Both the position numbers and the translations under genes were made by a program. Under the pieces are notes generated by a model. It made no database searches. It saw only the letters and a program-made list of their open reading frames with translations, and was not told the origin of the DNA. 64,000 nucleotides of DNA from Oharaeibacter diazotrophicus. GTDB lineage: Bacteria; Pseudomonadota; Alphaproteobacteria; Rhizobiales; Pleomorphomonadaceae. The stretch covers positions 64,501-128,500 of the forward strand of contig NZ_SNXY01000010.1 of NCBI RefSeq assembly GCF_004362745.1. The letters are read 5' to 3'. Shown piece after piece: positions 1 to 64,000 of the stretch (positions are counted from its first letter, which is position 1; each line of letters starts with the position of its first letter).

Positions 1-137
1 CCCCGGAACGACAACCGGCTGTCCACCGAACGTGAACGGACCGTCGCCCGTCCGTGGTCTTTCGCATGTCCGCGGCGGCCTCTAGATGGGAGGCGACGAT
101 TTTTCCCTTCCGCAACGCCCCTCCGAGGCCGCACATC

Positions 138-752
138 ATGGATACCCTCGCCAACGCCAAGGCCGCCCCGCTCGACGACGCCGGCCTCGACCTCCTGTTC
201 CGCGAAGGCCGCACCTTCAGCGGCTTTACCGCCGCGCCGGTCTCCGACGACACGCTGCGCACCCTCGCCACCCTCGCCGAGCTCGGGCCGACCGAGGCCA
301 ACTCGCTGCCGGGCCGCTTCGTGTTCGTGAAGTCGGCCGAGGCCAAGGCCAAGCTGGTTCCGTTGATGTCCGAGGGCAACCGCGCCAAGACCGAGAAGGC
401 GCCGGTCAACGTGATCGTCGCCTACGACCTCGACTTCTTCGAGAACCTGCCGAAGACCTTCCCGCAGGTCGACGCCCGCGCGTGGTACGCCGGCGCGCCG
501 GACGAGCGCCTCGCCTTCTCGGCGAGCCGCAGCACCGCCCTGCAGGCCGGCTACCTGATCACCGCCGCCCGCGCCCTCGGCCTCGACGTCGGCCCGATGG
601 GCGGCTACGACGCCGCCGCCATCGACGCCGCCTTCTTCGCCGGCACGCGCTGGCGCACGCTGATGGTCATGAACCTCGGCTACGGCGACCGCGCCGCGCT
701 CTACCCGCGCAATCCCCGCCTCGACTTCGACGAGTTCGCCCGGATCGTCTGA
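138..752 (+). CDS. rutE: RutE/HadB-type malonic semialdehyde reductase (nitroreductase family)
   Basis: A 204-residue FMN/NAD(P)H nitroreductase-fold enzyme. Segments typical of RutE are visible: FREGRTFSGF near residue 20, LGPTEANSLPGRFVFV near 45-60, the FPQVDARAWY stretch, LQAGYLITAARALGLDVGPMGGYD, and NLGYGD near the C-terminus. The family usually has about 196 residues, so this is full length. In the Rut pathway the enzyme reduces toxic malonic semialdehyde from uracil breakdown to 3-hydroxypropionate. No other rut gene lies beside it, so it may serve another source of this aldehyde. The ATG at 138 fits family length; the frame is open further upstream but lacks family similarity. A GC-rich hairpin follows the stop. 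Confidence 0.85.
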   Translation: MDTLANAKAAPLDDAGLDLLFREGRTFSGFTAAPVSDDTLRTLATLAELGPTEANSLPGRFVFVKSAEAKAKLVPLMSEGNRAKTEKAPVNVIVAYDLDFFENLPKTFPQVDARAWYAGAPDERLAFSASRSTALQAGYLITAARALGLDVGPMGGYDAAAIDAAFFAGTRWRTLMVMNLGYGDRAALYPRNPRLDFDEFARIV

Positions 753-795
753 ACCGACGCCCCGGGACGGCGCCGCCGTCTCGTTCCAAAGCACC

Positions 796-822
796 GTATC
801 CGCGGGCGCCGCCCGCGGATAC
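796..822. terminator. GC-rich hairpin after rutE-like gene
   Basis: Two 12-nt arms (GTATCCGCGGGC and GCCCGCGGATAC) separated by three bases form a perfect stem in the gap between the RutE-like gene and the response regulator. There is no T-run after it, so it may be a weak terminator, an attenuator or a transcript-stabilising stem. Confidence 0.45.
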
Positions 823-887
823 CATGGGTCCCGCGTCGGACGGCTCTGCCGCCGACCGTCATGGCTGCCGCGAGGCGAGGACCCGCG

Positions 888-1547
888 ATGACCCGCTTTC
901 TGATCGTCGACGACCACCCGCTGTTCCGCGAGGCGCTGCAGAGCGTCATCCACCGGGACTGGCCGGCCGCGGAGATCCGCGAGGCCGATTCGATCGAACA
1001 GGCCGAGGTTCTGCTCGGCGGCGGCCTCGCCGTCGACCTCGCGCTGCTCGACCTCTCCATGCCCGACGCCCGCGGCTTCGACGGCCTGCTCAGGATCCGC
1101 ACCGCCTTCCCGCGGCTGCCGATCGTGGTGGTCTCCGGCATGGAGGACGGCCGCATCGTCCGCGAGGCGCTGTCCTACGGCATCGCCGGTTTCATCCCGA
1201 AGTCGGTCCGCCGCGACGAACTCGGCCGCGCCATCGGCGAGGTCATGGCCGGCAACGTCTACGTGCCCGACAACCTTCCGGAACCGGCGCCGGCGGCGCC
1301 CGACGGCAAGGCCGACCTCGTCGCCAAGCTGAAGACGCTGACGCCGCAACAGGTGCGCGTCCTCAAGATGCTGCGCCAGGGCCTCCTCAACAAGCAGATC
1401 GCCTTCGAGCTCGCCGTCGGCGAGACCACGGTGAAGGCCCACGTCTCGGAGATCCTGCGCAAGCTCGGCGTCTACTCGCGCACCCAGGCTGTGATCGAGG
1501 CCTCCAAGATCGACTTCGACCACGTCCTCGCCGAAGCCGACGGCTGA
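888..1547 (+). CDS. LuxR/NarL-family response regulator
   Basis: A 219-residue two-domain regulator. The receiver domain (about 1-120) opens with FLIVDDHP and carries the phospho-acceptor Asp55 in LALLDLSMPD. The C-terminal LuxR helix-turn-helix (about 145-205) contains LTPQQVRVLKMLRQGLLNKQIA and VGETTVKAHVSEILRKLGV. The ATG at 888 is preferred over an in-frame ATG at 861 because a GAGGCGAGG ribosome site lies 8-9 nt before it and the receiver domain begins there. It converges on the hybrid histidine kinase, with 22 bp between the two stop codons, and is the obvious candidate partner of that kinase. The DNA targets are unknown. Confidence 0.9.
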   Translation: MTRFLIVDDHPLFREALQSVIHRDWPAAEIREADSIEQAEVLLGGGLAVDLALLDLSMPDARGFDGLLRIRTAFPRLPIVVVSGMEDGRIVREALSYGIAGFIPKSVRRDELGRAIGEVMAGNVYVPDNLPEPAPAAPDGKADLVAKLKTLTPQQVRVLKMLRQGLLNKQIAFELAVGETTVKAHVSEILRKLGVYSRTQAVIEASKIDFDHVLAEADG

Positions 1548-1569
1548 ACGGGCCCGCGTCCTCGCGCCG

Positions 1570-2967
1570 TCAGCCGAGGATGTGCGCCATCAGCGCGCGC
1601 AGTTCGGCCGGCTTGACCGGCTTCTGCATGATCTCGCAGCCGGCTGCGCGGACGCGGCGGGCGACGTCCTCGGAATAGTTGGCGGTCACCACCACCGCCG
1701 GCACCGGCCGGCCGGCACGGGCGCGCACCGCCTCGACCGCCTCGAGGCCGGTCTCGCCGGCGTCGAGGTGGAAGTCGGCGAGCACGATGTCCGGGGCGCC
1801 GCCGGTCGAGGCGACGTCGGCGGCGTCGGCGACCCCGCGAACGGCCGCGACCCGGCAGCGCCAGCGCGTCAGCAGCGCCTCGGTGGCGCGCATCACCGCC
1901 GGATCGTTCTCGACCACCAGCACCCGCGCGCCGGCGACGCCGAAGCTGCCGAGGGCGGCGCGCGCCACCATCTCGGCCGCGGCCGGGGCGGGGGCCGGGG
2001 CAATCGGCAGCGTCACCGAGAACACCGTGCCGCGGCCGGCGACCGAGCGCAGCCGGAGACCGTGGCCGAGCGCGTCGGCCATGCGGCGCACGATCGCGAG
2101 GCCGAGGCCGAGGCCGGTCTGGCCGTCGGCGGTGCGGGCGCTGCCGCGGCGGAACTCCTCGAACACCGCCTCCTGCTCGTCCGCGGGGATGCCGACGCCG
2201 GTGTCGACCACGTCGATCCGGACGGAGCCGGCGCCGGCCCGGCGCACGCCGACCAGCACGCCGCCGGCGGCGGTGTAGCGCACGGCGTTGGAGATCAGGT
2301 TCTGCAGGATCCGCCGCAACAGCTGCGGATCCGAGGCGACGTGGAGGCCGGAGGGCCGGATGCGGAACCTCAGGCCCTTCTGCGCCACGATCGGCGCGAA
2401 GTCCGAGCCGAGCGAGCCGAGCAGGTCGTCGAGCGCCACGGGGCGGACCTCGGTGGTGACGACGCCGGCGTCGAGCTTGGAGATGTCGAGGAGGGTCTTG
2501 AGCAGATCCTCGATGGTGCCGAGCGCGCGGTCGACCTGCCCGGTCAGCCGGCGGCCCTCCTCGCCCTCCTGCACGTCGGCGAGCGCCGACACCGACAGCC
2601 GCGCCGCGTTGAGCGGCTGCAGGAGGTCGTGGCCGGCGGCGGCGAGGAAGCGGGTCTTGTAGGCGTTGGCCTGCTCGGCCTGCTCCTTGGCGCGGCGCAG
2701 GTCCTCGTTGGACTGCTCGAGCCGGCGTAGCACCTGCGTCAACTCGTCGGTGCGGGCGCGGACCTGGAGCTCGAGGTTGATCGCGGTCTGGAACAGCGAA
2801 TAGGCGTTGCCGTGGACGTCGGTCGAGCGCTCGACCCGGTCCATCAGCGCGGCGTTGATCTTCTCGAGCCGCCGGATCCGCTCGAGCAGCACCGCCTCGC
2901 GGTCGTCCACCTCGGTGACGGGCGGCGCCGCCGGGCGGATCACGTAGGTCGTGGCCGGCTCGTCCAT
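1570..2967 (-). CDS. Hybrid sensor histidine kinase, NahK-like
   Basis: A 465-residue cytoplasmic kinase with no membrane segment. In order: a coiled coil (about 25-105), a HisKA domain with phospho-acceptor His113 in AAGHDLLQPLNAARL, a HATPase domain with N-box NLISNAVRY (223-231) and the VVDTGVGIP and TGLGLGLAIV nucleotide-binding boxes, and a C-terminal receiver with Asp398 (IVLADFHLD). The HDLLQPLNA box is characteristic of the NahK/ErcS-type hybrid kinases. The start codon overlaps the stop of the upstream FIST gene (ATGA), so the two are translationally coupled and the FIST protein is the likely sensory partner. Output may go to the convergent LuxR regulator; this is inferred. Confidence 0.9.
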   Translation of the reverse strand: MDEPATTYVIRPAAPPVTEVDDREAVLLERIRRLEKINAALMDRVERSTDVHGNAYSLFQTAINLELQVRARTDELTQVLRRLEQSNEDLRRAKEQAEQANAYKTRFLAAAGHDLLQPLNAARLSVSALADVQEGEEGRRLTGQVDRALGTIEDLLKTLLDISKLDAGVVTTEVRPVALDDLLGSLGSDFAPIVAQKGLRFRIRPSGLHVASDPQLLRRILQNLISNAVRYTAAGGVLVGVRRAGAGSVRIDVVDTGVGIPADEQEAVFEEFRRGSARTADGQTGLGLGLAIVRRMADALGHGLRLRSVAGRGTVFSVTLPIAPAPAPAAAEMVARAALGSFGVAGARVLVVENDPAVMRATEALLTRWRCRVAAVRGVADAADVASTGGAPDIVLADFHLDAGETGLEAVEAVRARAGRPVPAVVVTANYSEDVARRVRAAGCEIMQKPVKPAELRALMAHILG

Positions 2968-4157
2968 CAACGCTCCCCGGTCGCCGGCGCCGCGCGCGCC
3001 CGGCCGATGGCGATGCCGGTGAAGGTCTGGTTGAGGTGCATGGTGCGGTACTGTTCGCCGTAGGTGTTGAAGCCGAACACGTTGTGGCGACGGTAGAGGT
3101 CCGAGATCTTGTGCGTCACCTGCCGGTTCTGGGCGTCGAGCCGGCGCAGCACGCAGTCGAAGCCGAGGATCCAGTCGACGCCGCCGAGGTCCTGATCGAC
3201 GCGTTCGAGCGCGACCTCGAGGCTCTCGACGAGGTCGACCGGCTTGGCGACGGTCAGCACGACGCCGTCGTCGATGGCGCAGAAGAACGACAGCGAGCCG
3301 TCCGGGTTGGTGGTGCGCGGCGAGCGGCAGAAATACTCGCCGCCGACCCGGACCACCATCGGGTGGGCGGCGAAGCCGAACGGCGACAGGCGCCCGGGAT
3401 CGAGCCCGGCGACCATGGCGTATTCGTAGGCGGCGATCTCGGCGTTTAGCTCGTAGACGGTGCGCTGGCCCGGATCGGAATGGGTGACGACCAGCTTGTT
3501 GGCGGTCGGCTCGAAGTTGTCCGACTTGAACACCCGGAACGGCAGCTCGGTGTGGACCAGGATCAGCACCGCGGCGTCGCTGTGCACCTTGCCGTCGTGG
3601 AGGAGGGTGGTCGAACGGTAGGCGAGGTCGTCGCCGGCGGAGCCGCCGACCAGCGGGATCTCGCCGAGCGCCCAGTCGATCGAGGAGACCACCGCCTCCT
3701 CGCGCATGCAGAGGCCGTCGATCAGCGACAGCGCGAAGGTCTGGCCCGGCCGGGCATTGGGGCGGCGGCGGGCGAGTTCGGCGCGCAGCCGTGCCACCGC
3801 CTCGGAGCCGCGCTCCACCGACAGCCGGGCGACGTCGGGGATCAGCGCCGACACCACGTCGAAGCCGCGGCGCGGGAAGGCGATCACCACGAGACCGCCT
3901 TCGGTGAGCCCCTCCGCAGAGAGTTCGCCGGCGGTGGAGCAGCCGGCGACCGGAACCCCGGGATAGGCCTTCGCCAGCGCGTCGGCGAGGGCGGCGGCGT
4001 CGTAGCGGGCGGTGAAGAAGACGAGCAGGAAGGACGGCACGGCCTGCGGCAGGTCGTGCGTCAAAACGGCCATGGCCTCGTCGAGGCCGGCCTCCGACAG
4101 CGTGATGGTCCTGATGCCGCAGGCGAACTCCCGCCCGGGCTCGCGCGTCGTGTCCAC
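2967..4157 (-). CDS. FIST-domain sensory protein, NosP-like
   Basis: A 396-residue protein with FIST_N (about 30-220; segments such as VPVAGCSTAGELSAEGL and GEIPLVGGSAGDDL) and FIST_C (about 225-370; segments NVFGFNTYGEQY and LNQTFTGIAIG). FIST proteins sense small ligands; in Pseudomonas and relatives the FIST protein NosP binds haem, responds to nitric oxide and controls its cotranscribed kinase NahK. Here too the next gene is a NahK-like kinase, overlapping by ATGA. The GTG at 4157 is chosen because TGGAGGGG lies just before it; an in-frame ATG at 4214 is the alternative. The actual ligand cannot be read from the sequence. Confidence 0.85.
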   Translation of the reverse strand: MDTTREPGREFACGIRTITLSEAGLDEAMAVLTHDLPQAVPSFLLVFFTARYDAAALADALAKAYPGVPVAGCSTAGELSAEGLTEGGLVVIAFPRRGFDVVSALIPDVARLSVERGSEAVARLRAELARRRPNARPGQTFALSLIDGLCMREEAVVSSIDWALGEIPLVGGSAGDDLAYRSTTLLHDGKVHSDAAVLILVHTELPFRVFKSDNFEPTANKLVVTHSDPGQRTVYELNAEIAAYEYAMVAGLDPGRLSPFGFAAHPMVVRVGGEYFCRSPRTTNPDGSLSFFCAIDDGVVLTVAKPVDLVESLEVALERVDQDLGGVDWILGFDCVLRRLDAQNRQVTHKISDLYRRHNVFGFNTYGEQYRTMHLNQTFTGIAIGRARAAPATGER

Positions 4158-4419
4158 GACCCCTCCAGGGACCCCTCCAGGTCCGCACTCCCGATCCTTC
4201 CATATGGGATGCATTTTCGCCGGGACGCAAGATTCCCGCGGCGACGGCGTCGCCGCACCGCCGCCCCTCCTCGCCGCGGCGCCGGCGCTCGAGACGGGGT
4301 GACCTTCGCGGAGACCGAAAGTACAATTCCCCGGCCCGGTCGGCCGCGGATACCGTCGCGTGCGGAGAGGGGGCGCCGGGCTTGGCGCAAGAACGACGAG
4401 GCGGGAGGTCGACCAGCCC
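4158..4419. promoter_or_regulatory. Divergent promoter region between FIST-kinase pair and cox genes
   Basis: About 260 bp between the divergent start codons must hold promoters for both units. No convincing sigma-70 boxes could be picked by eye. A GGGAGG ribosome site precedes coxG. Confidence 0.4.
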
Positions 4420-5115
4420 ATGGACATGACGGGCGAATACCGGATTCCGGCGCCGCGCCAAACGGTGTGGGCCGCGCTGAACGATCCGGAAACCCTGAAA
4501 GCCTGCATTCCCGGCTGCGAGAGCCTGGAGACGACGGGCGACGAGATGACGGCGACCGTGGTCGCCAAGATCGGGCCGGTGAAGGCCAAGTTCTCCGGCA
4601 AGGTGCGATTCGAGAACGTCGATGCGCCGAACGGCTATTCGATCGTGGGCGAGGGCCAGGGCGGCGTCGCCGGCTTCGCCAAGGGCGGTGCCGACGTCAA
4701 GCTGACCGAGGACGGCGACGGCACGCTGCTCGCCTATACCGCCAAGGCGCAGGTCGGCGGCAAGCTGGCCCAGCTCGGCAGCCGGCTGATCGACGGCACC
4801 GCCAAGATGATGGCGGACCAGTTCTTCTCCGCCTTCACCGAGAAGGTCGGGGCGGCCGCCGCAGCGGCGGCGCCCGAAGCCGCGGCGAGCGCGCCGGCGG
4901 CGGTGGATCCCGGTCCCGTCGCCCTCGAGGGCGGCGAGGTCGCGGCCAAGGAGGACGCGTTGGAGCGCGTCGTCCACGCGGCGGAGGCCGCGGAGCGCAA
5001 GGTCGAGGAGCGCGTCGAGGCGGCGGCCGTCAAGGCCGGACCGTCCGGGCCGATGCTCTGGGGCCTCGTCGCGCTGGCGGTCGTGGTGGTGGTTTTCCTG
5101 GTCGCGACGCTCTGA
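4420..5115 (+). CDS. coxG: CoxG-type SRPBCC protein with C-terminal membrane anchor
   Basis: A 231-residue protein. Residues 1-150 are a START/SRPBCC domain of the carbon monoxide dehydrogenase subunit G family (MTGEYRIPAPRQTVWAALND, LKACIPGCESLE, DGTAKMMADQFFSAF). Residues 155-210 are an Ala/Glu-rich linker, and the last 20 residues (LWGLVALAVVVVVFLVATL) form one transmembrane helix. CoxG is thought to anchor the CO dehydrogenase or related molybdenum hydroxylase to the cytoplasmic membrane. It lies directly upstream of coxSLM, 95 bp before coxS, in the same direction. The start is set by GCGGGAGG about 9 nt before the ATG. Confidence 0.9.
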   Translation: MDMTGEYRIPAPRQTVWAALNDPETLKACIPGCESLETTGDEMTATVVAKIGPVKAKFSGKVRFENVDAPNGYSIVGEGQGGVAGFAKGGADVKLTEDGDGTLLAYTAKAQVGGKLAQLGSRLIDGTAKMMADQFFSAFTEKVGAAAAAAAPEAAASAPAAVDPGPVALEGGEVAAKEDALERVVHAAEAAERKVEERVEAAAVKAGPSGPMLWGLVALAVVVVVFLVATL

Positions 5116-5172
5116 GGCGTCGTCGGGCGGGCCGGCGGGGAGTCGCGCCGGACAAGTGAATCGCGAAGTGCG

Positions 5173-5186
5173 TTCAATCGATTGAA
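5173..5186. promoter_or_regulatory. Perfect palindrome upstream of coxS
   Basis: TTCAATCGATTGAA is a perfect 14-bp palindrome, locally AT-rich, centred about 31 bp before the coxS ATG and after the coxG stop. It could be an operator for a coxSLM-specific promoter. The cognate regulator is not known. Confidence 0.4.
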
Positions 5187-5210
5187 ATCCGGTTTGTCAG
5201 GGAGGAACCG

Positions 5211-5699
<489 letters not shown>

Positions 5700-5739
5700 C
5701 GGTCATCTGAAGCATCCTAGGATCTCGGGAGGAGACCCC

Positions 5740-8091
<2,352 letters not shown>

Positions 8092-8108
8092 CCGGGAGGA
8101 CGGACACG

Positions 8109-8903
8109 ATGTACCAGACCACCTACCACCGGCCGTCCACGCTCGCCGAGGCGGTCGCCCTCGCCGGCACCGAGGACGCCAAGCTGCTCTCGGGCGGCCA
8201 CACGCTGATCCCGACGATGAAGCAGCGCCTCGCGGCGCCGGCCCACCTCGTCGACGTCGCCCGTCTCGCCGAACTCCAGGGCATCGCCGTCTCCGGCGGC
8301 ACCCTGACCATCGGCGCGGCCACCACCCACGCCACGGTGGCGACCTCCGCCGAGGTCAAGGCGGCGATCCCGGCGCTCGCCAAGCTGGCGAGCGGCATCG
8401 GCGACCCGCACGTGCGCCATCGCGGCACCATCGGCGGCTCCGTGGCCAACGACGACCCGGCGGCGGACTACCCGTCCGCGGTGCTCGGCCTCGGCGCCAC
8501 CGTGGTCACCAACAAGCGCTCGATCGCGGCCGACGACTTCTTCCTGGGCCTGTTCACCACGGCCCTCGAGGAAGGCGAGATCGTCGTCCGCTTCGAGTTC
8601 CCGATCCCGGAGAAGGCGGCCTACGCCAAGTTCGCCAACCCGGCCTCGCGCTACGCCATGGCCGGCGCCTTCGTGGCCAAGGCCAAGGACGGCACGGTGC
8701 GCGTCGCGATCACCGGGGCCGGCTCGGACGGCGTGTTCCGCTGGACCGAGGCCGAGGACGCGCTGGCGGCGAACTTCTCGCCCGACGCCGTCGCCGGCCT
8801 CTCGGTCGACGCCGACGCCATGCTGTCGGACATCCACGGCGACGGCGCCTACCGCGCCAACCTCGTGAAGGTCATGACCAAGCGCGCGGTCGCCGCGGCC
8901 TGA
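8109..8903 (+). CDS. coxM: CoxM-type FAD-binding medium subunit
   Basis: A 264-residue flavoprotein. The two FAD-binding loops of the family are at residues 27-34 (LLSGGHTLI, the usual AGGxS loop) and 107-110 within RGTIGGSVANDDPAADYP. The C-terminal CO_deh_flav_C domain follows from about residue 170. It accepts electrons from CoxS and passes them on, presumably to the respiratory chain. The GGGAGG in the coxL-coxM gap supports the ATG at 8109. No coxD, coxE or coxF maturation gene follows; a strong terminator ends the unit. Confidence 0.92.
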   Translation: MYQTTYHRPSTLAEAVALAGTEDAKLLSGGHTLIPTMKQRLAAPAHLVDVARLAELQGIAVSGGTLTIGAATTHATVATSAEVKAAIPALAKLASGIGDPHVRHRGTIGGSVANDDPAADYPSAVLGLGATVVTNKRSIAADDFFLGLFTTALEEGEIVVRFEFPIPEKAAYAKFANPASRYAMAGAFVAKAKDGTVRVAITGAGSDGVFRWTEAEDALAANFSPDAVAGLSVDADAMLSDIHGDGAYRANLVKVMTKRAVAAA

Positions 8904-8932
8904 CCGGTCGGACGACACGGACGCACTCGGGC

Positions 8933-8971
8933 GGCGCCGGGATCCCGACGGATCCCGGCGCCGTCGCGTTT
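8933..8971 (+). terminator. Rho-independent terminator of the cox unit
   Basis: A perfect 13-bp stem (GGCGCCGGGATCC / GGATCCCGGCGCC, loop CGAC, 8933-8962) is followed within 9 nt by TTTT. It lies 30 bp after the coxM stop and is one of the clearest intrinsic terminators in the window. Confidence 0.8.
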
Positions 8972-9108
8972 TCGGCGCCGCGCGGCGGTGCTCGACGGGC
9001 CGGCGCGGGCGCGATAGGCAGGGGCGCGTCGGGCCGGAGGATCGCCCGACCGCGGGCGGGGACGCCCCGCCCGCACGTCCGCCTCGTGATCCGCCCCGGA
9101 GATCGTCC

Positions 9109-9993
9109 ATGACCCGCCGCCGGATCGGCGTCTCGCTCGTCGCCGACGCCTACGATTTCTCCGATTTTCCCGCCGCGCTGGACGAGGCCGAGGCGCTCGG
9201 GCTCGACTTCGTCGAACTGCCGCTGTTCGCGCTCCACCTCGTCGCCGCCGGCCGCGTGTTGGACGACCGCGTCGCGGCGCTCGCCGCCGTGCTCGCCGGA
9301 CGCCGGCTCGCCTTCTCGGCCCACGGCTTCCTCGACGTCAACTTCGCCGCCGCACCCGACGCCCTGCCGGCCCACGAGGCCGTGGCGGCGGCGATGGTGA
9401 CGGTCGCGGCAAGGCTCGGCGTCGACCGCGTCGTCTTCCACGCCGGCCGCCTGCCGGCGGGCACGACGGCCGTGGACGCTGCGGCCGCCGCGGCGCGCGA
9501 GGTCGACGCGCTGCGCCGGCTCGGCGCCCGCGCCGCCGACGCCGGCGTCCTGGTGGTGATCGAGAACGTGTTCCGCTGGAACGGCCGCGTCACGGCGAGC
9601 CCGGCCGAACTGGCGGCGACGCTCGCCGCGGTCGACCATCCGGCCGTCGCCGCCTGCTTCGACGTCGGCCACGGCGCGATCGCCGCGACGGAAGCAGGCC
9701 TGGATCTCGCCGCCGAGGCGGCCGCGCTCGCGCCCTTCGCCCGCCATGTCCACGTCCACGACAACTTCGGCCGTCCGGCCCCGGAGCGCTTCTTCCACCC
9801 GAGCGAGGCGCTCGCCTTCGGTGCCGGCGACCTCCATCTGCCGCTCGGCCGCGGCGCGCTGCCCTGGGACCGGCTGCTCGCCGCCGGCTTTCCCGCCGAC
9901 GCCTGGTTCGACGTCGAGCTGAACGCCCGCTACTGGCCGGAACTCGCCGACACCGTCGCGCGCCTCCGCGCGCTCCTGGCCGCGGCGCCCTGA
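9109..9993 (+). CDS. Sugar phosphate isomerase/epimerase-like TIM barrel protein
   Basis: A 294-residue protein of the AP endonuclease family 2 / xylose isomerase-like TIM barrel class. Visible barrel features are an N-terminal strand (RIGVSLVADAYDF), the metal-ligand-like Glu in VVIENVFRW, CFDVGHGAI, HVHVHDNFG, and the terminal Glu in AWFDVELN. These match the two-metal site of the superfamily. The substrate cannot be assigned; relatives act on inositols, keto sugars or hydroxypyruvate. It is transcribed alone and converges on the SDR gene, with a structured repeat filling the gap. Confidence 0.8.
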   Translation: MTRRRIGVSLVADAYDFSDFPAALDEAEALGLDFVELPLFALHLVAAGRVLDDRVAALAAVLAGRRLAFSAHGFLDVNFAAAPDALPAHEAVAAAMVTVAARLGVDRVVFHAGRLPAGTTAVDAAAAAAREVDALRRLGARAADAGVLVVIENVFRWNGRVTASPAELAATLAAVDHPAVAACFDVGHGAIAATEAGLDLAAEAAALAPFARHVHVHDNFGRPAPERFFHPSEALAFGAGDLHLPLGRGALPWDRLLAAGFPADAWFDVELNARYWPELADTVARLRALLAAAP

Positions 9994-10018
9994 CGGCCGG
10001 CGCCCGGCGCGGCAGGGG

Positions 10019-10151
10019 CCTCGTACCGAGCGCGCAAAGTTCCGACCCTTGGTCGGAACTCTTGCGTGCGAGAAGCGCCCGACCGGGCGCCGGCCGAAAG
10101 GCCGAAACCTCGCACAAGTCCCGAGGAGTCGGGAATTGTGCGAGACAGGTC
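10019..10151 (-). repeat. Four-hairpin intergenic element, copy A
   Basis: A 133-bp element that begins directly after the SDR stop codon (10152, minus strand) and ends 25 bp from the stop of the convergent TIM-barrel gene. In plus-strand order it holds the stem GTTCCGACC/GGTCGGAAC (about 10039-10059) extended by CGCAA/TTGCG, then GCGCCC/GGGCGC (10075-10090), GGCC/GGCC (10092-10103), and the long stem 10109-10144 (CTCGCACAA/TTGTGCGAG plus TCCCGA/TCGGGA). Near-identical cores recur at 24573-24702 and 49799-49938. It may act as a bidirectional terminator or 3'-UTR structure. Confidence 0.75.
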
Positions 10152-10910
10152 TCAGACGTGCTGGCCGCCGTTGACGTGGATCTCGGAGCCGGTGACGTAG
10201 GACGAGCCCTGGGTGCAGAGGTAGTAGATCGTCTCGGCGACCTCGGAGGGCTGGCCGAGGCGGCGCAGTGGGATGGTCTCGACGATCTTCTCGGTGCCCG
10301 GCGACAGGATCGAGGTGTCGATCTCGCCCGGGGCGATCGCGTTGACGCGGATGCCGTGCGGGCCGAAGTCGGCGGCCATCTCGCGGGTCAGGGACGACAG
10401 CGCCGCCTTCGACGTGGCGTAGGCCGAGCCTGCGAAGGGATGCACCCGCGCGCCGGCGATCGAGGTGACGTTGACGATCGAGCCGCCGGCTTTCTTCAGT
10501 TCGGCGAACAGGCCGCGCCCGAGCATGATCGGGGCGAAGAAGTTGACCTGGAACACCGTGCGCCACAGGTGCATCGGCGTCAGGATCGAATCGAGCCGCT
10601 GGCCGCGCTCGTCCTTCGGGCTGATGCCGGCGTTGTTGACGAGGGCGTCGAGGCGCGAGCCGTCGGACTCCAGCCGCCGCCGCATCTCGGCGATGGCCGA
10701 GCCGAGGTTCTCCGGGTCCGACAGGTCGACCTGGATGTGGTCCTCCGGGCCCATCGGCCACGGGCACTTGTCGGAGAAGGGCTGGCGCGAGCAGGTGATC
10801 ACCCGCCAGCCGGCGGCGGAGAAGCGCTTGACGGTGGCGTGGCCGATGCCGCGGCTCGCCCCGGTGAGAACCAGGGTCCGGCGGCCGGCGTGGGTCGTCT
10901 CGGTGCTCAT
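10152..10910 (-). CDS. Short-chain dehydrogenase/reductase
   Basis: A 252-residue classical SDR. It has the Rossmann cofactor motif TGASRGIG (16-23), NNAG (92-95), and the catalytic Ser150, Tyr164 and Lys168 (SAYATSK). The C-terminus ends with the usual YVTGSEIHVNGGQ. It oxidises or reduces an alcohol/ketone with NAD(P); the substrate is unknown. The segment around 38-60 (CSRQPFSDKCPWPMGPEDH) is longer than in simple FabG-like members. The structured repeat starts at its stop codon, and a repeat-rich gap lies upstream. Confidence 0.88.
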   Translation of the reverse strand: MSTETTHAGRRTLVLTGASRGIGHATVKRFSAAGWRVITCSRQPFSDKCPWPMGPEDHIQVDLSDPENLGSAIAEMRRRLESDGSRLDALVNNAGISPKDERGQRLDSILTPMHLWRTVFQVNFFAPIMLGRGLFAELKKAGGSIVNVTSIAGARVHPFAGSAYATSKAALSSLTREMAADFGPHGIRVNAIAPGEIDTSILSPGTEKIVETIPLRRLGQPSEVAETIYYLCTQGSSYVTGSEIHVNGGQHV

Positions 10911-11001
10911 GGCCCGTGGGGCTCCATGTTGGATTGGAGACGTCGTCTTAGCAGTCGCCCGGGCCGATGGGAACGGCGCCCGCGCATCGCCCCGGTGCGA
11001 T

Positions 11002-11268
11002 CGCTCGAAGCCGCAATTCATCCCTCCCCTCAGAGGGGAGGGTCCGAGCGAAGTGTTCAGCCCTCCGATCCGAATTGGTCCGCGGAGGCGGACCATCCAC
11101 GGGGTTCGGCACGCGCCATCCGGTTCCAATCGGGCGGCCCCGTCGGGACGTGGGTGGTCCGCCTCCGCGGACCAAGCCGTTGAAAGCGTCGTGCGACGCT
11201 CTCGCCACCGGCGAAGGGAACGCCGCTCGACGCGCGGAGAGGGGAAGGATGAATTGCGGCTTCGAGCG
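11002..11268. repeat. 267-bp segment bounded by 22-bp perfect inverted repeats
   Basis: The outer arms at 11002-11023 (starting CGCTCGAAGCCGCAATTC) and 11247-11268 (the exact reverse complement) match over all 22 bp. Inside the left arm is a CCCTCCCC/GGGGAGGG hairpin (about 11022-11042), and the REPIN-like pair lies at the centre. It fills most of the 392-bp gap between the SDR start and the response-regulator stop. No target-site duplication is visible at the edges. It resembles a small non-autonomous, MITE-like repeat, but mobility is unproven. Confidence 0.6.
11075..11175. repeat. REPIN-like inverted pair, copy 1
   Basis: Two units of about 27 bp face each other: 11075-11101 (TTGGTCCGCGGAGGCGGACC then ATCCACG) and 11149-11175 (its near reverse complement). 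Each unit is itself a palindrome, GGTCCGC/GCGGACC with a 4-nt loop. A second copy of the whole arrangement is at 21874-21972. Both have GCCCTCCGA a short distance upstream. Confidence 0.7.
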
Positions 11269-11302
11269 CTTCCCTTGCGTGTCTCCCCTGTGATCTCCGC
11301 GG

Positions 11303-12220
11303 TCAGCCGTCGCCGAGGGCGCGCAGCGCCGCGACCGCGGCGGCCGAGCGGCTCTCGACGCCGAGCTTCTGGTAGATCACCTCGAGGTGCTTGTTCACCG
11401 TGCGCGGCGACAGCCCGAGGATCTCGCCGATGTCGCGGTTGGCCTTGCCGTGGCTGATCCAGAACAGCACCTCGGCCTCGCGGTTGGTGAGCTGGAAGCG
11501 CTCCTTCAGGAGGAAGATCCGGCCGTCGCCGTCGTCGCCGGAGAGCCGCAGCAGCACCTCGCCGCCGCCGACCCGGCCGACGAGGCTCAGCGCCAGCTTC
11601 GGCCCGTCGGGCACGGCGAGTTCGAAGCCGCCGCCGTCGCCGCCGGCGAGGCTGGCCGCGAGCCAGCGCCGCGCCGGTTCCGGCAGCAGGCTGCCGTCGG
11701 CGGTCTCCTCGAGGCTGGCGCCGATCAGCCGGCCGGCCTGGGGCGTCGTCCACAGCACCCGGCCGCCGTCCTCGACCGCCAGGAGATGGCGGCCGGTGGT
11801 GTCGAGCGCGTCGCGGGCGCTGCGGGCGGCGCGGGCGTTGGCGAGGTGGGCGCGGATCCGCGCCAGCATGGCGTCGATTACGATCGGCTTGGTGACGTAG
11901 TCGACCCCGCCGGCGGCGAAGCCCTCGACGATGTGCTCGGGCTCGGTCAGGCCGGTCATGAAGATCACAGGCACGTCGGCGGCGCGGCTCTTCTTGAGGC
12001 GGCGGCAGGTCTCGAAGCCGTCGATGCCGGGCATCACCGCGTCGAGCAGCACCACGTCCGGGGTGATCTGCTCGACGAGCTCCAGCGCCTCCTCGCCGCC
12101 GAGGGCGACCAGCACCATCGCGCCGGCCTCGTCGATGGCGTCGGTGAGGAGACGCAGGGTCTGCGGGCTGTCGTCGACCACCAGGACGACGTCGCGCCGG
12201 GGCTTCGCGTCAGGCGCCAT
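11303..12220 (-). CDS. REC-LuxR response regulator linked to the permease-kinase
   Basis: A 305-residue regulator. The receiver (about 10-125) has VVLVVDDSPQ and phospho-acceptor Asp60 (VVLLDAVMPGIDGFE). A PAS-like central stretch of about 90 residues (HLLAVEDGGRVLWTTPQAGRL onward) separates it from a C-terminal LuxR helix-turn-helix (about 245-300; LTNREAEVLFWISHGKANRDIG, SPRTVNKHLEVIYQKLGV). Its start codon overlaps the 3' end of the permease-kinase gene by 11 bp, so the two are coupled and very probably one two-component system. The likely target is the divergent urt operon, by position. Confidence 0.9.
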   Translation of the reverse strand: MAPDAKPRRDVVLVVDDSPQTLRLLTDAIDEAGAMVLVALGGEEALELVEQITPDVVLLDAVMPGIDGFETCRRLKKSRAADVPVIFMTGLTEPEHIVEGFAAGGVDYVTKPIVIDAMLARIRAHLANARAARSARDALDTTGRHLLAVEDGGRVLWTTPQAGRLIGASLEETADGSLLPEPARRWLAASLAGGDGGGFELAVPDGPKLALSLVGRVGGGEVLLRLSGDDGDGRIFLLKERFQLTNREAEVLFWISHGKANRDIGEILGLSPRTVNKHLEVIYQKLGVESRSAAAVAALRALGDG

Positions 12221-15200
12221 CGCGGTGGGCCTCCAGGCGGCGGACGAAACCCTTGAAGTCGAAGCGGTCGACGAGGGCGCGCAGCTCGCCGACCAGCGGG
12301 CCGCCGTCGGCGCCGATGCCGTCGAGACGGGCCTCGATGCCCTTGAGGTAGCCGATCCGGCCGAAGCGGATCAGGTCCTCGACGTCGCCGCCCGCGAGCG
12401 CGCCCGTCGCCGGCGCGGCGACGGCGGCGTCGGGCGCGGCGGGGGCCGGCTCCTCCTCGATCCAGTCGAGGTCGAGGAACTGGCCGATCCGCTCGATCAG
12501 GCGGGCGAGCGCGAAGGGCTTCGGCAGCGTGGCGTCGTGGGCGGCGTCCTCGCCGGTGGGGGCGTCGGCGTCGACCAGATGGGCCGACACCATCATGATC
12601 CGCCCGCCCTGGCCGCGGGCGCGCAGCGAGCGGGCGAGCGACCAGCCGTCCTCGCCGGGCATGGTGACGTCGAGCAGGAAGAGGTCCGGCGACACCGCCT
12701 CGGTCAGGTTGCGGCAGGACGCGGCGTCGGTCGCCTCCAGCACCACGAAGCCGAGCGGCCCCAGGACGTCGCGCATCAGGGCGCGCTGGTTGGCGTCGTC
12801 GTCGACCACCATGATGGTCCGCCGCGGCCCGCGGTAGCCGGTGACCGGCCGCTTCGGCTGCACCGCCGCGCCCGGCGCGTCGACCGCGGTCATCATCAGG
12901 CGGACGCGGAAGCTCGAGCCCTCGCCGGGCCGGCTGGTGAGCCGGATGTCGCCGCCCATCAGCTCGACCAGCATCTTGGTGATGGTGAGCCCGAGGCCGA
13001 GCCCGGGCACCGCCAGCGCCTCCGGCCGCGCGCCGCGCTCGAACGGCTCGAACACGCGGGCGGCGTCCTCGGGGTCGATGCCGACGCCGGTGTCGGCGAC
13101 GGTGATGGTCGCGGTCTGGCTGCGGTAGGCGACGGAGAGCGTCACCGAGCCTTCCCGGGTGAACTTCACCGCGTTGGAGAGCAGGTTGATCAGCACCTGC
13201 CGGAGCCGCTTCTCGTCGGTGCGCACCACCTCCGGCACGGTCGGCGCGCGCTCGTAGTGGAAGGCGAGGCCCTTTTCGCGCGCCTGCAGCGCGAACATCT
13301 CGACCAGGGGATCGACGAGGTCGGCGACGCGCACCTCGGCGCGCTGGATCTGCAGGCGGCCGGCCTCGATCTTGGAGATGTCGAGCAGGCCCTCGATCAG
13401 GCGGGCGAGGTGCTCGGCGCTCTTGCGGATCAGCGCGACGCGGCCGCGGCGGATCTCCGGCACCAGCGGATCGGCCTCGAGCAGCTGGGCGTAGCCGAGC
13501 ACCGCGTTGAGCGGGGTGCGGAGCTCGTGGCTGAGGCCGACGACGTAGCGGCTCTTGGCGAGGTTGGCGGCCTCGGCGGCCTCCTTGGCCTTCTGCAGCG
13601 CGGCGTCGGTGCGCTTGTGCGCCTCGATCTCGTCGAGGAGGAGGGTGGTCTGGCGCCGGGTCTCCTCCTCGGCGACGCGCCTGCTCGACTGCGCCAGCAC
13701 GAAGAACCACGTCACGATGCCGGCGACCACCAGCAGCACGAAGAAGGCGCCCCAGAGCGCGCCGGCGATGGTGGCGCCGAGGGCGGGGTCTGTCTTCGGC
13801 ACCTGGACCCAGATCAGCGTCAGCACCAGCGCGATCACGCCGGCGGACAGGGCGAGGCCGCCGCCGTATTGCACCAGCGCCGGGTCGACCCGCCGGCCGA
13901 GCGCCGCCGGCAGCAGCGCCGACAGCCCGGCCGTCACCTGCGCCTCGAAGCGCGCCTCAGGCTTGCAGACGTCGTGGCAGCGGGCGTCGAGGGTGCAGCA
14001 CAGCGAGCAGATCGGCCCGGAATAGGCCGGGCAGAACGAGGTGTCCTCGCTCTCGAAGGCGTTCTCGCAAATCGAGCAGCGGATCGCCGGCTTCAGGGCG
14101 TAGGACCGGCGCGGCTTGCGGGCGAGGGCGTAGCGCCCGCGCGTCGCCGCCGCGATCGCCGGTGCGGCGACCAGGGTGGTGGCGAGCGCGACGAAGGGCG
14201 CGAGCGCGTGGGCGGCCGGCCCGAGCACGCCCGACAGCGCCACCAGCGCCGCCGCCATCGCCGCCACCATCGAGCCGACCCCGACCGGGTTGACGTCGTA
14301 GAGATGGGCGCGCTTGAACTCGATGCCCGGCGGCGACAGCCCGAGCGGCTTGTTGATGCCGAGGTCGGCGGCGACGGTGCCGAGCCAGGACACCGCGGCG
14401 ATCGCGAACAGCCCGAGCGTCTGCTCGAGCGCCCGGTAGATCCCGAGCTCCATCAGCAGCAGCGCGATCGAGACGTTGAACACCAGCCAGACCACCCGGC
14501 CGGGGTGGCTGTGGGTGAGGCGCGAGAAGAAGTTCGACCACGCCAGCGAGCCGGCGTAGGCGTTCATCACGTTGATCTTGAGCTGCGACACCACCACCAG
14601 CAGCACGGTGGCGGCGAGCACCATGCCGTTCGAGGAGAACACCGCGGCAAAGGCGGCGTTGTACATGGTGGCGGGCTCGGCGGCGTGTTCGGGCGCGACG
14701 CCGGCCTCGAGCGCGACGACCGCGAGGAAGGACCCGAACAGCAGCTTCGGGATGCCGAGCACGATCCAGCCCGGGCCGGCGGCGAGCCAGGCGAAGGTCC
14801 AGCTCTTGGCGTTCTTCGCGGTGCGGACGGGCAGGAAGCGCAGGATGTCGACCTGCTCGCCGATCTGCGGCAAGAGCGCCAGGATCACCGACGCCGCCGC
14901 CCCGAAGCGCAGGAGGTCGAAGCCGCTGCCGTCCGCGCCGGCGTCCTGGAGGCCGGGAAAGCCGGTCCAGGCGGCGACCGCGCCGGGGTCGTGGCCGAGG
15001 ATGAACGGCAGCGGCAGGAGGTTCAGCACGATCCACAGCGGCTGGGTGCCGAGTTGGAACCGCGAGATCAGCGCGATGCCGTGGGTGACGAGCGGGATCA
15101 CGGCGAGCGACGACAGCACGTAGCCGAGCCAGAGCGGCACGCCGAGGCAGATCTCCAGCGCCGTCGCCATGATCGAGGCTTCGATCGCGAACAGGATGAA

Positions 15201-15578
15201 GGTGAAGCTGGCGTAGATCAGCGACGTCACCGTCGAGCCGACGTAGCCGAAGCCGCCGCCGCGGGTGAGCAGGTCGATGTCGACGCCGTGACGGGCGGCG
15301 TAGCGGCCGATCGGCAGGCTGGCGAGGAAGATCGCCGCGCCGGCGACCAGGATCGCCGCCACCGCGTTGGTGAAGCCGTAGGCGAGGGTGATGGTGCCGC
15401 CGATCGCCTCCAGTGCCAGGAAGGAGATCGCGCCGATGGCGGTCTGCGCCACCTGCTGGCAGCTCCAGCGCCGCGCCCGCCGCGCCGTGAAGCGCAGCGC
15501 GTAGTCCTCCAGCGTCTCGTTGGCGACGAACTGGTTGTAGTGGCGCCGAACCGGAAGGATCCGCTGCTGTCCGCTCAT
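12210..15578 (-). CDS. NCS1-like permease / 8-Cys cluster / hybrid histidine kinase fusion
   Basis: A 1122-residue membrane sensor. Residues about 1-490 form a 12-helix transporter-like domain resembling purine/cytosine (NCS1) permeases (for example GFTNAVAAILVAGAAIF, RGGGFGYVGSTVTSLIYAS). Residues 501-538 carry eight cysteines (501, 504, 516, 524, 527, 528, 534, 538), suggesting a zinc or Fe-S site. Two further helices follow (about 570-640), then a coiled coil, HisKA with His684 (GLSHELRTPLNAVLGY), HATPase (NLLSNAVKF, ADTGVGID), a receiver with Asp970 (LFLLDVTMPGEDG) and a short C-terminal tail. The architecture parallels transporter-kinases such as CbrA. Divergence from urtA suggests it senses urea or a purine-derived compound. 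Confidence 0.9.
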   Translation of the reverse strand: MSGQQRILPVRRHYNQFVANETLEDYALRFTARRARRWSCQQVAQTAIGAISFLALEAIGGTITLAYGFTNAVAAILVAGAAIFLASLPIGRYAARHGVDIDLLTRGGGFGYVGSTVTSLIYASFTFILFAIEASIMATALEICLGVPLWLGYVLSSLAVIPLVTHGIALISRFQLGTQPLWIVLNLLPLPFILGHDPGAVAAWTGFPGLQDAGADGSGFDLLRFGAAASVILALLPQIGEQVDILRFLPVRTAKNAKSWTFAWLAAGPGWIVLGIPKLLFGSFLAVVALEAGVAPEHAAEPATMYNAAFAAVFSSNGMVLAATVLLVVVSQLKINVMNAYAGSLAWSNFFSRLTHSHPGRVVWLVFNVSIALLLMELGIYRALEQTLGLFAIAAVSWLGTVAADLGINKPLGLSPPGIEFKRAHLYDVNPVGVGSMVAAMAAALVALSGVLGPAAHALAPFVALATTLVAAPAIAAATRGRYALARKPRRSYALKPAIRCSICENAFESEDTSFCPAYSGPICSLCCTLDARCHDVCKPEARFEAQVTAGLSALLPAALGRRVDPALVQYGGGLALSAGVIALVLTLIWVQVPKTDPALGATIAGALWGAFFVLLVVAGIVTWFFVLAQSSRRVAEEETRRQTTLLLDEIEAHKRTDAALQKAKEAAEAANLAKSRYVVGLSHELRTPLNAVLGYAQLLEADPLVPEIRRGRVALIRKSAEHLARLIEGLLDISKIEAGRLQIQRAEVRVADLVDPLVEMFALQAREKGLAFHYERAPTVPEVVRTDEKRLRQVLINLLSNAVKFTREGSVTLSVAYRSQTATITVADTGVGIDPEDAARVFEPFERGARPEALAVPGLGLGLTITKMLVELMGGDIRLTSRPGEGSSFRVRLMMTAVDAPGAAVQPKRPVTGYRGPRRTIMVVDDDANQRALMRDVLGPLGFVVLEATDAASCRNLTEAVSPDLFLLDVTMPGEDGWSLARSLRARGQGGRIMMVSAHLVDADAPTGEDAAHDATLPKPFALARLIERIGQFLDLDWIEEEPAPAAPDAAVAAPATGALAGGDVEDLIRFGRIGYLKGIEARLDGIGADGGPLVGELRALVDRFDFKGFVRRLEAHRDGA

Positions 15579-15830
15579 GCCCCGTCGCCGTTCCCGCCCG
15601 CCTCGCGCCCCATGCAAGATCGGGGCAGTTCGCCGATCCCCGCCGTCCGCGCCCGATCCGGGCGTCGGTCTGCCCGATTTTCGATCACCTGCCCAGGTCG
15701 TGGGCATGGCCGGTTTTACGTCAATCGACGTATGGCCGCCATGGGGCGCGGTGTCCACTCTCGGCGTCGAGCGGTGCGGCGGCCTCGGGGCCGCTCGATC
15801 GCGACCAATCCTGACAGGGGGAAGTTTCCG
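15579..15830. promoter_or_regulatory. Divergent permease-kinase / urtA promoter region
   Basis: The 252-bp gap between divergent start codons includes the palindrome TACGTCAATCGACGTA at 15717-15732 (6-bp perfect arms, 4-nt centre), a reasonable operator for the dimeric LuxR-type regulator encoded beside it. AGGGGGAAG before 15831 is the urtA ribosome site. Confidence 0.5.
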
Positions 15831-17123
15831 ATGTCGATGACGACCTGGACCCGCCGCACGGTGCTCGGCGCGATGGCCGCCGGCCTGACGCTCTCGGCGA
15901 GCGGCATCGCGCTCGCGGCCGACGACACCATCAAGATCGGCGTGCTGCACTCGCTGTCGGGCACGATGGCGATCTCCGAGACGACGCTGAAGGACACCGT
16001 CCTCTACCTCGTCGACGAGCAGAACAAGAAGGGCGGCCTGCTCGGCAAGAAGATCGAGGCGGTGGTCGTCGACCCGGCCTCGGACTGGCCGCTGTTCGCC
16101 GAGAAGGCGCGCGAGCTGATCGAGAAGGACAAGGTCACCGCCGTGTTCGGCTGCTGGACCTCGGTGTCGCGCAAGTCGGTCCTGCCGGTGTTCAAGGAGC
16201 TGAACTCGATCCTGTTCTACCCCGTCCAGTACGAGGGCGAGGAGAGCGAGCGCAACGTGTTCTACACCGGCGCCGCCCCGAACCAGCAGGCGATCCCGGC
16301 CGTCGACTACCTGATGAACGAGGAAGGCGTCGAGCGCTGGGTCCTCGCCGGCACCGACTACGTCTATCCCCGCACCACCAACAAGATCCTCGAGGCCTAC
16401 CTGAAGGCCAAGGGCGTGGCCCCCGAGGACATCATGATCAACTACACGCCGTTCGGTCATTCCGACTGGCAGTCGATCGTGTCCGACATCAAGAAGTTCG
16501 GCTCCGCCGGCAAGAAGACCGCGGTGGTCTCCACCATCAACGGTGACGCCAACGTCCCGTTCTACAAGGAGCTCGGCAACCAGGGCATCAAGGCCGAGGA
16601 CATCCCGGTCGTGGCGTTCTCGGTCGGCGAGGAAGAACTCGCCGGCCTCGACACCGGCCCGCTGGTCGGCCATCTCGCCGCCTGGAACTACTTCCAGTCG
16701 GTCGACACCGAGGCCAACGCCTCGTTCATCGACGGCTGGCACAAGTTCATCAAGAACGACAAGCGCACCACCAACGATCCGATGGAAGCCACCTACATCG
16801 GCTTCAACGCCTGGGTGAAGGCGGTCGAGGCGGCCGGCACCACCGACACCGACGCGGTGCTCGACGCGATCATCGGCGTCACCGTGCCGAACCTGACCGG
16901 CGGCTACGCCACCGTCATGCCGAACCACCACATCACCAAGCCGGTGCTGATCGGCGAGATCCAGGCCGACGGCCAGTTCGAGGTGGTGTCGGAGACCCCG
17001 CCGGTGGTCGGCGACGAGTGGTCGGACTACCTGGAAGGCTCCAAGGACCTGATCTCGGATTGGCGCAAGCCGCTGTCCTGCGGCAACTTCAACGTCGTCT
17101 CGGGCAAGTGCGGCGGCGCCTGA
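15831..17123 (+). CDS. urtA: Urea ABC transporter substrate-binding protein
   Basis: A 430-residue periplasmic binding protein of the amide/urea family. The N-terminus (WTRRTVLGAMAAGLTLSASG, cleavage near ALAADD) is a twin-arginine-like signal peptide. UrtA-typical segments include IKIGVLHSLSGTMAISE, CWTSVSRKSVLPVFKELN, LFYPVQYEGEE, TDYVYPRTTNKILE and FSVGEEELAG. It binds urea or short-chain amides and delivers them to UrtBC. It is the first gene of urtABCDE. Two strong hairpins separate it from urtB, which would favour higher expression of the binding protein. Confidence 0.95.
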   Translation: MSMTTWTRRTVLGAMAAGLTLSASGIALAADDTIKIGVLHSLSGTMAISETTLKDTVLYLVDEQNKKGGLLGKKIEAVVVDPASDWPLFAEKARELIEKDKVTAVFGCWTSVSRKSVLPVFKELNSILFYPVQYEGEESERNVFYTGAAPNQQAIPAVDYLMNEEGVERWVLAGTDYVYPRTTNKILEAYLKAKGVAPEDIMINYTPFGHSDWQSIVSDIKKFGSAGKKTAVVSTINGDANVPFYKELGNQGIKAEDIPVVAFSVGEEELAGLDTGPLVGHLAAWNYFQSVDTEANASFIDGWHKFIKNDKRTTNDPMEATYIGFNAWVKAVEAAGTTDTDAVLDAIIGVTVPNLTGGYATVMPNHHITKPVLIGEIQADGQFEVVSETPPVVGDEWSDYLEGSKDLISDWRKPLSCGNFNVVSGKCGGA

Positions 17124-17143
17124 CGGGCGCGACGGAGGCCGAC

Positions 17144-17215
17144 CACGGTCCGGGCGCGGCCCGGACCGTGCATGTCTCCAAACCGCAGGCGGCGCGCGCG
17201 GGGGGCGCGCGCCGC
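17144..17215 (+). terminator. Tandem hairpins between urtA and urtB
   Basis: The first stem, 17144-17170, has 12-bp perfect arms (CACGGTCCGGGC / GCCCGGACCGTG, loop GCG). The second, 17189-17215, has 11-bp arms (GCGGCGCGCGC / GCGCGCGCCGC) around five G. No T-run follows, so partial termination or 3'-end protection of urtA mRNA is more likely than full termination. Confidence 0.6.
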
Positions 17216-17265
17216 TTCGTCCTTCCGGGGACCCCCGTTCCGTGTGCCCCGACCAGCTGAAACGG

Positions 17266-18891
17266 ATGCCGATGACGATCCTGCGGCTGCTCCTCACCTT
17301 CGTCCTGCTCGCCGTCGCGCCGCTCGCGGCCCGCGCGGCGACCGCCATATCCGATCCGGACCTGACGCGCCTCGTGAACGCGCTCGGCGCCGGCGGCTTC
17401 GACGAGACCGAAGCGGCGATCGCCGCGCTCGCCGCGTCCGGCGACGACCGCGTCGCCGGCATCCTCGACAAGCTCGGCGCCGGCGACCTCGTGGTCCGCA
17501 AGGCCGACCGGGCGGTGTTCCTGGCCGAGAAGGCCGGCTCCGACGTCAAGCTCGTCAGCCCGGTCGACGGCTCCGACGGCGGCGTCGTCGCCAAGGGCGC
17601 GATCGAGAAGCTCAAGGTCAACAACCGCCTGCGCCGTTCGATCGCCTCCGCCGTCGGCGCGCTGACGCTGATGAGCCCGGACGCCGCCGTGCGCCGCGCC
17701 GCCGCCGAGGCGGTGATGAAGTCGCGCGACGCCGCCGCGATCCCGGTGCTCGACCGCGCCGTCGCCGCCGAGACCGACGCCTCGGTCCGCGCCGTCATGG
17801 TCGCCGCCCGTGCCTCCGCGGTGCTCGCCTCCGACCTGCCCGAGGCCGACAAGCTCGCCGCGATCGACACCATCGGCGCCCTCGGCACCCGCGACGCCCT
17901 CGGCCTGCTCTCCGCCTACACCGGCGCCGGCGGCGCGATCGGCGAGGCCGCGACGCGCGCCGCCGCCGGCATCGAGAACGAACTCGCCCTCTGGGACGCC
18001 GGCCAGAACGTCTGGTACGGCCTGTCGCTCGGCTCGGTGCTGCTGCTCGCCGCCATCGGCCTCGCCGTCACATTCGGCGTGATGGGCGTCATCAACATGG
18101 CCCACGGCGAGATGGTGATGCTCGGCGCCTACACCACCTTCGTGGTGCAGGAGGTGATCCGCACCTCGGCGCCCGCCCTGTTCGACCTCTCGCTCCTGAT
18201 CGCCCTGCCGCTCGCCTTCCTGGTCGCCGGCGGCGTCGGCATCCTGATCGAGCGCACCGTGATCCGCTGGCTCTACGGCCGGCCGCTCGAAACCCTGCTC
18301 GCCACCTGGGGCGTGTCGCTGATCCTGCAGCAGGCGGTCCGCTCGGTGTTCGGCGCCAACAACCGCGAGGTCGGCAACCCCTCGTGGATGTCCGGCTCCT
18401 TCATGGTCGGCGAGATCCAGGTGACGTGGTCGCGCCTGTGGATCATCGTCTTCGCGATCCTGGTCTTCCTCGCCCTGCTCGCCGTGCTGCGCCGCACCGC
18501 CTTCGGCCTGCAGATGCGCGCGGTGACCCAGAACCGGCCGATGGCCTCCGCCATGGGCATCCGCACCCCGCGGGTCGACGCGCTGACCTTCGGCCTCGGC
18601 TCCGGCATCGCCGGCATCGCCGGCGTCGCGCTCAGCCAGATCGACAACGTCAGCCCCAACCTCGGCCAGGGCTACATCATCGACAGCTTCATGGTCGTGG
18701 TGTTCGGCGGCGTCGGCAATCTCTGGGGCACGCTGGTCGGCGCGCTGACGCTCGGCGTCGCCAACAAGTTCCTGGAGCCCTACGCCGGCGCGGTGCTCGG
18801 CAAGATCCTGCTGCTCGTCTTCATCATCCTGTTCATCCAGAAGCGGCCGCGCGGTCTGTTCGCGCTGAAGGGAAGGGCGATCGAGGCATGA
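17266..18891 (+). CDS. urtB: Urea ABC transporter permease UrtB
   Basis: A protein of about 541 residues. After a signal-like N-terminus (MTILRLLLTFVLLAVAPLAARAA) comes a roughly 220-residue periplasmic helical-repeat region typical of UrtB, then a LivH-type permease domain with about eight helices (from VWYGLSLGSVLLLAAIGLAVTF; conserved FGVMGVINMAHGEMVMLGAY and VVFGGVGNLWGT). It forms the urea channel with UrtC. The start is uncertain: ATG at 17266 or 17272, or a GTG at 17242. Its stop overlaps the urtC start (ATGA). Confidence 0.93.
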   Translation: MPMTILRLLLTFVLLAVAPLAARAATAISDPDLTRLVNALGAGGFDETEAAIAALAASGDDRVAGILDKLGAGDLVVRKADRAVFLAEKAGSDVKLVSPVDGSDGGVVAKGAIEKLKVNNRLRRSIASAVGALTLMSPDAAVRRAAAEAVMKSRDAAAIPVLDRAVAAETDASVRAVMVAARASAVLASDLPEADKLAAIDTIGALGTRDALGLLSAYTGAGGAIGEAATRAAAGIENELALWDAGQNVWYGLSLGSVLLLAAIGLAVTFGVMGVINMAHGEMVMLGAYTTFVVQEVIRTSAPALFDLSLLIALPLAFLVAGGVGILIERTVIRWLYGRPLETLLATWGVSLILQQAVRSVFGANNREVGNPSWMSGSFMVGEIQVTWSRLWIIVFAILVFLALLAVLRRTAFGLQMRAVTQNRPMASAMGIRTPRVDALTFGLGSGIAGIAGVALSQIDNVSPNLGQGYIIDSFMVVVFGGVGNLWGTLVGALTLGVANKFLEPYAGAVLGKILLLVFIILFIQKRPRGLFALKGRAIEA

Positions 18892-20024
18892 TCACCGGCT
18901 TTCTCCTGAACGGGTTCGACACCCGGGCGCGCGTGGTCGTCGCCCTGCTGGTCGCGGTCGCGCTGCTCGTCCCGGCGAGCAACCTCCTGCTCCCGCCCGA
19001 CAATCCGTTCCACGTGCCGACCTACGCCCTGACGCTGTTCGGCAAGTATCTCACCTATGCGCTGCTGGCGCTGTCGGTGGACCTCGTCTGGGGCTTCTGC
19101 GGCATCCTCTCGCTCGGCCACGGCGCCTTCTTCGCCATCGGCGGCTACGCCATGGGCATGTACCTGATGCGCCAGATCGGCACCCGCGGCGTCTACGCCG
19201 ACCCGATCCTGCCCGACTTCATGGTGTTCCTGAACTGGAAGGAACTGCCCTGGTTCTGGCACGGCTTCGACATGGCGTGGTTCGCTTTCGCCATGGTGCT
19301 GCTGGCGCCCGGCCTGCTCGCCTTCGTGTTCGGCTGGTTCGCCTTCCGCTCCCGCGTCACCGGCGTCTACCTGTCGATCATCACCCAGGCGATGACCTAC
19401 GCGCTGCTGCTCGCCTTCTTCCGCAACGACATGGGCTTCGGCGGCAACAACGGCCTGACCGACTTCAAGGACATCCTCGGCTTCCCCGTCCAGGCCGACG
19501 GCACGCGCTCGGCGCTGTTCGCCGCCTCGGCGCTGTTCCTCGCCGCCTTCTTCTGGCTCGCCTCGGCGATCACCCGGTCCAAGCTCGGCAAGGTGCTGGT
19601 CGCCGTGCGCGACGCGGAGAGCCGCACCCGCTTCATCGGCTACCGGGTCGAGCACTACAAGCTGTTCGTCTGGACGCTGTCGGCGATGATGGCCGGTGTC
19701 GCCGGCGCGCTCTACGTGCCGCAGGTCGGCATCATCAACCCCTCTGAGTTCGAGCCGGGCAACTCGATCGAGGCGGTGATCTGGGTCGCCGTCGGCGGCC
19801 GCGGCACCCTGGTCGGGCCGATCGTCGGCGCGATCGCGGTCAACTTCGGCAAGACCTGGTTCACCGGCGTGCTGCCCGAGGTCTGGCTGTTCGCCCTCGG
19901 CGCCCTGTTCGTCGTCGTCACGCTGTTCCTGCCGAAGGGCATCGTCGGCTGGGTGCAGGCGCGGTTCGCGGCCCGCCGCCCGGCCGCCCCGCCGGCGGCG
20001 CTGACGCCGAAGCCGGCCGAGTGA
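18888..20024 (+). CDS. urtC: Urea ABC transporter permease UrtC
   Basis: A 378-residue LivM-type permease with 8-10 predicted helices. Family hallmarks are DLVWGFCGILSLGHGAFFAIGGY, the FGGNNGLTDF segment, VAVRDAESRTRFIGY (coupling-helix region), and IEAVIWVAVGGRGTLVGPIVGA. It pairs with UrtB. The start codon overlaps the urtB stop by four bases, indicating translational coupling. The last 20 residues are Ala/Pro-rich and probably not structured. Confidence 0.95.
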   Translation: MITGFLLNGFDTRARVVVALLVAVALLVPASNLLLPPDNPFHVPTYALTLFGKYLTYALLALSVDLVWGFCGILSLGHGAFFAIGGYAMGMYLMRQIGTRGVYADPILPDFMVFLNWKELPWFWHGFDMAWFAFAMVLLAPGLLAFVFGWFAFRSRVTGVYLSIITQAMTYALLLAFFRNDMGFGGNNGLTDFKDILGFPVQADGTRSALFAASALFLAAFFWLASAITRSKLGKVLVAVRDAESRTRFIGYRVEHYKLFVWTLSAMMAGVAGALYVPQVGIINPSEFEPGNSIEAVIWVAVGGRGTLVGPIVGAIAVNFGKTWFTGVLPEVWLFALGALFVVVTLFLPKGIVGWVQARFAARRPAAPPAALTPKPAE

Positions 20025-20062
20025 TCCCGTTCCCCTGACGCCAGCCCCGGAGGGCACGATCC

Positions 20063-20815
20063 ATGAGCGACAAGTCCGAGGGCACGCTGCTCTACCTCGA
20101 CGGCGTCTCCAAGAGCTTCGACGGCTTCAAGGCGATCAACGGCCTGTCGCTGGTGCTGGAGCCCGGCGAGATGCGCGCCATCATCGGCCCGAACGGGGCC
20201 GGCAAGACCACGATGATGGACATCATCACCGGCAAGACCAAGCCCGACGTCGGCGACGTGCTGTTCGAGGGCTCGGTCGACCTGACCGCCATGGACGAGG
20301 CCTCGATCGCCAATCTCGGCATCGGCCGCAAGTTCCAGAAGCCGACGGTGTTCGAGAGCCACACCATCGAGGACAACATCGCGCTCGCCCTCAAGGCCAA
20401 GCGCGGGCCTTGGGCGACGCTGTTCCACCGCCGCACCGCCGCCGAGGCGGCGCGGATCGACGAACTGCTCGCGATCACGCGCCTCGCCGACAAGCGCCAC
20501 ATGCTCGCCGCCCGGCTCAGCCACGGCCAGAAGCAGTGGCTCGAGATCGGCATGCTGCTCGCGCAGGAGCCGCGCCTCCTCCTCGTCGACGAACCCGCCG
20601 CCGGCATGACCGACGCCGAGACCGCCGAGACCGCCATCCTGCTCAAGGAGATCGCCAAGACGCAGTCGGTGGTCGTGGTCGAGCACGACATGACCTTCGT
20701 CCGCGACCTCGGTGTCAAGGTCACCGTCTTGCACGAGGGCTCGGTGCTGGCTGAAGGGTCGCTCGACGCGGTGTCGAGCAATCCGAAGGTGGTGGAGGTC
20801 TACCTGGGGCGGTGA
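20063..20815 (+). CDS. urtD: Urea ABC transporter ATPase UrtD
   Basis: A 250-residue LivG-type ATPase. Walker A is at 42-50 (GPNGAGKTT), signature LSHGQ at 152-156, Walker B LLLVDEP at 172-178, and the switch His in VVVVEHDM. It hydrolyses ATP together with UrtE to power urea uptake. It follows urtC by 38 bp with GGAGG before the ATG. Unlike the tight spacing upstream, a 298-bp gap with inverted repeats separates it from urtE. Confidence 0.95.
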   Translation: MSDKSEGTLLYLDGVSKSFDGFKAINGLSLVLEPGEMRAIIGPNGAGKTTMMDIITGKTKPDVGDVLFEGSVDLTAMDEASIANLGIGRKFQKPTVFESHTIEDNIALALKAKRGPWATLFHRRTAAEAARIDELLAITRLADKRHMLAARLSHGQKQWLEIGMLLAQEPRLLLVDEPAAGMTDAETAETAILLKEIAKTQSVVVVEHDMTFVRDLGVKVTVLHEGSVLAEGSLDAVSSNPKVVEVYLGR

Positions 20816-20853
20816 GGGCGGTCGGGACCGTCGGCGGGGGCGGAAGGGTCGGT

Positions 20854-21053
20854 GCCCCCTCTCCCTGTCCCTCCCCCTCGAGGGGGGAGGGGACGCGGTT
20901 GCGGCGGCGAGTTGGAGAGCCAAACGTCGCCACCGAGCGGCCGGGCTACGCGCACGGCGACGACGCGGACACGGGCGCTGCGCATCCGCTCTCGCCCGGA
21001 CGTTTCCCCATCGTCCCCTCCCCCCTGGAGGGGGAGGGACAGGGAGAGGGGGC
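20854..21053. repeat. Inverted repeat pair between urtD and urtE
   Basis: The arms at 20854-20895 and 21012-21053 are near-perfect reverse complements over about 42 bp, built of CCCTCTCCCTGTCCCTCCCC and its complement. Each arm also contains its own CCCCTC/GAGGGG-type hairpin. The 116-bp centre shows no gene. The insertion interrupts an otherwise compact operon. Confidence 0.7.
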
Positions 21054-21113
21054 GAGCGGCGTCCAAGGACACACCGGGCGGACAGCCGCCGACGACAGAT
21101 CGGGACGAGGGCC

Positions 21114-21809
21114 ATGCTGAACGTCGAAACCGTCGATCTCCACTACGGCGCCGCCCAGGCGCTGCGCGGCGTGTCGCTCACCGCCGAGGCCGGTCAGGTC
21201 ACCTGCGTGATGGGGCGCAACGGCGTCGGCAAGACCAGCCTGATGCGCGCCATCGTCGGGCTGCAGTCGATCTCCGGCGGCAAGATCCTGTGGGAGGGCG
21301 CGGACGTCGCCAAGCTCACCCCGCACGACCGCGCCCGCCGCGGCATCGCCATCGTGCCGCAGGGCCGCGAGATCTTCCCGCTGCTCACCGTCGAGGAGAA
21401 CCTGCGCACCGGCTTCGCGCCGCTGGCCCGGCGCGACCGCACCATCCCGGACACCGTGTTCGAGTTGTTCCCGGTGCTGAAGGACATGCTGAAGCGCCGC
21501 GGCGGCGACCTCTCCGGCGGCCAGCAGCAGCAGCTCGCCATCGGCCGCGCCCTCGTCACCCGGCCACGCCTCCTGGTGCTCGACGAGCCGACCGAGGGCA
21601 TCCAGCCGTCGATCATCAAGGACATCGGCCGCGCGATCTCCTATCTGCGCGACCAGGGCTCGATGGCGATCGTGCTGGTCGAGCAGTATTTCGACTTCGC
21701 CAAGGAACTCGCCGACCGCTTCATCGTCATGGACCGCGGCGAGGTGGTGATCGCCGGCACGCGCGAGACGCTCGACGAGGACGAGGTGCGCGCGCGGATC
21801 ACGGTGTGA
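21114..21809 (+). CDS. urtE: Urea ABC transporter ATPase UrtE
   Basis: A 231-residue LivF-type ATPase. Walker A GRNGVGKT (34-41), Q-loop VPQGREIFP, signature LSGGQ (133-137), Walker B LLVLDEP (153-159) followed by TEGIQPSI, which is typical of UrtE. It completes the urtABCDE set. The start at 21114 fits the family N-terminus; only a weak GACGAGG ribosome site precedes it. A REPIN-like repeat follows, then the convergent hrpB. Confidence 0.95.
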   Translation: MLNVETVDLHYGAAQALRGVSLTAEAGQVTCVMGRNGVGKTSLMRAIVGLQSISGGKILWEGADVAKLTPHDRARRGIAIVPQGREIFPLLTVEENLRTGFAPLARRDRTIPDTVFELFPVLKDMLKRRGGDLSGGQQQQLAIGRALVTRPRLLVLDEPTEGIQPSIIKDIGRAISYLRDQGSMAIVLVEQYFDFAKELADRFIVMDRGEVVIAGTRETLDEDEVRARITV

Positions 21810-21873
21810 CGCGGGGGCGGGGCGGCGCGGACGCTCGGGTGCTCGTAGAGTGCCCTCCGACCATTTCCATGGC

Positions 21874-21972
21874 TTGGTCCGCGCAGGCGGACCATCCACG
21901 GGGCGGGTGCGTCACCGGGCGATTGGCATTTGAAAAAAGAAGGTTCGTGGATGGTCCGCCTTCGCGGACCAA
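21874..21972. repeat. REPIN-like inverted pair, copy 2
   Basis: Units at 21874-21900 and 21946-21972 are inverted copies of the same palindrome (GGTCCGC plus 4 nt plus GCGGACC) seen at 11075-11175. Loops differ between units (GCAG and CTTC), while the stems are conserved. It lies between the convergent urtE and hrpB stop codons. The 45-nt centre has an A-rich run (TTTGAAAAAAGAAGG). Confidence 0.7.
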
Positions 21973-22003
21973 GCCGGTTCCATACTCCGCAGTCGCCCCC
22001 GCC

Positions 22004-24463
22004 TCACGTCCCCCGCGGCTTCGCCCGCCGGGTCGCCTCGGCGTTCGCGGGATCGTCGGGCCAGGGGTGGCGGGGGTAGCGGCCCTTGAGGTCCTTGGCG
22101 ACGTCGCGCCATGAGCCGGCCCAGAAGCCGGGGAGGTCGCGGGTGGTCTGGATCGGGCGGTGCGCCGGCGAGGTCAGCACCAGCGTCAGCGGCACCCGAC
22201 CGCCGGCGACGGCGGGGTGGGCCTTGAGGCCGAACAGCTCCTGCACCCGGATCTCGATCGCCGGCCCGCCCTCGGCGTCGTAGTCGATCGGCACCCGCGA
22301 GCCGGTCGGCGCTTCGTAGTGCGAGGGCAGCAGCCGGTCGAGCTCGGCGCGCAGGGCATAGGGCACCAGCCGGTCGAGCGCGACGGCGAGAAGGGCGGCG
22401 TCGACGTCGTCGAGCCTCGTCACCCCAGATGCTACCGGCGCCAGCCAGTCGTCGAGCGAGGCGGCCAGCGCCGCGTCGGAGAGGTCGGGCCAGGGCTCGC
22501 CGATGGTGCGGGCGAGGAAGGTGACGCGGCCGCGCAGCGCACGCTGCTCCTTCGACCAGCCGAGCCGGTCGACGCCGGCGAGGCGCACGCCCTCCACCAG
22601 CGCCGCGACGGCGGCCGGGCCGTCCGGCACCGCCACCGGTTCCTCGGCCAGCACCAGCGCGTCGAGCCGGCGCGTGCGGCGGGCGCGCACCGCGCGGGCG
22701 GAACGGTCGTAGCCGACCTCCACCGCCGTCTCGATCCGGTGGCCGAACAGGGCCTCCAGATCCTCGCGGGCGAGCGCGGCGGCGAGGCGGATCTTCGCGC
22801 GCTCGGCCGGGCCGGTGAGGTCGGCGACCACCAGGAAGGCCTCGCGGGCGAGGCGGTCGTGCTCCTCGAGGATGCCGCCGCGGCCGTTGGCGAGGCGGAA
22901 CGCGCCGCGGGCGCCACGCGCCTGCGCGACCCGGTCCGGATAGGCGCGGGCGAGGTGGCGGCCGACGTCGTCGGGATCGCCGCTCCCCTGGTCGCCGCCG
23001 GCGAGCCGGGCCCAGCGCTCGGCGAGCCGGCGGGCGTCCTCGGCCCGCGGCGAGCGGTCGGCGCGCAGGCGCCGGATCCGCTCGGAAAGGTCGGTGCCGT
23101 CGCCGCCGAGACCGGGCTCGCCGACCACCACCGCGACTTCGGCGGCGAGCCGGGCCTCGCCCTCGGCGGCGGCCTCGCCGACCATGTGGGCGAGCCGCGG
23201 ATGCAGCGGCAGCCGGCGCAGCGCCCGTCCGGCGGCGGTGATGCGGCCGTCGCCGTCGACGGCGTCGAGCCGGGCGAGCAGGCGCACCGCCTCGTCCCAG
23301 GCCGGCTTCGGCGGCGGATCGAGGAAGGCGAGGGCGCCGGGATCGGCGACGCCCCAGCCGGCGAGGTCGAGCGCGAGGCCGGAAAGATCGGCCTCCAGCA
23401 TCTCCGGGCGGGCGAAGGGCTCCAGCGCCGCGGTCTGAGGCTCCGACCACAGCCGCCAGCACACGCCCGGCTCGGTGCGGCCGGCGCGGCCGCGGCGTTG
23501 GTCGGCGGCGGCGCGCGAGACGCGCACGGTCTCGAGCCGGGTCAGGCCGGTGTCCGGCTCGAAACGCGGCACCCGCGAGAGGCCGCCGTCGACGACGATG
23601 CGCACGCCCTCGATGGTCAGCGAGGTCTCCGCGATCGCGGTCGCCAGCACCACCTTGCGCCGGCCGGTGGGGGCCGGGCGGATCGCCCGGTCCTGCGCCG
23701 CCGGCGGCAGGGCGCCGTAGAGCGGGTCGACGTCGACGTCCGCGCCGACGCGCGGGCGCAGCCGCTCGGCGAGACGGGCGATCTCGGCCTGCCCGGGCAG
23801 GAACACCAGCGCCGAGCCTGGATCGGTCCGCAGCGCCTCGACGACGACGTCGGCGACCTGATCCTCGAAGCGCTTCAGGGGATCGCGCGCCACGTGGCGG
23901 GTCTCGACGGGGAAGGCGCGGCCCGCGCTGGCGATCACGGGGGCGTCGCCGAGCAGGGCGGCGACGCGGGCGCCGTCGAGCGTCGCCGACATCACGACGA
24001 GGCGGAGGTCCTCGCGCAGCGCGCCGGCGGCGTCGAGGGCGAGCGCGAGGCCGAGGTCGGCGTCGAGCGAGCGCTCGTGGAACTCGTCGAACAACACGGC
24101 GGCGACGCCGTCGAGGCCGGGATCGTCGCCGATCATCCGGGTGAACACGCCCTCGGTCACCACCTCGATCCGGGTCCGCCGGGACACCTTGGCGTCCATG
24201 CGGACGCGGTAGCCGACGGTGTCGCCGACCGCCTCGCCGAGCGCCTCGGCCATGCGGGCGGCGGCGGCGCGGGCGGCGAGCCGACGCGGCTCGAGCAGCA
24301 CGATCCGGCCGTCGCCGCGCCAGGGCGCGCCGAGGAGGGCGAGCGGCACGCGGGTGGTCTTGCCCGCGCCGGGCGGGGCGACCAGCACGGCACGCGGGCC
24401 GGCCGCCAGCGCGGCGAGGAGGTCGGGCAGGACGGCGTCGATCGGGAGGGGAGCGGGGGCCAT
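22004..24463 (-). CDS. hrpB: ATP-dependent helicase HrpB
   Basis: An 819-residue DEAH-family helicase. It has Walker A APPGAGKTT (29-37), LLEPRRLAARAAAARMA, the Walker B box as DEFH (LFDEFHERSLDADL), the SAT motif (VVMSATLDG), and motifs TAIAETSLTIEGV and QRRGRAGRTEPGVCWRLW. The HA2 and HrpB-specific C-terminal regions follow (VPIDYDAEGGPAIEIRVQELFGL near 730). HrpB is a poorly understood RNA helicase common in proteobacteria. The start at 24463 is set by family alignment; a long hairpin ends only 6 nt before it and may cover the ribosome site. Confidence 0.93.
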   Translation of the reverse strand: MAPAPLPIDAVLPDLLAALAAGPRAVLVAPPGAGKTTRVPLALLGAPWRGDGRIVLLEPRRLAARAAAARMAEALGEAVGDTVGYRVRMDAKVSRRTRIEVVTEGVFTRMIGDDPGLDGVAAVLFDEFHERSLDADLGLALALDAAGALREDLRLVVMSATLDGARVAALLGDAPVIASAGRAFPVETRHVARDPLKRFEDQVADVVVEALRTDPGSALVFLPGQAEIARLAERLRPRVGADVDVDPLYGALPPAAQDRAIRPAPTGRRKVVLATAIAETSLTIEGVRIVVDGGLSRVPRFEPDTGLTRLETVRVSRAAADQRRGRAGRTEPGVCWRLWSEPQTAALEPFARPEMLEADLSGLALDLAGWGVADPGALAFLDPPPKPAWDEAVRLLARLDAVDGDGRITAAGRALRRLPLHPRLAHMVGEAAAEGEARLAAEVAVVVGEPGLGGDGTDLSERIRRLRADRSPRAEDARRLAERWARLAGGDQGSGDPDDVGRHLARAYPDRVAQARGARGAFRLANGRGGILEEHDRLAREAFLVVADLTGPAERAKIRLAAALAREDLEALFGHRIETAVEVGYDRSARAVRARRTRRLDALVLAEEPVAVPDGPAAVAALVEGVRLAGVDRLGWSKEQRALRGRVTFLARTIGEPWPDLSDAALAASLDDWLAPVASGVTRLDDVDAALLAVALDRLVPYALRAELDRLLPSHYEAPTGSRVPIDYDAEGGPAIEIRVQELFGLKAHPAVAGGRVPLTLVLTSPAHRPIQTTRDLPGFWAGSWRDVAKDLKGRYPRHPWPDDPANAEATRRAKPRGT

Positions 24464-24469
24464 GGCGAG

Positions 24470-24504
24470 GGCTTGATGCCCGCGCCGGCGGGCGCGATCA
24501 AGCC
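24470..24504 (-). promoter_or_regulatory. Leader hairpin at the hrpB start
   Basis: Outer arms GGCTTGAT/ATCAAGCC (8 bp) and inner arms GCCCGC/GCGGGC (6 bp) form one long stem with a 3-nt bulge and GCCG loop. It ends 6 nt upstream of the hrpB ATG, where the ribosome-binding site should be, so it could hold initiation closed until melted or remodelled. Confidence 0.5.
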
Positions 24505-24572
24505 CCGCGGCGCACCGCGCCGGAACGGGGTGCCGCCGCGGACGGCGGGGCGGTCCGGAACCGGTGAACCGG

Positions 24573-24702
24573 CCTCGTACCGAACGCGCAAAGTTCCGAC
24601 CTTTGGTCGGAGCTTTACGGGTGAGGAGCGCCCGACCGGGCGCTGGCCGGATGGCCGAAACTTCGCAAGGTCCCGACGAGTCGGGAATTTGCGAGACTGG
24701 TA
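24573..24702 (-). repeat. Four-hairpin intergenic element, copy B
   Basis: A 130-bp copy that begins directly after the stop codon of the TPR lipoprotein gene (24703, minus strand). The GTTCCGACC hairpin, GCGCCCGACCGGGCGC, GGCCGGATGGCC and the terminal TCCCGAcgagTCGGGA stem are all present. The outer part of the last stem is TCGCAA/TTGCGA, shorter than in copy A but still paired. It lies between two co-directional genes. Confidence 0.75.
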
Positions 24703-25500
24703 TCAGCCGGCCGCCTTCTTGCCGTCGCCGGACTTCAGCTGCTGCCACGTGTTGGCCTGGCTCAGCATGGACTTGAGATAGGCGACGTTCTGGTCGGCCT
24801 GCGCCGGGTCCATCTCCTGGCGGGCGACCGCCTCGGCCTCGGGGAACCGGCCCTGCAGGCCGAGCACCAGGGCGAGGTTCTGGCGCACCCGGCTCGACGC
24901 GTTCGGCTGCGTGGCGGCCTGTCGCAGCAGCTGTTCGGCCGGCTTCAGTTCGCCGACGAGCAGGTGGCTCAACGCCATGTTGTTGAGGATGGTCGGCTCG
25001 CCCGGCGCGATCGCCAGCGCCTTGGCGTAGCGGTCGCGCGCCTCGACGGTGCGGCCCATCTGGTCGAGGATCGCGCCCTCGGCGGAATAGAGCTTCCAGT
25101 CGGGCCGGTCGGCGTGCTGGGCGCTCTGGATCACGCCGAGCGCCTGATCGAACTTGCCGGAGGCGGCGAGCGCCTTGCCGTAGGCCGAGAGCATCTCGCG
25201 GTCCTTCGGATAGGCGATCACGCCCTTGCGCAGCACGGCCACGGCCTGCTCGCTCTGGCCGTTGAGGCGGAGGGCGGCGGCGTAGTTGAGGATGGTCAGG
25301 CGGTCCTTCGGCGCGGCGTCGTACTGCCGGCCCCAGCTCTGCACCGCCGCCTGCACCTGCTGGTCGGTCATGTTGACCGAGCCGGTCACCGAGACGCCGC
25401 CGTGGGTGGTGATCGGGCCGCTCGACTGGCACCCGGCGAGCCAGAGCGCGCCGGCGGTGGCGACGGCGAGACGGAGGAGGCGCGCGCGCTGCTGCATCAT
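24703..25500 (-). CDS. TPR-repeat lipoprotein (TadD-like)
   Basis: A 265-residue outer-membrane-type lipoprotein. The signal peptide ends in the lipobox LAGC (Cys24). Residues about 50-245 contain four to five tetratricopeptide repeats (TILNYAAALRLNGQSEQAVAVLRKGV, LSAYGKALAASGKFDQAL, PTILNNMALSHLLVGELKPAEQLL). The layout resembles TadD of Flp pilus loci, but no tad gene adjoins it, so the role is open: a scaffold in envelope or pilus assembly. Two adjacent ATG codons start the frame. The structured repeat begins at its stop. Confidence 0.8.
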   Translation of the reverse strand: MMQQRARLLRLAVATAGALWLAGCQSSGPITTHGGVSVTGSVNMTDQQVQAAVQSWGRQYDAAPKDRLTILNYAAALRLNGQSEQAVAVLRKGVIAYPKDREMLSAYGKALAASGKFDQALGVIQSAQHADRPDWKLYSAEGAILDQMGRTVEARDRYAKALAIAPGEPTILNNMALSHLLVGELKPAEQLLRQAATQPNASSRVRQNLALVLGLQGRFPEAEAVARQEMDPAQADQNVAYLKSMLSQANTWQQLKSGDGKKAAG

Positions 25501-25574
25501 GGGGACGACCCGCTCGAGGAAGGACCCGGGCGAACGTCGCGGGAGCGGGCCGCCGGTCGTCCCAGGAGATAATC

Positions 25575-25599
25575 CGTTAACCCTAATGCGGAGTTAACG
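25575..25599. promoter_or_regulatory. GTTAAC inverted repeat upstream of the TPR gene
   Basis: CGTTAAC (25575-25581) and GTTAACG (25593-25599) form perfect 7-bp arms 11 nt apart in the promoter region shared by the TPR gene and the divergent aminopeptidase. It could be a binding site; the regulator is unknown. Confidence 0.35.
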
Positions 25600-25713
25600 A
25601 GGGCGGGCGGGACCCCCGGACGCCCGCCGCGGGCTTGCGGGCCGTCGCCCCGGCGGCCATCATCGCGACCGCGTTCCGGCGTCGCGTCGGGCCGTTCCAC
25701 CGGAGTTCCCGCC

Positions 25714-27102
25714 GTGCTCGCCTGCTTCCTCCCGCCCGACACCACCGAGGCCGCCGTTCCCGTCCACGCGATCGCCGCCGCCGACCTCGCCGGCACGCTG
25801 GACGCGCTCGGGCCGGCGGCGAGGGCCTGGGCCGGGGTCGCTGGCTTCGAGGCGAAGGCCGGCACCCACCTGTTGCTGCCGGACGAGGACGGCCGGCTCG
25901 CCGGCGTGCTGTTCGGGCTCGGCAAACCCGACGGCGCCCGCACCGACATGCTGCTCGGCAAGCTCGCCGGCGTGCTGCCCCCCGGCGCCTACCGGCTCGC
26001 CACCTTCGAGGGCGACCTCGACCTCGCGCTCACCGCCTTCGCCCTCGGCGCGTACCGCTTCGAGCGCTACGTGGCGCCGAAGGAGACCTGGCCGCGCCTC
26101 GTGCTGCCGTCCGAGGCCGACGTCCTGGCGATCCTGCGCACCGCCGCCGCCGTCCACGGCGTGCGCGACCTCGTCAACACCCCCGCCAACGACCTCGGCA
26201 CCGCCGAACTCGCCGCCGCGGTCCACGCCCTCGCCGCCGCGCACGGCGCCGAGATCGAGGAGATCGTCGGGGACCATCTGCTCGCCGCCAACTATCCGCT
26301 GGTGCACGCCGTCGGCGCGGCCTCGGCGCGGCCGCCGCGGCTCGTCACCTTCACCTGGGGCGATCCGGCCGCGCCGAAGGTGACGCTGGTCGGCAAGGGC
26401 GTCGTGTTCGACACCGGCGGCCTCAACATCAAGCCCGACGCCTCCATGCTCCTGATGAAGAAGGACATGGGCGGCGCCGCCAACGTGCTCGGCCTCGCCC
26501 GCATGGTGATGGAGGCGGGCCTCTCCGTGCGCCTGCGCGTCGTCGTGCCGATCGTGGAGAATTCCATTTCCGGCAACGCCTTCCGACCGGGAGACGTCTA
26601 TCGCAGTCGCAAGGGCCTGACGGTCGAGATCGGCAACACCGACGCCGAGGGCCGGCTGATCCTCGCCGACGCGCTCGCCTTCGCCGACGAGGAGGCGCCG
26701 GAGGTGCTGGTCGACATGGCGACGCTGACCGGCGCCGCCCGCGTCGCCCTCGGGCCCGACCTGCCGCCGGTCTACACCCGCGACGACGATTTCGCCGCCG
26801 AACTCGCGGCGGCTTCCGCGGCGGTCGCCGACCCGTGCTGGCGTCTGCCGCTGTGGCCGCCCTACGACGACATGCTGAAGTCGAAGATCGCCGACGTGAA
26901 CCACATCTCCGGCGGCTCCTACGCCGGCTCGATCACCGCGGCGCTGTTCCTCGGCCGCTTCGTCGAGAAGGCGCGGACCTGGCTGCACGCCGACATCTTC
27001 GCCTGGACGCCGAGCGCGAAGCCGGCGAGCCCGGAGGGCGGCGAGGCGCAGGTGATCCGCGCGCTCTACGCGGTGCTGGCGGCCCGCTACGGCCGGCGCT
27101 GA
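25714..27102 (+). CDS. M17 leucyl aminopeptidase family protein
   Basis: A 462-residue cytosolic metallopeptidase. The two-metal site is recognisable from GKGVVFDTGGLNIKP (from about 227), KKDMGGAANVLGLA, and NTDAEGRLILADAL (308-321, with Asp310 and Glu312), which is the family signature. The N-terminal macro-like domain (1-165) is less conserved. It releases N-terminal amino acids from peptides. It is divergent from the TPR gene and convergent on the LysR gene, with about 20 bp between stops. Canonical PepA proteins are near 500 residues, so this is a shorter family member. Confidence 0.9.
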   Translation: MLACFLPPDTTEAAVPVHAIAAADLAGTLDALGPAARAWAGVAGFEAKAGTHLLLPDEDGRLAGVLFGLGKPDGARTDMLLGKLAGVLPPGAYRLATFEGDLDLALTAFALGAYRFERYVAPKETWPRLVLPSEADVLAILRTAAAVHGVRDLVNTPANDLGTAELAAAVHALAAAHGAEIEEIVGDHLLAANYPLVHAVGAASARPPRLVTFTWGDPAAPKVTLVGKGVVFDTGGLNIKPDASMLLMKKDMGGAANVLGLARMVMEAGLSVRLRVVVPIVENSISGNAFRPGDVYRSRKGLTVEIGNTDAEGRLILADALAFADEEAPEVLVDMATLTGAARVALGPDLPPVYTRDDDFAAELAAASAAVADPCWRLPLWPPYDDMLKSKIADVNHISGGSYAGSITAALFLGRFVEKARTWLHADIFAWTPSAKPASPEGGEAQVIRALYAVLAARYGRR

Positions 27103-27122
27103 CCGGCGGGGGCCGGCGCCCG

Positions 27123-28040
27123 TCACGCCACGGCGGCGACGGGCGTGCGCTCGCGCAGGTATTTCCACAGCCGTTCGACGGTGGGGCGCACCTTCTCCAT
27201 CGAGCGGTAGATCTTGATCCGCATGTCGATGGTGGCGGCGGCGCCGACCACGGTCAGCGTGCCGGCGGCGAGTTCGGTCTTCACCGCCGATTCCGGCAGC
27301 CACGCGACGCCGCGCCCGGTCATCGCCATCACCTTCAGCGCCTCGGCCATCGGGTTCTCGTAGATGTGGGCGAGGTTGAGCCCGTCGCCCTGCTCGGCCA
27401 CCATCACCGAGACCAGCTTGCCGAGGAAGGTCTCGGGCGCATAGGCGAGGAAGGGCACCGGCCGGTCCTTCGCACCGGGCAGCTGGTGGCGCGGCCGGCC
27501 GTCGTCGAGCGGGGCCGACACCGGGATCATCCGGTCGCCGCCGAGGTCGAGCGAGGGGAAGCGCTCGGGATCGAGCAGGACCGGGATGCGCGGGTGCTCG
27601 TAGGTGAGCAGGAAGTCGCAGTCGCCCTCGGCGAACACCCGGATCGAATCGTGGAAGTTGTCGGTGATCAGCCGGGCGTTGATCGGGCCGAAACCCTCCT
27701 CGACGCGCTTCAGCCAGCCGGGAAAGAAGCTGATCGACAGCGTGTGCAGCGTCGAGATCGTGATCGCACCCTGGCCCTGGGCGCGGCCGGAGCGCAACTG
27801 CGAGCGCTCGACGTAGATCAGCCGCAGCACCTCCTCGGCGGTCTCGCGGAAGCGCCGGCCCTCGGCGGTCAGCGTGGTCGGATAGGTCGAGCGGTCGACG
27901 AGCGGCACGCCGAGCCATTGTTCCAGCTGCTGGATCCGGCGGCTGAAGGCCGACTGGGTGACGTGACGTTCGACCGCGGACTTCGAGAAGCTGCGCGTGT
28001 TGGCGAGGCTGACGAAGTCCTCGAGCCACTTGATCTCCAA
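27123..28040 (-). CDS. LysR-family transcriptional regulator
   Basis: A 305-residue regulator. The winged helix-turn-helix is at 1-60 (EIKWLEDFVSLANTRSFSKSA, VTQSAFSRRIQQLEQWLGVPLVDRS). The periplasmic-binding-like effector domain covers about 90-295. The start is a TTG at 28040, preceded by GGAAAGG at 8 nt spacing; no ATG in this position gives a normal LysR N-terminus. The target and ligand are unknown; neither neighbour is a clear divergent target, since the aminopeptidase converges and the upstream OmpA-like gene is co-directional behind a terminator. Confidence 0.88.
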   Translation of the reverse strand: MEIKWLEDFVSLANTRSFSKSAVERHVTQSAFSRRIQQLEQWLGVPLVDRSTYPTTLTAEGRRFRETAEEVLRLIYVERSQLRSGRAQGQGAITISTLHTLSISFFPGWLKRVEEGFGPINARLITDNFHDSIRVFAEGDCDFLLTYEHPRIPVLLDPERFPSLDLGGDRMIPVSAPLDDGRPRHQLPGAKDRPVPFLAYAPETFLGKLVSVMVAEQGDGLNLAHIYENPMAEALKVMAMTGRGVAWLPESAVKTELAAGTLTVVGAAATIDMRIKIYRSMEKVRPTVERLWKYLRERTPVAAVA

Positions 28041-28148
28041 GGCCCGAACCTTTCCGCGATGCGTGGCCGCGGCCGCTGCCGTCGGCGAGGTCCCCTTTTT
28101 GGTCCCCCGCCGCGCGGAAGTCGAGGGGCGCCGTGCGACGAAACGACC

Positions 28149-28180
28149 GGGGGCCGCCGACACGGCGGTCGGCGGCCCCC
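28149..28180 (-). terminator. Terminator hairpin after the OmpA-like gene
   Basis: Perfect 12-bp arms (GGGGGCCGCCGA / TCGGCGGCCCCC) with an 8-nt loop lie 20 bp after the stop of the OmpA-like gene in the minus direction. Read on that strand the stem is followed by GGTCGTTTCG, only a short T-run. Confidence 0.65.
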
Positions 28181-28200
28181 GGGGGCGTTCCGGGAGGCGG

Positions 28201-30225
28201 TCAGTTCGCCTCGCTGGTCTCGAGCAGCGGCGTGATCCGGCGCATGGTGACGCGGCGGTTCTCGCGGGCGGGACCATCGGTCGCAACCTTGAGCTGGCTC
28301 TCGCCGTAGCCCTTGGTGGTCAGGTTCTCCGGCGGCACCTTGTAGTACTCGGTCAGGAGATAGGCGACCTCCTCGGCGCGGCGGTCGGACAGCGAGAGAT
28401 TGTCGATGTCCGAGCCGACGGCGTCGGTGTGGCCCTCGATCAGGAACACCTCGTTGGGGTTCTTCGCGAGGAGGTCGTTGATCGCCTTGGCGACCGCGTC
28501 GAGCGCGCCGATCTCGCTCTCCGCCACCTTCCACGAACCGGTGTCGAAGGTGATGGTGTCGAGGTCGACGCGGCGGACGCGCTCCAGCACGCTCGGGCTG
28601 TTGACGACCTGCTCGAGGCTGTAGCGGCGGTCGACCTGCACCACCGGCGGGGCCGCGAAGGTGTCGTAGATCACCTGCGGCGGCACCCGGTCGGCCTCGA
28701 CGACGTATTCGTCGCGCGGGATGTCGATCGGCGGCGGCGGCAGGTTCACGATCACGTCGACGTCGTAGCGGTCGCGCAGGTCCGGCCGGTTGACGAACAG
28801 CACGTATTCGCGGCCGTCGGGCATGCGGCGGACGCGGCGGATGACGTGGCCGTCGATGTCGGTGATCGTGACGATCCGGACGCCGCCGGGGCGTTCGACG
28901 ATCGTGACGTAGTCGTCGCCGCGGCGCTCGCGGCGCACCTGTCCGAAGTCCTCGAGCCGGTCGAGTTCGTCGTTGCGGATGATGACGCGGCGATCGTCGC
29001 GCAGAATCGTCCGGCCGCCGGGCTCGGTGATGACGTCGAGCCCGTCGACGCGGCGGGTCCGGCGCTCCTCGCGGATCCGGCCGATGTCCTCGTTCCGCAG
29101 GTCCTCGCCGCTCCACCGGCCGTCGCGGCCGGGGCCGACGTCCTCGCCGGGGCGACGGTCGGGGCCGGGGCGGGCGTCGCCGGGGCCGGGATCGACGTTC
29201 GGACGGCGGTCGTTGCCGCCGCGCAGCTCGTCGCGCAGCCGGTCGCGGTTCGGGCCGCCGTCGAGGGCGGAGCCGTCGGGCGCACCACCGGGCACCGAGC
29301 CGTCGTCGGCGGGCCGCTCGATCGCCGGCTTGCCGCCGGGGCGGGGCGCGGGACGGTCGTCGCCGGGGCGCGGGGCCGGGCCGTCGTTGCGCCCGCCGCC
29401 GGGGGCGGCACCCTGATCGCCGGCGCCCGGACGGTCCTTCGGACGCTGCTCGCCGCCGCCCTGGCCGTCGTTCTGGTCGCCGACCGGACGCGGGCCGTTG
29501 CCGTCGATGCGGCCCGGCACGTCGCTGCGGTCGGCGCCGGGCTCGGCACCCTGGTTCTTGCGCGGGCGCTGCGGCGCGGCGCCGTCGTCGCCGGTCGCGC
29601 GCGGGCCGTTGCCGTCGACGCGGCCGGGCACGTCGGTGCGGTCGGCGCCGGGTTCCGCGCCCTGCTTCTTGCGCGGGCGCTGCTGCTCGGCGCCGGTATC
29701 CCCGTTGCCGTCGTTGCGCTGGCCCTTGGGCGGGCGCGGCGCGGCGTCTTCGTTCGCAGCGGGCTTGCGCGGACGCCGCTGGTCGGCACCCGGCTGGTCG
29801 CCCTGGTTCTTGCGCGGACGCTGCTGCTCCGCACCGCCGTTGCCGTCGTTGCGCTGGCCCTTGGGCGGGCGCGGCTGTTCCGCCCCCTGGTCGGCGGCGG
29901 GCTTGCGCGGACGCTGCGGTTCGGCCTGCCCCTCGCCGCCCTGGTTCTTGCGCGGACGCTGCTGCTCCGCCGGGCCGGCGTCGTCGTTCTTGCGCGGCTT
30001 GCCGGCGGGACGCTCGCCGCCGTCGTTGCGGCCCTGGCCGGCGCCGTCGCCCTGCTGCTCGCGCTTCTTGCGCTGCAGCAGCAACTCCTCGGGCGTCGGG
30101 CCGTCGGCCTGGGCGACGACGATCGCGGCGGGCTCGGCCGCACGCGCGGGCATCGCGCCCGGCGTCGTCAGGACGAGGGCGGGGATCACGGCTCCGGCGA
30201 GCCAACCGGCCTTGTGGCTTCTCAT
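28201..30225 (-). CDS. Repeat-rich secreted protein with C-terminal OmpA-like domain
   Basis: A 674-residue protein. A signal peptide (about 1-29, ending ARA) is followed by a long charged low-complexity region (about 45-330) made of repeated QRPRKNQG, RPPKGQRNDGNG and GADRSDVPGRIDGNGPR units. A middle region (about 390-540) has RILRDDRRVIIRNDE-like strands. The OmpA-like peptidoglycan-binding domain (about 560-665) has ITFDTGSW, FLIEGHTDAVGSD, LSDRRAEEVAYLL and ENRRVTMRRI. It is probably outer-membrane or cell-wall associated. The basic, Pro/Gln-rich repeats may span the periplasm. GAAGGTCG precedes the ATG at 30225. Confidence 0.85.
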   Translation of the reverse strand: MRSHKAGWLAGAVIPALVLTTPGAMPARAAEPAAIVVAQADGPTPEELLLQRKKREQQGDGAGQGRNDGGERPAGKPRKNDDAGPAEQQRPRKNQGGEGQAEPQRPRKPAADQGAEQPRPPKGQRNDGNGGAEQQRPRKNQGDQPGADQRRPRKPAANEDAAPRPPKGQRNDGNGDTGAEQQRPRKKQGAEPGADRTDVPGRVDGNGPRATGDDGAAPQRPRKNQGAEPGADRSDVPGRIDGNGPRPVGDQNDGQGGGEQRPKDRPGAGDQGAAPGGGRNDGPAPRPGDDRPAPRPGGKPAIERPADDGSVPGGAPDGSALDGGPNRDRLRDELRGGNDRRPNVDPGPGDARPGPDRRPGEDVGPGRDGRWSGEDLRNEDIGRIREERRTRRVDGLDVITEPGGRTILRDDRRVIIRNDELDRLEDFGQVRRERRGDDYVTIVERPGGVRIVTITDIDGHVIRRVRRMPDGREYVLFVNRPDLRDRYDVDVIVNLPPPPIDIPRDEYVVEADRVPPQVIYDTFAAPPVVQVDRRYSLEQVVNSPSVLERVRRVDLDTITFDTGSWKVAESEIGALDAVAKAINDLLAKNPNEVFLIEGHTDAVGSDIDNLSLSDRRAEEVAYLLTEYYKVPPENLTTKGYGESQLKVATDGPARENRRVTMRRITPLLETSEAN

Positions 30226-30559
30226 GGGTCTTCGACCTTCCCGTTGAACGCGGTGACGGCAAATCACCCGCGCAGGCGATTGGTTCCGTTCGGGGCGACT
30301 ATTCTCGGGAAACACGGCCGCAAGTCGGCCGTCTCAGGTCGAGCCGCGGCCATCGCGCGGCGAAATCGAGGCGGCAGGGCAATCGTTCGTGATCGATACG
30401 ATCGTCACGACTTGCATGGTCGATGGGTTCTACGAAGATGAACGCGAGATGAACGCTCCGGTTATCGGGCGCTACATGGCGTGAACGCTGAAGGCTGGCA
30501 TCTCGGCTGGCGATGTCGCGACGGACGGCCTCCCTTTCGGAAGAACGTCCGACGTCCGC
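30226..30559. promoter_or_regulatory. Upstream region of the OmpA-like gene
   Basis: 334 bp without a supported gene. The part nearest 30225 must hold the promoter of the OmpA-like gene. The remainder (about 30440-30559) follows the stop of the HbpS/GlcG-like gene. No clear terminator or RNA was seen. Confidence 0.3.
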
Positions 30560-31039
30560 TCATAGTCCCGGGCGGGCGAGGAAGGCGGCGATCACCTCGA
30601 CGACCAGCGCGTGGTCGTCCTCCTGCGGCAGGCCGGAGACGGTGGCGGTGCCGACGAGGCCGGTGCCGGCGACCCGGATCGGGAAGGCGCCGCCGTGGGC
30701 GGCGAAGGCGAGGGGATCGACCAGGAAGCGCTCGTGGAACGACTCGCCGGCCGCGGCGGCCGCGCGGCCCATGTAGTAGGACGAGTGGCCGAAGCGCATA
30801 ACAACGGCGTTCTTGCGGGCGATCCAGTGGTCGTAGTCGGCGACGGTGCCGGGCAGGGCGGCGTGGAACAGCTGCTGGCCGGCGCGGGCGACGTCGACCG
30901 TGACGGCGAGGCCGCGGGCGCGCGCGGTGTCGACCAGCGCGAGGCCGAGGGCGATCGCGGTGTCGTTGTCGAAGGCCGGGAAAACGAGGCGGCGCTCCTG
31001 GTCGAGGAGTTCGGCGAGGAGGGCGGCGTCCACGGTCAT
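30560..31039 (-). CDS. HbpS/GlcG-like (UPF0303) haem-binding-type protein
   Basis: A 159-residue single-domain protein of the GlcG/HbpS superfamily, UPF0303 branch (AIALGLALVDTARARGLAVTVDV, HWIARKNAVVMRFGHSSYYMG, HGGAFPIRV, GTATVSGLPQEDDHALVVEVI). Relatives bind or degrade haem, or stabilise cofactors; the exact role is not known. GAGGA about 7 nt before the ATG at 31039 sets the start. It lies downstream of the saccharopine-dehydrogenase-like gene, separated by 85 bp containing a perfect 31-nt palindrome. Confidence 0.8.
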   Translation of the reverse strand: MTVDAALLAELLDQERRLVFPAFDNDTAIALGLALVDTARARGLAVTVDVARAGQQLFHAALPGTVADYDHWIARKNAVVMRFGHSSYYMGRAAAAAGESFHERFLVDPLAFAAHGGAFPIRVAGTGLVGTATVSGLPQEDDHALVVEVIAAFLARPGL

Positions 31040-31060
31040 GTCGGGGTCCTCGACGGCATC

Positions 31061-31091
31061 GCGGCCGGGTCCATGGCATGGACCCGGCCGC
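31061..31091 (-). terminator. Perfect palindromic hairpin between two minus-strand genes
   Basis: Arms GCGGCCGGGTCCATG (31061-31075) and CATGGACCCGGCCGC (31077-31091) are exact reverse complements around a single base. It lies after the dehydrogenase stop (31125). There is no T-run; a terminator or processing/stability stem is possible. Confidence 0.5.
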
Positions 31092-31124
31092 GGCGTGTCG
31101 TCAAGCAATTCGCGCCGGTGTCGC

Positions 31125-32231
31125 TCAGGCGGCGCGGTGCGACTCGCCGTGCTCCTGGGCGTAGACCTTGCCGAAGCGGTTGGCGAGGAAGGCCGCGAGC
31201 GGCACCTGCTCCTGGCGCACGAGACCGTGCTGCGGCAGGTCGCCGTTCGCCAGCATGTCGAGCACGGCGGTGATGCCGCCGGCGGTGGTGACCTGGATCG
31301 CCGAGTGCATCACGCCGTTGATCGGGCGCGAATAGACCTTCTGGGCGTAGGTCTCCTGGACGAGCCGACCACCGCGGGTGCCGGAGACGGTGACGAACAC
31401 GATCACCACGTCCTGCAGCGTGGTCGGGACCGCCTGCTCGAGGATGTCCTTCAGCACGTCGCGGCGGTCGCGCAGGCGCAGGTCGTTGAGCAGCGCCTTC
31501 ATGATCGCGGCGTGGCCGGGATAGCGGATGGTCTTGTAGTTGAGGGTGCGCACGCCGCCCTTCAGCGTCTCGCACAGGGTGCCGAGGCCGCCGGAGGTGT
31601 TGAACGCCTCGTAGGTGACGCCGTCGAGCGAGAATTCCTCGCGCTCCTCGAGCGGCGGCACTTCGCGCAGCTCGCCGTTGACGATCGCCTCGCAGGGCTC
31701 GCAATACTCGTTGATGACGCCGTCGGTCGACCAGGTGAGGTTGTAGTTCAGCGCGTTCGACGGGAACTGCGGCAGCGCGCCGACGCGCATGCGCACGGTG
31801 TCGACCGCATCGAAGCGGCGGATCAGGTCCGAGGCGACGATCGAGATGAAGCCGGGGGCGAGGCCGCACTGCGGAATGAAGGCGGTGCGGGCGCCCTCGG
31901 CGAGCTGCTTGACCCGGCGGGTGGTGGCGACGTCCTCGGTGAGGTCGAGGTAGTTCGCGCCGGCGGCCTTGGCGGCCTCGGCGACCCGGATGGTGAGGTG
32001 GTAGGGCGCCGCCGAGAGCACGGCGAACTTGCCCTGCAGGAGGCGGGTGAAGCCGAGCACGTCCTCGACGTCGACGGCGGCGCGTTCGACGTCGCCCGGC
32101 ACGTCGAGCCGGTCGAGCTGCTCGCGCGAGCGGTCGGCGACGGTCACCCTGTAGTCGCCGGCGGCGACCAGCATTCCGGCGATGGTGGACCCGATCTTGC
32201 CCGCACCGACGATCACCACGTCCTTCATCAT
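31125..32231 (-). CDS. Saccharopine dehydrogenase family protein
   Basis: A 368-residue NAD(P)-dependent enzyme. An N-terminal Rossmann fold (KDVVIVGAGKIGSTIAGMLVAAG) is followed by a saccharopine-reductase-like C-terminal domain (YLDLTEDVATTRRV, AFIPQCGLAPGFISIVASDL, TLCETLKGGVRTLNYKTIRYPGH). It is a single-domain form, not the fused LKR/SDH protein. A role in lysine breakdown is plausible, especially with the divergent Lrp-type regulator, but relatives include other amino-acid dehydrogenases. AGGAGGG precedes the paired ATG codons. Confidence 0.85.
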   Translation of the reverse strand: MMKDVVIVGAGKIGSTIAGMLVAAGDYRVTVADRSREQLDRLDVPGDVERAAVDVEDVLGFTRLLQGKFAVLSAAPYHLTIRVAEAAKAAGANYLDLTEDVATTRRVKQLAEGARTAFIPQCGLAPGFISIVASDLIRRFDAVDTVRMRVGALPQFPSNALNYNLTWSTDGVINEYCEPCEAIVNGELREVPPLEEREEFSLDGVTYEAFNTSGGLGTLCETLKGGVRTLNYKTIRYPGHAAIMKALLNDLRLRDRRDVLKDILEQAVPTTLQDVVIVFVTVSGTRGGRLVQETYAQKVYSRPINGVMHSAIQVTTAGGITAVLDMLANGDLPQHGLVRQEQVPLAAFLANRFGKVYAQEHGESHRAA

Positions 32232-32357
32232 CGCGCACACCCTCCTGAAGCTCGCGAACGAGATCCGATGATCGCGGCGGGCGCCGTCGAATCGCAATTC
32301 CAGATCCGACGATCCGCATGCTAACTTTGAACGGATCGCCAAGAGGAATTGGACGAT
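32232..32357. promoter_or_regulatory. Divergent promoter between dehydrogenase and Lrp regulator
   Basis: A 126-bp intergenic region with locally lower GC, including AATCGCAATTCCAGATCCG and TAACTTTGAACGG. The arrangement is the usual one for an Lrp protein controlling its divergent catabolic gene. Confidence 0.45.
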
Positions 32358-32789
32358 ATGCAGATCGACGACGTCGACCGAGCCCTGCTGGCGCTGCTGC
32401 GCGAGGACGCCCGTGCGCCGACCGCCGAGCTCGCGCGCCGGCTCGGGCTGTCACGCACGACGGTGACGAGTCGGTTGCAGCGGCTCGAGGCCGCGAAGGT
32501 GGTGGTGGGCTACACGGTGCGGCTCGCCGGCGCGGTCGAGAGCGCGCTGGTGCGCGCCCACGTCACCGTCGCCTGTCACCCGAAGGCGTCGGCGGGTGTC
32601 GAGGCGGCGCTCAGGCGGATCCCGGAGGTGCGCCAGCTGCACTCGGTGTCCGGCCCGTTCGACATGATCGCGGTGGTCGCCGCGCCGTCGATCGCCGAGC
32701 TCGACACCCTGATCGACCGCATCGGTGCGCTCGACGGCGTCGAGCGCACGACGTCGTCGATCCTGCTGTCGACCCGGATCGACCGTTGA
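32358..32789 (+). CDS. Lrp/AsnC-family transcriptional regulator
   Basis: A 143-residue regulator: helix-turn-helix at about 1-60 (IDDVDRALLALLREDARAPTAELARRLGLSRTTVTSRLQRLE) and an amino-acid-binding RAM domain at 65-140 (VACHPKASAGVEAALRRIPEVRQLHSVSG, DTLIDRIGALDGVERTTSSILL). GAGGA 9 nt before the ATG at 32358 supports this start over a TTG at 32349. It is divergent from the saccharopine-dehydrogenase-like gene and likely regulates it in response to an amino acid. Confidence 0.92.
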   Translation: MQIDDVDRALLALLREDARAPTAELARRLGLSRTTVTSRLQRLEAAKVVVGYTVRLAGAVESALVRAHVTVACHPKASAGVEAALRRIPEVRQLHSVSGPFDMIAVVAAPSIAELDTLIDRIGALDGVERTTSSILLSTRIDR

Positions 32790-32843
32790 TCCCCGCCCCG
32801 CCCCGCCGACGACCCGACGATCGGGGGCGTCGCGGGTTCGGGA

Positions 32844-34283
32844 CTACGCGCGGGCGAGGCCGAGCCGGCGCCGGGCAATCGGGGCCCACAGCGGGGCGTA
32901 GAGCAGGGCCATCGCGCCGACGTAGTAGACGCCGCCGAGCACGACGGCGACCGCTAGACCGGTCGCGTTCTGCGGATAGGGCGTGAGGTTGAGTGCCGAG
33001 GCCATGAACAGGGTCGCGGCCGTCACCTTGGCGAGGTCGAGCACCGGCACCTGGAAGCCGAGACGGGTCACCGCCAGCCAGCCGGAATAGAGCGTGGTCA
33101 GCCCCGAGGCCACCGCCGCGCCGGCGACCGCGCCGACGAGGCCGCCGGTCGCCAACCCGATCGCGGCGAGCACCACCACCAGGACGTTCTCCGTGACGTG
33201 GACCGAGGCGCAGGCGAGGAAGCGGCGCTCCAGCACGAAATTCTGGTCGGTGGTGTGCAGGTGGACGTAGCGCAGCGCGCCCGCCAGCGCCGACAGGCCG
33301 AGGATCGCCTTGGTGGTCTCGCGGTATTCGGCGGCGACGGCGAGGTCGGTGAGGAGGCCGCCGACCAGGACGACGCCGGCGACCGTCGGGAACAGCACCG
33401 CGGCGAGGATGGCGGCGTTGGTCTTGAGCTGGGCGAGGGCGGCGTCGCGGCGGCCCTCGTTGAGGAGGCGCGAGGCGAGCGGGAAGGCGGCGGCCATCAC
33501 CAGCATCGAGGCGACCGAGGCGCAGCGCCGGCCGATGCCCCAGCCGACCGCGAGCAGGCCGAAGGCTTCGGGCCCGGCCATGTATTCGACGACGTAGCGC
33601 ATGTTGTTCTCGCCGCCCCAGGCGAGCACGGCGAGGCCGAGCATCGGCCCGCCGTAGGCGAGGGCGGCCTTCATGATCTCGCGGTCGACCGGCGCCGGGC
33701 GCAGCGAGAAGCCGATCATCGGCAGGGCGACCAGCGTGCCGATCGCCTGGGCGAGCGCGTAGGCGCCGAGGAGGGCGAGGCTGCTCGGCCCGACCATCTC
33801 GAGCGCGGCGACGCCGACGACGAGGCCGCCGACGGGACCGGCGACCTGCAGGATGGTGTAGGCGAGGATGGCGCCCTGGGCGCGGGCGCGCTCGGAATAA
33901 TAGGTGTTGAGGCTGCGCGTGACGTAGTAGGCCGCGACCAGCGCGCCGCCGAGGAGCGTGCGCTCGGCGGCGTCGACCACCTCGACGGTCAGCCACGCCG
34001 CGGCGATCTGCGGCAGCGTCAGCAGCAGCATCAGCGTCGTCTCGGTGCCGAGGAAGCGGCGCCGGAGGCCGTCGTCGCCGGCGCCGGGCATGTAGCGCAG
34101 CGCGTAGGTCGAGAACCACGACAGGCTGAAGAGGTAGGCGAGCTCCTGCGTCGCCGAGACCAGGATGAAGGCGCCCATGTCGGCCGGCGCCAGCCACCAC
34201 GTCCACATCAGCGCCGAGACGAACTGCGCCGCCGGGGCCAGGAACTGGGCGGGCAGGTATTGCAGGGTCTGGCGCAGCAGCAT
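32844..34283 (-). CDS. Polysaccharide flippase-like membrane protein (Wzx type)
   Basis: A 479-residue integral membrane protein with 12-14 predicted helices, of the MATE/MOP flippase class (LRQTLQYLPAQFLAPAAQFVSALMWTWWLAPADMGAF, YYVTRSLNTYYSERARAQGAILAY, NEGRRDAALAQLKTNAAILAAVLFPTVAGVV). Such proteins flip lipid-linked oligosaccharides across the inner membrane. It is divergent from the Wzz-like gene and opens the exopolysaccharide locus. AAAGG about 9 nt before the ATG supports the start. Confidence 0.85.
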   Translation of the reverse strand: MLLRQTLQYLPAQFLAPAAQFVSALMWTWWLAPADMGAFILVSATQELAYLFSLSWFSTYALRYMPGAGDDGLRRRFLGTETTLMLLLTLPQIAAAWLTVEVVDAAERTLLGGALVAAYYVTRSLNTYYSERARAQGAILAYTILQVAGPVGGLVVGVAALEMVGPSSLALLGAYALAQAIGTLVALPMIGFSLRPAPVDREIMKAALAYGGPMLGLAVLAWGGENNMRYVVEYMAGPEAFGLLAVGWGIGRRCASVASMLVMAAAFPLASRLLNEGRRDAALAQLKTNAAILAAVLFPTVAGVVLVGGLLTDLAVAAEYRETTKAILGLSALAGALRYVHLHTTDQNFVLERRFLACASVHVTENVLVVVLAAIGLATGGLVGAVAGAAVASGLTTLYSGWLAVTRLGFQVPVLDLAKVTAATLFMASALNLTPYPQNATGLAVAVVLGGVYYVGAMALLYAPLWAPIARRRLGLARA

Positions 34284-34516
34284 CGATCGGACCTTTGGAC
34301 CTGCGCCGCCGAGACGACGCGAACCGGCGCGTCGGGGCCCCTCGCGAGGCCCCTCGGGCGCTTGTCGTTGCCGGACCATGCGCCCGGACGGGTTAAGGGC
34401 GGGGAAAACCCGGCGCGGAAATCCGCCGCATGCGACCGATCGCATTCACGTCTCGTTAAATCCCGCGACCTATGGTTAACGCGCGGCGAACGCACCGCCG
34501 TTTCGGGTGGGATGCG
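34284..34516. promoter_or_regulatory. Divergent promoter region of the polysaccharide locus
   Basis: 233 bp between divergent starts. CGTTAA (34454-34459) and TTAACG (34476-34481) form an inverted pair with a 16-nt spacer, close upstream of the Wzz-like gene. GGGTGGG is its probable ribosome site. Confidence 0.35.
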
Positions 34517-36985
34517 ATGGCGGTGTTCGGATTGTTCGACGGTTCGGGAGCGGCGCGGCCGACCGGGGCCCCGAAGGGGGCGGCACCGGTGACGCTCGAC
34601 GACATCGACCTCGCCGCGCTCGTCCGCATCCTGCTGGCGCGCTGGAAGCTCATCCTGATCTGCACGGTGATCGGCACATCGATCGGGCTCGGCTACGCCT
34701 TGACGGCGCCGAAGACCTGGCGGTCGACCTCGCGCGTGCTCGTCGACCCGCGCGACAAGCAGGTCGTCGGCCAGGGCATCACCCTGCCGACCCAGGGCAC
34801 CGATCCGGCCTGGGTGGCGACGCAGGCGAGCCTCGTCACCTCCGAGGCGACGCTCGGTCGCGTCTTCGACACCCTCGACCTCGGCAAGAACCCCGCCTTC
34901 GCCGGCGACCGCGAGACCGCGCTCCGCAAGCTCGGCGAACTGATCCTGGTCGAGCGCGCCGACGAGAGCTACGTGCTCGACGTCAGCGTCACCTCCAACG
35001 ACCCGACCTTGTCGACGCGGATCGCCGGCGCCCTCGGCGAGGCCTTCGTCGCCTCGCTGGTCGACGCCAAGGCCGACGCGATCCGTCAGGCGACGCAACT
35101 GCTCGGCCGCCAGATCGACGACCTCCGCGACAAGGCGCGCGAGGCCGAGATCGCTCTGCAGAAATACCGCACCGACAACAACCTCGTCTCCGCCAGCGGC
35201 CGCTCGGTCGACGAGGAGCGGCTGCGCCAGCTCAACGAGGCCTACGTCACCGCCGGCGTCCGCGCCCAGGAGGCCAAGGCCCGCCGCGACCGGCTCGCCG
35301 GCGCGGTCCGCCGCGGCGGCGCCGAGGTCGATTCGGCGCTGCAGTCGGTCGACAGCGGGGTGCTCAGCCGGCTCAAGATCGAGTACGCCCTCGCGGAGCG
35401 CTCGATCGCCGAGATGGCGCGCGAGCTCGGGCCGAGCCATCCGCGCCTGCAGGCCGCCGAGGCCAACGCGGCCCGCACGCGCAGCCTGATCGTCGACGAA
35501 CTGCGCTCGCTCGCCGCCACCGCGTCGAGCGACTACGATCAGGCCGCCGCCGCCGAGGCCGCCGCCAAGGCCTCGCTCGAGGGCGCCACCGACCTCGTCA
35601 ACCGCAACGGCGTCGCCGGCATCCGCCTGCGCGAGCTCGAGAACGAGGCCAAGGTCCGCCAAGACATGTACGCGAGCTTCGTCTCGCGCATGGAGCAGAC
35701 CGCGCTCCAGACCGGCACCCAGATCTCCGACGCCCGCGTGATCGTGCCGGCGCAGATGCCGATCCGGCCCTATACGCCGAAGCGCACGCTCGCGGTGATG
35801 CTCGGCTTCGTCGCCGGCTTCGGAATCGGCCTGACCGGCGCACTCTACCGCGGCCGCGTCGACCTCGTCGCCCGTCCGGCCCGCACGGTGCCGGCCGCGG
35901 CGGACGAAGCGGAGCCCGTCGCCGAGACGCGGCCGGCCCGGCAGGCCGCACCGCAGGCGCCGGCCCGCCCGGCGCCGGAGGCGCCATCGGCGACCACGGA
36001 GGCGGCGCCGAAGCGCCGCCGCAAGCCGCTCGCCGAGATCTTCGATTCCCTCCGCGAGGACGCCGTCGAGCCGGTGCCGCCCGCAGTCGCGCCGGCCGTG
36101 TCCACCGCACCGGCCGTCGCCGTGGAGTCGCCGCCCGCCGCGGCGCCGGCCCGGCCGGGCCTGTTCGCCGGCCTGTTCCGCCGCCGTCACCCCGCGGCGG
36201 CCGCGGTCGAGCCGACGCCGGCTCCCGCCCGCGTCGCACCCGCGCCGCTGCCCGAGCCGCGCGAGGACGCCGAGGTGCTGGCCGAATTCGTCGTCGACAC
36301 CCGGCCCGCGCTGCCCGGCCGCTCCGGCCGGCCGCTGGTGCGCGCCCGCCGCGACGTCTACGCCTCGGCCCTCGCCGACGCGGGCGGCGCCGAAGCGGCG
36401 CGCGATCTCGCCGCCCGCCTCGCCGAAGGCCGCGACCACGGCGTCGTCACCGTAGTGTTCGGATCCGACTGCGGCGACGCCGCCTCGGCGGTCGCCTTCG
36501 CGATCGCCGCCGGGGCGGTCGCCGCCGGCCGCCGCGCGCTCCTGGTCGACGCCGCCGGCGGTGCCGTCGCCACTGCCCTGACCGGCGCCGCCGCGCCCGA
36601 CCTGATCGACGTGCTCGACGGCCGCGCCGGCTGGGACGACGTCGCGCTGCGCGTCTCCGACGGCTTCGACGTGGTGCCCGCCGGCCCGCTCGCCGACCTC
36701 GTCGCCGACCGCGCCGCCATCGGCGAACTGGTCGAGGCCGTCGCCGAGAGCTACGACCACGTCGTGGTCGACCTCGGCTCCGAGCCGGACCTCGACCTCG
36801 TGCAGGCCCTCGCGGACGCCGCCGACGGCGCCGTGCTGGCGATCGCCGCCGCGGCCGAGGCCGACCCGGACGCGGTCGCCCTCGTCGACGACCTCGCGGT
36901 GCTGACCCCCGGCTTCGCCGGCCTCGTCCTGGTCGACGACCGTGCCGCGGCCGCCGCCGCCGGCCGTGCGTCGGAAGCGGCCTGA
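34517..36985 (+). CDS. Wzz/GumC-type polysaccharide co-polymerase with degenerate BY-kinase domain
   Basis: An 822-residue protein. The Wzz domain starts near residue 25, with the first membrane helix at about 45-65 (WKLILICTVIGTSIGLGYAL), a long periplasmic coiled coil (about 170-370), and a second helix at about 415-435 (TLAVMLGFVAGFGIGLTGALY). A Pro/Ala-rich linker (about 445-590) leads to a Rossmann-like C-terminal domain (about 640-820) matching tyrosine autokinases in fold, but the P-loop reads GSDCGDAASAV without the usual GKS, and there is no Tyr cluster. It probably controls chain length or assembly without kinase activity. Confidence 0.85.
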   Translation: MAVFGLFDGSGAARPTGAPKGAAPVTLDDIDLAALVRILLARWKLILICTVIGTSIGLGYALTAPKTWRSTSRVLVDPRDKQVVGQGITLPTQGTDPAWVATQASLVTSEATLGRVFDTLDLGKNPAFAGDRETALRKLGELILVERADESYVLDVSVTSNDPTLSTRIAGALGEAFVASLVDAKADAIRQATQLLGRQIDDLRDKAREAEIALQKYRTDNNLVSASGRSVDEERLRQLNEAYVTAGVRAQEAKARRDRLAGAVRRGGAEVDSALQSVDSGVLSRLKIEYALAERSIAEMARELGPSHPRLQAAEANAARTRSLIVDELRSLAATASSDYDQAAAAEAAAKASLEGATDLVNRNGVAGIRLRELENEAKVRQDMYASFVSRMEQTALQTGTQISDARVIVPAQMPIRPYTPKRTLAVMLGFVAGFGIGLTGALYRGRVDLVARPARTVPAAADEAEPVAETRPARQAAPQAPARPAPEAPSATTEAAPKRRRKPLAEIFDSLREDAVEPVPPAVAPAVSTAPAVAVESPPAAAPARPGLFAGLFRRRHPAAAAVEPTPAPARVAPAPLPEPREDAEVLAEFVVDTRPALPGRSGRPLVRARRDVYASALADAGGAEAARDLAARLAEGRDHGVVTVVFGSDCGDAASAVAFAIAAGAVAAGRRALLVDAAGGAVATALTGAAAPDLIDVLDGRAGWDDVALRVSDGFDVVPAGPLADLVADRAAIGELVEAVAESYDHVVVDLGSEPDLDLVQALADAADGAVLAIAAAAEADPDAVALVDDLAVLTPGFAGLVLVDDRAAAAAAGRASEAA

Positions 36986-36988
36986 GCC

Positions 36989-38050
36989 ATGGCGCGGACC
37001 CTCCTCGTCGACCACACCCATCTCGGCCGCCACGTCACCGGCCTGGAGCGGATCACGCTCGAGCTGTTCGCGCCGGACTCGCTCGCCCCGCTCCGGCTGG
37101 AGCCGGTGACCGCCGGCGGCTCGACGCGGAAGATGATCCTGGCGCAGACCCTCGGCCTGCCCGCCCGCCTCCTCGCCGACCGCGGCGCCGTCGTGCTCTG
37201 CCCGGGCTTCCCGCCGTCGATCCCGCTGACGCTCGCCGGCGGCCGGCGCGTGGTGCCCTACGTCCACGACTGCTTCCTGATCACCCGGCCGCAGGACCTC
37301 AACTGGCGCGCCCGCGTCTACATGGCGCCGGCCTTCCGTGTCGCGATCGCCCGGCTGCCGTGGTTCCTCGTCAACTCCCGCGCGACCGCCGACGAACTCG
37401 CCCGCCACGCCGCGCCCGGGGCCGAGATCACGCTCTACCGCCCGGTGGTGCGCGACGTCTTCGCCATCGCCGATCGCGCCGCGTCCGCCGCCGCTGCCCG
37501 CGCCGCCGGCGACGGCCGCCGGCTGTCGCTGATCGCGGTCGGCACCGTCGAGCCGCGCAAGAACCTCGTCGCCGCCGCCGAGGTGGTGCGGGCGCTCAAC
37601 GAGGGTCACGGCTTCGACGCCACCCTCGACGTCGTCGGCCGGCCCGGCTGGGGCGGCGAGGCCGAGCGGCTCGCCGGCCGTCCCGGCGTCGTCCTGCACG
37701 GCTACCAGCCGGCCGAGCGGGTCCGCGACCTCCTCGCCGGCGCCCATCTCCTGATCTCGACCTCGCACGACGAGGGCCTCGGCCTGCCGCTGGTCGAGGC
37801 GCAATACGCCGGCCTGCCGGTGGTCGCCCCGGACAAGCCGGTGTTCCGCGAGGTGCTCGGCGCCTCCGGCCTGCTGATCGACCCGACCGACCCCGCCGGC
37901 GCCGCCGCCCGGATCGCCGCGGCCGTGCGCGGCCCCGGTTTCTTCGCCACCGCCGCCGCCGGCGCCGCCACCAACGTCGCCCGCTGGAACGCCGCCGCCG
38001 AAGACGACCGCGCCCGGCTGGTCGAGCGGCTGGCGCGGATGGTGGGGTAA
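36989..38050 (+). CDS. Glycosyltransferase family 4 protein
   Basis: A 353-residue GT-B fold glycosyltransferase. The N-terminal half has the acceptor-side fold (RHVTGLERITLELF, VVPYVHDCFLITRP). The C-terminal half has LSLIAVGTVEPRKNLVAAAEV, and the donor-binding EX7E-like region HDEGLGLPLVEAQYAGLPVVAPDKPVFREVLG. It most resembles WbaZ-like mannosyl-type transferases; the sugar cannot be read. It starts 3 nt after the Wzz-like stop and is certainly in the same transcript. Confidence 0.9.
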   Translation: MARTLLVDHTHLGRHVTGLERITLELFAPDSLAPLRLEPVTAGGSTRKMILAQTLGLPARLLADRGAVVLCPGFPPSIPLTLAGGRRVVPYVHDCFLITRPQDLNWRARVYMAPAFRVAIARLPWFLVNSRATADELARHAAPGAEITLYRPVVRDVFAIADRAASAAAARAAGDGRRLSLIAVGTVEPRKNLVAAAEVVRALNEGHGFDATLDVVGRPGWGGEAERLAGRPGVVLHGYQPAERVRDLLAGAHLLISTSHDEGLGLPLVEAQYAGLPVVAPDKPVFREVLGASGLLIDPTDPAGAAARIAAAVRGPGFFATAAAGAATNVARWNAAAEDDRARLVERLARMVG

Positions 38051-38072
38051 GGGACGCGAGACGATTCCGATT

Positions 38073-38091
38073 GTACGGCTTGAATCCGTAC
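38073..38091. promoter_or_regulatory. Inverted repeat upstream of the toxin-antitoxin pair
   Basis: GTACGG and CCGTAC, 7 nt apart, lie 29 bp before the antitoxin ATG. Type II antitoxins with ribbon-helix-helix domains usually bind such repeats, so this is the likely autoregulatory operator. Confidence 0.5.
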
Positions 38092-38119
38092 CTTACATTA
38101 ATGCCCCGAGGAGATGGGC

Positions 38120-38398
38120 ATGCCGCGCCAGATCAGTGATACGTCCAGCCGCATCGAGTTGCGCATCCCGCCCGAGCAGAAGGCGGTGCTCGCACGCGCG
38201 GCCGCGCTCGAGAACGTCGACCTGACCAGCTTCATTCTCGGGCGAATCCTGCCCGAGGCGCGGGCGGTGGTCGAGCGGGCCGAGCACGTGCAGCTCTCGG
38301 AGCGGGCCAGCTTGCGCGTGCTCGACCTTCTGGAGTTTCCCCCGGAGCCGACCGACCGCCTGAGGCGCGCGGCCAAAGCCGGCCGGACTCTCGGGTGA
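38120..38398 (+). CDS. DUF1778 antitoxin (TacA-like)
   Basis: A 92-residue protein with an N-terminal ribbon-helix-helix (SRIELRIPPEQKAVLARAAALENVDLTSFIL) and a C-terminal segment that usually wraps the toxin (LSERASLRVLDLLEFPPEPTDRLRRAA). It matches the DUF1778 antitoxin family paired with GNAT toxins. GAGGAG just upstream fixes the start at 38120, not the ATG at 38114. Its stop overlaps the toxin GTG (GTGA). It neutralises the toxin and likely represses the operon. Confidence 0.9.
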   Translation: MPRQISDTSSRIELRIPPEQKAVLARAAALENVDLTSFILGRILPEARAVVERAEHVQLSERASLRVLDLLEFPPEPTDRLRRAAKAGRTLG

Positions 38399-38898
38399 GC
38401 GCACCGACCTGGCAGGAAGCGCCGATCGGCAGACATCATGACAGGGCCGCTTTCGATTGCGGCAATCCCGACCTGAACGGCTGGCTGGCGCGCTTTGCCC
38501 GCCAGAACCATGACAGCGGCGGGGCCAAGACCTTCGTCGCCACACCGGTCGATGCGCCGTCGCGCATTCTCGGCTTCTACTCCCTGAGCCCCGCCTCGTT
38601 GGACTACGCCCGCACGCCGGCGGTTGCCCGGAGGGGCTTGGCGCGCTTCGACGTGCCCGTCTTCCGCCTCGCCCGGCTCGCGGTCGATCGCTCGGTGCAG
38701 GGACGCGGTCTCGGCGGCGCGCTGCTGGTCGCGGCGGGAAAGCGCTGCATGGCGGTAGGCGCGGAAGTCGGTGGCGTCGCCCTGCTGATCGACGCCAAGG
38801 ACGACGAGGCCGCCCGCTGGTACGAGGGCTATGGTGCCGTCCGGATCGAGGATTCGTCGCTGTCGCTGGTGCTGCCGTTCGCGACATTGCGAGTATAG
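38395..38898 (+). CDS. GNAT-family toxin (TacT-like acetyltransferase)
   Basis: A 167-residue N-acetyltransferase. The acetyl-CoA pyrophosphate loop is QGRGLG (102-107) in RLAVDRSVQGRGLGGALLVAA, and the catalytic-type Tyr is Tyr143 in WYEGYGAV. The N-terminus (DRAAFDCGNPDLNGWLARFARQNHDSG) is typical of TacT/AtaT toxins, which acetylate aminoacyl-tRNA and stop translation. It starts with GTG overlapping the antitoxin stop. The pair lies inside the polysaccharide locus next to a sharp drop in GC, suggesting acquisition. Confidence 0.9.
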   Translation: MSAPTWQEAPIGRHHDRAAFDCGNPDLNGWLARFARQNHDSGGAKTFVATPVDAPSRILGFYSLSPASLDYARTPAVARRGLARFDVPVFRLARLAVDRSVQGRGLGGALLVAAGKRCMAVGAEVGGVALLIDAKDDEAARWYEGYGAVRIEDSSLSLVLPFATLRV

Positions 38899-39340
38899 TA
38901 AGTACAATTTTCTACCAAAAGCATCACTTTAGAAATATATCATGTCAATAGTAAATTAAAATCATACATGAAAAGCAATAGTTATTTCGAAATTGAGTTC
39001 CAATGCGCCCAGAACGCGCACCTCATCGAACGGTGATAGTTGATACTGTTAATCGCAATCTAATCGTATCGTTGATGCATCTTTGTAGCTATAATATTCA
39101 ATGCAACTTCTCTCCCCGTCGTTGGTTTTCAGTTTTCCTATATCGCTACTAGCGATAAACTCGGATATGGACGTCGCTCCGTCGGAATTCCAGTCCATTT
39201 CCGTCCAGGCATACCCTTGAGAAATCGCAGAGACCATCCGCATTGTGATGTAGAATAAGAACAGGCCGACGGAGAAGAAAAGAACCATCATTGCCGACTT
39301 TCGCATCCTAACTCCCGAGGATACCTTTTTACGTATTCGA
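38899..39340. other. AT-rich island
   Basis: Base composition drops from about 70% GC to roughly 40% over some 440 bp (for example TAGAAATATATCATGTC, TAAATTAAAATCATAC). The first 150 bp hold no gene that could be seen; the rest encodes one small membrane protein. No terminal repeat, att site or recombinase is visible. Confidence 0.7.
39049..39306 (-). CDS. Small membrane protein with single EF-hand-like loop
   Basis: An 85-residue protein. An N-terminal helix (MMVLFFSVGLFLFYITMRMV) is a membrane anchor or uncleaved signal. It is followed by DWNSDGATSISE, which fits the 12-residue EF-hand loop (Asp1, Asn3, Asp5, Gly6, Ser9, Glu12). Two cysteines in the C-terminal part (ERSCIEYYSYKD and RLDCD) may form a disulphide. 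Codon usage is AT-rich, unlike all neighbours. A calcium-binding or periplasmic sensor role is possible; no function is assigned. It is antisense to the toxin-antitoxin pair. Confidence 0.7.
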   Translation of the reverse strand: MRKSAMMVLFFSVGLFLFYITMRMVSAISQGYAWTEMDWNSDGATSISEFIASSDIGKLKTNDGERSCIEYYSYKDASTIRLDCD

Positions 39341-39372
39341 AGATCGACCGGACAATGGCCGGCCTGCCCCCT

Positions 39373-40497
39373 TCACGCCGGCCGGCGGTCGCGGAAGGCG
39401 GCGACGATGGCGTCGTATCCGGCCTTGGGTTGCATCTGGGCGTCGAAGGGGAGGGGGCGCGGGGCGCGGGTCGTGACGCCGGGGTGGGTCTGTTTCCAGG
39501 CGTCGATGTAGAAGGTGGCGGCGTCGGTGAGCTGCCAGGTGATCACCGTCTTCACCGCGGGCACCTTGAGGACGGCGCCGAGGAAGGCCTCGTAGCGGTC
39601 GGCGACGGCGGCGTCGCGGATCAGCGGGTCGTCGGGATAGCGCTCGTCGTTGACGTCGAGCTCGGTCAGGTAGATGTCGACGCCCTTCTCGGCGAGCCGC
39701 CACAGGAACTCGACGAAGCCCTGGTCGTCGTAGGGCCACTGCGGCTGCAGGTGGCCCTGCAGGCCGACGGCGTCGAGCCGGCAGCCGGCGTCCTGCAGGC
39801 GGTCGACCAGCGACAGGAGGCCGGCGCGGATGCCGGCGCCGGTGTCGGTCCACTGCTCGGTGTGGGCCTCGTTCAGCACCAGCTTGCAGCCGGGATCGGC
39901 CGCGGCGGCGCGCTTGAAGGCGCGGACCGGGTAGTCGGTGCCGAAGGTGGCCGTCCACGGCCCGTCGCGCCAGCCGCCGGGCAGGCCGTGTCCGGGCCAG
40001 AACGGCTCGTTGACCACGTCCCAGGAGTGCAGCCGGCCGGCGTAGCGGCCGGCGGTCTCGTCGACGTGGCGGTCGAGGAAGGCGGCGCGCTCGGCGGTCG
40101 ACATCGCCACCAGCCAGTCCGGCTTCATCTCGTTCCAGGCCAGCGTGTGGCCGCGCATCGGGATGCCGGCGTCGTCGGAAAAGCCGAGCAGGCGGTCGGC
40201 GTAGCGGGTGTCGAACACGTCCGGGGCGGGACGCAGGGTGTTGAATTTCAATGCCCAGTCGGCGGTGAAGATCCGGGCGTGCCGACGGTAGAGTTCGGCC
40301 TGACCCGGCCGGTCGAGGGTGTCGTCGGCGATCGACGTGCCGAACAGGATGCCGGCGCGGCGGGCGACGTCGCCGATCGGCTCGGGAACGGCCGTCCCGG
40401 CCCGGGACACGGCCGGCAGCGCCGCACAGGCCGTCAACCCGGCGATAACCTTCAGCGTCTCGCGGCGGGACGGACGGGGAGCGATAGGGTGAAACAT
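39373..40497 (-). CDS. GH10 endo-1,4-beta-xylanase-like glycosidase
   Basis: A 374-residue secreted glycosidase. The N-terminus SRRETLKVIAGLTACAALPAVSRA is a twin-arginine-type signal. The GH10 barrel shows FTADWALKFNTLRP, RGHTLAWNEMKPDW, the acid/base Glu164 in SWDVVNEPF and the nucleophile Glu279 in DIYLTELDVND, so both catalytic residues are present. The family cleaves beta-1,4-xylan or related glycans. Its place between polysaccharide-synthesis genes suggests it trims or degrades the cell's own polymer, although plant xylan use is an alternative. Start 40497 follows GGGGA; an in-frame ATG at 40515 is possible. Confidence 0.9.
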   Translation of the reverse strand: MFHPIAPRPSRRETLKVIAGLTACAALPAVSRAGTAVPEPIGDVARRAGILFGTSIADDTLDRPGQAELYRRHARIFTADWALKFNTLRPAPDVFDTRYADRLLGFSDDAGIPMRGHTLAWNEMKPDWLVAMSTAERAAFLDRHVDETAGRYAGRLHSWDVVNEPFWPGHGLPGGWRDGPWTATFGTDYPVRAFKRAAAADPGCKLVLNEAHTEQWTDTGAGIRAGLLSLVDRLQDAGCRLDAVGLQGHLQPQWPYDDQGFVEFLWRLAEKGVDIYLTELDVNDERYPDDPLIRDAAVADRYEAFLGAVLKVPAVKTVITWQLTDAATFYIDAWKQTHPGVTTRAPRPLPFDAQMQPKAGYDAIVAAFRDRRPA

Positions 40498-40687
40498 TCG
40501 TATATGTCCCCGCATTTCCAGACCAGCCCGAGCGGTGTCGAGGAGAATCGTTCGAATTTTAACGATCGACTTCAGGTGAATCCAACGGCGCCGAGACTAT
40601 GAGAACACCAGCGGCCCGCCGATTGCCACGGTTCTGTTTACCGACGGTTAATCATCGGGGCGCGGGTTGGGGCGGGGGAGCGCGTCG
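40498..40687. promoter_or_regulatory. Divergent promoter, GH10 / WecG-like
   Basis: 190 bp with locally lower GC (TCGAATTTTAACGATCG). TTTA-N7-TTAA at 40637-40651 is one base from the CtrA consensus TTAA-N7-TTAA. GGGGGAG precedes the ATG at 40688. Confidence 0.35.
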
Positions 40688-41614
40688 ATGGCATCGCCGT
40701 TGCTGATGAACGGCCGGATCGGCACCGACGATCCGGCAATGACGAGAATGGTCACGACAGTGCACGTCAGCTCCATACCGACCCCTGCCGCCAAGCGCTC
40801 CGGGCGCGCCCGCCCCGCGGGCCTCGCGCGCGTCGCCGGCACGCTGCTCAACGTCGGCGACCAGGACGCGCTCGTGCGCGGCATCGTCGACGACGCCGTC
40901 GACGGCGCCGGCGGCACGGTGTTCACGCTGAACCTCGACCACCTCGTCAAGCTCGACGAGAGCCCCGCTTTCCGCCTCGCCTACGACCGCGCCCGCTACG
41001 TCACCGCCGACGGCACGCCGATCGTCTGGATGGCGCGCGCCGCCGGCGCGCCGCTCCACCGCGTCACCGGCGCCGACCTCGTGCTGCCGCTCTGCCGCGC
41101 CGCCGCCGTCCACGGGCTCGGCGTCCACCTGTTCGGCACCTCCGACGCGGTGCTCGCCGTCACCGCCGACCGGCTGCGCGCGCTGATCCCCGGCCTCGAC
41201 GTCGTCGGCACCGAGGCGCCGCCCTACGGCTTCGATCCGGCCTCGCCGGCCGCCGCCGAGGCCGCGGCGCGGATCGCCGCCTCGGGCGCGCGGATCTGCT
41301 TCGTCGCCCTCGGCGCCCCGAAGCAGGAGCTGTTCTCCGATCAGGCGCTCGCCCACGCGCCGGGCGTCACCTTCGTCTGCATCGGCGCCGCGCTCGACTT
41401 CATCGCCGGCACCCAGCGCCGCGCGCCGCGGATCCTGCAGGCGACCGGCCTCGAATGGTCCTGGCGCCTCGCCCACGACCCGCGTCGCCTCGCCCGGCGC
41501 TACTGGCTGTCCGGCCTGTTCCTGGCGCGCTGGACCGTCCGCCACGCCGGCGGGGCCGCCGCCGACCTGTTCCGCGGCATCGCCCGCGACTTCCGCAACC
41601 CGGACCGCAAATGA
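40688..41614 (+). CDS. WecG/TagA/CpsF-family glycosyltransferase
   Basis: A 308-residue GT26 enzyme. Family motifs are FTLNLDHLVKLDESPAFRLAY, VTADGTPIVWMARAAG, RVTGADLVLPLC, HLFGTSDAVLAVTADRL, CFVALGAPKQELF and CIGAALDFIAGTQRRAP. It transfers a sugar (ManNAc, ManNAcA or another) to a lipid-linked intermediate. The start at 40688 is supported by GGGGGAG; a TTG at 40667 is the alternative. The stop overlaps the next glycosyltransferase start (ATGA). Confidence 0.92.
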   Translation: MASPLLMNGRIGTDDPAMTRMVTTVHVSSIPTPAAKRSGRARPAGLARVAGTLLNVGDQDALVRGIVDDAVDGAGGTVFTLNLDHLVKLDESPAFRLAYDRARYVTADGTPIVWMARAAGAPLHRVTGADLVLPLCRAAAVHGLGVHLFGTSDAVLAVTADRLRALIPGLDVVGTEAPPYGFDPASPAAAEAAARIAASGARICFVALGAPKQELFSDQALAHAPGVTFVCIGAALDFIAGTQRRAPRILQATGLEWSWRLAHDPRRLARRYWLSGLFLARWTVRHAGGAAADLFRGIARDFRNPDRK

Positions 41615-42840
41615 CCCACCGCCTCACCGTCGTCCATCCCCTCGACCCGCGCGGCTCCAAGGTCGGCGGCATCGAGACCCACGTGCGCATGATGCTGGCG
41701 CGCCACCCGGCCGACTTCTCCGTGCTGTTCGTCGGCATGGACGAGCGCGGCGACCTCGAACTCGGCAAGCCCGTCCGTCTCGAGATCGACGGTCGCACGA
41801 TCGACTTCCTGCCGGTCGTCCACATCCCCGACGACACCATCCACTCGGCCGCGCGCAAGCTGTGGCAGTCGGTGACGCTGCGCTTCGCGCTCGGCGCCGT
41901 CCGCCACCTGCCGACGATCCGCCGGCTCGCGAAGGCGCCGTCGGCCTCCACCGAGATCGAGCGCTTCGAGTTCGCCGCGATCGCGCGCGCGCTCGGCAAC
42001 CCGGTCGTCCAGGTCGTCCACGGCGAGGGCCGCAAGGACGACAAGATGGACAGCCTGATCAAGCGCTTCTGGTGGATCCACCGCCTCAACGAGGAGATCG
42101 CGCTGCGCCTCGCCGACCGCGTCGTCGCGGTCAACGGCAACATCGTCAAGCGCTACGAGCGCGAGATGCCGAAGGTCGCCGCCAAGGCCGAGATGCTGAC
42201 CGTCTCGGTCGACACCGACCGTTTCCCGGCCGCGCGCTTCGACGTTTCCGACGACGTCTTCCGCGTCGTCTTCGCCGGCCGCCTCGACGCCTTCAAGGAC
42301 CCGCCGCTGATGTTCGAGACGATGCGGCGGATCCACGCCGCCCTCGGTGGCCGCTTCGAGTTCCACTACATCGGCACCTCCGACCCGGCCCGCGATCCCG
42401 AGTTCGCCGCGATCGAGGGCTTCACCGTCCGCCACGGCTTCCAGAACGCCGCCGGCGTCTCGGCGATCATGCGCCGCTGCCACGCCGGCGTGCTGACCTC
42501 GTTCTTCGAGGGCATGCCCTGCTACCTGCTGGAACTGCTGTCGAGCGGCCGGCCCTGCGGCGCGATCCGGCTGCCGCAATACGATCCGCTGGTGGTCGAG
42601 GGCGTCTCGGGCTTCCTGCGCGAACGTCCCGAGGGTCCCGCCGCGGCCGCCGACGCCATGGCCGAGGGCTTCGTCGGCCTGTGGCGGGCGATCCGCGCCG
42701 GCCGGCTCGATCCCGAGGCGATCCGTGCGCTGGTTCGGCCCTATTCGGTGGCCGTGCAGATGCCGAAGCTGTTCGACCGCCACCGCTCGCTGTCGCGGCA
42801 CCCGGCGGCGCCGGCCGGCAGCCGGACCGTCAGCGCCTGA
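41611..42840 (+). CDS. Glycosyltransferase family 1 / GT4-like protein
   Basis: A 409-residue GT-B glycosyltransferase. It begins with LTVVHPLDPRGSKVGGIETHVRMML, a typical acceptor-domain nucleotide-fold start with the conserved GGIE. The C-terminal part has VVFAGRLDAFKDPPLMFETM and the donor-site TSFFEGMPCYLLELLSSGRPCGAI. The specificity is unknown. It overlaps the WecG-like gene by 4 bp and its end overlaps the convergent GT gene by 11 bp (42830-42840). Confidence 0.9.
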   Translation: MTHRLTVVHPLDPRGSKVGGIETHVRMMLARHPADFSVLFVGMDERGDLELGKPVRLEIDGRTIDFLPVVHIPDDTIHSAARKLWQSVTLRFALGAVRHLPTIRRLAKAPSASTEIERFEFAAIARALGNPVVQVVHGEGRKDDKMDSLIKRFWWIHRLNEEIALRLADRVVAVNGNIVKRYEREMPKVAAKAEMLTVSVDTDRFPAARFDVSDDVFRVVFAGRLDAFKDPPLMFETMRRIHAALGGRFEFHYIGTSDPARDPEFAAIEGFTVRHGFQNAAGVSAIMRRCHAGVLTSFFEGMPCYLLELLSSGRPCGAIRLPQYDPLVVEGVSGFLRERPEGPAAAADAMAEGFVGLWRAIRAGRLDPEAIRALVRPYSVAVQMPKLFDRHRSLSRHPAAPAGSRTVSA

Positions 42841-43909
42841 CGGCCTCGCGGACGACGGCGTCGAAGAGCGCCTCCCAGGCGTCGAGCCCGTGCGCGACGT
42901 CGAAGCCGGCGGCGCGCGCCTGCCGGGGGGCCGGGTCGCCGGGATCGGCGAGGGCGGCGTCGAGCGCGCCGGCCATCGCCACGGGATCGCCGACCGGCAC
43001 CAGCCGGCCGAAGGCGCCGCCACCGAGGATCTCGGCCGGACCGGGGCAGTCGGTCGCCACCACCGCCGGGCCGGCGGCGAGCGCCTCCACCACTGCCATC
43101 CCGAAGGCCTCCGTGCGCGAGGGCACCGCCGCCACCCGCGCCGCGCCGAACAGCGCGGCCGAGCCGTCGAGGGCGCCGAGCAGCGTCACCCGTCCGGCGA
43201 GCCCGTGCCGGGCGATCGCCGCCTCGACGGCGGGGCGGTCCGGCCCCTCGCCGCCGATCGCGAGCCGCGCGCCCGCCGTCGTCACCCGGGCGAAGGCATC
43301 GACCAGATCGGGAAAGCCCTTCTCCGGCGACAGCCGACCGACCGCGGCCACCAGCGGCGGCCGGGCCGCCAGCGCCGCCGCGGCGAGCGGCACGAGCGGG
43401 GGCAGGGCGACCGGGTTGTGGATCCGGACGGTACGGGCGGGATCGGCGCCCCAGCGCCCGACGAGGGCGGCGGCGAGCCCGTCGGAGACGGCGACGATCC
43501 GCGCCGCGCGTCGGCGCAGCAGCGGCATGCCGGTATAGGCGAGCGCGGAGAGCCGGCCGGTCTTCCACTCCTCGAATCCGTGGTAGGACAGCACCAGCGG
43601 CGTACCCCGGCCGGCGAGGACGGCCGCGGCCGCGAGCTTGACGTTGGACACCGAGACCGCGCCGGCGGCGACGTCGGGCGCGAGGCGCCGGATCAGGCCG
43701 GCGAGGCGGAGCAGGCCGCGGGCGTGGCCGCCGCCGGTCTCGACCAGTTCGACGCCCGGGCCGGCACGGAAGCCGGTTTCGACGTGGTCGACCGCCAGCA
43801 CGACGCGATGGCCGCGCGCGGCGAGGCCGGTCGCCAGTGTCGCGAACACCCGTTCGGCGCCGCCGCCGCCGGAGGCGCGGGTGTGGAGGAGGATCGATCG
43901 TGCCGTCAT
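42830..43909 (-). CDS. Glycosyltransferase family 4 protein
   Basis: A 359-residue GT-B enzyme. ILLHTRASGGGGAERVFATLATGLAARGH is the acceptor-domain start with a Gly-rich loop. LVAAVGRLSPEKGFPDLVDAF and the EX7E-like PSRTEAFGMAVVEALAAGPAVVATD form the nucleotide-sugar site. It closes the polysaccharide locus on the minus strand and overlaps the preceding plus-strand gene tail to tail. GGAGG upstream supports the ATG at 43909. Confidence 0.9.
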   Translation of the reverse strand: MTARSILLHTRASGGGGAERVFATLATGLAARGHRVVLAVDHVETGFRAGPGVELVETGGGHARGLLRLAGLIRRLAPDVAAGAVSVSNVKLAAAAVLAGRGTPLVLSYHGFEEWKTGRLSALAYTGMPLLRRRAARIVAVSDGLAAALVGRWGADPARTVRIHNPVALPPLVPLAAAALAARPPLVAAVGRLSPEKGFPDLVDAFARVTTAGARLAIGGEGPDRPAVEAAIARHGLAGRVTLLGALDGSAALFGAARVAAVPSRTEAFGMAVVEALAAGPAVVATDCPGPAEILGGGAFGRLVPVGDPVAMAGALDAALADPGDPAPRQARAAGFDVAHGLDAWEALFDAVVREAVRR

Positions 43910-44058
43910 GTCCGCCGTCGGTGGCCGGTCTCGTCGCGGCGGAGTGTGCCGGCCGGAGATGAACGGAGCGTTCCGCGCGCCTTCGCGTCGCCCTCGCGTC
44001 GGCCGGCGCGGCGGTGTATGCGGAGAGCCCGCGCCCCCCTCCCGGATCCGCCGCCACC

Positions 44059-44979
44059 GTGACCGACGCCCCCGTCCGCCGTCCCGCCGTCCGCGACCAC
44101 GTCGCCCTCGGCATCGCCATGATGCTGCTCGGCGACTTCCTGTTCTCGGCCAACGACGCCATGGGCAAGTGGCTGGTGGCGACCTACACCGTCGGTCAGG
44201 TGCTGCTGATCCGCAGCGGCGCCGCGCTGCTGGTGATGGCGCCGATGATCCACCGCGCCGGCTGGCGCATCCTGATCCCGACCGAGCGGCCGTGGACGCA
44301 GGTGAGCCGGGTGGCGCTGTCGATCGTCGAACTGATCGCCTTCTACGCCGCGGCGGTCCACCTGCCGATCGCCGACGTCATGACCTTCTACCTCGCCGGC
44401 CCGATCTACGTGGCGGCGCTGTCGCCGTGGCTGCTCGGCGAGCGGGTCGGCTGGCGACGCTGGACCGCGATCGCGGTCGGCTTCGTCGGCGTGCTGATCG
44501 CGCTGAAGCCGTCGCCGGAGACGCTGTCGGCGCCGGCGCTGATCTCGATCTTCGGCAGCTTCGCCTTCGCGCTGATCGTGATCCAGAGCCGGCAGCTGCG
44601 CAACACGCCGGACCTGACGCTGGTGTTCTGGCAGACCGCGGGCGCCTTCGCCGCCGGGCTGGTGATCGCACCCTTTTCCTGGGTGCCGCCGACCCCGCGC
44701 GACTGGGGCCTGCTCGCCGCCCTCGGCGTCGTCGCCATGGTGGCGCATCTCTGCATCAACCGCGCGCTCAAGCTCGCGCCGGCCGCCGTGGTGGCGCCGT
44801 TCCAGTACACGCTGCTGATCTGGGCGCTGGTGTTCGGCTGGACCGTGTTCGGCGACGTGCCGAAGACGGACATGCTGATCGGCGGCGTCATCATCGTCGG
44901 CGCCGGCCTGTTCATCTTCGAGCGCCAGAAGAAGGTCGCGCCCGAGGCGGCGGAGACGTCGGTGCAGGACGTGGTATGA
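44059..44979 (+). CDS. EamA/DMT-family transporter
   Basis: A protein of about 306 residues with ten predicted helices and two EamA repeats (about 20-150 and 160-290). Characteristic stretches are LGIAMMLLGDFLFSANDAMGKWLV, IVELIAFYAAAVHLPIADVMTFYLAGPIYVAAL and LVFGWTVFGDVPKTDMLIGGVIIVGAGLFIF. Such exporters move amino acids, metabolites or drugs; the substrate is unknown. No ATG gives a complete first helix; GTG at 44059 is chosen, with GTG at 44014 as the alternative. Confidence 0.85.
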   Translation: MTDAPVRRPAVRDHVALGIAMMLLGDFLFSANDAMGKWLVATYTVGQVLLIRSGAALLVMAPMIHRAGWRILIPTERPWTQVSRVALSIVELIAFYAAAVHLPIADVMTFYLAGPIYVAALSPWLLGERVGWRRWTAIAVGFVGVLIALKPSPETLSAPALISIFGSFAFALIVIQSRQLRNTPDLTLVFWQTAGAFAAGLVIAPFSWVPPTPRDWGLLAALGVVAMVAHLCINRALKLAPAAVVAPFQYTLLIWALVFGWTVFGDVPKTDMLIGGVIIVGAGLFIFERQKKVAPEAAETSVQDVV

Positions 44980-45159
44980 GCCGGATCGGCGCCGAGCGCG
45001 GAACGCCGGCCGCATGACGGACGAGCGGGCACTCTCCGCTCTGGCGCGATCTGCCGAAGACGCGTCGTTAGCGGTAATGTAATCGTTTGCGAGGTTCAAT
45101 TCCTCCCGTCACGGGTGCAGGTGGAGGCGCGCGCGGTCGCGATCGGGGAGTTGCGGGAC

Positions 45160-46569
45160 ATGGGACGATCGGCGATCGCGGATCGGGCGGGGAGCGCCGT
45201 GGTGATCTTCGCGCTGGCGCTGCTGCCGGTGTCGTTGATGGTCGGTGTCGGCATCGATTTCGCGCGGGCGGCCAACACGCGTTCGGAGCTGCAGGCGGTC
45301 ACCGATGCCGCCGCGCTGATGGCGGCGCGTTCCTACGGGGCCGGCGTCGCGCTGTCCGACCTCGCCGACGTCGCGGACGCGGCGATCACCGCCGATACCC
45401 GTAGCCTGCACGATCCGAAGGTGAGCGAGGCGCCGCATCTCGAGGACGGCGGGACCCAACTCTGCCTCGCCATGGCGGACACCGTTCCCACCACCTTCAT
45501 GGCGCTCGCCGGCGTTCGCGGCGTCGCCGTCACCACCGAGGCCTGCGCGGCGCTGCCGGCCGAGGAGCATTTCGAGATCTCTCTGGTGGTCGACGTCTCG
45601 TCCTCGATGATCGAGAACGCGCGCTTCGATCCGATGGTGACCGCGGTGAAGAGCTTCGTGTCGTCCTTCGCGGACGACGCCAAGATGAACAAGCGGACCA
45701 AGATCGCGATCGTTCCGTTCTCGAGTCGCGTCAACGTCGGCCTGACCCATACGGCGTGGCTGCAGGGCTTCTCGGGCACGGCCGCCGTGCCGGACCGGTG
45801 GATCAATCCGTCGAAGTACTATTCGTCGTCGAGCTACTCGACGCTCACGTGGATCGACGGGCAGACCATCGGCAAGTACAATGGCAAGAATTACTACTGG
45901 ATGGGCTGCGTCGAGCCGCGCTCGGACGTCGCGCTCCGGGTGATGGGCACGCTCGACGCGGCGGCTCTGTCCGACGCCGCGCCGTCGGCCGCGCGCTTCC
46001 TGGCGATGGATCAGAATTCCGAGTCGGCGAAGAGCTTCTGTCCGCCGCCCATCGTCGGCCTCTCCGCCGACTTCGCCATGCTGACGTCGGCCGCCGCGGC
46101 CCTGACCTCCGAGGGGTCGACCCGGCTCGACGCCGGCATGGTCGCGGGCTGGTACACGCTGTCGCCGAAGTGGCGCGGCAGTTGGCCGGACACGGCCGCG
46201 CCGCTGGACGTGTCGGCGACGACGCACAAGATCGTGGTGTTCATGACCGACGGTCGGATGAACACCCAATACGGCGCCAGCACCGGCAAGTTCGACTGGC
46301 TGTGCACCTACGCCAAATCGGCCGCCTGCAACACGCTGGCGACCGCTCACCTCGACCGGATCTGCACGGCGATGAAGGCGACGGGGATCGCGATCTACAC
46401 CGTCTCCTACGACGAGGACGCCGATCCGGCCGCCCTCGCCGACTGCGCGACATCTTCCGCCCACGCCTTCACGGCGTCGCGGAACACGACGAGCACCCAT
46501 TACATCCGGACGATCTACGAGGCGATCGCCGCCGACATCCGCAACGGCGCCGTCAGGCTGTCGCTCTGA
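45160..46569 (+). CDS. TadG-like pilus-associated protein with von Willebrand factor A domain
   Basis: A 469-residue protein. One N-terminal helix (VVIFALALLPVSLMVGVGIDFARAA) is followed by the TadE/TadG-type segment SELQAVTDAAALMAARS. A vWA domain (about 137-460) has the MIDAS motif DVSSS (145-149) and later TKIAIVPFSSRVNVGL and HKIVVFMTDGRMN. Several cysteines suggest disulphides in the exported part. TadG proteins accompany Flp pili, but no other tad gene is near. GGGGAG 9 nt before 45160 sets the start. Confidence 0.85.
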   Translation: MGRSAIADRAGSAVVIFALALLPVSLMVGVGIDFARAANTRSELQAVTDAAALMAARSYGAGVALSDLADVADAAITADTRSLHDPKVSEAPHLEDGGTQLCLAMADTVPTTFMALAGVRGVAVTTEACAALPAEEHFEISLVVDVSSSMIENARFDPMVTAVKSFVSSFADDAKMNKRTKIAIVPFSSRVNVGLTHTAWLQGFSGTAAVPDRWINPSKYYSSSSYSTLTWIDGQTIGKYNGKNYYWMGCVEPRSDVALRVMGTLDAAALSDAAPSAARFLAMDQNSESAKSFCPPPIVGLSADFAMLTSAAAALTSEGSTRLDAGMVAGWYTLSPKWRGSWPDTAAPLDVSATTHKIVVFMTDGRMNTQYGASTGKFDWLCTYAKSAACNTLATAHLDRICTAMKATGIAIYTVSYDEDADPAALADCATSSAHAFTASRNTTSTHYIRTIYEAIAADIRNGAVRLSL

Positions 46570-46597
46570 CGGTCCGCGACGGGCGGTGGAACGGGTG

Positions 46598-47017
46598 TCA
46601 CCGGCCGCCCGACAGGCGACCGGCGACGAGGGCGCCGAGGAAGACGGCGGCGGGGACGAGCAGCACCGCCCGGCCGGACGGCATCAGACCGCCGCCGCGC
46701 GAGGTGCCGCCGGCCGAGCCGGCGGCGACGCCGAAGGCGGCGGTCTCGGCGGCCGGCAGCGAGCGCCGGTGCCGGCCGAAGCCGCGCACCGCCAGCACCA
46801 CCAGGGCGACGGCGGCGAAGAGGCCGGCCGCCGCGAGCGGCGTCCCGATCGGGCCGAGATGCGGCAGGAGCGCGACGTAGGCGGCGGCGACGACGAAGCC
46901 GAGCGCGACCGCGCCGAACGCGCCGGCGACCGCCGTCAGGGCGGCGCGCCGGGCCGCCCGGCGCGCCCTGTGCTTGACCTCGGCGACGGCGAGCGCCGAG
47001 AGGATGGGGCCGATCAT
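46598..47017 (-). CDS. Small membrane protein, phage-holin-superfamily-like
   Basis: A 139-residue protein with a basic N-terminus ([13 protein letters not shown]), two adjacent helices (about 25-50 and 58-82), and a possible third at the C-terminus ([17 protein letters not shown]). The pattern resembles the holin-superfamily membrane proteins that often follow DUF883 genes; it is not evidence for a phage. It starts 10 nt after the DUF883 gene stop, so the two form an operon. Function is unknown; an envelope-stress role is often assumed. Confidence 0.7.
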
Positions 47018-47027
47018 CGCCCCTCCG

Positions 47028-47411
47028 TCAGCGGCGCGAGAACAGGCCGAGGAGATAGCCCGCCGTCGCCGCGAGGGCGACCGCCGTCAGCGGCCGGTCG
47101 CGGATCGAACGCTCGACCTCGCGCTCCATCGCCGAGGCGCGGCGGTAGGCCTCCTCGCCGAGTTCGCTGCCGCGGTCGACGACCTCCTGGGCGACGCCCG
47201 CCGCCTGGTCCTTGACCTTGGCGTAGCGGGTCTGCGCCATGTCCGACACGAGGCCCGACAGGCGGGAGATCTCGCGCCGGAGCTCGGCGACGTCGTCGTT
47301 GGAGGAGGCGGTGGAGCTCATGTTGGACCTTTCCAGGATGGAGGCGGCGGGGCCCTGGGTGGGACCGCTGGTGAGGGGTTCGCGATTTTCGCGGCCGTTG
47401 GCGCTGGCCAT
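47028..47411 (-). CDS. DUF883 (ElaB/YqjD)-family membrane-anchored protein
   Basis: A 127-residue protein. A helical, charged region (about 38-100; [32 protein letters not shown]) is followed by the family end [26 protein letters not shown], which is one C-terminal helix with an arginine tail. YqjD binds ribosomes at the membrane in stationary phase. GGAGGA lies 7 nt before the ATG at 47411; a second good start with GGAAAGG is at 47321, which would give 97 residues and fits the usual family length better. Confidence 0.8.
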
Positions 47412-47591
47412 GGTCGGTTCCTCCGTGTGCGTGGGGTTCGCCGGGACAACACGGCGCCCCCCGCGATCGTTCCACCGACGGCGACGGATCGTTCACGGCG
47501 GCGCCGTCGGCAGCGCGCTCGGGAGGCGCTACATTGGTCCCGTCGCCGTCGCCCGCCCCCGGAGCGGCACCGACCGACAGGAGTGCCGCCG

Positions 47592-48476
47592 ATGACCGCC
47601 CCGCTGCCGTCCTACCTCGAGACGCTCGTCGTGCCGCGCGCCCGCGACATCGGCGACTTCGAGGTCCGCCGCGCCCTGCCGGCCGCGGGCCGCCGCATGG
47701 TCGGCCCGTTCGTGTTCCTCGACCAGATGGGCCCGGCCGAGTTCCTGACCGGGCGCGGCCTCGACGTCCGCCCGCATCCCCACATCGGGCTCGCCACCGT
47801 GACCTATCTCTACGAGGGCGAGATCCTGCACCGCGACAGCCTCGGCAGTGTGCAGCCGATCCGGCCGGGCGACGTCAACTGGATGACCGCCGGCCACGGC
47901 ATCACCCATTCCGAGCGCACCGGACCGGACGTGCGCGCCGCCGGCGGACCGCTGTTCGGCATCCAGTCCTGGGTGGCGCTGCCGAAGGGCCGCGAGGACG
48001 ACGCCCCCGCCTTCGTCCACCACGGCCGCGGCTCGCTGCCGACGATCGAGGCCGAGGGCAAGCGGATCCGCGTCGTCGCCGGCACCCTCTGGGGCGCCGC
48101 CTCTCCGGTCGAGACGGCGTCGGAGACCATCTACGCCGACGCGATCCTCGATGCCGGCGCCTCGCTGCCGATCGACGCCGTCCACGAGGAGCGCGCGATC
48201 TACACGCTGACCGGCACGGTGACGATCGCCGGTGACGTTTTCGAGCCCGGCCGCCTGCTGGTGTTCCGCCCCGGCGACCGCGTCACCGTGACGGCGGCGA
48301 CGCCGGCGCGCTTCCTCGTGCTCGGCGGCGACCCGATGGACGGGCCGCGCCACGTCTGGTGGAACTTCGTGTCGTCGGATCCGGAGCGGATCGAGGAGGC
48401 CAAGCGGCGCTGGTCGGCCGGCGCCTTCGCCGCGGTGCCGGGCGAGAGCGAGTTCATCCCGCTGCCCGAGCGCTGA
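47592..48476 (+). CDS. Pirin family protein
   Basis: A 294-residue bicupin. The metal-binding motif is in the N-terminal cupin: [19 protein letters not shown], with HxH ligands and the later [10 protein letters not shown]. The second half is the pirin C-terminal cupin ([27 protein letters not shown]). Pirins are iron-dependent redox sensors or quercetin 2,3-dioxygenases; which applies is not known. The ATG at 47592 has only a weak site upstream. A stem with 10-bp arms follows the stop. Confidence 0.9.
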
Positions 48477-48526
48477 CGGCGGCCACGGTCGGGGCGGGAC
48501 GCGAAAAACCGCCGGTGTGGCCGCCG
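48477..48526 (+). terminator. Stem-loop after the pirin gene
   Basis: CGGCGGCCAC (48477-48486), directly after the stop, pairs with GTGGCCGCCG (48517-48526). The loop holds an inner GGCGG/CCGCC stem and an A-run. It is likely a terminator or 3'-end structure. Confidence 0.45.
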
Positions 48527-48604
48527 CACTCTGGCCGGATTCCACCGGAACGGTCTAGCCTCGATTCGATCGCGCTTTCAGCGCCCGTCCGAGAAGGAGC
48601 CCGC

Positions 48605-49798
48605 ATGCCCGCCGCCCGGCCCGCCCGCCGCCTCGCCATCCTCGCCGCCGCCCTCGTCGCGGCCGGCCCCGCGTCGGCCGCCTGCCGCGCCGGGGCCGAC
48701 GGCTTCGGGCCCTGGCTCGAGAGCTACAAGGCCGAGGCGGTCGCCGCGGGCGTGCCGGCGTCCGTGGTCGCCTCGGCGCTCGCCGGCGTCTCCTACGACC
48801 CGGCGGTGATCAAGAAGGACCGCGGCCAGGGCGTGTTCTCGCAGACGTTCCTCGAGTTCTCGACCCGCATGGTCGAGGGCTACCGCGTCAAGGCCGGCCT
48901 GCAGCAGATCGCCAAGAACCGCGCGCTGTTCGACCGCATCGAGGCGACCTACGGCGTGCCTGCGGAGGTGCTGGTCGGCGTCTGGGGTCTCGAGTCCGAC
49001 TTCGGCGCCAACACCGGCTCGATGGCGACGCTCGACGCCCTGGCGACGCTGGCGTTCGACTGCCGCCGCCCCGACCGCTTCCGCCCCGAACTGACCGCGG
49101 CGCTCGAGATCGTCGCCGCCGGCGACCTCACGCCCGCCGAGATGCGCGGCGCCTGGGCCGGCGAACTCGGCCAGACCCAGTTCCTGCCGTCCAACTACGT
49201 CAAATACGCCGTCGACTTCGACGGCGACGGCCGGCGCGACCTGATCCGCTCCAAGGCCGACGTGCTCGCCTCCACCGCCAACTACCTGAAGAGCCTCGGC
49301 TGGCAGCAGGGCGCGCCGTGGCTGGTCGAGGTCCGGGTGCCCGCCTCGATGAACTGGGGCGAGGCCCACCTCGCCGCCAAGAAGAGCGCGGCGGCGTGGC
49401 AGGCCGAGGGCGTCTCGCCCGCCCACGGCGCGATCCCGGCGGGCGAGGCCTCGCTCTATCTGCCGATGGGCCGCAACGGCCCGGCCTTCCTCGCCTACCA
49501 CAACTTCGACGTCTACCTCGGCTGGAACGAGTCGCTGGTCTACTCGACCACCGCCGCCTACTACGCCACCCGCCTCGCCGGTGCGCCGCGGGTCGGCCAG
49601 GGCAACGGCCCGGTCGACGTGCTCGGCGCCGCCGACATCAAGGCGATCCAGCAGGCGCTGGCGAACCGCGGCCTCGACCCCGGCCCGATCGACGGCAAGC
49701 TCGGCTCGCGCACCCGCGAGGCCGTCCGCGCCGTCCAGATCCAGCTCGGCCTGCCCGCCGACGGCTGGCCCGACCACGCCCTGCTCCGGGCGATGTGA
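48605..49798 (+). CDS. Lytic murein transglycosylase with peptidoglycan-binding domain
   Basis: A 397-residue MltB-type (SLT_2) enzyme. A Sec signal peptide (about 1-26, ending ASA) precedes the catalytic domain (about 30-320), with catalytic Glu130 in GVWGLESDFGANTG, and AGELGQTQFLPSNYVKYAVDFDGDGRRDL. A PG_binding_1 domain is at 335-397 (ADIKAIQQALANRGLDPGPIDGKLGSRTREAVRAVQ). It cleaves peptidoglycan with 1,6-anhydro product formation. It probably stays soluble in the periplasm, since no lipobox is seen. AAGGAG precedes the start. Confidence 0.93.
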   Translation: MPAARPARRLAILAAALVAAGPASAACRAGADGFGPWLESYKAEAVAAGVPASVVASALAGVSYDPAVIKKDRGQGVFSQTFLEFSTRMVEGYRVKAGLQQIAKNRALFDRIEATYGVPAEVLVGVWGLESDFGANTGSMATLDALATLAFDCRRPDRFRPELTAALEIVAAGDLTPAEMRGAWAGELGQTQFLPSNYVKYAVDFDGDGRRDLIRSKADVLASTANYLKSLGWQQGAPWLVEVRVPASMNWGEAHLAAKKSAAAWQAEGVSPAHGAIPAGEASLYLPMGRNGPAFLAYHNFDVYLGWNESLVYSTTAAYYATRLAGAPRVGQGNGPVDVLGAADIKAIQQALANRGLDPGPIDGKLGSRTREAVRAVQIQLGLPADGWPDHALLRAM

Positions 49799-49938
49799 GG
49801 CGGGTTCGAACCTGTCCCGTGAAGTCCCGACTCGTCGGGGCTTCACGGGGCTTCGGCCATCCGGCCGGCGCCCGGTCGGGCGCTCCTCGCCCGCAACGCT
49901 CCGACCGGAGGTCGGAACCTTGCGAGCTCGGTATGAGG
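49799..49938 (+). repeat. Four-hairpin intergenic element, copy C
   Basis: A 140-bp copy in opposite orientation to copies A and B. It starts directly after the transglycosylase stop and ends 21 bp before the stop of the convergent permease. In plus order it shows CCCGTGAAG/CTTCACGGG around TCCCGA/TCGGGG-type inner pairs (about 49819-49851), then GGCCATCCGGCC, GCGCCCGGTCGGGCGC, and the CGCAACGCTCCGACC/GGTCGGAACCTTGCG stem. The outermost stem sequence differs from copies A and B but still pairs. Confidence 0.75.
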
Positions 49939-49959
49939 CGTCTTCCGGGTGCGTCTGCC

Positions 49960-50904
49960 CTACCGCTCGCCGCGGCGGTAGGGCTGCATCAGCGCCTGGG
50001 GCACCCGGGCGCGGCGGCTCATCACCACCAGCGCCAGGATCGACAGCACGTATGGCACCATCAGGAACAGCTGATAGGGCACCGCGCCCTCGACCACGTG
50101 CTGCAGGCGCAGCTGGTAGGCGTCGAACAGGGCGAACAGCAGCGCGCCGAACAGCGCCTTGCCGGGCTTCCACGACGAGAACACCACCAGCGCGATGCAG
50201 ACCCAGCCGCGGCCCTGGATCATGGTCGGGAAGAAGCTGTTGAAGGCGGCGGTCGTCAGGAAGGCGCCGCCGAGGCCCATCAGCGCGCTGCCGGCGACCA
50301 CCGCGCCGATGCGGATGCGGATCGGGTCGAGGCCCTGGGCCTCGACCGCGTGCGGGTTCTCGCCGGCCATCCGCACAGCCAGTCCGAGCGGCGTACGCGC
50401 GAGCAACCAAGCGACGGCGGCGGTGGCGGCGAGGGCGAGATAGGTCGGCGCGGTCTGCTGGAACAGCGCCTCGCCGAGGAAGGGCAGGTCGGAGAGGCCG
50501 GGGATCGCCAGCGGCCGGAACGGCTCGATCGTGGGCGGCGTCGACGACACCGGCACCGACAGGCGGAACACGAAATAGGTCAGGCTGGACGAAAACAGCG
50601 TGATCCCGAGCCCGGTGACGTGCTGCGACAGCCCGAGCGGCACGGTCAGCGCGGCGTGCAGCAGGCCGAAGGCCGCGCCGGCGGCGGCGGCGGCGAGGAG
50701 GCCGGTCCACAGGTCGCCGCCCTGGTAGACCGTCAGCCAGCCGACCATGGCGCCGAGCGTCATGATGCCCTCGATGCCGAGATTGAGCACGCCGGAGCGC
50801 TCGCAGATCAGCGCGCCGAGGGTGCCGAAGATCAGCGGCGTCGCGATCCGCAGCACCGCCGCCCACAGGCTGGCGGTCAGGAGGATGTCGAGCGCGGCGG
50901 TCAT
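49960..50904 (-). CDS. BMP-type ABC transporter permease 2 (nucleobase/nucleoside)
   Basis: A 314-residue permease of the branched-chain/YufQ class with 8-9 helices. It shows the family stretch TPLIFGTLGALICERSGVLNLGIEGIMTLGAMVGW, VAGSALMGLGGAFLTTAAFNSFFP and MIQGRGWVCIALVVFSSWKPGKALFGALLFALFDA. In NupNOPQ/YufNOPQ-like systems the two permeases form the channel for nucleosides or nucleobases. It overlaps the preceding permease by ATGA and is the last gene of the operon. Confidence 0.92.
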   Translation of the reverse strand: MTAALDILLTASLWAAVLRIATPLIFGTLGALICERSGVLNLGIEGIMTLGAMVGWLTVYQGGDLWTGLLAAAAAGAAFGLLHAALTVPLGLSQHVTGLGITLFSSSLTYFVFRLSVPVSSTPPTIEPFRPLAIPGLSDLPFLGEALFQQTAPTYLALAATAAVAWLLARTPLGLAVRMAGENPHAVEAQGLDPIRIRIGAVVAGSALMGLGGAFLTTAAFNSFFPTMIQGRGWVCIALVVFSSWKPGKALFGALLFALFDAYQLRLQHVVEGAVPYQLFLMVPYVLSILALVVMSRRARVPQALMQPYRRGER

Positions 50905-51950
50905 CGCCGGACCTCGTAGCTGGTGAACAGGAGCGCGACCAGCATGCTGAGCAGCGAGATCGCCACGATGACGTCGGCGATGAAGCTCGGCACGCCGAGC
51001 GCGCGGCTCATGCCGTCGGCGCCGACGAAGACGATGCCGACGAAGAGGGCGCCGGCGACGACGCCGATCGGGTTCAGCCCGGCCAGCATGGCGACGACGA
51101 TGCCGGAATAGCCGTAGCCCGGCGACAGGTCCTTGGTGACGAAGCCCTTCACCGACAGCACCTCGACCGCGCCGGCGAGCCCGGCGAGCGCGCCGGACAG
51201 GCACGCCACCGCCACCAGCGTGCGCGGCAGCGAGACGCCGGCGAAGGCGGCGGCGCGCGGGGCGAGACCGGCGGCGCGCGCCTCGAAGCCGAACACGGTG
51301 CGCGCCTGCACGAAGGCGACCGCGAGCGCGGCGGCGAGCGCGATCAGGAGACCGATCGTCAGCCGGCTCCGCGGCACCAGCTTCGGCAGCATCAACCCGC
51401 CCGGCACCGGCACCGACTGCGGCCAGCCGAAGGCCATCGGGTCCTTGAGCGGGCCCTCGATCATCATGCCAACGAACAGCAGGACGACGAAGTTGAGGAG
51501 CAGCGTCGTCACCACCTCGTCGACGCCGAAGCGCAGCCGCAGCGCCAGCGGCACAAGTAACAGCAGCGCGCCGGCCGCGGCGCCGGCGACGAGCAGCAGC
51601 GGCGTGCCGACGATCGCCGGCGTGCCGGCGAGGACGCCGTGGGCAAGGGCGGCGACGGCGAGGGCGCCGACGAAGAACTGGCCCTCGGCGCCGATGTTCC
51701 AGAGCCGGGCGCGGAAGGCGACGGCGGCGGCGAGCCCCGTCAGGATCAGCGGCGTCGTCCGCGTCAGCGTCTCGGTGATCGAGAGCCGCGAACCGAAGGC
51801 GCCGACCAGCATCTTCCAGTAGGCCTCGAACGGATCGGCGCCGGCGGCGGCGATCAGGAGGCCGGAGAGCGCCAGCGACACCGCCACCGCCGCCAGCGGG
51901 GCGGCGATCAGGAGGCGGGTCGGCACGTGGGAGCGGCGGACGAACTGCAT
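50901..51950 (-). CDS. BMP-type ABC transporter permease 1 (nucleobase/nucleoside)
   Basis: A 349-residue permease of the YufP class, about 9 helices. Typical segments: ITETLTRTTPLILTGLAAAVAFRARLWNIGAEGQFFVGA, LRLRFGVDEVVTTLLLNFVVLLFVG, DLSPGYGYSGIVVAMLAGLNPIGVVAGALFVG. It pairs with the second permease. The start is placed at the ATG 51950, 5 nt after the ATPase stop; a GTG at 51968 overlapping that gene is the alternative. Confidence 0.92.
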   Translation of the reverse strand: MQFVRRSHVPTRLLIAAPLAAVAVSLALSGLLIAAAGADPFEAYWKMLVGAFGSRLSITETLTRTTPLILTGLAAAVAFRARLWNIGAEGQFFVGALAVAALAHGVLAGTPAIVGTPLLLVAGAAAGALLLLVPLALRLRFGVDEVVTTLLLNFVVLLFVGMMIEGPLKDPMAFGWPQSVPVPGGLMLPKLVPRSRLTIGLLIALAAALAVAFVQARTVFGFEARAAGLAPRAAAFAGVSLPRTLVAVACLSGALAGLAGAVEVLSVKGFVTKDLSPGYGYSGIVVAMLAGLNPIGVVAGALFVGIVFVGADGMSRALGVPSFIADVIVAISLLSMLVALLFTSYEVRR

Positions 51951-51955
51951 GGCCG

Positions 51956-53467
51956 TCAGGTCTCCCACACGCCGGCCATCATCAGGCCGATGGTCCGGGC
52001 GTCGGCGGCGTCGGTGTCGACCGACGGCGACAGCCGGCCCTTGACGATCGCCTGGACCCGGTCGGCCAGCGCGGTCACCTCGTCGAGGTCCTCGGAAATG
52101 AGCAGCACGCCGGCGCCGGCGGCGCGGGCGGCGAGCAACTCGGCGTGGACGGCGGCGATCGCGCCCTCGTCGAGGCCGCGGGTCGGCTGGTTGGCGACCA
52201 CCAGCCGCGGGCTTCCGGCGAGATTGCGGCCGAGGATGAGCTTCTGCATGTTGCCGCCGGAGAGCAGCCGCGTCCGGGTGTCCGGCGTCGCGCCGCGGAT
52301 GTCGAAGCGCTCGATCAGCGCGGCGGCGAAGGCGCGGGCGGCGGCGCGGTCGACGAGGCCGCGGCGCGAGAAGCGCGGTTCGCGCACCCGTTCCAGCACG
52401 GCGTTCTCCCAGACGGTCATCTCGCCGACGGCGCCCTCGGCATGGCGGTCCTCCGGGATGCGGCCGACGCCGGCCTCGACCAGCGCCCGCGGCGGCGTCC
52501 GGCCGATGTCCGCGCCGGCGAGCGTCAGTCGCCCGACCGCCGGCGGCGCGAGGCCCGAGACCAGCCGGCCGAGCGCGGCCTGGCCGTTGCCGGAGACGCC
52601 GATCACGCCGAGGATCTCGCCCGAGCGCACGGTGAAGGAGACGCCGTCGAGGCGCTTGGCCCCGCCCTCGACCACGTCGACGGCGTCGGCGACCAGCAGC
52701 GGCGGACCGGGGGCGCGGCGCTCGCGCACCGGACGGGCGACGCGGCGGCCGACCATCAGCTCGGCGAGTTCGGCGCGGTTGGTGAAACGGGTGTCGCGCT
52801 CGGCGACGACGCGGCCGCCGCGCAGCACCACGACGCGGTCGGCAGCGCCCATGACCTCGCCGAGCTTGTGCGAGATGAAGATCACCGACAGCCCCTCGGC
52901 CGCCATGCCTTTCAGCGTGCCGAACAGCCGCTCGGCCTCGACCTGGGTCAGCACCGCGGTCGGCTCGTCGAGGATCAGGATCCGGGCGTCGCGGTAGAGC
53001 GCCTTCAGGATCTCGACGCGCTGGCGCTCGCCGACCGAGAGGTCGCCGACCCGGGCCTCCGGCTCGACGGCGAGACCGAAGCGGGCGGCGATTGCCACCA
53101 GCCGGGCGCGGCCCTTGCGGCGGTCGGACGCGATCGCGTCGAGCCGCTCGGTGCCGATCATCACGTTCTCGAGCACGGTGAGGTTGGGCGCCAGCGTGAA
53201 ATGCTGGTGCACCATGCCGACGCCGGCCTCGATAGCGGCGCGCGGCCGGCCGGGCGGCAGCACCTTGCCGAACACCGAGACCTCGCCGGCGTCGGCGGTG
53301 TAGTGGCCGAACAGGATGTTCATCAGCGTGGTCTTGCCGGCGCCGTTCTCGCCGAGCAGGGCCAGCACCTCGCCCTCGCCGAGGGCGAGCGAGACGTCGT
53401 CGTTGGCGGTCAGCGCGCCAAAGCGCTTGGTGACGCCGGAGAGGGCGAGGACGGTCCGCCGGCTCAC
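51956..53467 (-). CDS. BMP-type ABC transporter ATPase with two nucleotide-binding domains
   Basis: A 503-residue duplicated ABC ATPase like YufO/RbsA. The first domain has Walker A GENGAGKTT (39-47), VGMVHQHFTLAPNLTVLENV, LSVGERQRVEILKAL and LILDEPTAVLT. The second has a degenerate Walker A (GVSGNGQAALGRLV), LSGGNMQKLILGRNL and VVANQPTRGLD. An inactive second P-loop is normal in this family. It starts with GTG overlapping the amidase stop (GTGA), so all genes of the unit are coupled. Confidence 0.93.
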   Translation of the reverse strand: MSRRTVLALSGVTKRFGALTANDDVSLALGEGEVLALLGENGAGKTTLMNILFGHYTADAGEVSVFGKVLPPGRPRAAIEAGVGMVHQHFTLAPNLTVLENVMIGTERLDAIASDRRKGRARLVAIAARFGLAVEPEARVGDLSVGERQRVEILKALYRDARILILDEPTAVLTQVEAERLFGTLKGMAAEGLSVIFISHKLGEVMGAADRVVVLRGGRVVAERDTRFTNRAELAELMVGRRVARPVRERRAPGPPLLVADAVDVVEGGAKRLDGVSFTVRSGEILGVIGVSGNGQAALGRLVSGLAPPAVGRLTLAGADIGRTPPRALVEAGVGRIPEDRHAEGAVGEMTVWENAVLERVREPRFSRRGLVDRAAARAFAAALIERFDIRGATPDTRTRLLSGGNMQKLILGRNLAGSPRLVVANQPTRGLDEGAIAAVHAELLAARAAGAGVLLISEDLDEVTALADRVQAIVKGRLSPSVDTDAADARTIGLMMAGVWET

Positions 53468-54900
53468 GTCGGCATCCCCGCGATCGCGTGGGGGAACACC
53501 ACCGGGCGTTCGGCGGCGACGAGGTCGGCGAGCGCCAGCGCCAGCATGTCGCCGCCGATCGGGGCGAGGATCTGCACGCCGATCGGCAGGCCGCCGCGGT
53601 CGGCGCCGCAGGGCACCGACAGCGCGGGCACGGCGCCGACGTTGGCGAGCGCGGCGAAGGGAGCGGTCGCCGCCATCTGCGCGAACAGCCGGTCGGGATC
53701 GCCGTGGTCGGGCGGGAAGGCGCCGACCAGGGGCGGCGGGCCGGCGAGCACCGGCGTCAGGATGGCGTCGGCGTGCTCGAACAGCCGCCACAGCCCGTGG
53801 GCGACCAGCACGCCGTCGCGGTCGGCGGCGAACAGGGCGGCGGCGGGCATCGCCGCGCCCTCGGCGCGCACCGCCGCGGCGTTCGGCGAGATCTCGTCGT
53901 CTGAAACGCCGAGCCCGTCCATCCAGCCGGCGAGCGAGGCGGAGAAGATCGCACGCGCGATGCGGCCGGCGCGGGCGGCGAGGTCGGCGAGCGCCCCGGC
54001 GTCGACCGGCACCAGCCGGTGTCCGGCGGCCTCGAGGATGCGGCCGGCGGTCTCGACCGCGGCGGCCTGCTCGTCGCCGATCGCGACGCCGGGTGCCGTC
54101 GGCACCACGGCGATCCGGAGCGGGCCGTCGAGGTCGAAGCCGTCGACGTCCGGGTCGGCGAACGGACCCTCGGCGGCGCCGGAGAGCGCGAGCAGGGCGG
54201 TGCGGACGTCGCGGACCGCGCGCGCCAGCACCAGTTCGCCGGCGATGCCCATCAGGTGGTTGCCGAAGGCCGGGCCGTTCGGCGTCGCCCCGCGCGAGGG
54301 CTTCAGGCCGACGAGGCCGCAGGCGGCGGCCGGCACCCGGGTCGAGCCGGCGGCGTCGGTGCCGTGGGCGATCGCGACGATGCCGGCGGCGACCGCGGCG
54401 GCGGCCCCGCCCGACGATCCGCCCGGCGAGCGGGCGGGATCCCACGGATTGCGCGCCACCGGGCCGCCCGGCGGCTCCGAGGTGAGCGCGAGGCCGAACT
54501 CGGGCGTGGTCGAGAGCGCGAAGGGCACCAGCCCGGCGCGGCGGAAGCGGCGGGCGAGGGCGCTGTCGACGCCGTCGTCCGTGACGCGGCGGCGGATCGC
54601 GGGCGAGCCGGCGGCGGGCGGCAGGCCGCGGGCGGCGTTGCCGAGGTCCTTCATCAGGAAGGGCAACCCGCCGAAGGGCGCGCGGGTGGCGCGCGGGCTG
54701 CGGCGGGCGGCGAACATGTCGAAGCGCGCCGCGTCCTCGCGGGCGAGGTCGGGCGCGGCGAAGGTGATCGCGCCGAGCGCCTCCGTCTCGGCGGCGCGGG
54801 CGAGCGCCGCCTCGAGGAGGGCGCCCGCCGTCGTCTCGCCGCGCCGGACGGCGTCGGCGAGGGCGGTGGCGTCGGCCGGAGACGGGCTCGCCGCGGTCAC
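53464..54900 (-). CDS. Amidase-signature family hydrolase inside the transporter operon
   Basis: A 478-residue enzyme. The Ser-cisSer-Lys triad is visible as Lys84 (FLMKDLGNAARG), the cis-Ser near 162 in SPGGSSGGAAAAVAAG, and nucleophile Ser186 in HGTDAAGSTRVPAAACG. It hydrolyses an amide, ureide or carbamoyl bond; the substrate is not known. It begins with GTG 9 nt after the BMP gene stop and overlaps the ATPase start, so it is a true operon member. It may process the imported compound. Confidence 0.9.
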   Translation of the reverse strand: MTAASPSPADATALADAVRRGETTAGALLEAALARAAETEALGAITFAAPDLAREDAARFDMFAARRSPRATRAPFGGLPFLMKDLGNAARGLPPAAGSPAIRRRVTDDGVDSALARRFRRAGLVPFALSTTPEFGLALTSEPPGGPVARNPWDPARSPGGSSGGAAAAVAAGIVAIAHGTDAAGSTRVPAAACGLVGLKPSRGATPNGPAFGNHLMGIAGELVLARAVRDVRTALLALSGAAEGPFADPDVDGFDLDGPLRIAVVPTAPGVAIGDEQAAAVETAGRILEAAGHRLVPVDAGALADLAARAGRIARAIFSASLAGWMDGLGVSDDEISPNAAAVRAEGAAMPAAALFAADRDGVLVAHGLWRLFEHADAILTPVLAGPPPLVGAFPPDHGDPDRLFAQMAATAPFAALANVGAVPALSVPCGADRGGLPIGVQILAPIGGDMLALALADLVAAERPVVFPHAIAGMPT

Positions 54901-54909
54901 CGGGCCGGC

Positions 54910-55893
54910 TCAGGCCGGCTCGTTGGCGTCGATCGGCACCTCGAAGGCGCCGGACTTGATGGCGGCCTCCTTGGCCTCCATCGCCGGCAGCGCGTCGGCG
55001 GGCACCTGATCCTTCACGTAGATCAGCTCGTTGCCGCCGTACTTCATGAAGGAATACTCGGTGTAGTCGCGCCCGACCGGCTTGCCGGCGAGGACGTCGG
55101 CGACGATGGCGTCGACGGTCGGCCGGAAGTTCCAGATCGCGTTGGCGAACACCGCGCCCGGATAGCGCGGGGTGTAGTCGATCAGCGAGCCGATCGCGAG
55201 CACGCCGCGCTCCTTGGCGGCGTCGGCGGTGCCGATGCGCTCGCCGAACAGCACGTCGGCGCCGGCGTCGATCTGGGCGAGCGCGGCCTCCTTGGCCTTC
55301 GGCGGGTCGAACCAGGTGCCGATGAAGCCGTTGAGGAACTTGGCGTCCGGCTTGACCTCCTTCACGCCGAGGCGGAAGGCGTTGATCAAGAGGTTGACCT
55401 CGGGGATCGGATAGCCGCCGACCGAGCCGAACACGCCCGACTTCGACATCTTCGCCGCCAGCATGCCGGCGAGATAGGCGGCCTCGTGGTTGCGCGTGCC
55501 GAAGACGCCGAAGTTGTCGCCCTCGGGACCGCCCGAGGAGCCCATCAGGAACGCGGTCTCGGGATAATCGGCGGCGACCTGCCGGGCCTCGGCCTCGAGC
55601 GCGTAGGACTGGCCCCAGATCAGCTTGACGCCCTGGTCGGCGTATTCGCGCATGGCGCGGGCGTAGTCGGTGGCGGCGACGCCCTCGGAGAAGACGTAGT
55701 CGATGGTGCCGTCGGCCGCCGCCGAGGTCAGCGCCGCGTGGATGCGCGAATTCCAGGCGTTCTCGACCGGGTCGGCGTGGATGCCGGCGACCTTGAGCTT
55801 CTCCGCGCCGATCGCGGCGCGGCCGAAGAGCGGCAGCGCGCCGAGCGCCGCGGAGGTGGCGAGAAAGCGGCGACGCGTGAACGGATGCGGCAT
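54910..55893 (-). CDS. BMP-family ABC transporter substrate-binding protein
   Basis: A 327-residue periplasmic protein. The N-terminus FTRRRFLATSAALGALPLFGRA is a twin-arginine signal. The BMP domain covers about 32-320 (KLKVAGIHADPVENAWNSRIHAAL, YPETAFLMGSSGG, YLAGMLAAKMSKSGVFGSVGGYPIPEVN, ADVLFGERIGTADAAKERGVLAIGS). Relatives bind nucleosides, purines or pyrimidines. It is the first gene of bmp-amidase-ATPase-permease-permease. A RutR-like palindrome lies 58 bp upstream of the ATG. GAGGGGG precedes the start. Confidence 0.92.
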   Translation of the reverse strand: MPHPFTRRRFLATSAALGALPLFGRAAIGAEKLKVAGIHADPVENAWNSRIHAALTSAAADGTIDYVFSEGVAATDYARAMREYADQGVKLIWGQSYALEAEARQVAADYPETAFLMGSSGGPEGDNFGVFGTRNHEAAYLAGMLAAKMSKSGVFGSVGGYPIPEVNLLINAFRLGVKEVKPDAKFLNGFIGTWFDPPKAKEAALAQIDAGADVLFGERIGTADAAKERGVLAIGSLIDYTPRYPGAVFANAIWNFRPTVDAIVADVLAGKPVGRDYTEYSFMKYGGNELIYVKDQVPADALPAMEAKEAAIKSGAFEVPIDANEPA

Positions 55894-55950
55894 GGTGCTG
55901 TCCCCCTCGGTTGCCGTACCGGCCGTCGCGGCCGGGCGGTCCCTCGTTAA

Positions 55951-55968
55951 TTTGTCCAGGTGGTCAAA
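55951..55968. promoter_or_regulatory. RutR-like operator in the BMP promoter
   Basis: TTTGTCCAGGTGGTCAAA is an 18-bp near-perfect palindrome (one mismatch between arms). It matches the published RutR consensus TTGACCA-N2-TGGTCAA at all but one position. RutR is a uracil/thymine-responsive TetR-family repressor of pyrimidine-degradation genes. The site is 58 bp before the BMP start codon. Confidence 0.6.
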
Positions 55969-56044
55969 GGAACGCCCTGCCCAATCCGTTGTCAAGCACC
56001 CGAGATGGGCAGGCGATGCCACTCGCGCGGGCAGTTCGCCGCGG

Positions 56045-57334
56045 TCAGTCCAGCGGCGGCGCGTAGGCGGCGGGGTCGATGGCGTCGGGCCGACCGTCGA
56101 GGAACAGCTTCGGCCGCTTCTCCGGCGTCTCGGCGATCACCTTGCCGCGCCGGACCACCGTCAGGCGCGTCGCCTTGGTGCGGATCGCCTCGATCGGGTC
56201 GCGGGCCTGGAGGACGACGAGGTCGCCATGGGCGCCGACCTCGAGGCCGTAGCCGGCAAGGCCGAGCGCCCTGGCCGAGTTGACCGTGACGGCGTCGAAG
56301 AGCGACCGCATGCCGTCGCGCGAGGTCATCGGCGCGACGTGGACCGCCATGTGCGCGACCTCCAGCATGTCGCCGGAGCCGAGCGAGTACCACGGGTCCA
56401 TGCAGCAGTCCTGGCCGAGGGCGACGTTGACGCCGGCCGCCATCAGTTCGGGCACCCGCGTCATGCCGCGCCGCTTCGGATAGCTGTCGTGACGGCCCTG
56501 GAGCGTGATGTTGATCAGCGGGTTCGGCACGGCGTGCAGCCCGGCCTCGCCGATCAGCGGGATCAGCTTGGAGACGTAGTAGTTGTCCATGGAGTGCATG
56601 GACGTCAGGTGCGAGCCGACCACCCGGCCCTGGAGCCCGAGCCGCACGGTCTCGGCGGCTAGCGTCTCGACGTGGCGCGACATCGGGTCGTCGGTCTCGT
56701 CGCAGTGCAGGTCGACCGGCAGGCCGCGCTCGGCCGCGATCTCGCAGGACCGCCGCACCGAACGGGCGCCGTCCTCCATCGTCCGCTCGAAATGCGGGAT
56801 GCCGCCGACGACGTCGACGCCCATGTCGAGGGCGCGCAGGAGGTTGCGCTCGGCGCCGGCCGAGCGGTAGAGGCCGTCCTGCGGGAAGGCGACCAGCTGC
56901 AGGTCGATATAGGGGGCGATCCGGCGCTTGACGTCGAGGAGCGCCTCGACGGCGGTGAGCCGGTCGTCGCAGACGTCGACGTGGGTGCGGATGGCGAGGA
57001 GGCCCTGGGCGACCGCGAGGTCGCAGTAGCGCAGCGCCCGCTCGGCCACCGCCTCGACGGTCAGCAGCGGCTTCAGTTCGCCCCAGAGCGCGATGCCCTC
57101 GAGCAGGGTGCCCGAGCGGTTCAGGCGCGGGATGCCGAGCGACAGCGTCGCGTCCATGTGGAAGTGCGGGTCGACGAAGGGCGGCGACACCAGCCGCCCG
57201 GTCGCGTCGATCACCCGGCCGGCCTCGGCGTCGATGCCGGGTCCGATGCCGACGATCCGGCCGCCGTCGATCGCGACGTCGACGCCGCTGCGGCCGTCGG
57301 GCAGGTTGGCGTTCTTGACGAGAAGGTCGACCAT
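56045..57334 (-). CDS. codA: Cytosine deaminase / CodA-like amidohydrolase
   Basis: A 429-residue metal-dependent amidohydrolase. The metal His pair is His57/His59 in DPHFHMDA; DLHCDETDDPMSRHVETLA contains the catalytic Glu of CodA, and GQDCCMDPWYSLGSGDMLEVAHM contains the metal Asp region, all as in E. coli CodA. It deaminates cytosine to uracil, or a related heterocycle such as isoguanine or creatinine. It lies 151 bp upstream of the BMP operon in the same direction, which supports a joint nucleobase scavenging role. Confidence 0.88.
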   Translation of the reverse strand: MVDLLVKNANLPDGRSGVDVAIDGGRIVGIGPGIDAEAGRVIDATGRLVSPPFVDPHFHMDATLSLGIPRLNRSGTLLEGIALWGELKPLLTVEAVAERALRYCDLAVAQGLLAIRTHVDVCDDRLTAVEALLDVKRRIAPYIDLQLVAFPQDGLYRSAGAERNLLRALDMGVDVVGGIPHFERTMEDGARSVRRSCEIAAERGLPVDLHCDETDDPMSRHVETLAAETVRLGLQGRVVGSHLTSMHSMDNYYVSKLIPLIGEAGLHAVPNPLINITLQGRHDSYPKRRGMTRVPELMAAGVNVALGQDCCMDPWYSLGSGDMLEVAHMAVHVAPMTSRDGMRSLFDAVTVNSARALGLAGYGLEVGAHGDLVVLQARDPIEAIRTKATRLTVVRRGKVIAETPEKRPKLFLDGRPDAIDPAAYAPPLD

Positions 57335-57427
57335 GGCGGCGTCCGGGCGGCGAGGGCAGGGGCCTCCATCGCACCCGGAAAATCGTGGCCGCGCAAGAGC
57401 CTCGGGGCGGTCGTCCCCGGTTCGCGG

Positions 57428-57910
57428 TCAGGGCTCGTGCCGTTCCGGCGGCATCAGCCGGCGCTCGACGACCCTGAGCAGCACCAGCACCACCACGGCG
57501 AGCGCCAGCGTCAGCAGCGCGAGCCGCCACAGCCCGGCGCCGAAGGACAGGCCGACGATGCCGCAGGCCCACAGGTTGGCGGCGGTGGTCAGTCCGCGGA
57601 CCCGGCCGCCCGAGCGCATGATGATGCCGCCGCCGAGGAAGCCGACGGCGGCCACGAGGCCCTCCAGGATGCGCAGCGGATCGGCGTTGGTGTTCGGGTG
57701 CAGCCGCAGCAGCTCGGCGTGGAGTTCCAGCGCCAGGATCGCGGTGGCGGCGGCGGCGAGGGCGACCAGCGCGTGGGTGCGCAGGCCCGCCGCGTGGCCC
57801 TTGAGCTCGCGGTCGAAGCCGATGACGAGCCCGGCCAGCGTCGCCGCCGTCAGCTTGGCGAGCATGGTCGAGAGGCCGGCGGTGGACGGTTCGGCGAAGA
57901 CCTCGGGCAT
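57428..57910 (-). CDS. MgtC/SapB-family membrane protein
   Basis: A 160-residue protein with five helices forming only the membrane domain. It has the family motifs GLVIGFDRELKGHAAGLRTHALVALAAA, and EGLVAAVGFLGGGIIMRSGGRVRGLTTAANLWACGIVGLSFGAG. The cytoplasmic ACT-like C-terminal domain of virulence-type MgtC is missing, as in many SapB proteins. The role is unknown; magnesium or cell-envelope homeostasis is usual. AAGGGGG precedes the ATG, 19 bp after the treY stop. Confidence 0.9.
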   Translation of the reverse strand: MPEVFAEPSTAGLSTMLAKLTAATLAGLVIGFDRELKGHAAGLRTHALVALAAAATAILALELHAELLRLHPNTNADPLRILEGLVAAVGFLGGGIIMRSGGRVRGLTTAANLWACGIVGLSFGAGLWRLALLTLALAVVVLVLLRVVERRLMPPERHEP

Positions 57911-57929
57911 CCGGTTCCCCCTTGCGGCG

Positions 57930-60512
57930 TCACTCCCGCGGTTCGCCGATCACCGCCGCCGGCAGGCCGGCCCGCTCCAGCCGGATCAGGCGGCCCTCCT
58001 GGCGAACCTCGGTCGAACCGGCGATGCGGCGCCAGCGCCGCGGTACGCTCTCGCCGAGGTCGAGCAGCACGTCGCCGCGGGCCGGCGCCAGTGCCCGGGT
58101 CGGCACGGCGACGACGAGCAGGCGGGAGCCGTGCCGGCGCGCGAAGGCCAGGACGTCGCTGCCGCCGGCGACCGGCACCGGTTCGTAGCTGCCGGCCCGG
58201 AACAGCTCCGGATCGGCGCGGCGGGCGGCGAGCAGGCCGGCGAGCAGGCGCTGCTTCTGCGCGTCCGGCCCCTCGGGCGGATCGGAGGCGAGGGCGCGGA
58301 CGCGGGCCTCGAAGTCGACGGGGGCGCGGTTGTCGGGATCGACCAGCACGTGCTCGAGGAACTCGGCGCCGCGGTAGACGTCGGGCACCCCGGGCAGGCA
58401 GGCCTGCAGCACCACCTGGGCGAGGCCGTTGCGCCGGCCGGCCGGCCCGACCACCGCCAGGATCGCCGCGAGCTCGTCGCGGAAGGCGGCCCCCGCCGCG
58501 CTCTCGGTCAGCGCCCGTACGAAGGCCGTGGTCGCCGCCTCGTAGGCGGTTCCGGGCTCGACCCAGGCGGAATGCCGCCGCGCCTCGCGCAGCGCCTTGA
58601 CGACGTAGCGCTCGGCCCGCGCCGCGTCGATCGGCCAGGCGCCGAGCAGGGTCTGGTAGATCAGGTCCTCGTCGATCGCGTCCGGGGCGTCGAGGCCGGC
58701 CACGGTGGCGCGGAGCCCCCGGTGCCGCTCGTGCCAGCGGTCGCAGGCGGCGAGCCAGTCGTCGGCCATCTCGGAGAGCACGTCGATCCGCGCCCGGGTG
58801 TCGGCGCCGCGCTTCGTGTCGTGGGTGGAGAGCGGCGTCAGCGAGGCGAGCCCGCGCGCCGCCATCGCGCCGGCGGCCGCGTGGAAGCCGTCGATCGACA
58901 GCGTCGGGCGCTCGGGATGGCTGCCGACCTCGTTGACCGAGACCAGCGCGACGGCGCGGTAGAGCTCGGTATCTTCGTAGCCCTTGGCCATCGCCGGCCC
59001 GGACAGCTGCTGCACCCGGCGCACGAATTCGGCGCTCTCCGCGTCGGCCGCGCCGTCGGCGAGGATCCCGGTCACCGTCGCGAGCGCCCGCTTCTCGCCG
59101 CGCGACAGCGCCGGCCGCGCCAGCGCCGCGGCGGTCTCGAGCAGCCGGACGTCCTCCGGATCGGCCGAAGCGGCGACGTAGGTGCGGTAGACCGGCAGCG
59201 CCGCGATCAGGCCGGCGACGACGTCGCGGGCGGTGCCGAGCCGCACCGGGCGGTCGGCGCGGCGGGCGAGGTCGGTGGCGAGGCGGGCGAGCGCGTCGAG
59301 TTCGGCCGAGAACACGCGCTCGAGGATCTCGCGCTTGGCCGCGATGCGCCGCGTCACCGGTTCCCCGCCGTGGCCGTTGGCGGCGAGACGGGCCGAGAAG
59401 CGGTCCCAGCCGGCGAGGTCGACGAAGACGGCGTTGATCAGGTTCAGCGTCTCGTAGCCGGTGGTGCCGTCGACCGGCCAGGGCCGGAGCGCCTCGCCGT
59501 GGCCGAGGATCTTCTCGACGTGCAGGCTGGCGCCGGGTCCGGCGCGGGCGCGCAGCCGCTCGCAATAGGCGGCGGGGTCGGCGAGGCCGTCGACGTGGTC
59601 GACGCGCAGGCCGTCGACGACGCCCTCCTCGACCAGCGCCAGCGGCAGCCGGTGCACCGCGTCGAACACCTGCGGCTCCTCGACCCGGAGCGCCGCGAGG
59701 TCGGTGATGTCGAAGAAGCGGCGGTAGTTGATCGCCGCGGCGCCCTCGCGCCAGTGCATCGGCGCGTAGTGCTGCTCGGAGACGACCGCGCCGACGTCGG
59801 CGCGCCCGATCGCGGCGTCGAGCGCGGCGCGGGCGCCCTCCGCCGCGAGCGCGTCGGCGAGGGCGCGGCGGCGCTCGCGGCGGGTGCCGGCGGTGAAGCG
59901 GCCGTCCTCGAGGCCGGCCCAGGCTTCGGCCGCGGCGCCGAGGGCGGGATCGTCCGCGGCTTCCGCGGCGGCGGCGGCGAGATCGCCGACGCTCTTGGGG
60001 CGCAGCGGCAGCCGCGTCTCCTCGACGGCGAGGAAGAACCGGCCCTCGTCCGGTTCGACGACGATGCCGGCCCGACCCTCCGCCAGGATCTCGCCCAGCG
60101 GCGCGCCGAGCACCGGCAGCACCAGCGGGCCGGCGCTCCAGTCGATGTCGAAGAAGCGCGCGTTGCGCGAGCGGCGGCCGAACTCCAGCACGTCGCGCCA
60201 GCGCCGGTTGTCGCCGCCGCCGATGCCGGCGTGGTTCGGCACGATGTCGACGATCAGGCCGAGACCGGCGGCGTGGAGCGCCTCGGCGAGGCGGCGCAGG
60301 CCGGCCTCGCCGCCGAGTTCGGGACTGACGGCGTCGTGGTCGACGACGTCGTAGCCGTGGGCCGATCCGGCCCGGGCCTGGAAGATCGGCGAGGCGTAGA
60401 GGTGGCTGATGCCGAGGTCGCGGAAATAGGGCACCAGCCGGCGGGCGTCGTCGAAGGTGAAGGCGGTGGAGAACTGGACCCTGTAGGTCGCCGTCAGTGG
60501 TCGGATCGTCAT
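57930..60512 (-). CDS. treY: Malto-oligosyltrehalose synthase
   Basis: An 860-residue GH13 enzyme. The start MTIRPLTATYRVQFSTAFTFDDA and segments LYASPIFQARAGSAHGYDVVDH and VDIVPNHAG are typical of TreY. The catalytic pair is Asp305 in LRVDHVDGLADP and Glu333 in VEKILGHGE, followed by DGTTGYETLN and LTPLSTHDTKRGADTRARI. It turns the reducing end of malto-oligosaccharides into a trehalosyl unit. TreZ, which releases trehalose, is not in this window. MgtC-like gene follows, probably in the same transcript. Confidence 0.95.
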   Translation of the reverse strand: MTIRPLTATYRVQFSTAFTFDDARRLVPYFRDLGISHLYASPIFQARAGSAHGYDVVDHDAVSPELGGEAGLRRLAEALHAAGLGLIVDIVPNHAGIGGGDNRRWRDVLEFGRRSRNARFFDIDWSAGPLVLPVLGAPLGEILAEGRAGIVVEPDEGRFFLAVEETRLPLRPKSVGDLAAAAAEAADDPALGAAAEAWAGLEDGRFTAGTRRERRRALADALAAEGARAALDAAIGRADVGAVVSEQHYAPMHWREGAAAINYRRFFDITDLAALRVEEPQVFDAVHRLPLALVEEGVVDGLRVDHVDGLADPAAYCERLRARAGPGASLHVEKILGHGEALRPWPVDGTTGYETLNLINAVFVDLAGWDRFSARLAANGHGGEPVTRRIAAKREILERVFSAELDALARLATDLARRADRPVRLGTARDVVAGLIAALPVYRTYVAASADPEDVRLLETAAALARPALSRGEKRALATVTGILADGAADAESAEFVRRVQQLSGPAMAKGYEDTELYRAVALVSVNEVGSHPERPTLSIDGFHAAAGAMAARGLASLTPLSTHDTKRGADTRARIDVLSEMADDWLAACDRWHERHRGLRATVAGLDAPDAIDEDLIYQTLLGAWPIDAARAERYVVKALREARRHSAWVEPGTAYEAATTAFVRALTESAAGAAFRDELAAILAVVGPAGRRNGLAQVVLQACLPGVPDVYRGAEFLEHVLVDPDNRAPVDFEARVRALASDPPEGPDAQKQRLLAGLLAARRADPELFRAGSYEPVPVAGGSDVLAFARRHGSRLLVVAVPTRALAPARGDVLLDLGESVPRRWRRIAGSTEVRQEGRLIRLERAGLPAAVIGEPRE

Positions 60513-60726
60513 CGTGGGGGGCGCGCGCTCGTCGGGTCGTCGGAGGGGCATCCCGCCGCCTCGTCGACGGAATGACGCGGCCAGGGGCAACGCATGGGGC
60601 GGAACGACCGACCGGCGAAAAAGGATCCATGGTTTCGCGACCGTCCGGGAACCTTTTGCCGTCTCCGCGCTTTTCTCCAGCGGCGACGCGGGGACGGACC
60701 CGCGCGCGAGAGGGTGCGACCGAAGC

Positions 60727-62412
60727 GTGAAGACGAATTGGGGCGGCCGGCCGGAGGGCCGCGGCGACGACGAACTCGGCTTCCGCACCATGGCGGACCT
60801 GATGCCGCAGATGGTCTGGTCGACGCGCCCGGACGGCTTCCACGACTATTTCAATCGGCGCTGGTACGACTTCACCGGCGTTCCCGACGGCTCCACCGAC
60901 GGCGAGGGTTGGAACGGCATCTTCCATCCCGACGACCAGCCGGTCGCCTGGGAGCGCTGGCGCCGTTCGCTCGAAACCGGCGAGATCTACCAGATCGAAT
61001 ACCGCCTGCGCCGGCGCGACGGCGTCTGGCGCTGGGTGCTCGGCCGTGCCCTGCCGGCCCGCGGCGAAGGTGGCCGCATCCTGCGCTGGTTCGGCACCTG
61101 CACCGACATCGACGACCTCAAGCGCGCCGAACTCGCCCTGCACGACAGCGAGGCGCGGTTCCGTTCGCTGGTCGAGGCGACCTCGGCGGTGGTCTGGCGC
61201 TGCCCGCCCGACGGCCGGCTCGGCCGCGACCAGGAAGCCTGGGGCGCCTTCACGGGCCAGACCCCCGACGAGTTCGAGGGCGACGGTTGGATCGGCGCGA
61301 TCCACCCGGACGACCGGGCCCGCACGCTCGCGGCCTGGCGCGAGGCCGTCGCCGCCGGTCGCCTCTACCACGTCGAGCATCGCCTGCGCCGGGCCGACGG
61401 CACCCATCTGCCGATGCTGGTCCGCGCCACGCCGATCCGCGCCGCCGACGGCCGGGTCGTCGAGTGGATCGGCGTCCACACCGACGTCTCCGACCTGAAG
61501 CGCGCCGAAGCGGCGCTGCGCGACCTCGCGGACGGGCTCGAGACCAAGGTCAACGAGCGCACCGGCGAACTGGTGCGCACCCGCATCGCGCTCGAGCAGG
61601 CCAACCGCGGCCTCGAGGCGACCGTGGCGGCGCGCACCGAGGCACTGCGCACCGCCAACGAGGAGATCAAGCGCTTCGCCTACATCGTCAGCCACGACCT
61701 GCGCGCGCCGCTCGTCAACATCATGGGCTTCACCGCCGAGCTCGAGATGGCACGGCACACGGTGGAGGACTTCTACGCCCGCGCCGTCGCCGCCGCGCCC
61801 GAGCTCGCCGGCGGCGAGATGGCGGCCCTGGTCGAGACCGACTTCGAGGAGGCGATCGGCTTCATCCGCACCTCCACCGCCAAGATGGACCGGCTGATCA
61901 ACGCCATCCTGACGCTGTCGCGCACCGAGCGGCGGGTGCTGCAGCCCGAACCGCTCGACATGGCGGAGCTTTTGGAGCCGCTCCGGCGCAGCCTCGCCCA
62001 CCAGCTCGGCCAGCGCGACGCCGTGATCGAGATCGGGCCGCTGCCGACCATCGTCGCCGACCGCCTCGCGGTCGAGCAGGTGTTCGCCAACGTGGTCGAG
62101 AACGCGGTGAAATACCTGCGCGACGACCGGCCCGGGCGCGTCGCCGTCACGGCCACGGATGCGGGCGATGACATCGACTTCGCGATTTCCGATAATGGCC
62201 GTGGCATCGACCCGCGCGATTTCGGCCGGATCTTCGAACTCTTCCGCCGCGCCGGCGTTCAGGACAGACCCGGCGAAGGCATCGGTCTCGCCTACGTCCA
62301 GCTGCTGGTGCGCAAGCTCGGCGGCCGCATCGCCGTGGCCTCCGAGCCCGGCGCCGGAACCACTTTCACCATCACGCTGCCGAAGCGCTTCGACGGCGAG
62401 GGGACACGATGA
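60727..62412 (+). CDS. PAS-PAS sensor histidine kinase
   Basis: A 561-residue soluble kinase. PAS domains lie at about 18-140 (MADLMPQMVWSTRPDGFHDYFNRRWYDF, IFHPDDQPVAWERW) and 145-270 (SLVEATSAVVWRCPPDG, IHPDDRARTLAAW), each followed by a PAC motif. A coiled coil (about 270-315) leads to HisKA with His323 (FAYIVSHDLRAPLVNIMGF) and a HATPase (NVVENAVKYL, SDNGRGIDPRDFGRIFELF). This is the bacteriophytochrome-like class without chromophore domains. The GTG at 60727 is chosen; an ATG at 60790 would remove the start of PAS1. It overlaps the next gene (ATGA). Confidence 0.88.
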   Translation: MKTNWGGRPEGRGDDELGFRTMADLMPQMVWSTRPDGFHDYFNRRWYDFTGVPDGSTDGEGWNGIFHPDDQPVAWERWRRSLETGEIYQIEYRLRRRDGVWRWVLGRALPARGEGGRILRWFGTCTDIDDLKRAELALHDSEARFRSLVEATSAVVWRCPPDGRLGRDQEAWGAFTGQTPDEFEGDGWIGAIHPDDRARTLAAWREAVAAGRLYHVEHRLRRADGTHLPMLVRATPIRAADGRVVEWIGVHTDVSDLKRAEAALRDLADGLETKVNERTGELVRTRIALEQANRGLEATVAARTEALRTANEEIKRFAYIVSHDLRAPLVNIMGFTAELEMARHTVEDFYARAVAAAPELAGGEMAALVETDFEEAIGFIRTSTAKMDRLINAILTLSRTERRVLQPEPLDMAELLEPLRRSLAHQLGQRDAVIEIGPLPTIVADRLAVEQVFANVVENAVKYLRDDRPGRVAVTATDAGDDIDFAISDNGRGIDPRDFGRIFELFRRAGVQDRPGEGIGLAYVQLLVRKLGGRIAVASEPGAGTTFTITLPKRFDGEGTR

Positions 62413-62846
62413 CGAATCTCTCCCGGCAACAGCCGGTCACCATCCTGATGATCGAGGACGACGAGGGTCACGCCCGTCTGATCGAGAAGAACATCCGCCG
62501 CGCCGGCGTCTGCAACGAGGTCCGTCACTTCTCGAGCGGCACCGCGGCGGTCGAGCACCTGTTCTCGGACGCCCGCGAGGACGGCCCGGTGCTGGTGCTG
62601 CTCGACCTCAACCTGCCCGACATGAGCGGCATCGACATCCTCGCCCGCATCAAGGGCGACGAACGGCTGAAGCGCGCGCCGGTGGTGGTGCTGACCACCA
62701 CCGACGACCAGCGCGAGATCCAGCGCTGCTACGACCTCGGCTGCAACGTCTACATCACCAAGCCGGTGATCTACGACACCTTCGCCCAGGCGATCCGCCA
62801 GCTCGGCCTGTTCCTCTCGGTGATGCAGATCCCGGAGGCGCCGTGA
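62409..62846 (+). CDS. CheY-like single-domain response regulator (Rcp1-like)
   Basis: A 145-residue stand-alone receiver. Acidic pair in ILMIEDDEGH, phospho-acceptor Asp66 in LVLLDLNLPDMSGID, Thr in VVVLTTTDDQ, and Lys in CNVYITKPV. The long alpha4-beta5 region resembles Rcp1, the partner of cyanobacterial phytochrome kinases. It overlaps the kinase by ATGA and the next gene by GTGA, so all three proteins are made together. It has no DNA-binding domain and probably shuttles phosphate. Confidence 0.93.
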   Translation: MTNLSRQQPVTILMIEDDEGHARLIEKNIRRAGVCNEVRHFSSGTAAVEHLFSDAREDGPVLVLLDLNLPDMSGIDILARIKGDERLKRAPVVVLTTTDDQREIQRCYDLGCNVYITKPVIYDTFAQAIRQLGLFLSVMQIPEAP

Positions 62847-63898
62847 CCGCCGAGGGCAGGCCGATCAGGCTCCTCTACATCGACGACGACGTGGCGCTCG
62901 GGCGCCTCGTCCAGAAGACCTTCGCGCGCCAGGGCATCGACGTCGTCCACGTGCCGAGCGGCGACGCCGGACTCGCATTGCTCGCCGCCGGCGGTTTCGA
63001 CGCGGTGGCGCTCGACCATTTCATGCCCGACCGCGACGGTCTCGACATCCTGCCCGACCTCGCGGTCGCCGACGGCGCGCCGCCGGTGATCTACGTGACC
63101 GGCGCCAACGAGGGCCGCATCGCCGTCGCCGCCATGAAGGCGGGGGCGGCCGACTACGTCATCAAGGACGTCGGCGGCGTGTTCCTCGACCTCCTGCGCG
63201 GCGCCGTCGAGCAGGCGCTGGAGGCGCGCGAGCTGCGCCTCGCCCGCGAGCGCGCCGAAGCGGAGATGCGCGTGGCGCGCGAGCGGGCCGAGATGCTGTT
63301 GCGCGAGGTCAACCACCGCGTCGCCAATTCGCTTCAGCTGGTGGGGTCGATGGTGGCGATGCAGCAACGCGGTGTCGCCGATCCCGCGGCGCGGGCGGCG
63401 CTCGCCGAGACCCAGGGCCGGATCGCCGCGATCGCCCAGATTCACCGCCGTCTCTACACTTCCGCCGACGTCGGCGCCGTCGAGATGCAGTCCTATCTCT
63501 CCGGCCTCGCCGGCGAGCTCGAGGCGGCGATGTCGGCCTCCGGCCACGGTCACCGGCTGGTGCTCGACGTGGCGCCGGTGCGCGTCGCCACCGACCGCGC
63601 GGTGTCGCTCGGCGTGGTGGTGACCGAACTCGTCACGAACGCGTTCAAATACGCTTACGGGGAGGGCGTCTCGGGCGAGATCCGCGTCGGCCTCGCCGAA
63701 CGCGGCGGGGGCGGCATCGCCCTGGTGGTCGAGGACGACGGCGTCGGCATGGCCGAGGGCGACGTCAAGGGCTCCGGCCTCGGCATGCGCGTGGTGCGCG
63801 CCATGCTCGACGCCCTGCGCGCCACGGCCGAGATCGACCGCGCCCATGCCGGCACCCGCGTCGTCATCCTGGTGCCGGCCGAGACGGCGGCGGCCTGA
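62843..63898 (+). CDS. Receiver-HWE/HisKA_2 histidine kinase
   Basis: A 351-residue protein. N-terminal receiver (about 8-125; LLYIDDDVALG, Asp58 in AVALDHFMPDRDG), a short coiled coil (about 125-155), then a HisKA_2/HWE-type dimerisation region with His158 (LLREVNHRVANSLQLVGSMVAMQ) and HATPase (VVTELVTNAFKYAYGEG, VEDDGVGM, GSGLGMRVVRAML). Such kinases often feed the general stress response or other phosphorelays in alphaproteobacteria. It starts with GTG overlapping the CheY-like stop and could be a phosphate acceptor from the upstream kinase. Confidence 0.92.
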   Translation: MTAEGRPIRLLYIDDDVALGRLVQKTFARQGIDVVHVPSGDAGLALLAAGGFDAVALDHFMPDRDGLDILPDLAVADGAPPVIYVTGANEGRIAVAAMKAGAADYVIKDVGGVFLDLLRGAVEQALEARELRLARERAEAEMRVARERAEMLLREVNHRVANSLQLVGSMVAMQQRGVADPAARAALAETQGRIAAIAQIHRRLYTSADVGAVEMQSYLSGLAGELEAAMSASGHGHRLVLDVAPVRVATDRAVSLGVVVTELVTNAFKYAYGEGVSGEIRVGLAERGGGGIALVVEDDGVGMAEGDVKGSGLGMRVVRAMLDALRATAEIDRAHAGTRVVILVPAETAAA

Positions 63899-63914
63899 CG
63901 TTCGCGGCCGTGCC

Positions 63915-63940
63915 CGAGGCCCCGGACGACCGGGACCTCG
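63915..63940 (+). terminator. Terminator hairpin after the signalling cluster
   Basis: Eleven-base arms CGAGGCCCCGG and CCGGGACCTCG, with one mismatch and loop ACGA, lie 16 bp after the kinase stop. A short CTGTTT follows on the plus strand. It may serve both this unit and the convergent gene entering from the right edge. Confidence 0.6.
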
Positions 63941-63949
63941 GAAGCTGTT

Positions 63950-64000
63950 TCAGGCCGCGGCGGCGTGGTCGGGGTCGACCGGACGGGCGGCGAGGATCTC
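63950..64000 (-). CDS. Partial C-terminus of a minus-strand gene
   Basis: The reverse strand reads EILAARPVDPDHAAAA and a stop at 63950-63952. Only 16 residues are inside the window, too few to identify the product. Its position behind the terminator hairpin and convergent to the kinase fits a real gene end. Confidence 0.35.
   Translation of the reverse strand, partial: EILAARPVDPDHAAAA

Follow-up and report, generated by a model that had tools for sequence, protein, structure and literature searches.

A 1122-residue protein encoded in the window (the whole 64-kb stretch of Oharaeibacter diazotrophicus DNA that was analysed) joins an NCS1-like permease domain, a tail with eight cysteines, two extra membrane helices and a complete hybrid histidine kinase in a single chain. 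We consider it likely that this protein is a transceptor-type sensor of urea or short-chain amides, and that it controls the urt genes through a LuxR-type regulator. The architecture, the invariant cysteines, the gene linkage, the tail common to sensors and kinase-free permeases, and the operator come from computation, whereas we infer the identity of the ligand, the zinc, the direction of signalling and activation as opposed to repression in the following scheme. The permease domain would bind urea (formamide or other short-chain amides in sister groups), and binding would shift the conformation of that domain. The shift would be relayed through the cytoplasmic cysteine tail, which is probably a structural zinc finger held beneath the permease, and from there through membrane helices TM13-14 and a coiled coil to the kinase. 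Phosphate from the kinase would reach the LuxR-type regulator, which would bind the palindrome TACGTC-N4-GACGTA between the divergent genes and activate urtABCDE.

Architecture, fold and binding pocket

The kinase gene occupies positions 12210-15578 of the minus strand, where a single ATG-started frame runs from 15578 to 12210 with no stop. A large plus-strand ORF across the same region was rejected as a high-GC shadow. Pfam matched HisKA at residues 675-740, HATPase_c at 787-895 and Response_reg at 922-1031, and the whole block (residues 675-1031) is encoded at 12486-13556 on the minus strand. The phosphorylated His lies in SHELRTP (683-689) and the receiver Asp in LLDVTMPG; both are conserved, as are the H, N, G1 and G2 boxes among the sensors. 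With HisKA, HATPase_c, a receiver and conserved His and Asp, the protein is a hybrid histidine kinase. NCBIfam, like Pfam, recognised only this kinase part: the first 640 residues were empty above the Pfam cut-offs, with no match to a transporter family or in the cysteine segment. Pfam found no Hpt domain in the kinase protein, and residues 1040-1120 contain no conserved His. A hybrid kinase lacking Hpt has no evident route for phosphate to the regulator, which we count against our reading.

Residues 1-672 were modelled with AlphaFold2 from an alignment with 48 relatives (mean pLDDT 77.5, pTM 0.76). The model places 12 NCS1-like helices first, then a small mixed segment holding the cysteines, then helices at 566-592 and 598-671, the second of which runs on into a long coiled coil. 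The LeuT-fold permease domain, which is the proposed urea/amide-binding part, covers residues 1-480 (14139-15578, minus strand) by model and fold search. The cysteine tail, predicted from sequence, relatives and model to be treble-clef-like, covers residues 501-538 (13965-14078, minus strand), and by sequence and AlphaFold2 the two extra membrane helices leading to the kinase coiled coil cover residues 566-633 (13680-13883, minus strand). A full transporter fold and a complete kinase in one chain make the protein a transporter-fused histidine kinase. A preliminary description of the window had read the same four parts into one protein, and frame, Pfam and AlphaFold2 agree with it. It had also reported coupling to a LuxR regulator and divergence from urtABCDE, and both were confirmed. 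The partner response regulator (11303-12220, minus strand) consists in Pfam terms of a receiver (Response_reg, 12-123), a middle region and a LuxR/GerE helix-turn-helix (243-297), and the first 11 bp of its gene are shared with the end of the kinase gene. On the other side, urtA (15831-17123, plus strand) starts 252 bp from the 5' end of the kinase gene and is divergent from it. It encodes the substrate-binding protein of a urea ABC transporter and is the first gene of the predicted target operon, whose remainder is urtB, urtC, urtD and urtE (17242-21809, plus strand).

Searching the PDB with a profile made from the permease alignment returned nothing meaningful, so that fold comparison was needed. 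In Foldseek against the PDB, the top five matches of the permease domain were the NCS1 proteins CodB and Mhp1, with a TM-score of up to 0.77 on the target; other LeuT-fold families came next, and NCS1 matches ranked above SLC5 matches. The pattern of Asn and Tyr on TM8 is common to CodB, Mhp1 and the window protein, which differs from them in its long C-terminal cysteine tail and kinase. It also lies outside PF02133 (Transp_cyt_pur): hmmscan reported no match at any E value up to 1, and a PF02133 search of its own genome likewise gave none, while controls were detected. We count this non-match against our reading. CodB carries a stacking Trp, W108, on TM3 and Thr ligands of the Na2 site on TM8 (PMC9379551). 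When pocket residues were aligned to CodB through an intermediate sequence, the Na2 positions T278/T279 corresponded to K334/I335 and W108 to Phe or Leu129 in the sensors, and the position of Mhp1 Gln121 was held by an invariant Glu133. The NCS1-like assignment of the preliminary description thus holds for the fold as modelled, but does not extend to PF02133, to the Na+ site or to the stacking residue.

Residues E57, E133, Q238, E241, Q242, N336 and N339 of the permease domain are invariant, and the pocket as aligned suits a small, non-aromatic, polar ligand. MetT, an NCS1 family metformin transporter, is an earlier case of an NCS1 protein whose nitrogenous substrate contains no ring (PMC13390362); it has no kinase, and the comparison concerns the type of substrate. 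All 37 amide-linked sensors had Phe at position 129, and 20 of the 32 urea-linked ones had Leu. The changes ran the same way, but the tree contains four independent pairs, too few for significance.

A permease domain with this fold might instead sense a nucleobase, hydantoin or allantoin in the manner of classic NCS1 proteins, with urt under control since degradation of such compounds yields urea; the related free-standing permeases are indeed annotated as allantoin permease or cytosine permease, where they are not called hypothetical. We regard this as very unlikely. The stacking Trp is replaced and Glu133 stands at the Gln121 position, both of which argue against a nucleobase; the sensor is repeatedly found next to formamidase, amidase, urt and urease genes; and an unsystematic look at annotated contexts revealed no recurrent purine or pyrimidine catabolic partners. 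Cytosine and allantoin, which the preliminary description had named beside urea as compounds to try, accordingly gave way to urea and short-chain amides, the likelier candidates because relatives adjoin urt, urease or formamidase/amidase genes.

The protein could also be mainly a working urea permease, whose kinase reports transport flux (a dual function) and not occupancy. Residues common to the kinase-free permeases are kept, including K334, which never varies among the sensors or the free permeases compared, and CbrA, a comparable transceptor with a Lys at Na2, is described as combining transport with signalling (PMC13022988). Against this, urtABCDE already provides uptake, and eight positions separate sensors from free permeases consistently. 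One of these is E57, replaced by F or Q in the permeases; its neighbour, position 56, is D in every free permease examined. The differences suggest altered cycling in the sensors. We give such a dual function a real but minor chance.

The cysteine tail and its kinase-free relatives

The cysteines of the kinase protein are at residues 40, 144, 501, 504, 516, 524, 527, 528, 534, 538 and 955, and those of residues 501-538 form the pattern C-x2-C-x11-C-x7-C-x2-CC-x5-C-x3-C. Conservation of these eight among orthologues had been set as a test of their importance. They were identical in 106 of 106 relatives, obtained by a class-wide search that made no use of the cysteine pattern (24 of them) and by a scan of genome contigs, and Cys 40 and 144 vary. 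The motif was likewise complete in 61 of 61 sensor loci across the phylum, whose genes are partly the same as the 106. This conservation is far beyond chance. Mean identity to the window protein among 59 sensors was highest in the cysteine segment (0.71) and the permease domain (0.61), and lower in the kinase core (0.56) and the receiver (0.41). Thus, the strongest constraint is on the input half, as expected if a fixed ligand is bound there. The earlier suggestion that the transporter may act as the sensor is supported.

In the AlphaFold2 model, residues 501-504 of the tail form a knuckle, a hairpin follows near 513-524, and a helix starts at the second CxxC; this predicted layout is that of a treble-clef finger. 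C501/C504 and C524/C527 would correspond to the CxxC pairs on the knuckle and helix start of such fingers, and a second site would be made up of C516, C528, C534 and C538. When the segment was modelled by itself, its top Foldseek matches were RING, PHD and FYVE fingers, none of them significant (best E = 0.46). Because the tail follows TM12 and a stretch rich in arginine and lysine, it should be cytoplasmic.

The same tail ends permeases that have no kinase. These free-standing proteins are 42-52% identical to the sensor domain (three compared directly), and those of Klebsiella, Acinetobacter and Moraxella lack TM13-14 and the kinase, usually have four tail cysteines and carry D56 and F57 where the sensors have E57. 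Ligand cysteines in the tail number eight in Methylovirgula, five in Streptomyces and four in Klebsiella, Acinetobacter and Moraxella (CxxC...CxxC), and in Arthrobacter and Tsukamurella the tail is recognisable with essentially none (CHVTG...SSLALSTD). The cysteine segment was therefore inherited from the permease and not invented for the kinase, and the view that it is peculiar to the junction of transporter and kinase had to be given up. Judged by sequence, the sensors are a permease with its own C-terminal tail, joined to TM13-14 and a kinase. The permease tree is unrooted, its outgroup being too distant, and does not fix the order of kinase gain and loss. Variants also occur: L208 (894 aa) and L241 (879 aa) are fusions near fmdA with a different-looking kinase core, no receiver and all eight cysteines, and a kinase of the same family around position 8947 of L246 has no permease domain and a degraded tail (CCNLDVCCTNNC).

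These observations bear on the suggestion that the cysteine segment is a redox or metal sensor (a thiol switch, an Fe-S cluster or a site for Zn, Ni or Cu) that gates nitrogen control. The invariance of all eight cysteines in the sensors leaves room for such a role, and a metal input would make sense since urease needs nickel. However, the varied cysteine count of the free-permease tails indicates that the tail does not depend on the kinase and need not hold metal, which favours structural zinc. The knuckle-hairpin-helix prediction, whose weak and non-significant best matches are structural zinc fingers, and a position after TM12 that should face the reducing cytoplasm point the same way. We therefore hold redox or metal sensing to be unlikely; the tail is probably a structural, zinc-bound, cytoplasmic coupling element.

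Gene neighbourhood and predicted operator

We surveyed 61 sensor loci across Pseudomonadota, taking in as much as 9 kb of flanking DNA in either direction. Genes for urt, urease or fmd (formamidase/amide transport) lay within about 9 kb in 58 of them, and the regulator was adjacent to the sensor in nearly all. The commonest neighbour was UrtA or a UrtA-like protein: 35 loci were beside or divergent from an amide-type, UrtA-like ABC operon, usually with FmdA and FmdB and often with aliphatic amidase, and 15 had urtABCDE. Urease was found at six loci, one of which also had amide-type ABC genes, and two were the receiver-less variant near fmdA. One contig was too short to judge its neighbours. 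L196 and L197 had no urea/amide genes nearby, urtA being elsewhere in both genomes, and we count these two against our reading. Among 80 loci from the genome contig scan, 74 had urtA on the DNA examined. The linkage of orthologues to urt genes, on which the preliminary description had staked its proposal, was thus found in both samples. On the permease-domain tree, the partner operon switched between urea and amide types several times, in keeping with a single sensor scaffold that was adapted to ligands of similar chemistry. The genome of O. diazotrophicus encodes two ureases and no close formamidase, and so fits the urea version rather than the amide version. Their alpha subunits (G000 C8:208769-210493 and C13:32078-33772), neither near the sensor, are 72% and 51% identical to that of Klebsiella.

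The free permeases keep similar company. In Klebsiella the gene closes the urease cluster (ureD, ureABC, ureE, ureG, permease), in Acinetobacter it stands ahead of ureEFG...ureABC, and in Moraxella and Tsukamurella it is beside or near fmdA. In Methylovirgula, where formamidase and aliphatic amidase adjoin the kinase gene, it follows the kinase and regulator genes. No urease or formamidase neighbour was seen at the free permease genes of Streptomyces and Arthrobacter. By guilt by association, permeases in urease or formamidase loci would have urea or formamide as substrate. Those at L148 5956-7563, L147 7950-9557 and L149 7926-9569, annotated as cytosine/allantoin permeases or as hypothetical, are candidate urea/formamide permeases. 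A Klebsiella pneumoniae plasmid (CP024508.1, L143) carries a complete amide-type locus of amiF, urt-like ABC genes, kinase and regulator, in the same gene order as other sensor loci and with the formamidase annotated; it lies near the heat-shock genes clpK/hsp20. Klebsiella accounts for 342 of the 532 plasmid records that matched the sensor.

Against our reading, gene linkage could also reflect general nitrogen control instead of urea as the ligand. A sensor that reads general nitrogen status or contacts UrtA, with a permease fold that itself binds no urea, would agree with the frequency of UrtA beside it. We think this quite unlikely: the urease-only loci L229, L235, L242 and L243 have the sensor with no UrtA nearby, and urease or formamidase also accompanies free permeases where there is no UrtA.

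The predicted operator, TACGTCAATCGACGTA, is a 7-2-7 inverted repeat at 15717-15732, 98 nt upstream of urtA. Its palindrome, TACGTC-N4-GACGTA, has a single match in the window, and that site is the one exact copy in the 5-Mb genome. Inverted heptamers spaced 7-2-7 are typical of sites for NarL/LuxR-type regulators, and this conserved one is the predicted site of the partner regulator with its receiver and GerE helix-turn-helix. The shorter form TACG-N8-CGTA was present in 70 of 81 non-redundant intergenic regions between the kinase and a divergent urtA or amide-type homologue, against at most nine when the regions were base-shuffled. Across loci L038-L117 (1.61 Mb), 54 of the 68 sites with no more than one mismatch were in the kinase-urtA intergenic region. 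At L205 and L209, where urtA is relocated, the palindrome has moved with it and lies at a distance of 2.6 or 6.4 kb from the kinase. At several amide loci, fmdA is preceded by a further copy. In 21 other genomes, six of seven exact sites were just upstream of amide-type genes (an amide ABC operon in three cases, fmdA in two, and in one an aliphatic amidase gene located 10 kb away). The exact palindrome at L260 position 1501 (G417 contig 1337) has no urea/amide marker nearby and lies between small ORFs and a transglutaminase-like gene. As a predicted site, the palindrome links the sensor, its regulator and the urea/amide genes in a single circuit, whatever the gene order.

Among the sensor loci scanned, the palindrome was absent from the urease-only loci and several others. 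The regulators of the urease-only loci should therefore use another site, and we count this absence against our reading. The urease-only sensor loci L229, L235, L238, L242 and L243 form a clade with L226 and L232.

Relation to known transporter-kinases

Transporter-fused kinases are a known kind of protein, and the SLC5-STAC kinases CbrA and CrbS share with the window protein the order of LeuT-fold transporter, small cytoplasmic coupling module and histidine kinase. CbrA is described as combining transport and signalling, with K196 filling the Na2 site and STAC as the coupling domain (PMC13022988); the corresponding Lys here is, by alignment, K334. CbrA and CrbS differ from the window protein in having an SLC5 domain where it is NCS1-like, and a STAC helical bundle where it has the cysteine tail and TM13-14; it also has no PAS and is linked to urea/amide genes. 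No Pfam domain lies between its permease and kinase, a region made up of the tail and two helices, which places it outside the SLC5-STAC group. By analogy, the cysteine tail most likely fills the positional role that STAC has in CbrA. The ammonium sensor kinase of Kuenenia is unrelated in transporter fold and ligand, and is not known to have a cysteine tail. In that Amt-histidine kinase fusion, a nitrogen-source transporter likewise serves as the input domain of a kinase (PMC5764959).

In the openly accessible literature, subscription papers aside, we found no description of this kinase family and no report on ligand, transport, metal or expression for its members. The family of transceptor kinases is apparently undescribed, and it is widespread in Pseudomonadota. 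To judge from the literature searched, the combination of domains, the ligand class and the regulatory circuit are new. The chances are about even for the broader proposition, in which urea/amide transceptor kinases with an inherited zinc-finger tail as transmission extend throughout Pseudomonadota, and the 'allantoin' and 'cytosine' permeases of Klebsiella and Acinetobacter are secondary urea permeases of a new urea/formamide subfamily.

Few transporter-kinase fusions are understood, and this one is a widespread second design, with an NCS1-like domain in place of SLC5 and a cysteine tail in place of STAC. The system offers a small and cheap candidate ligand, a predicted operator and kinase-free permease relatives for comparison. 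If our reading is true, Pseudomonadota would have a dedicated sensor of urea and amides. This would account for the way in which urt and formamidase genes are controlled, and it would correct the annotation of permeases encoded in urease operons, Klebsiella's included.
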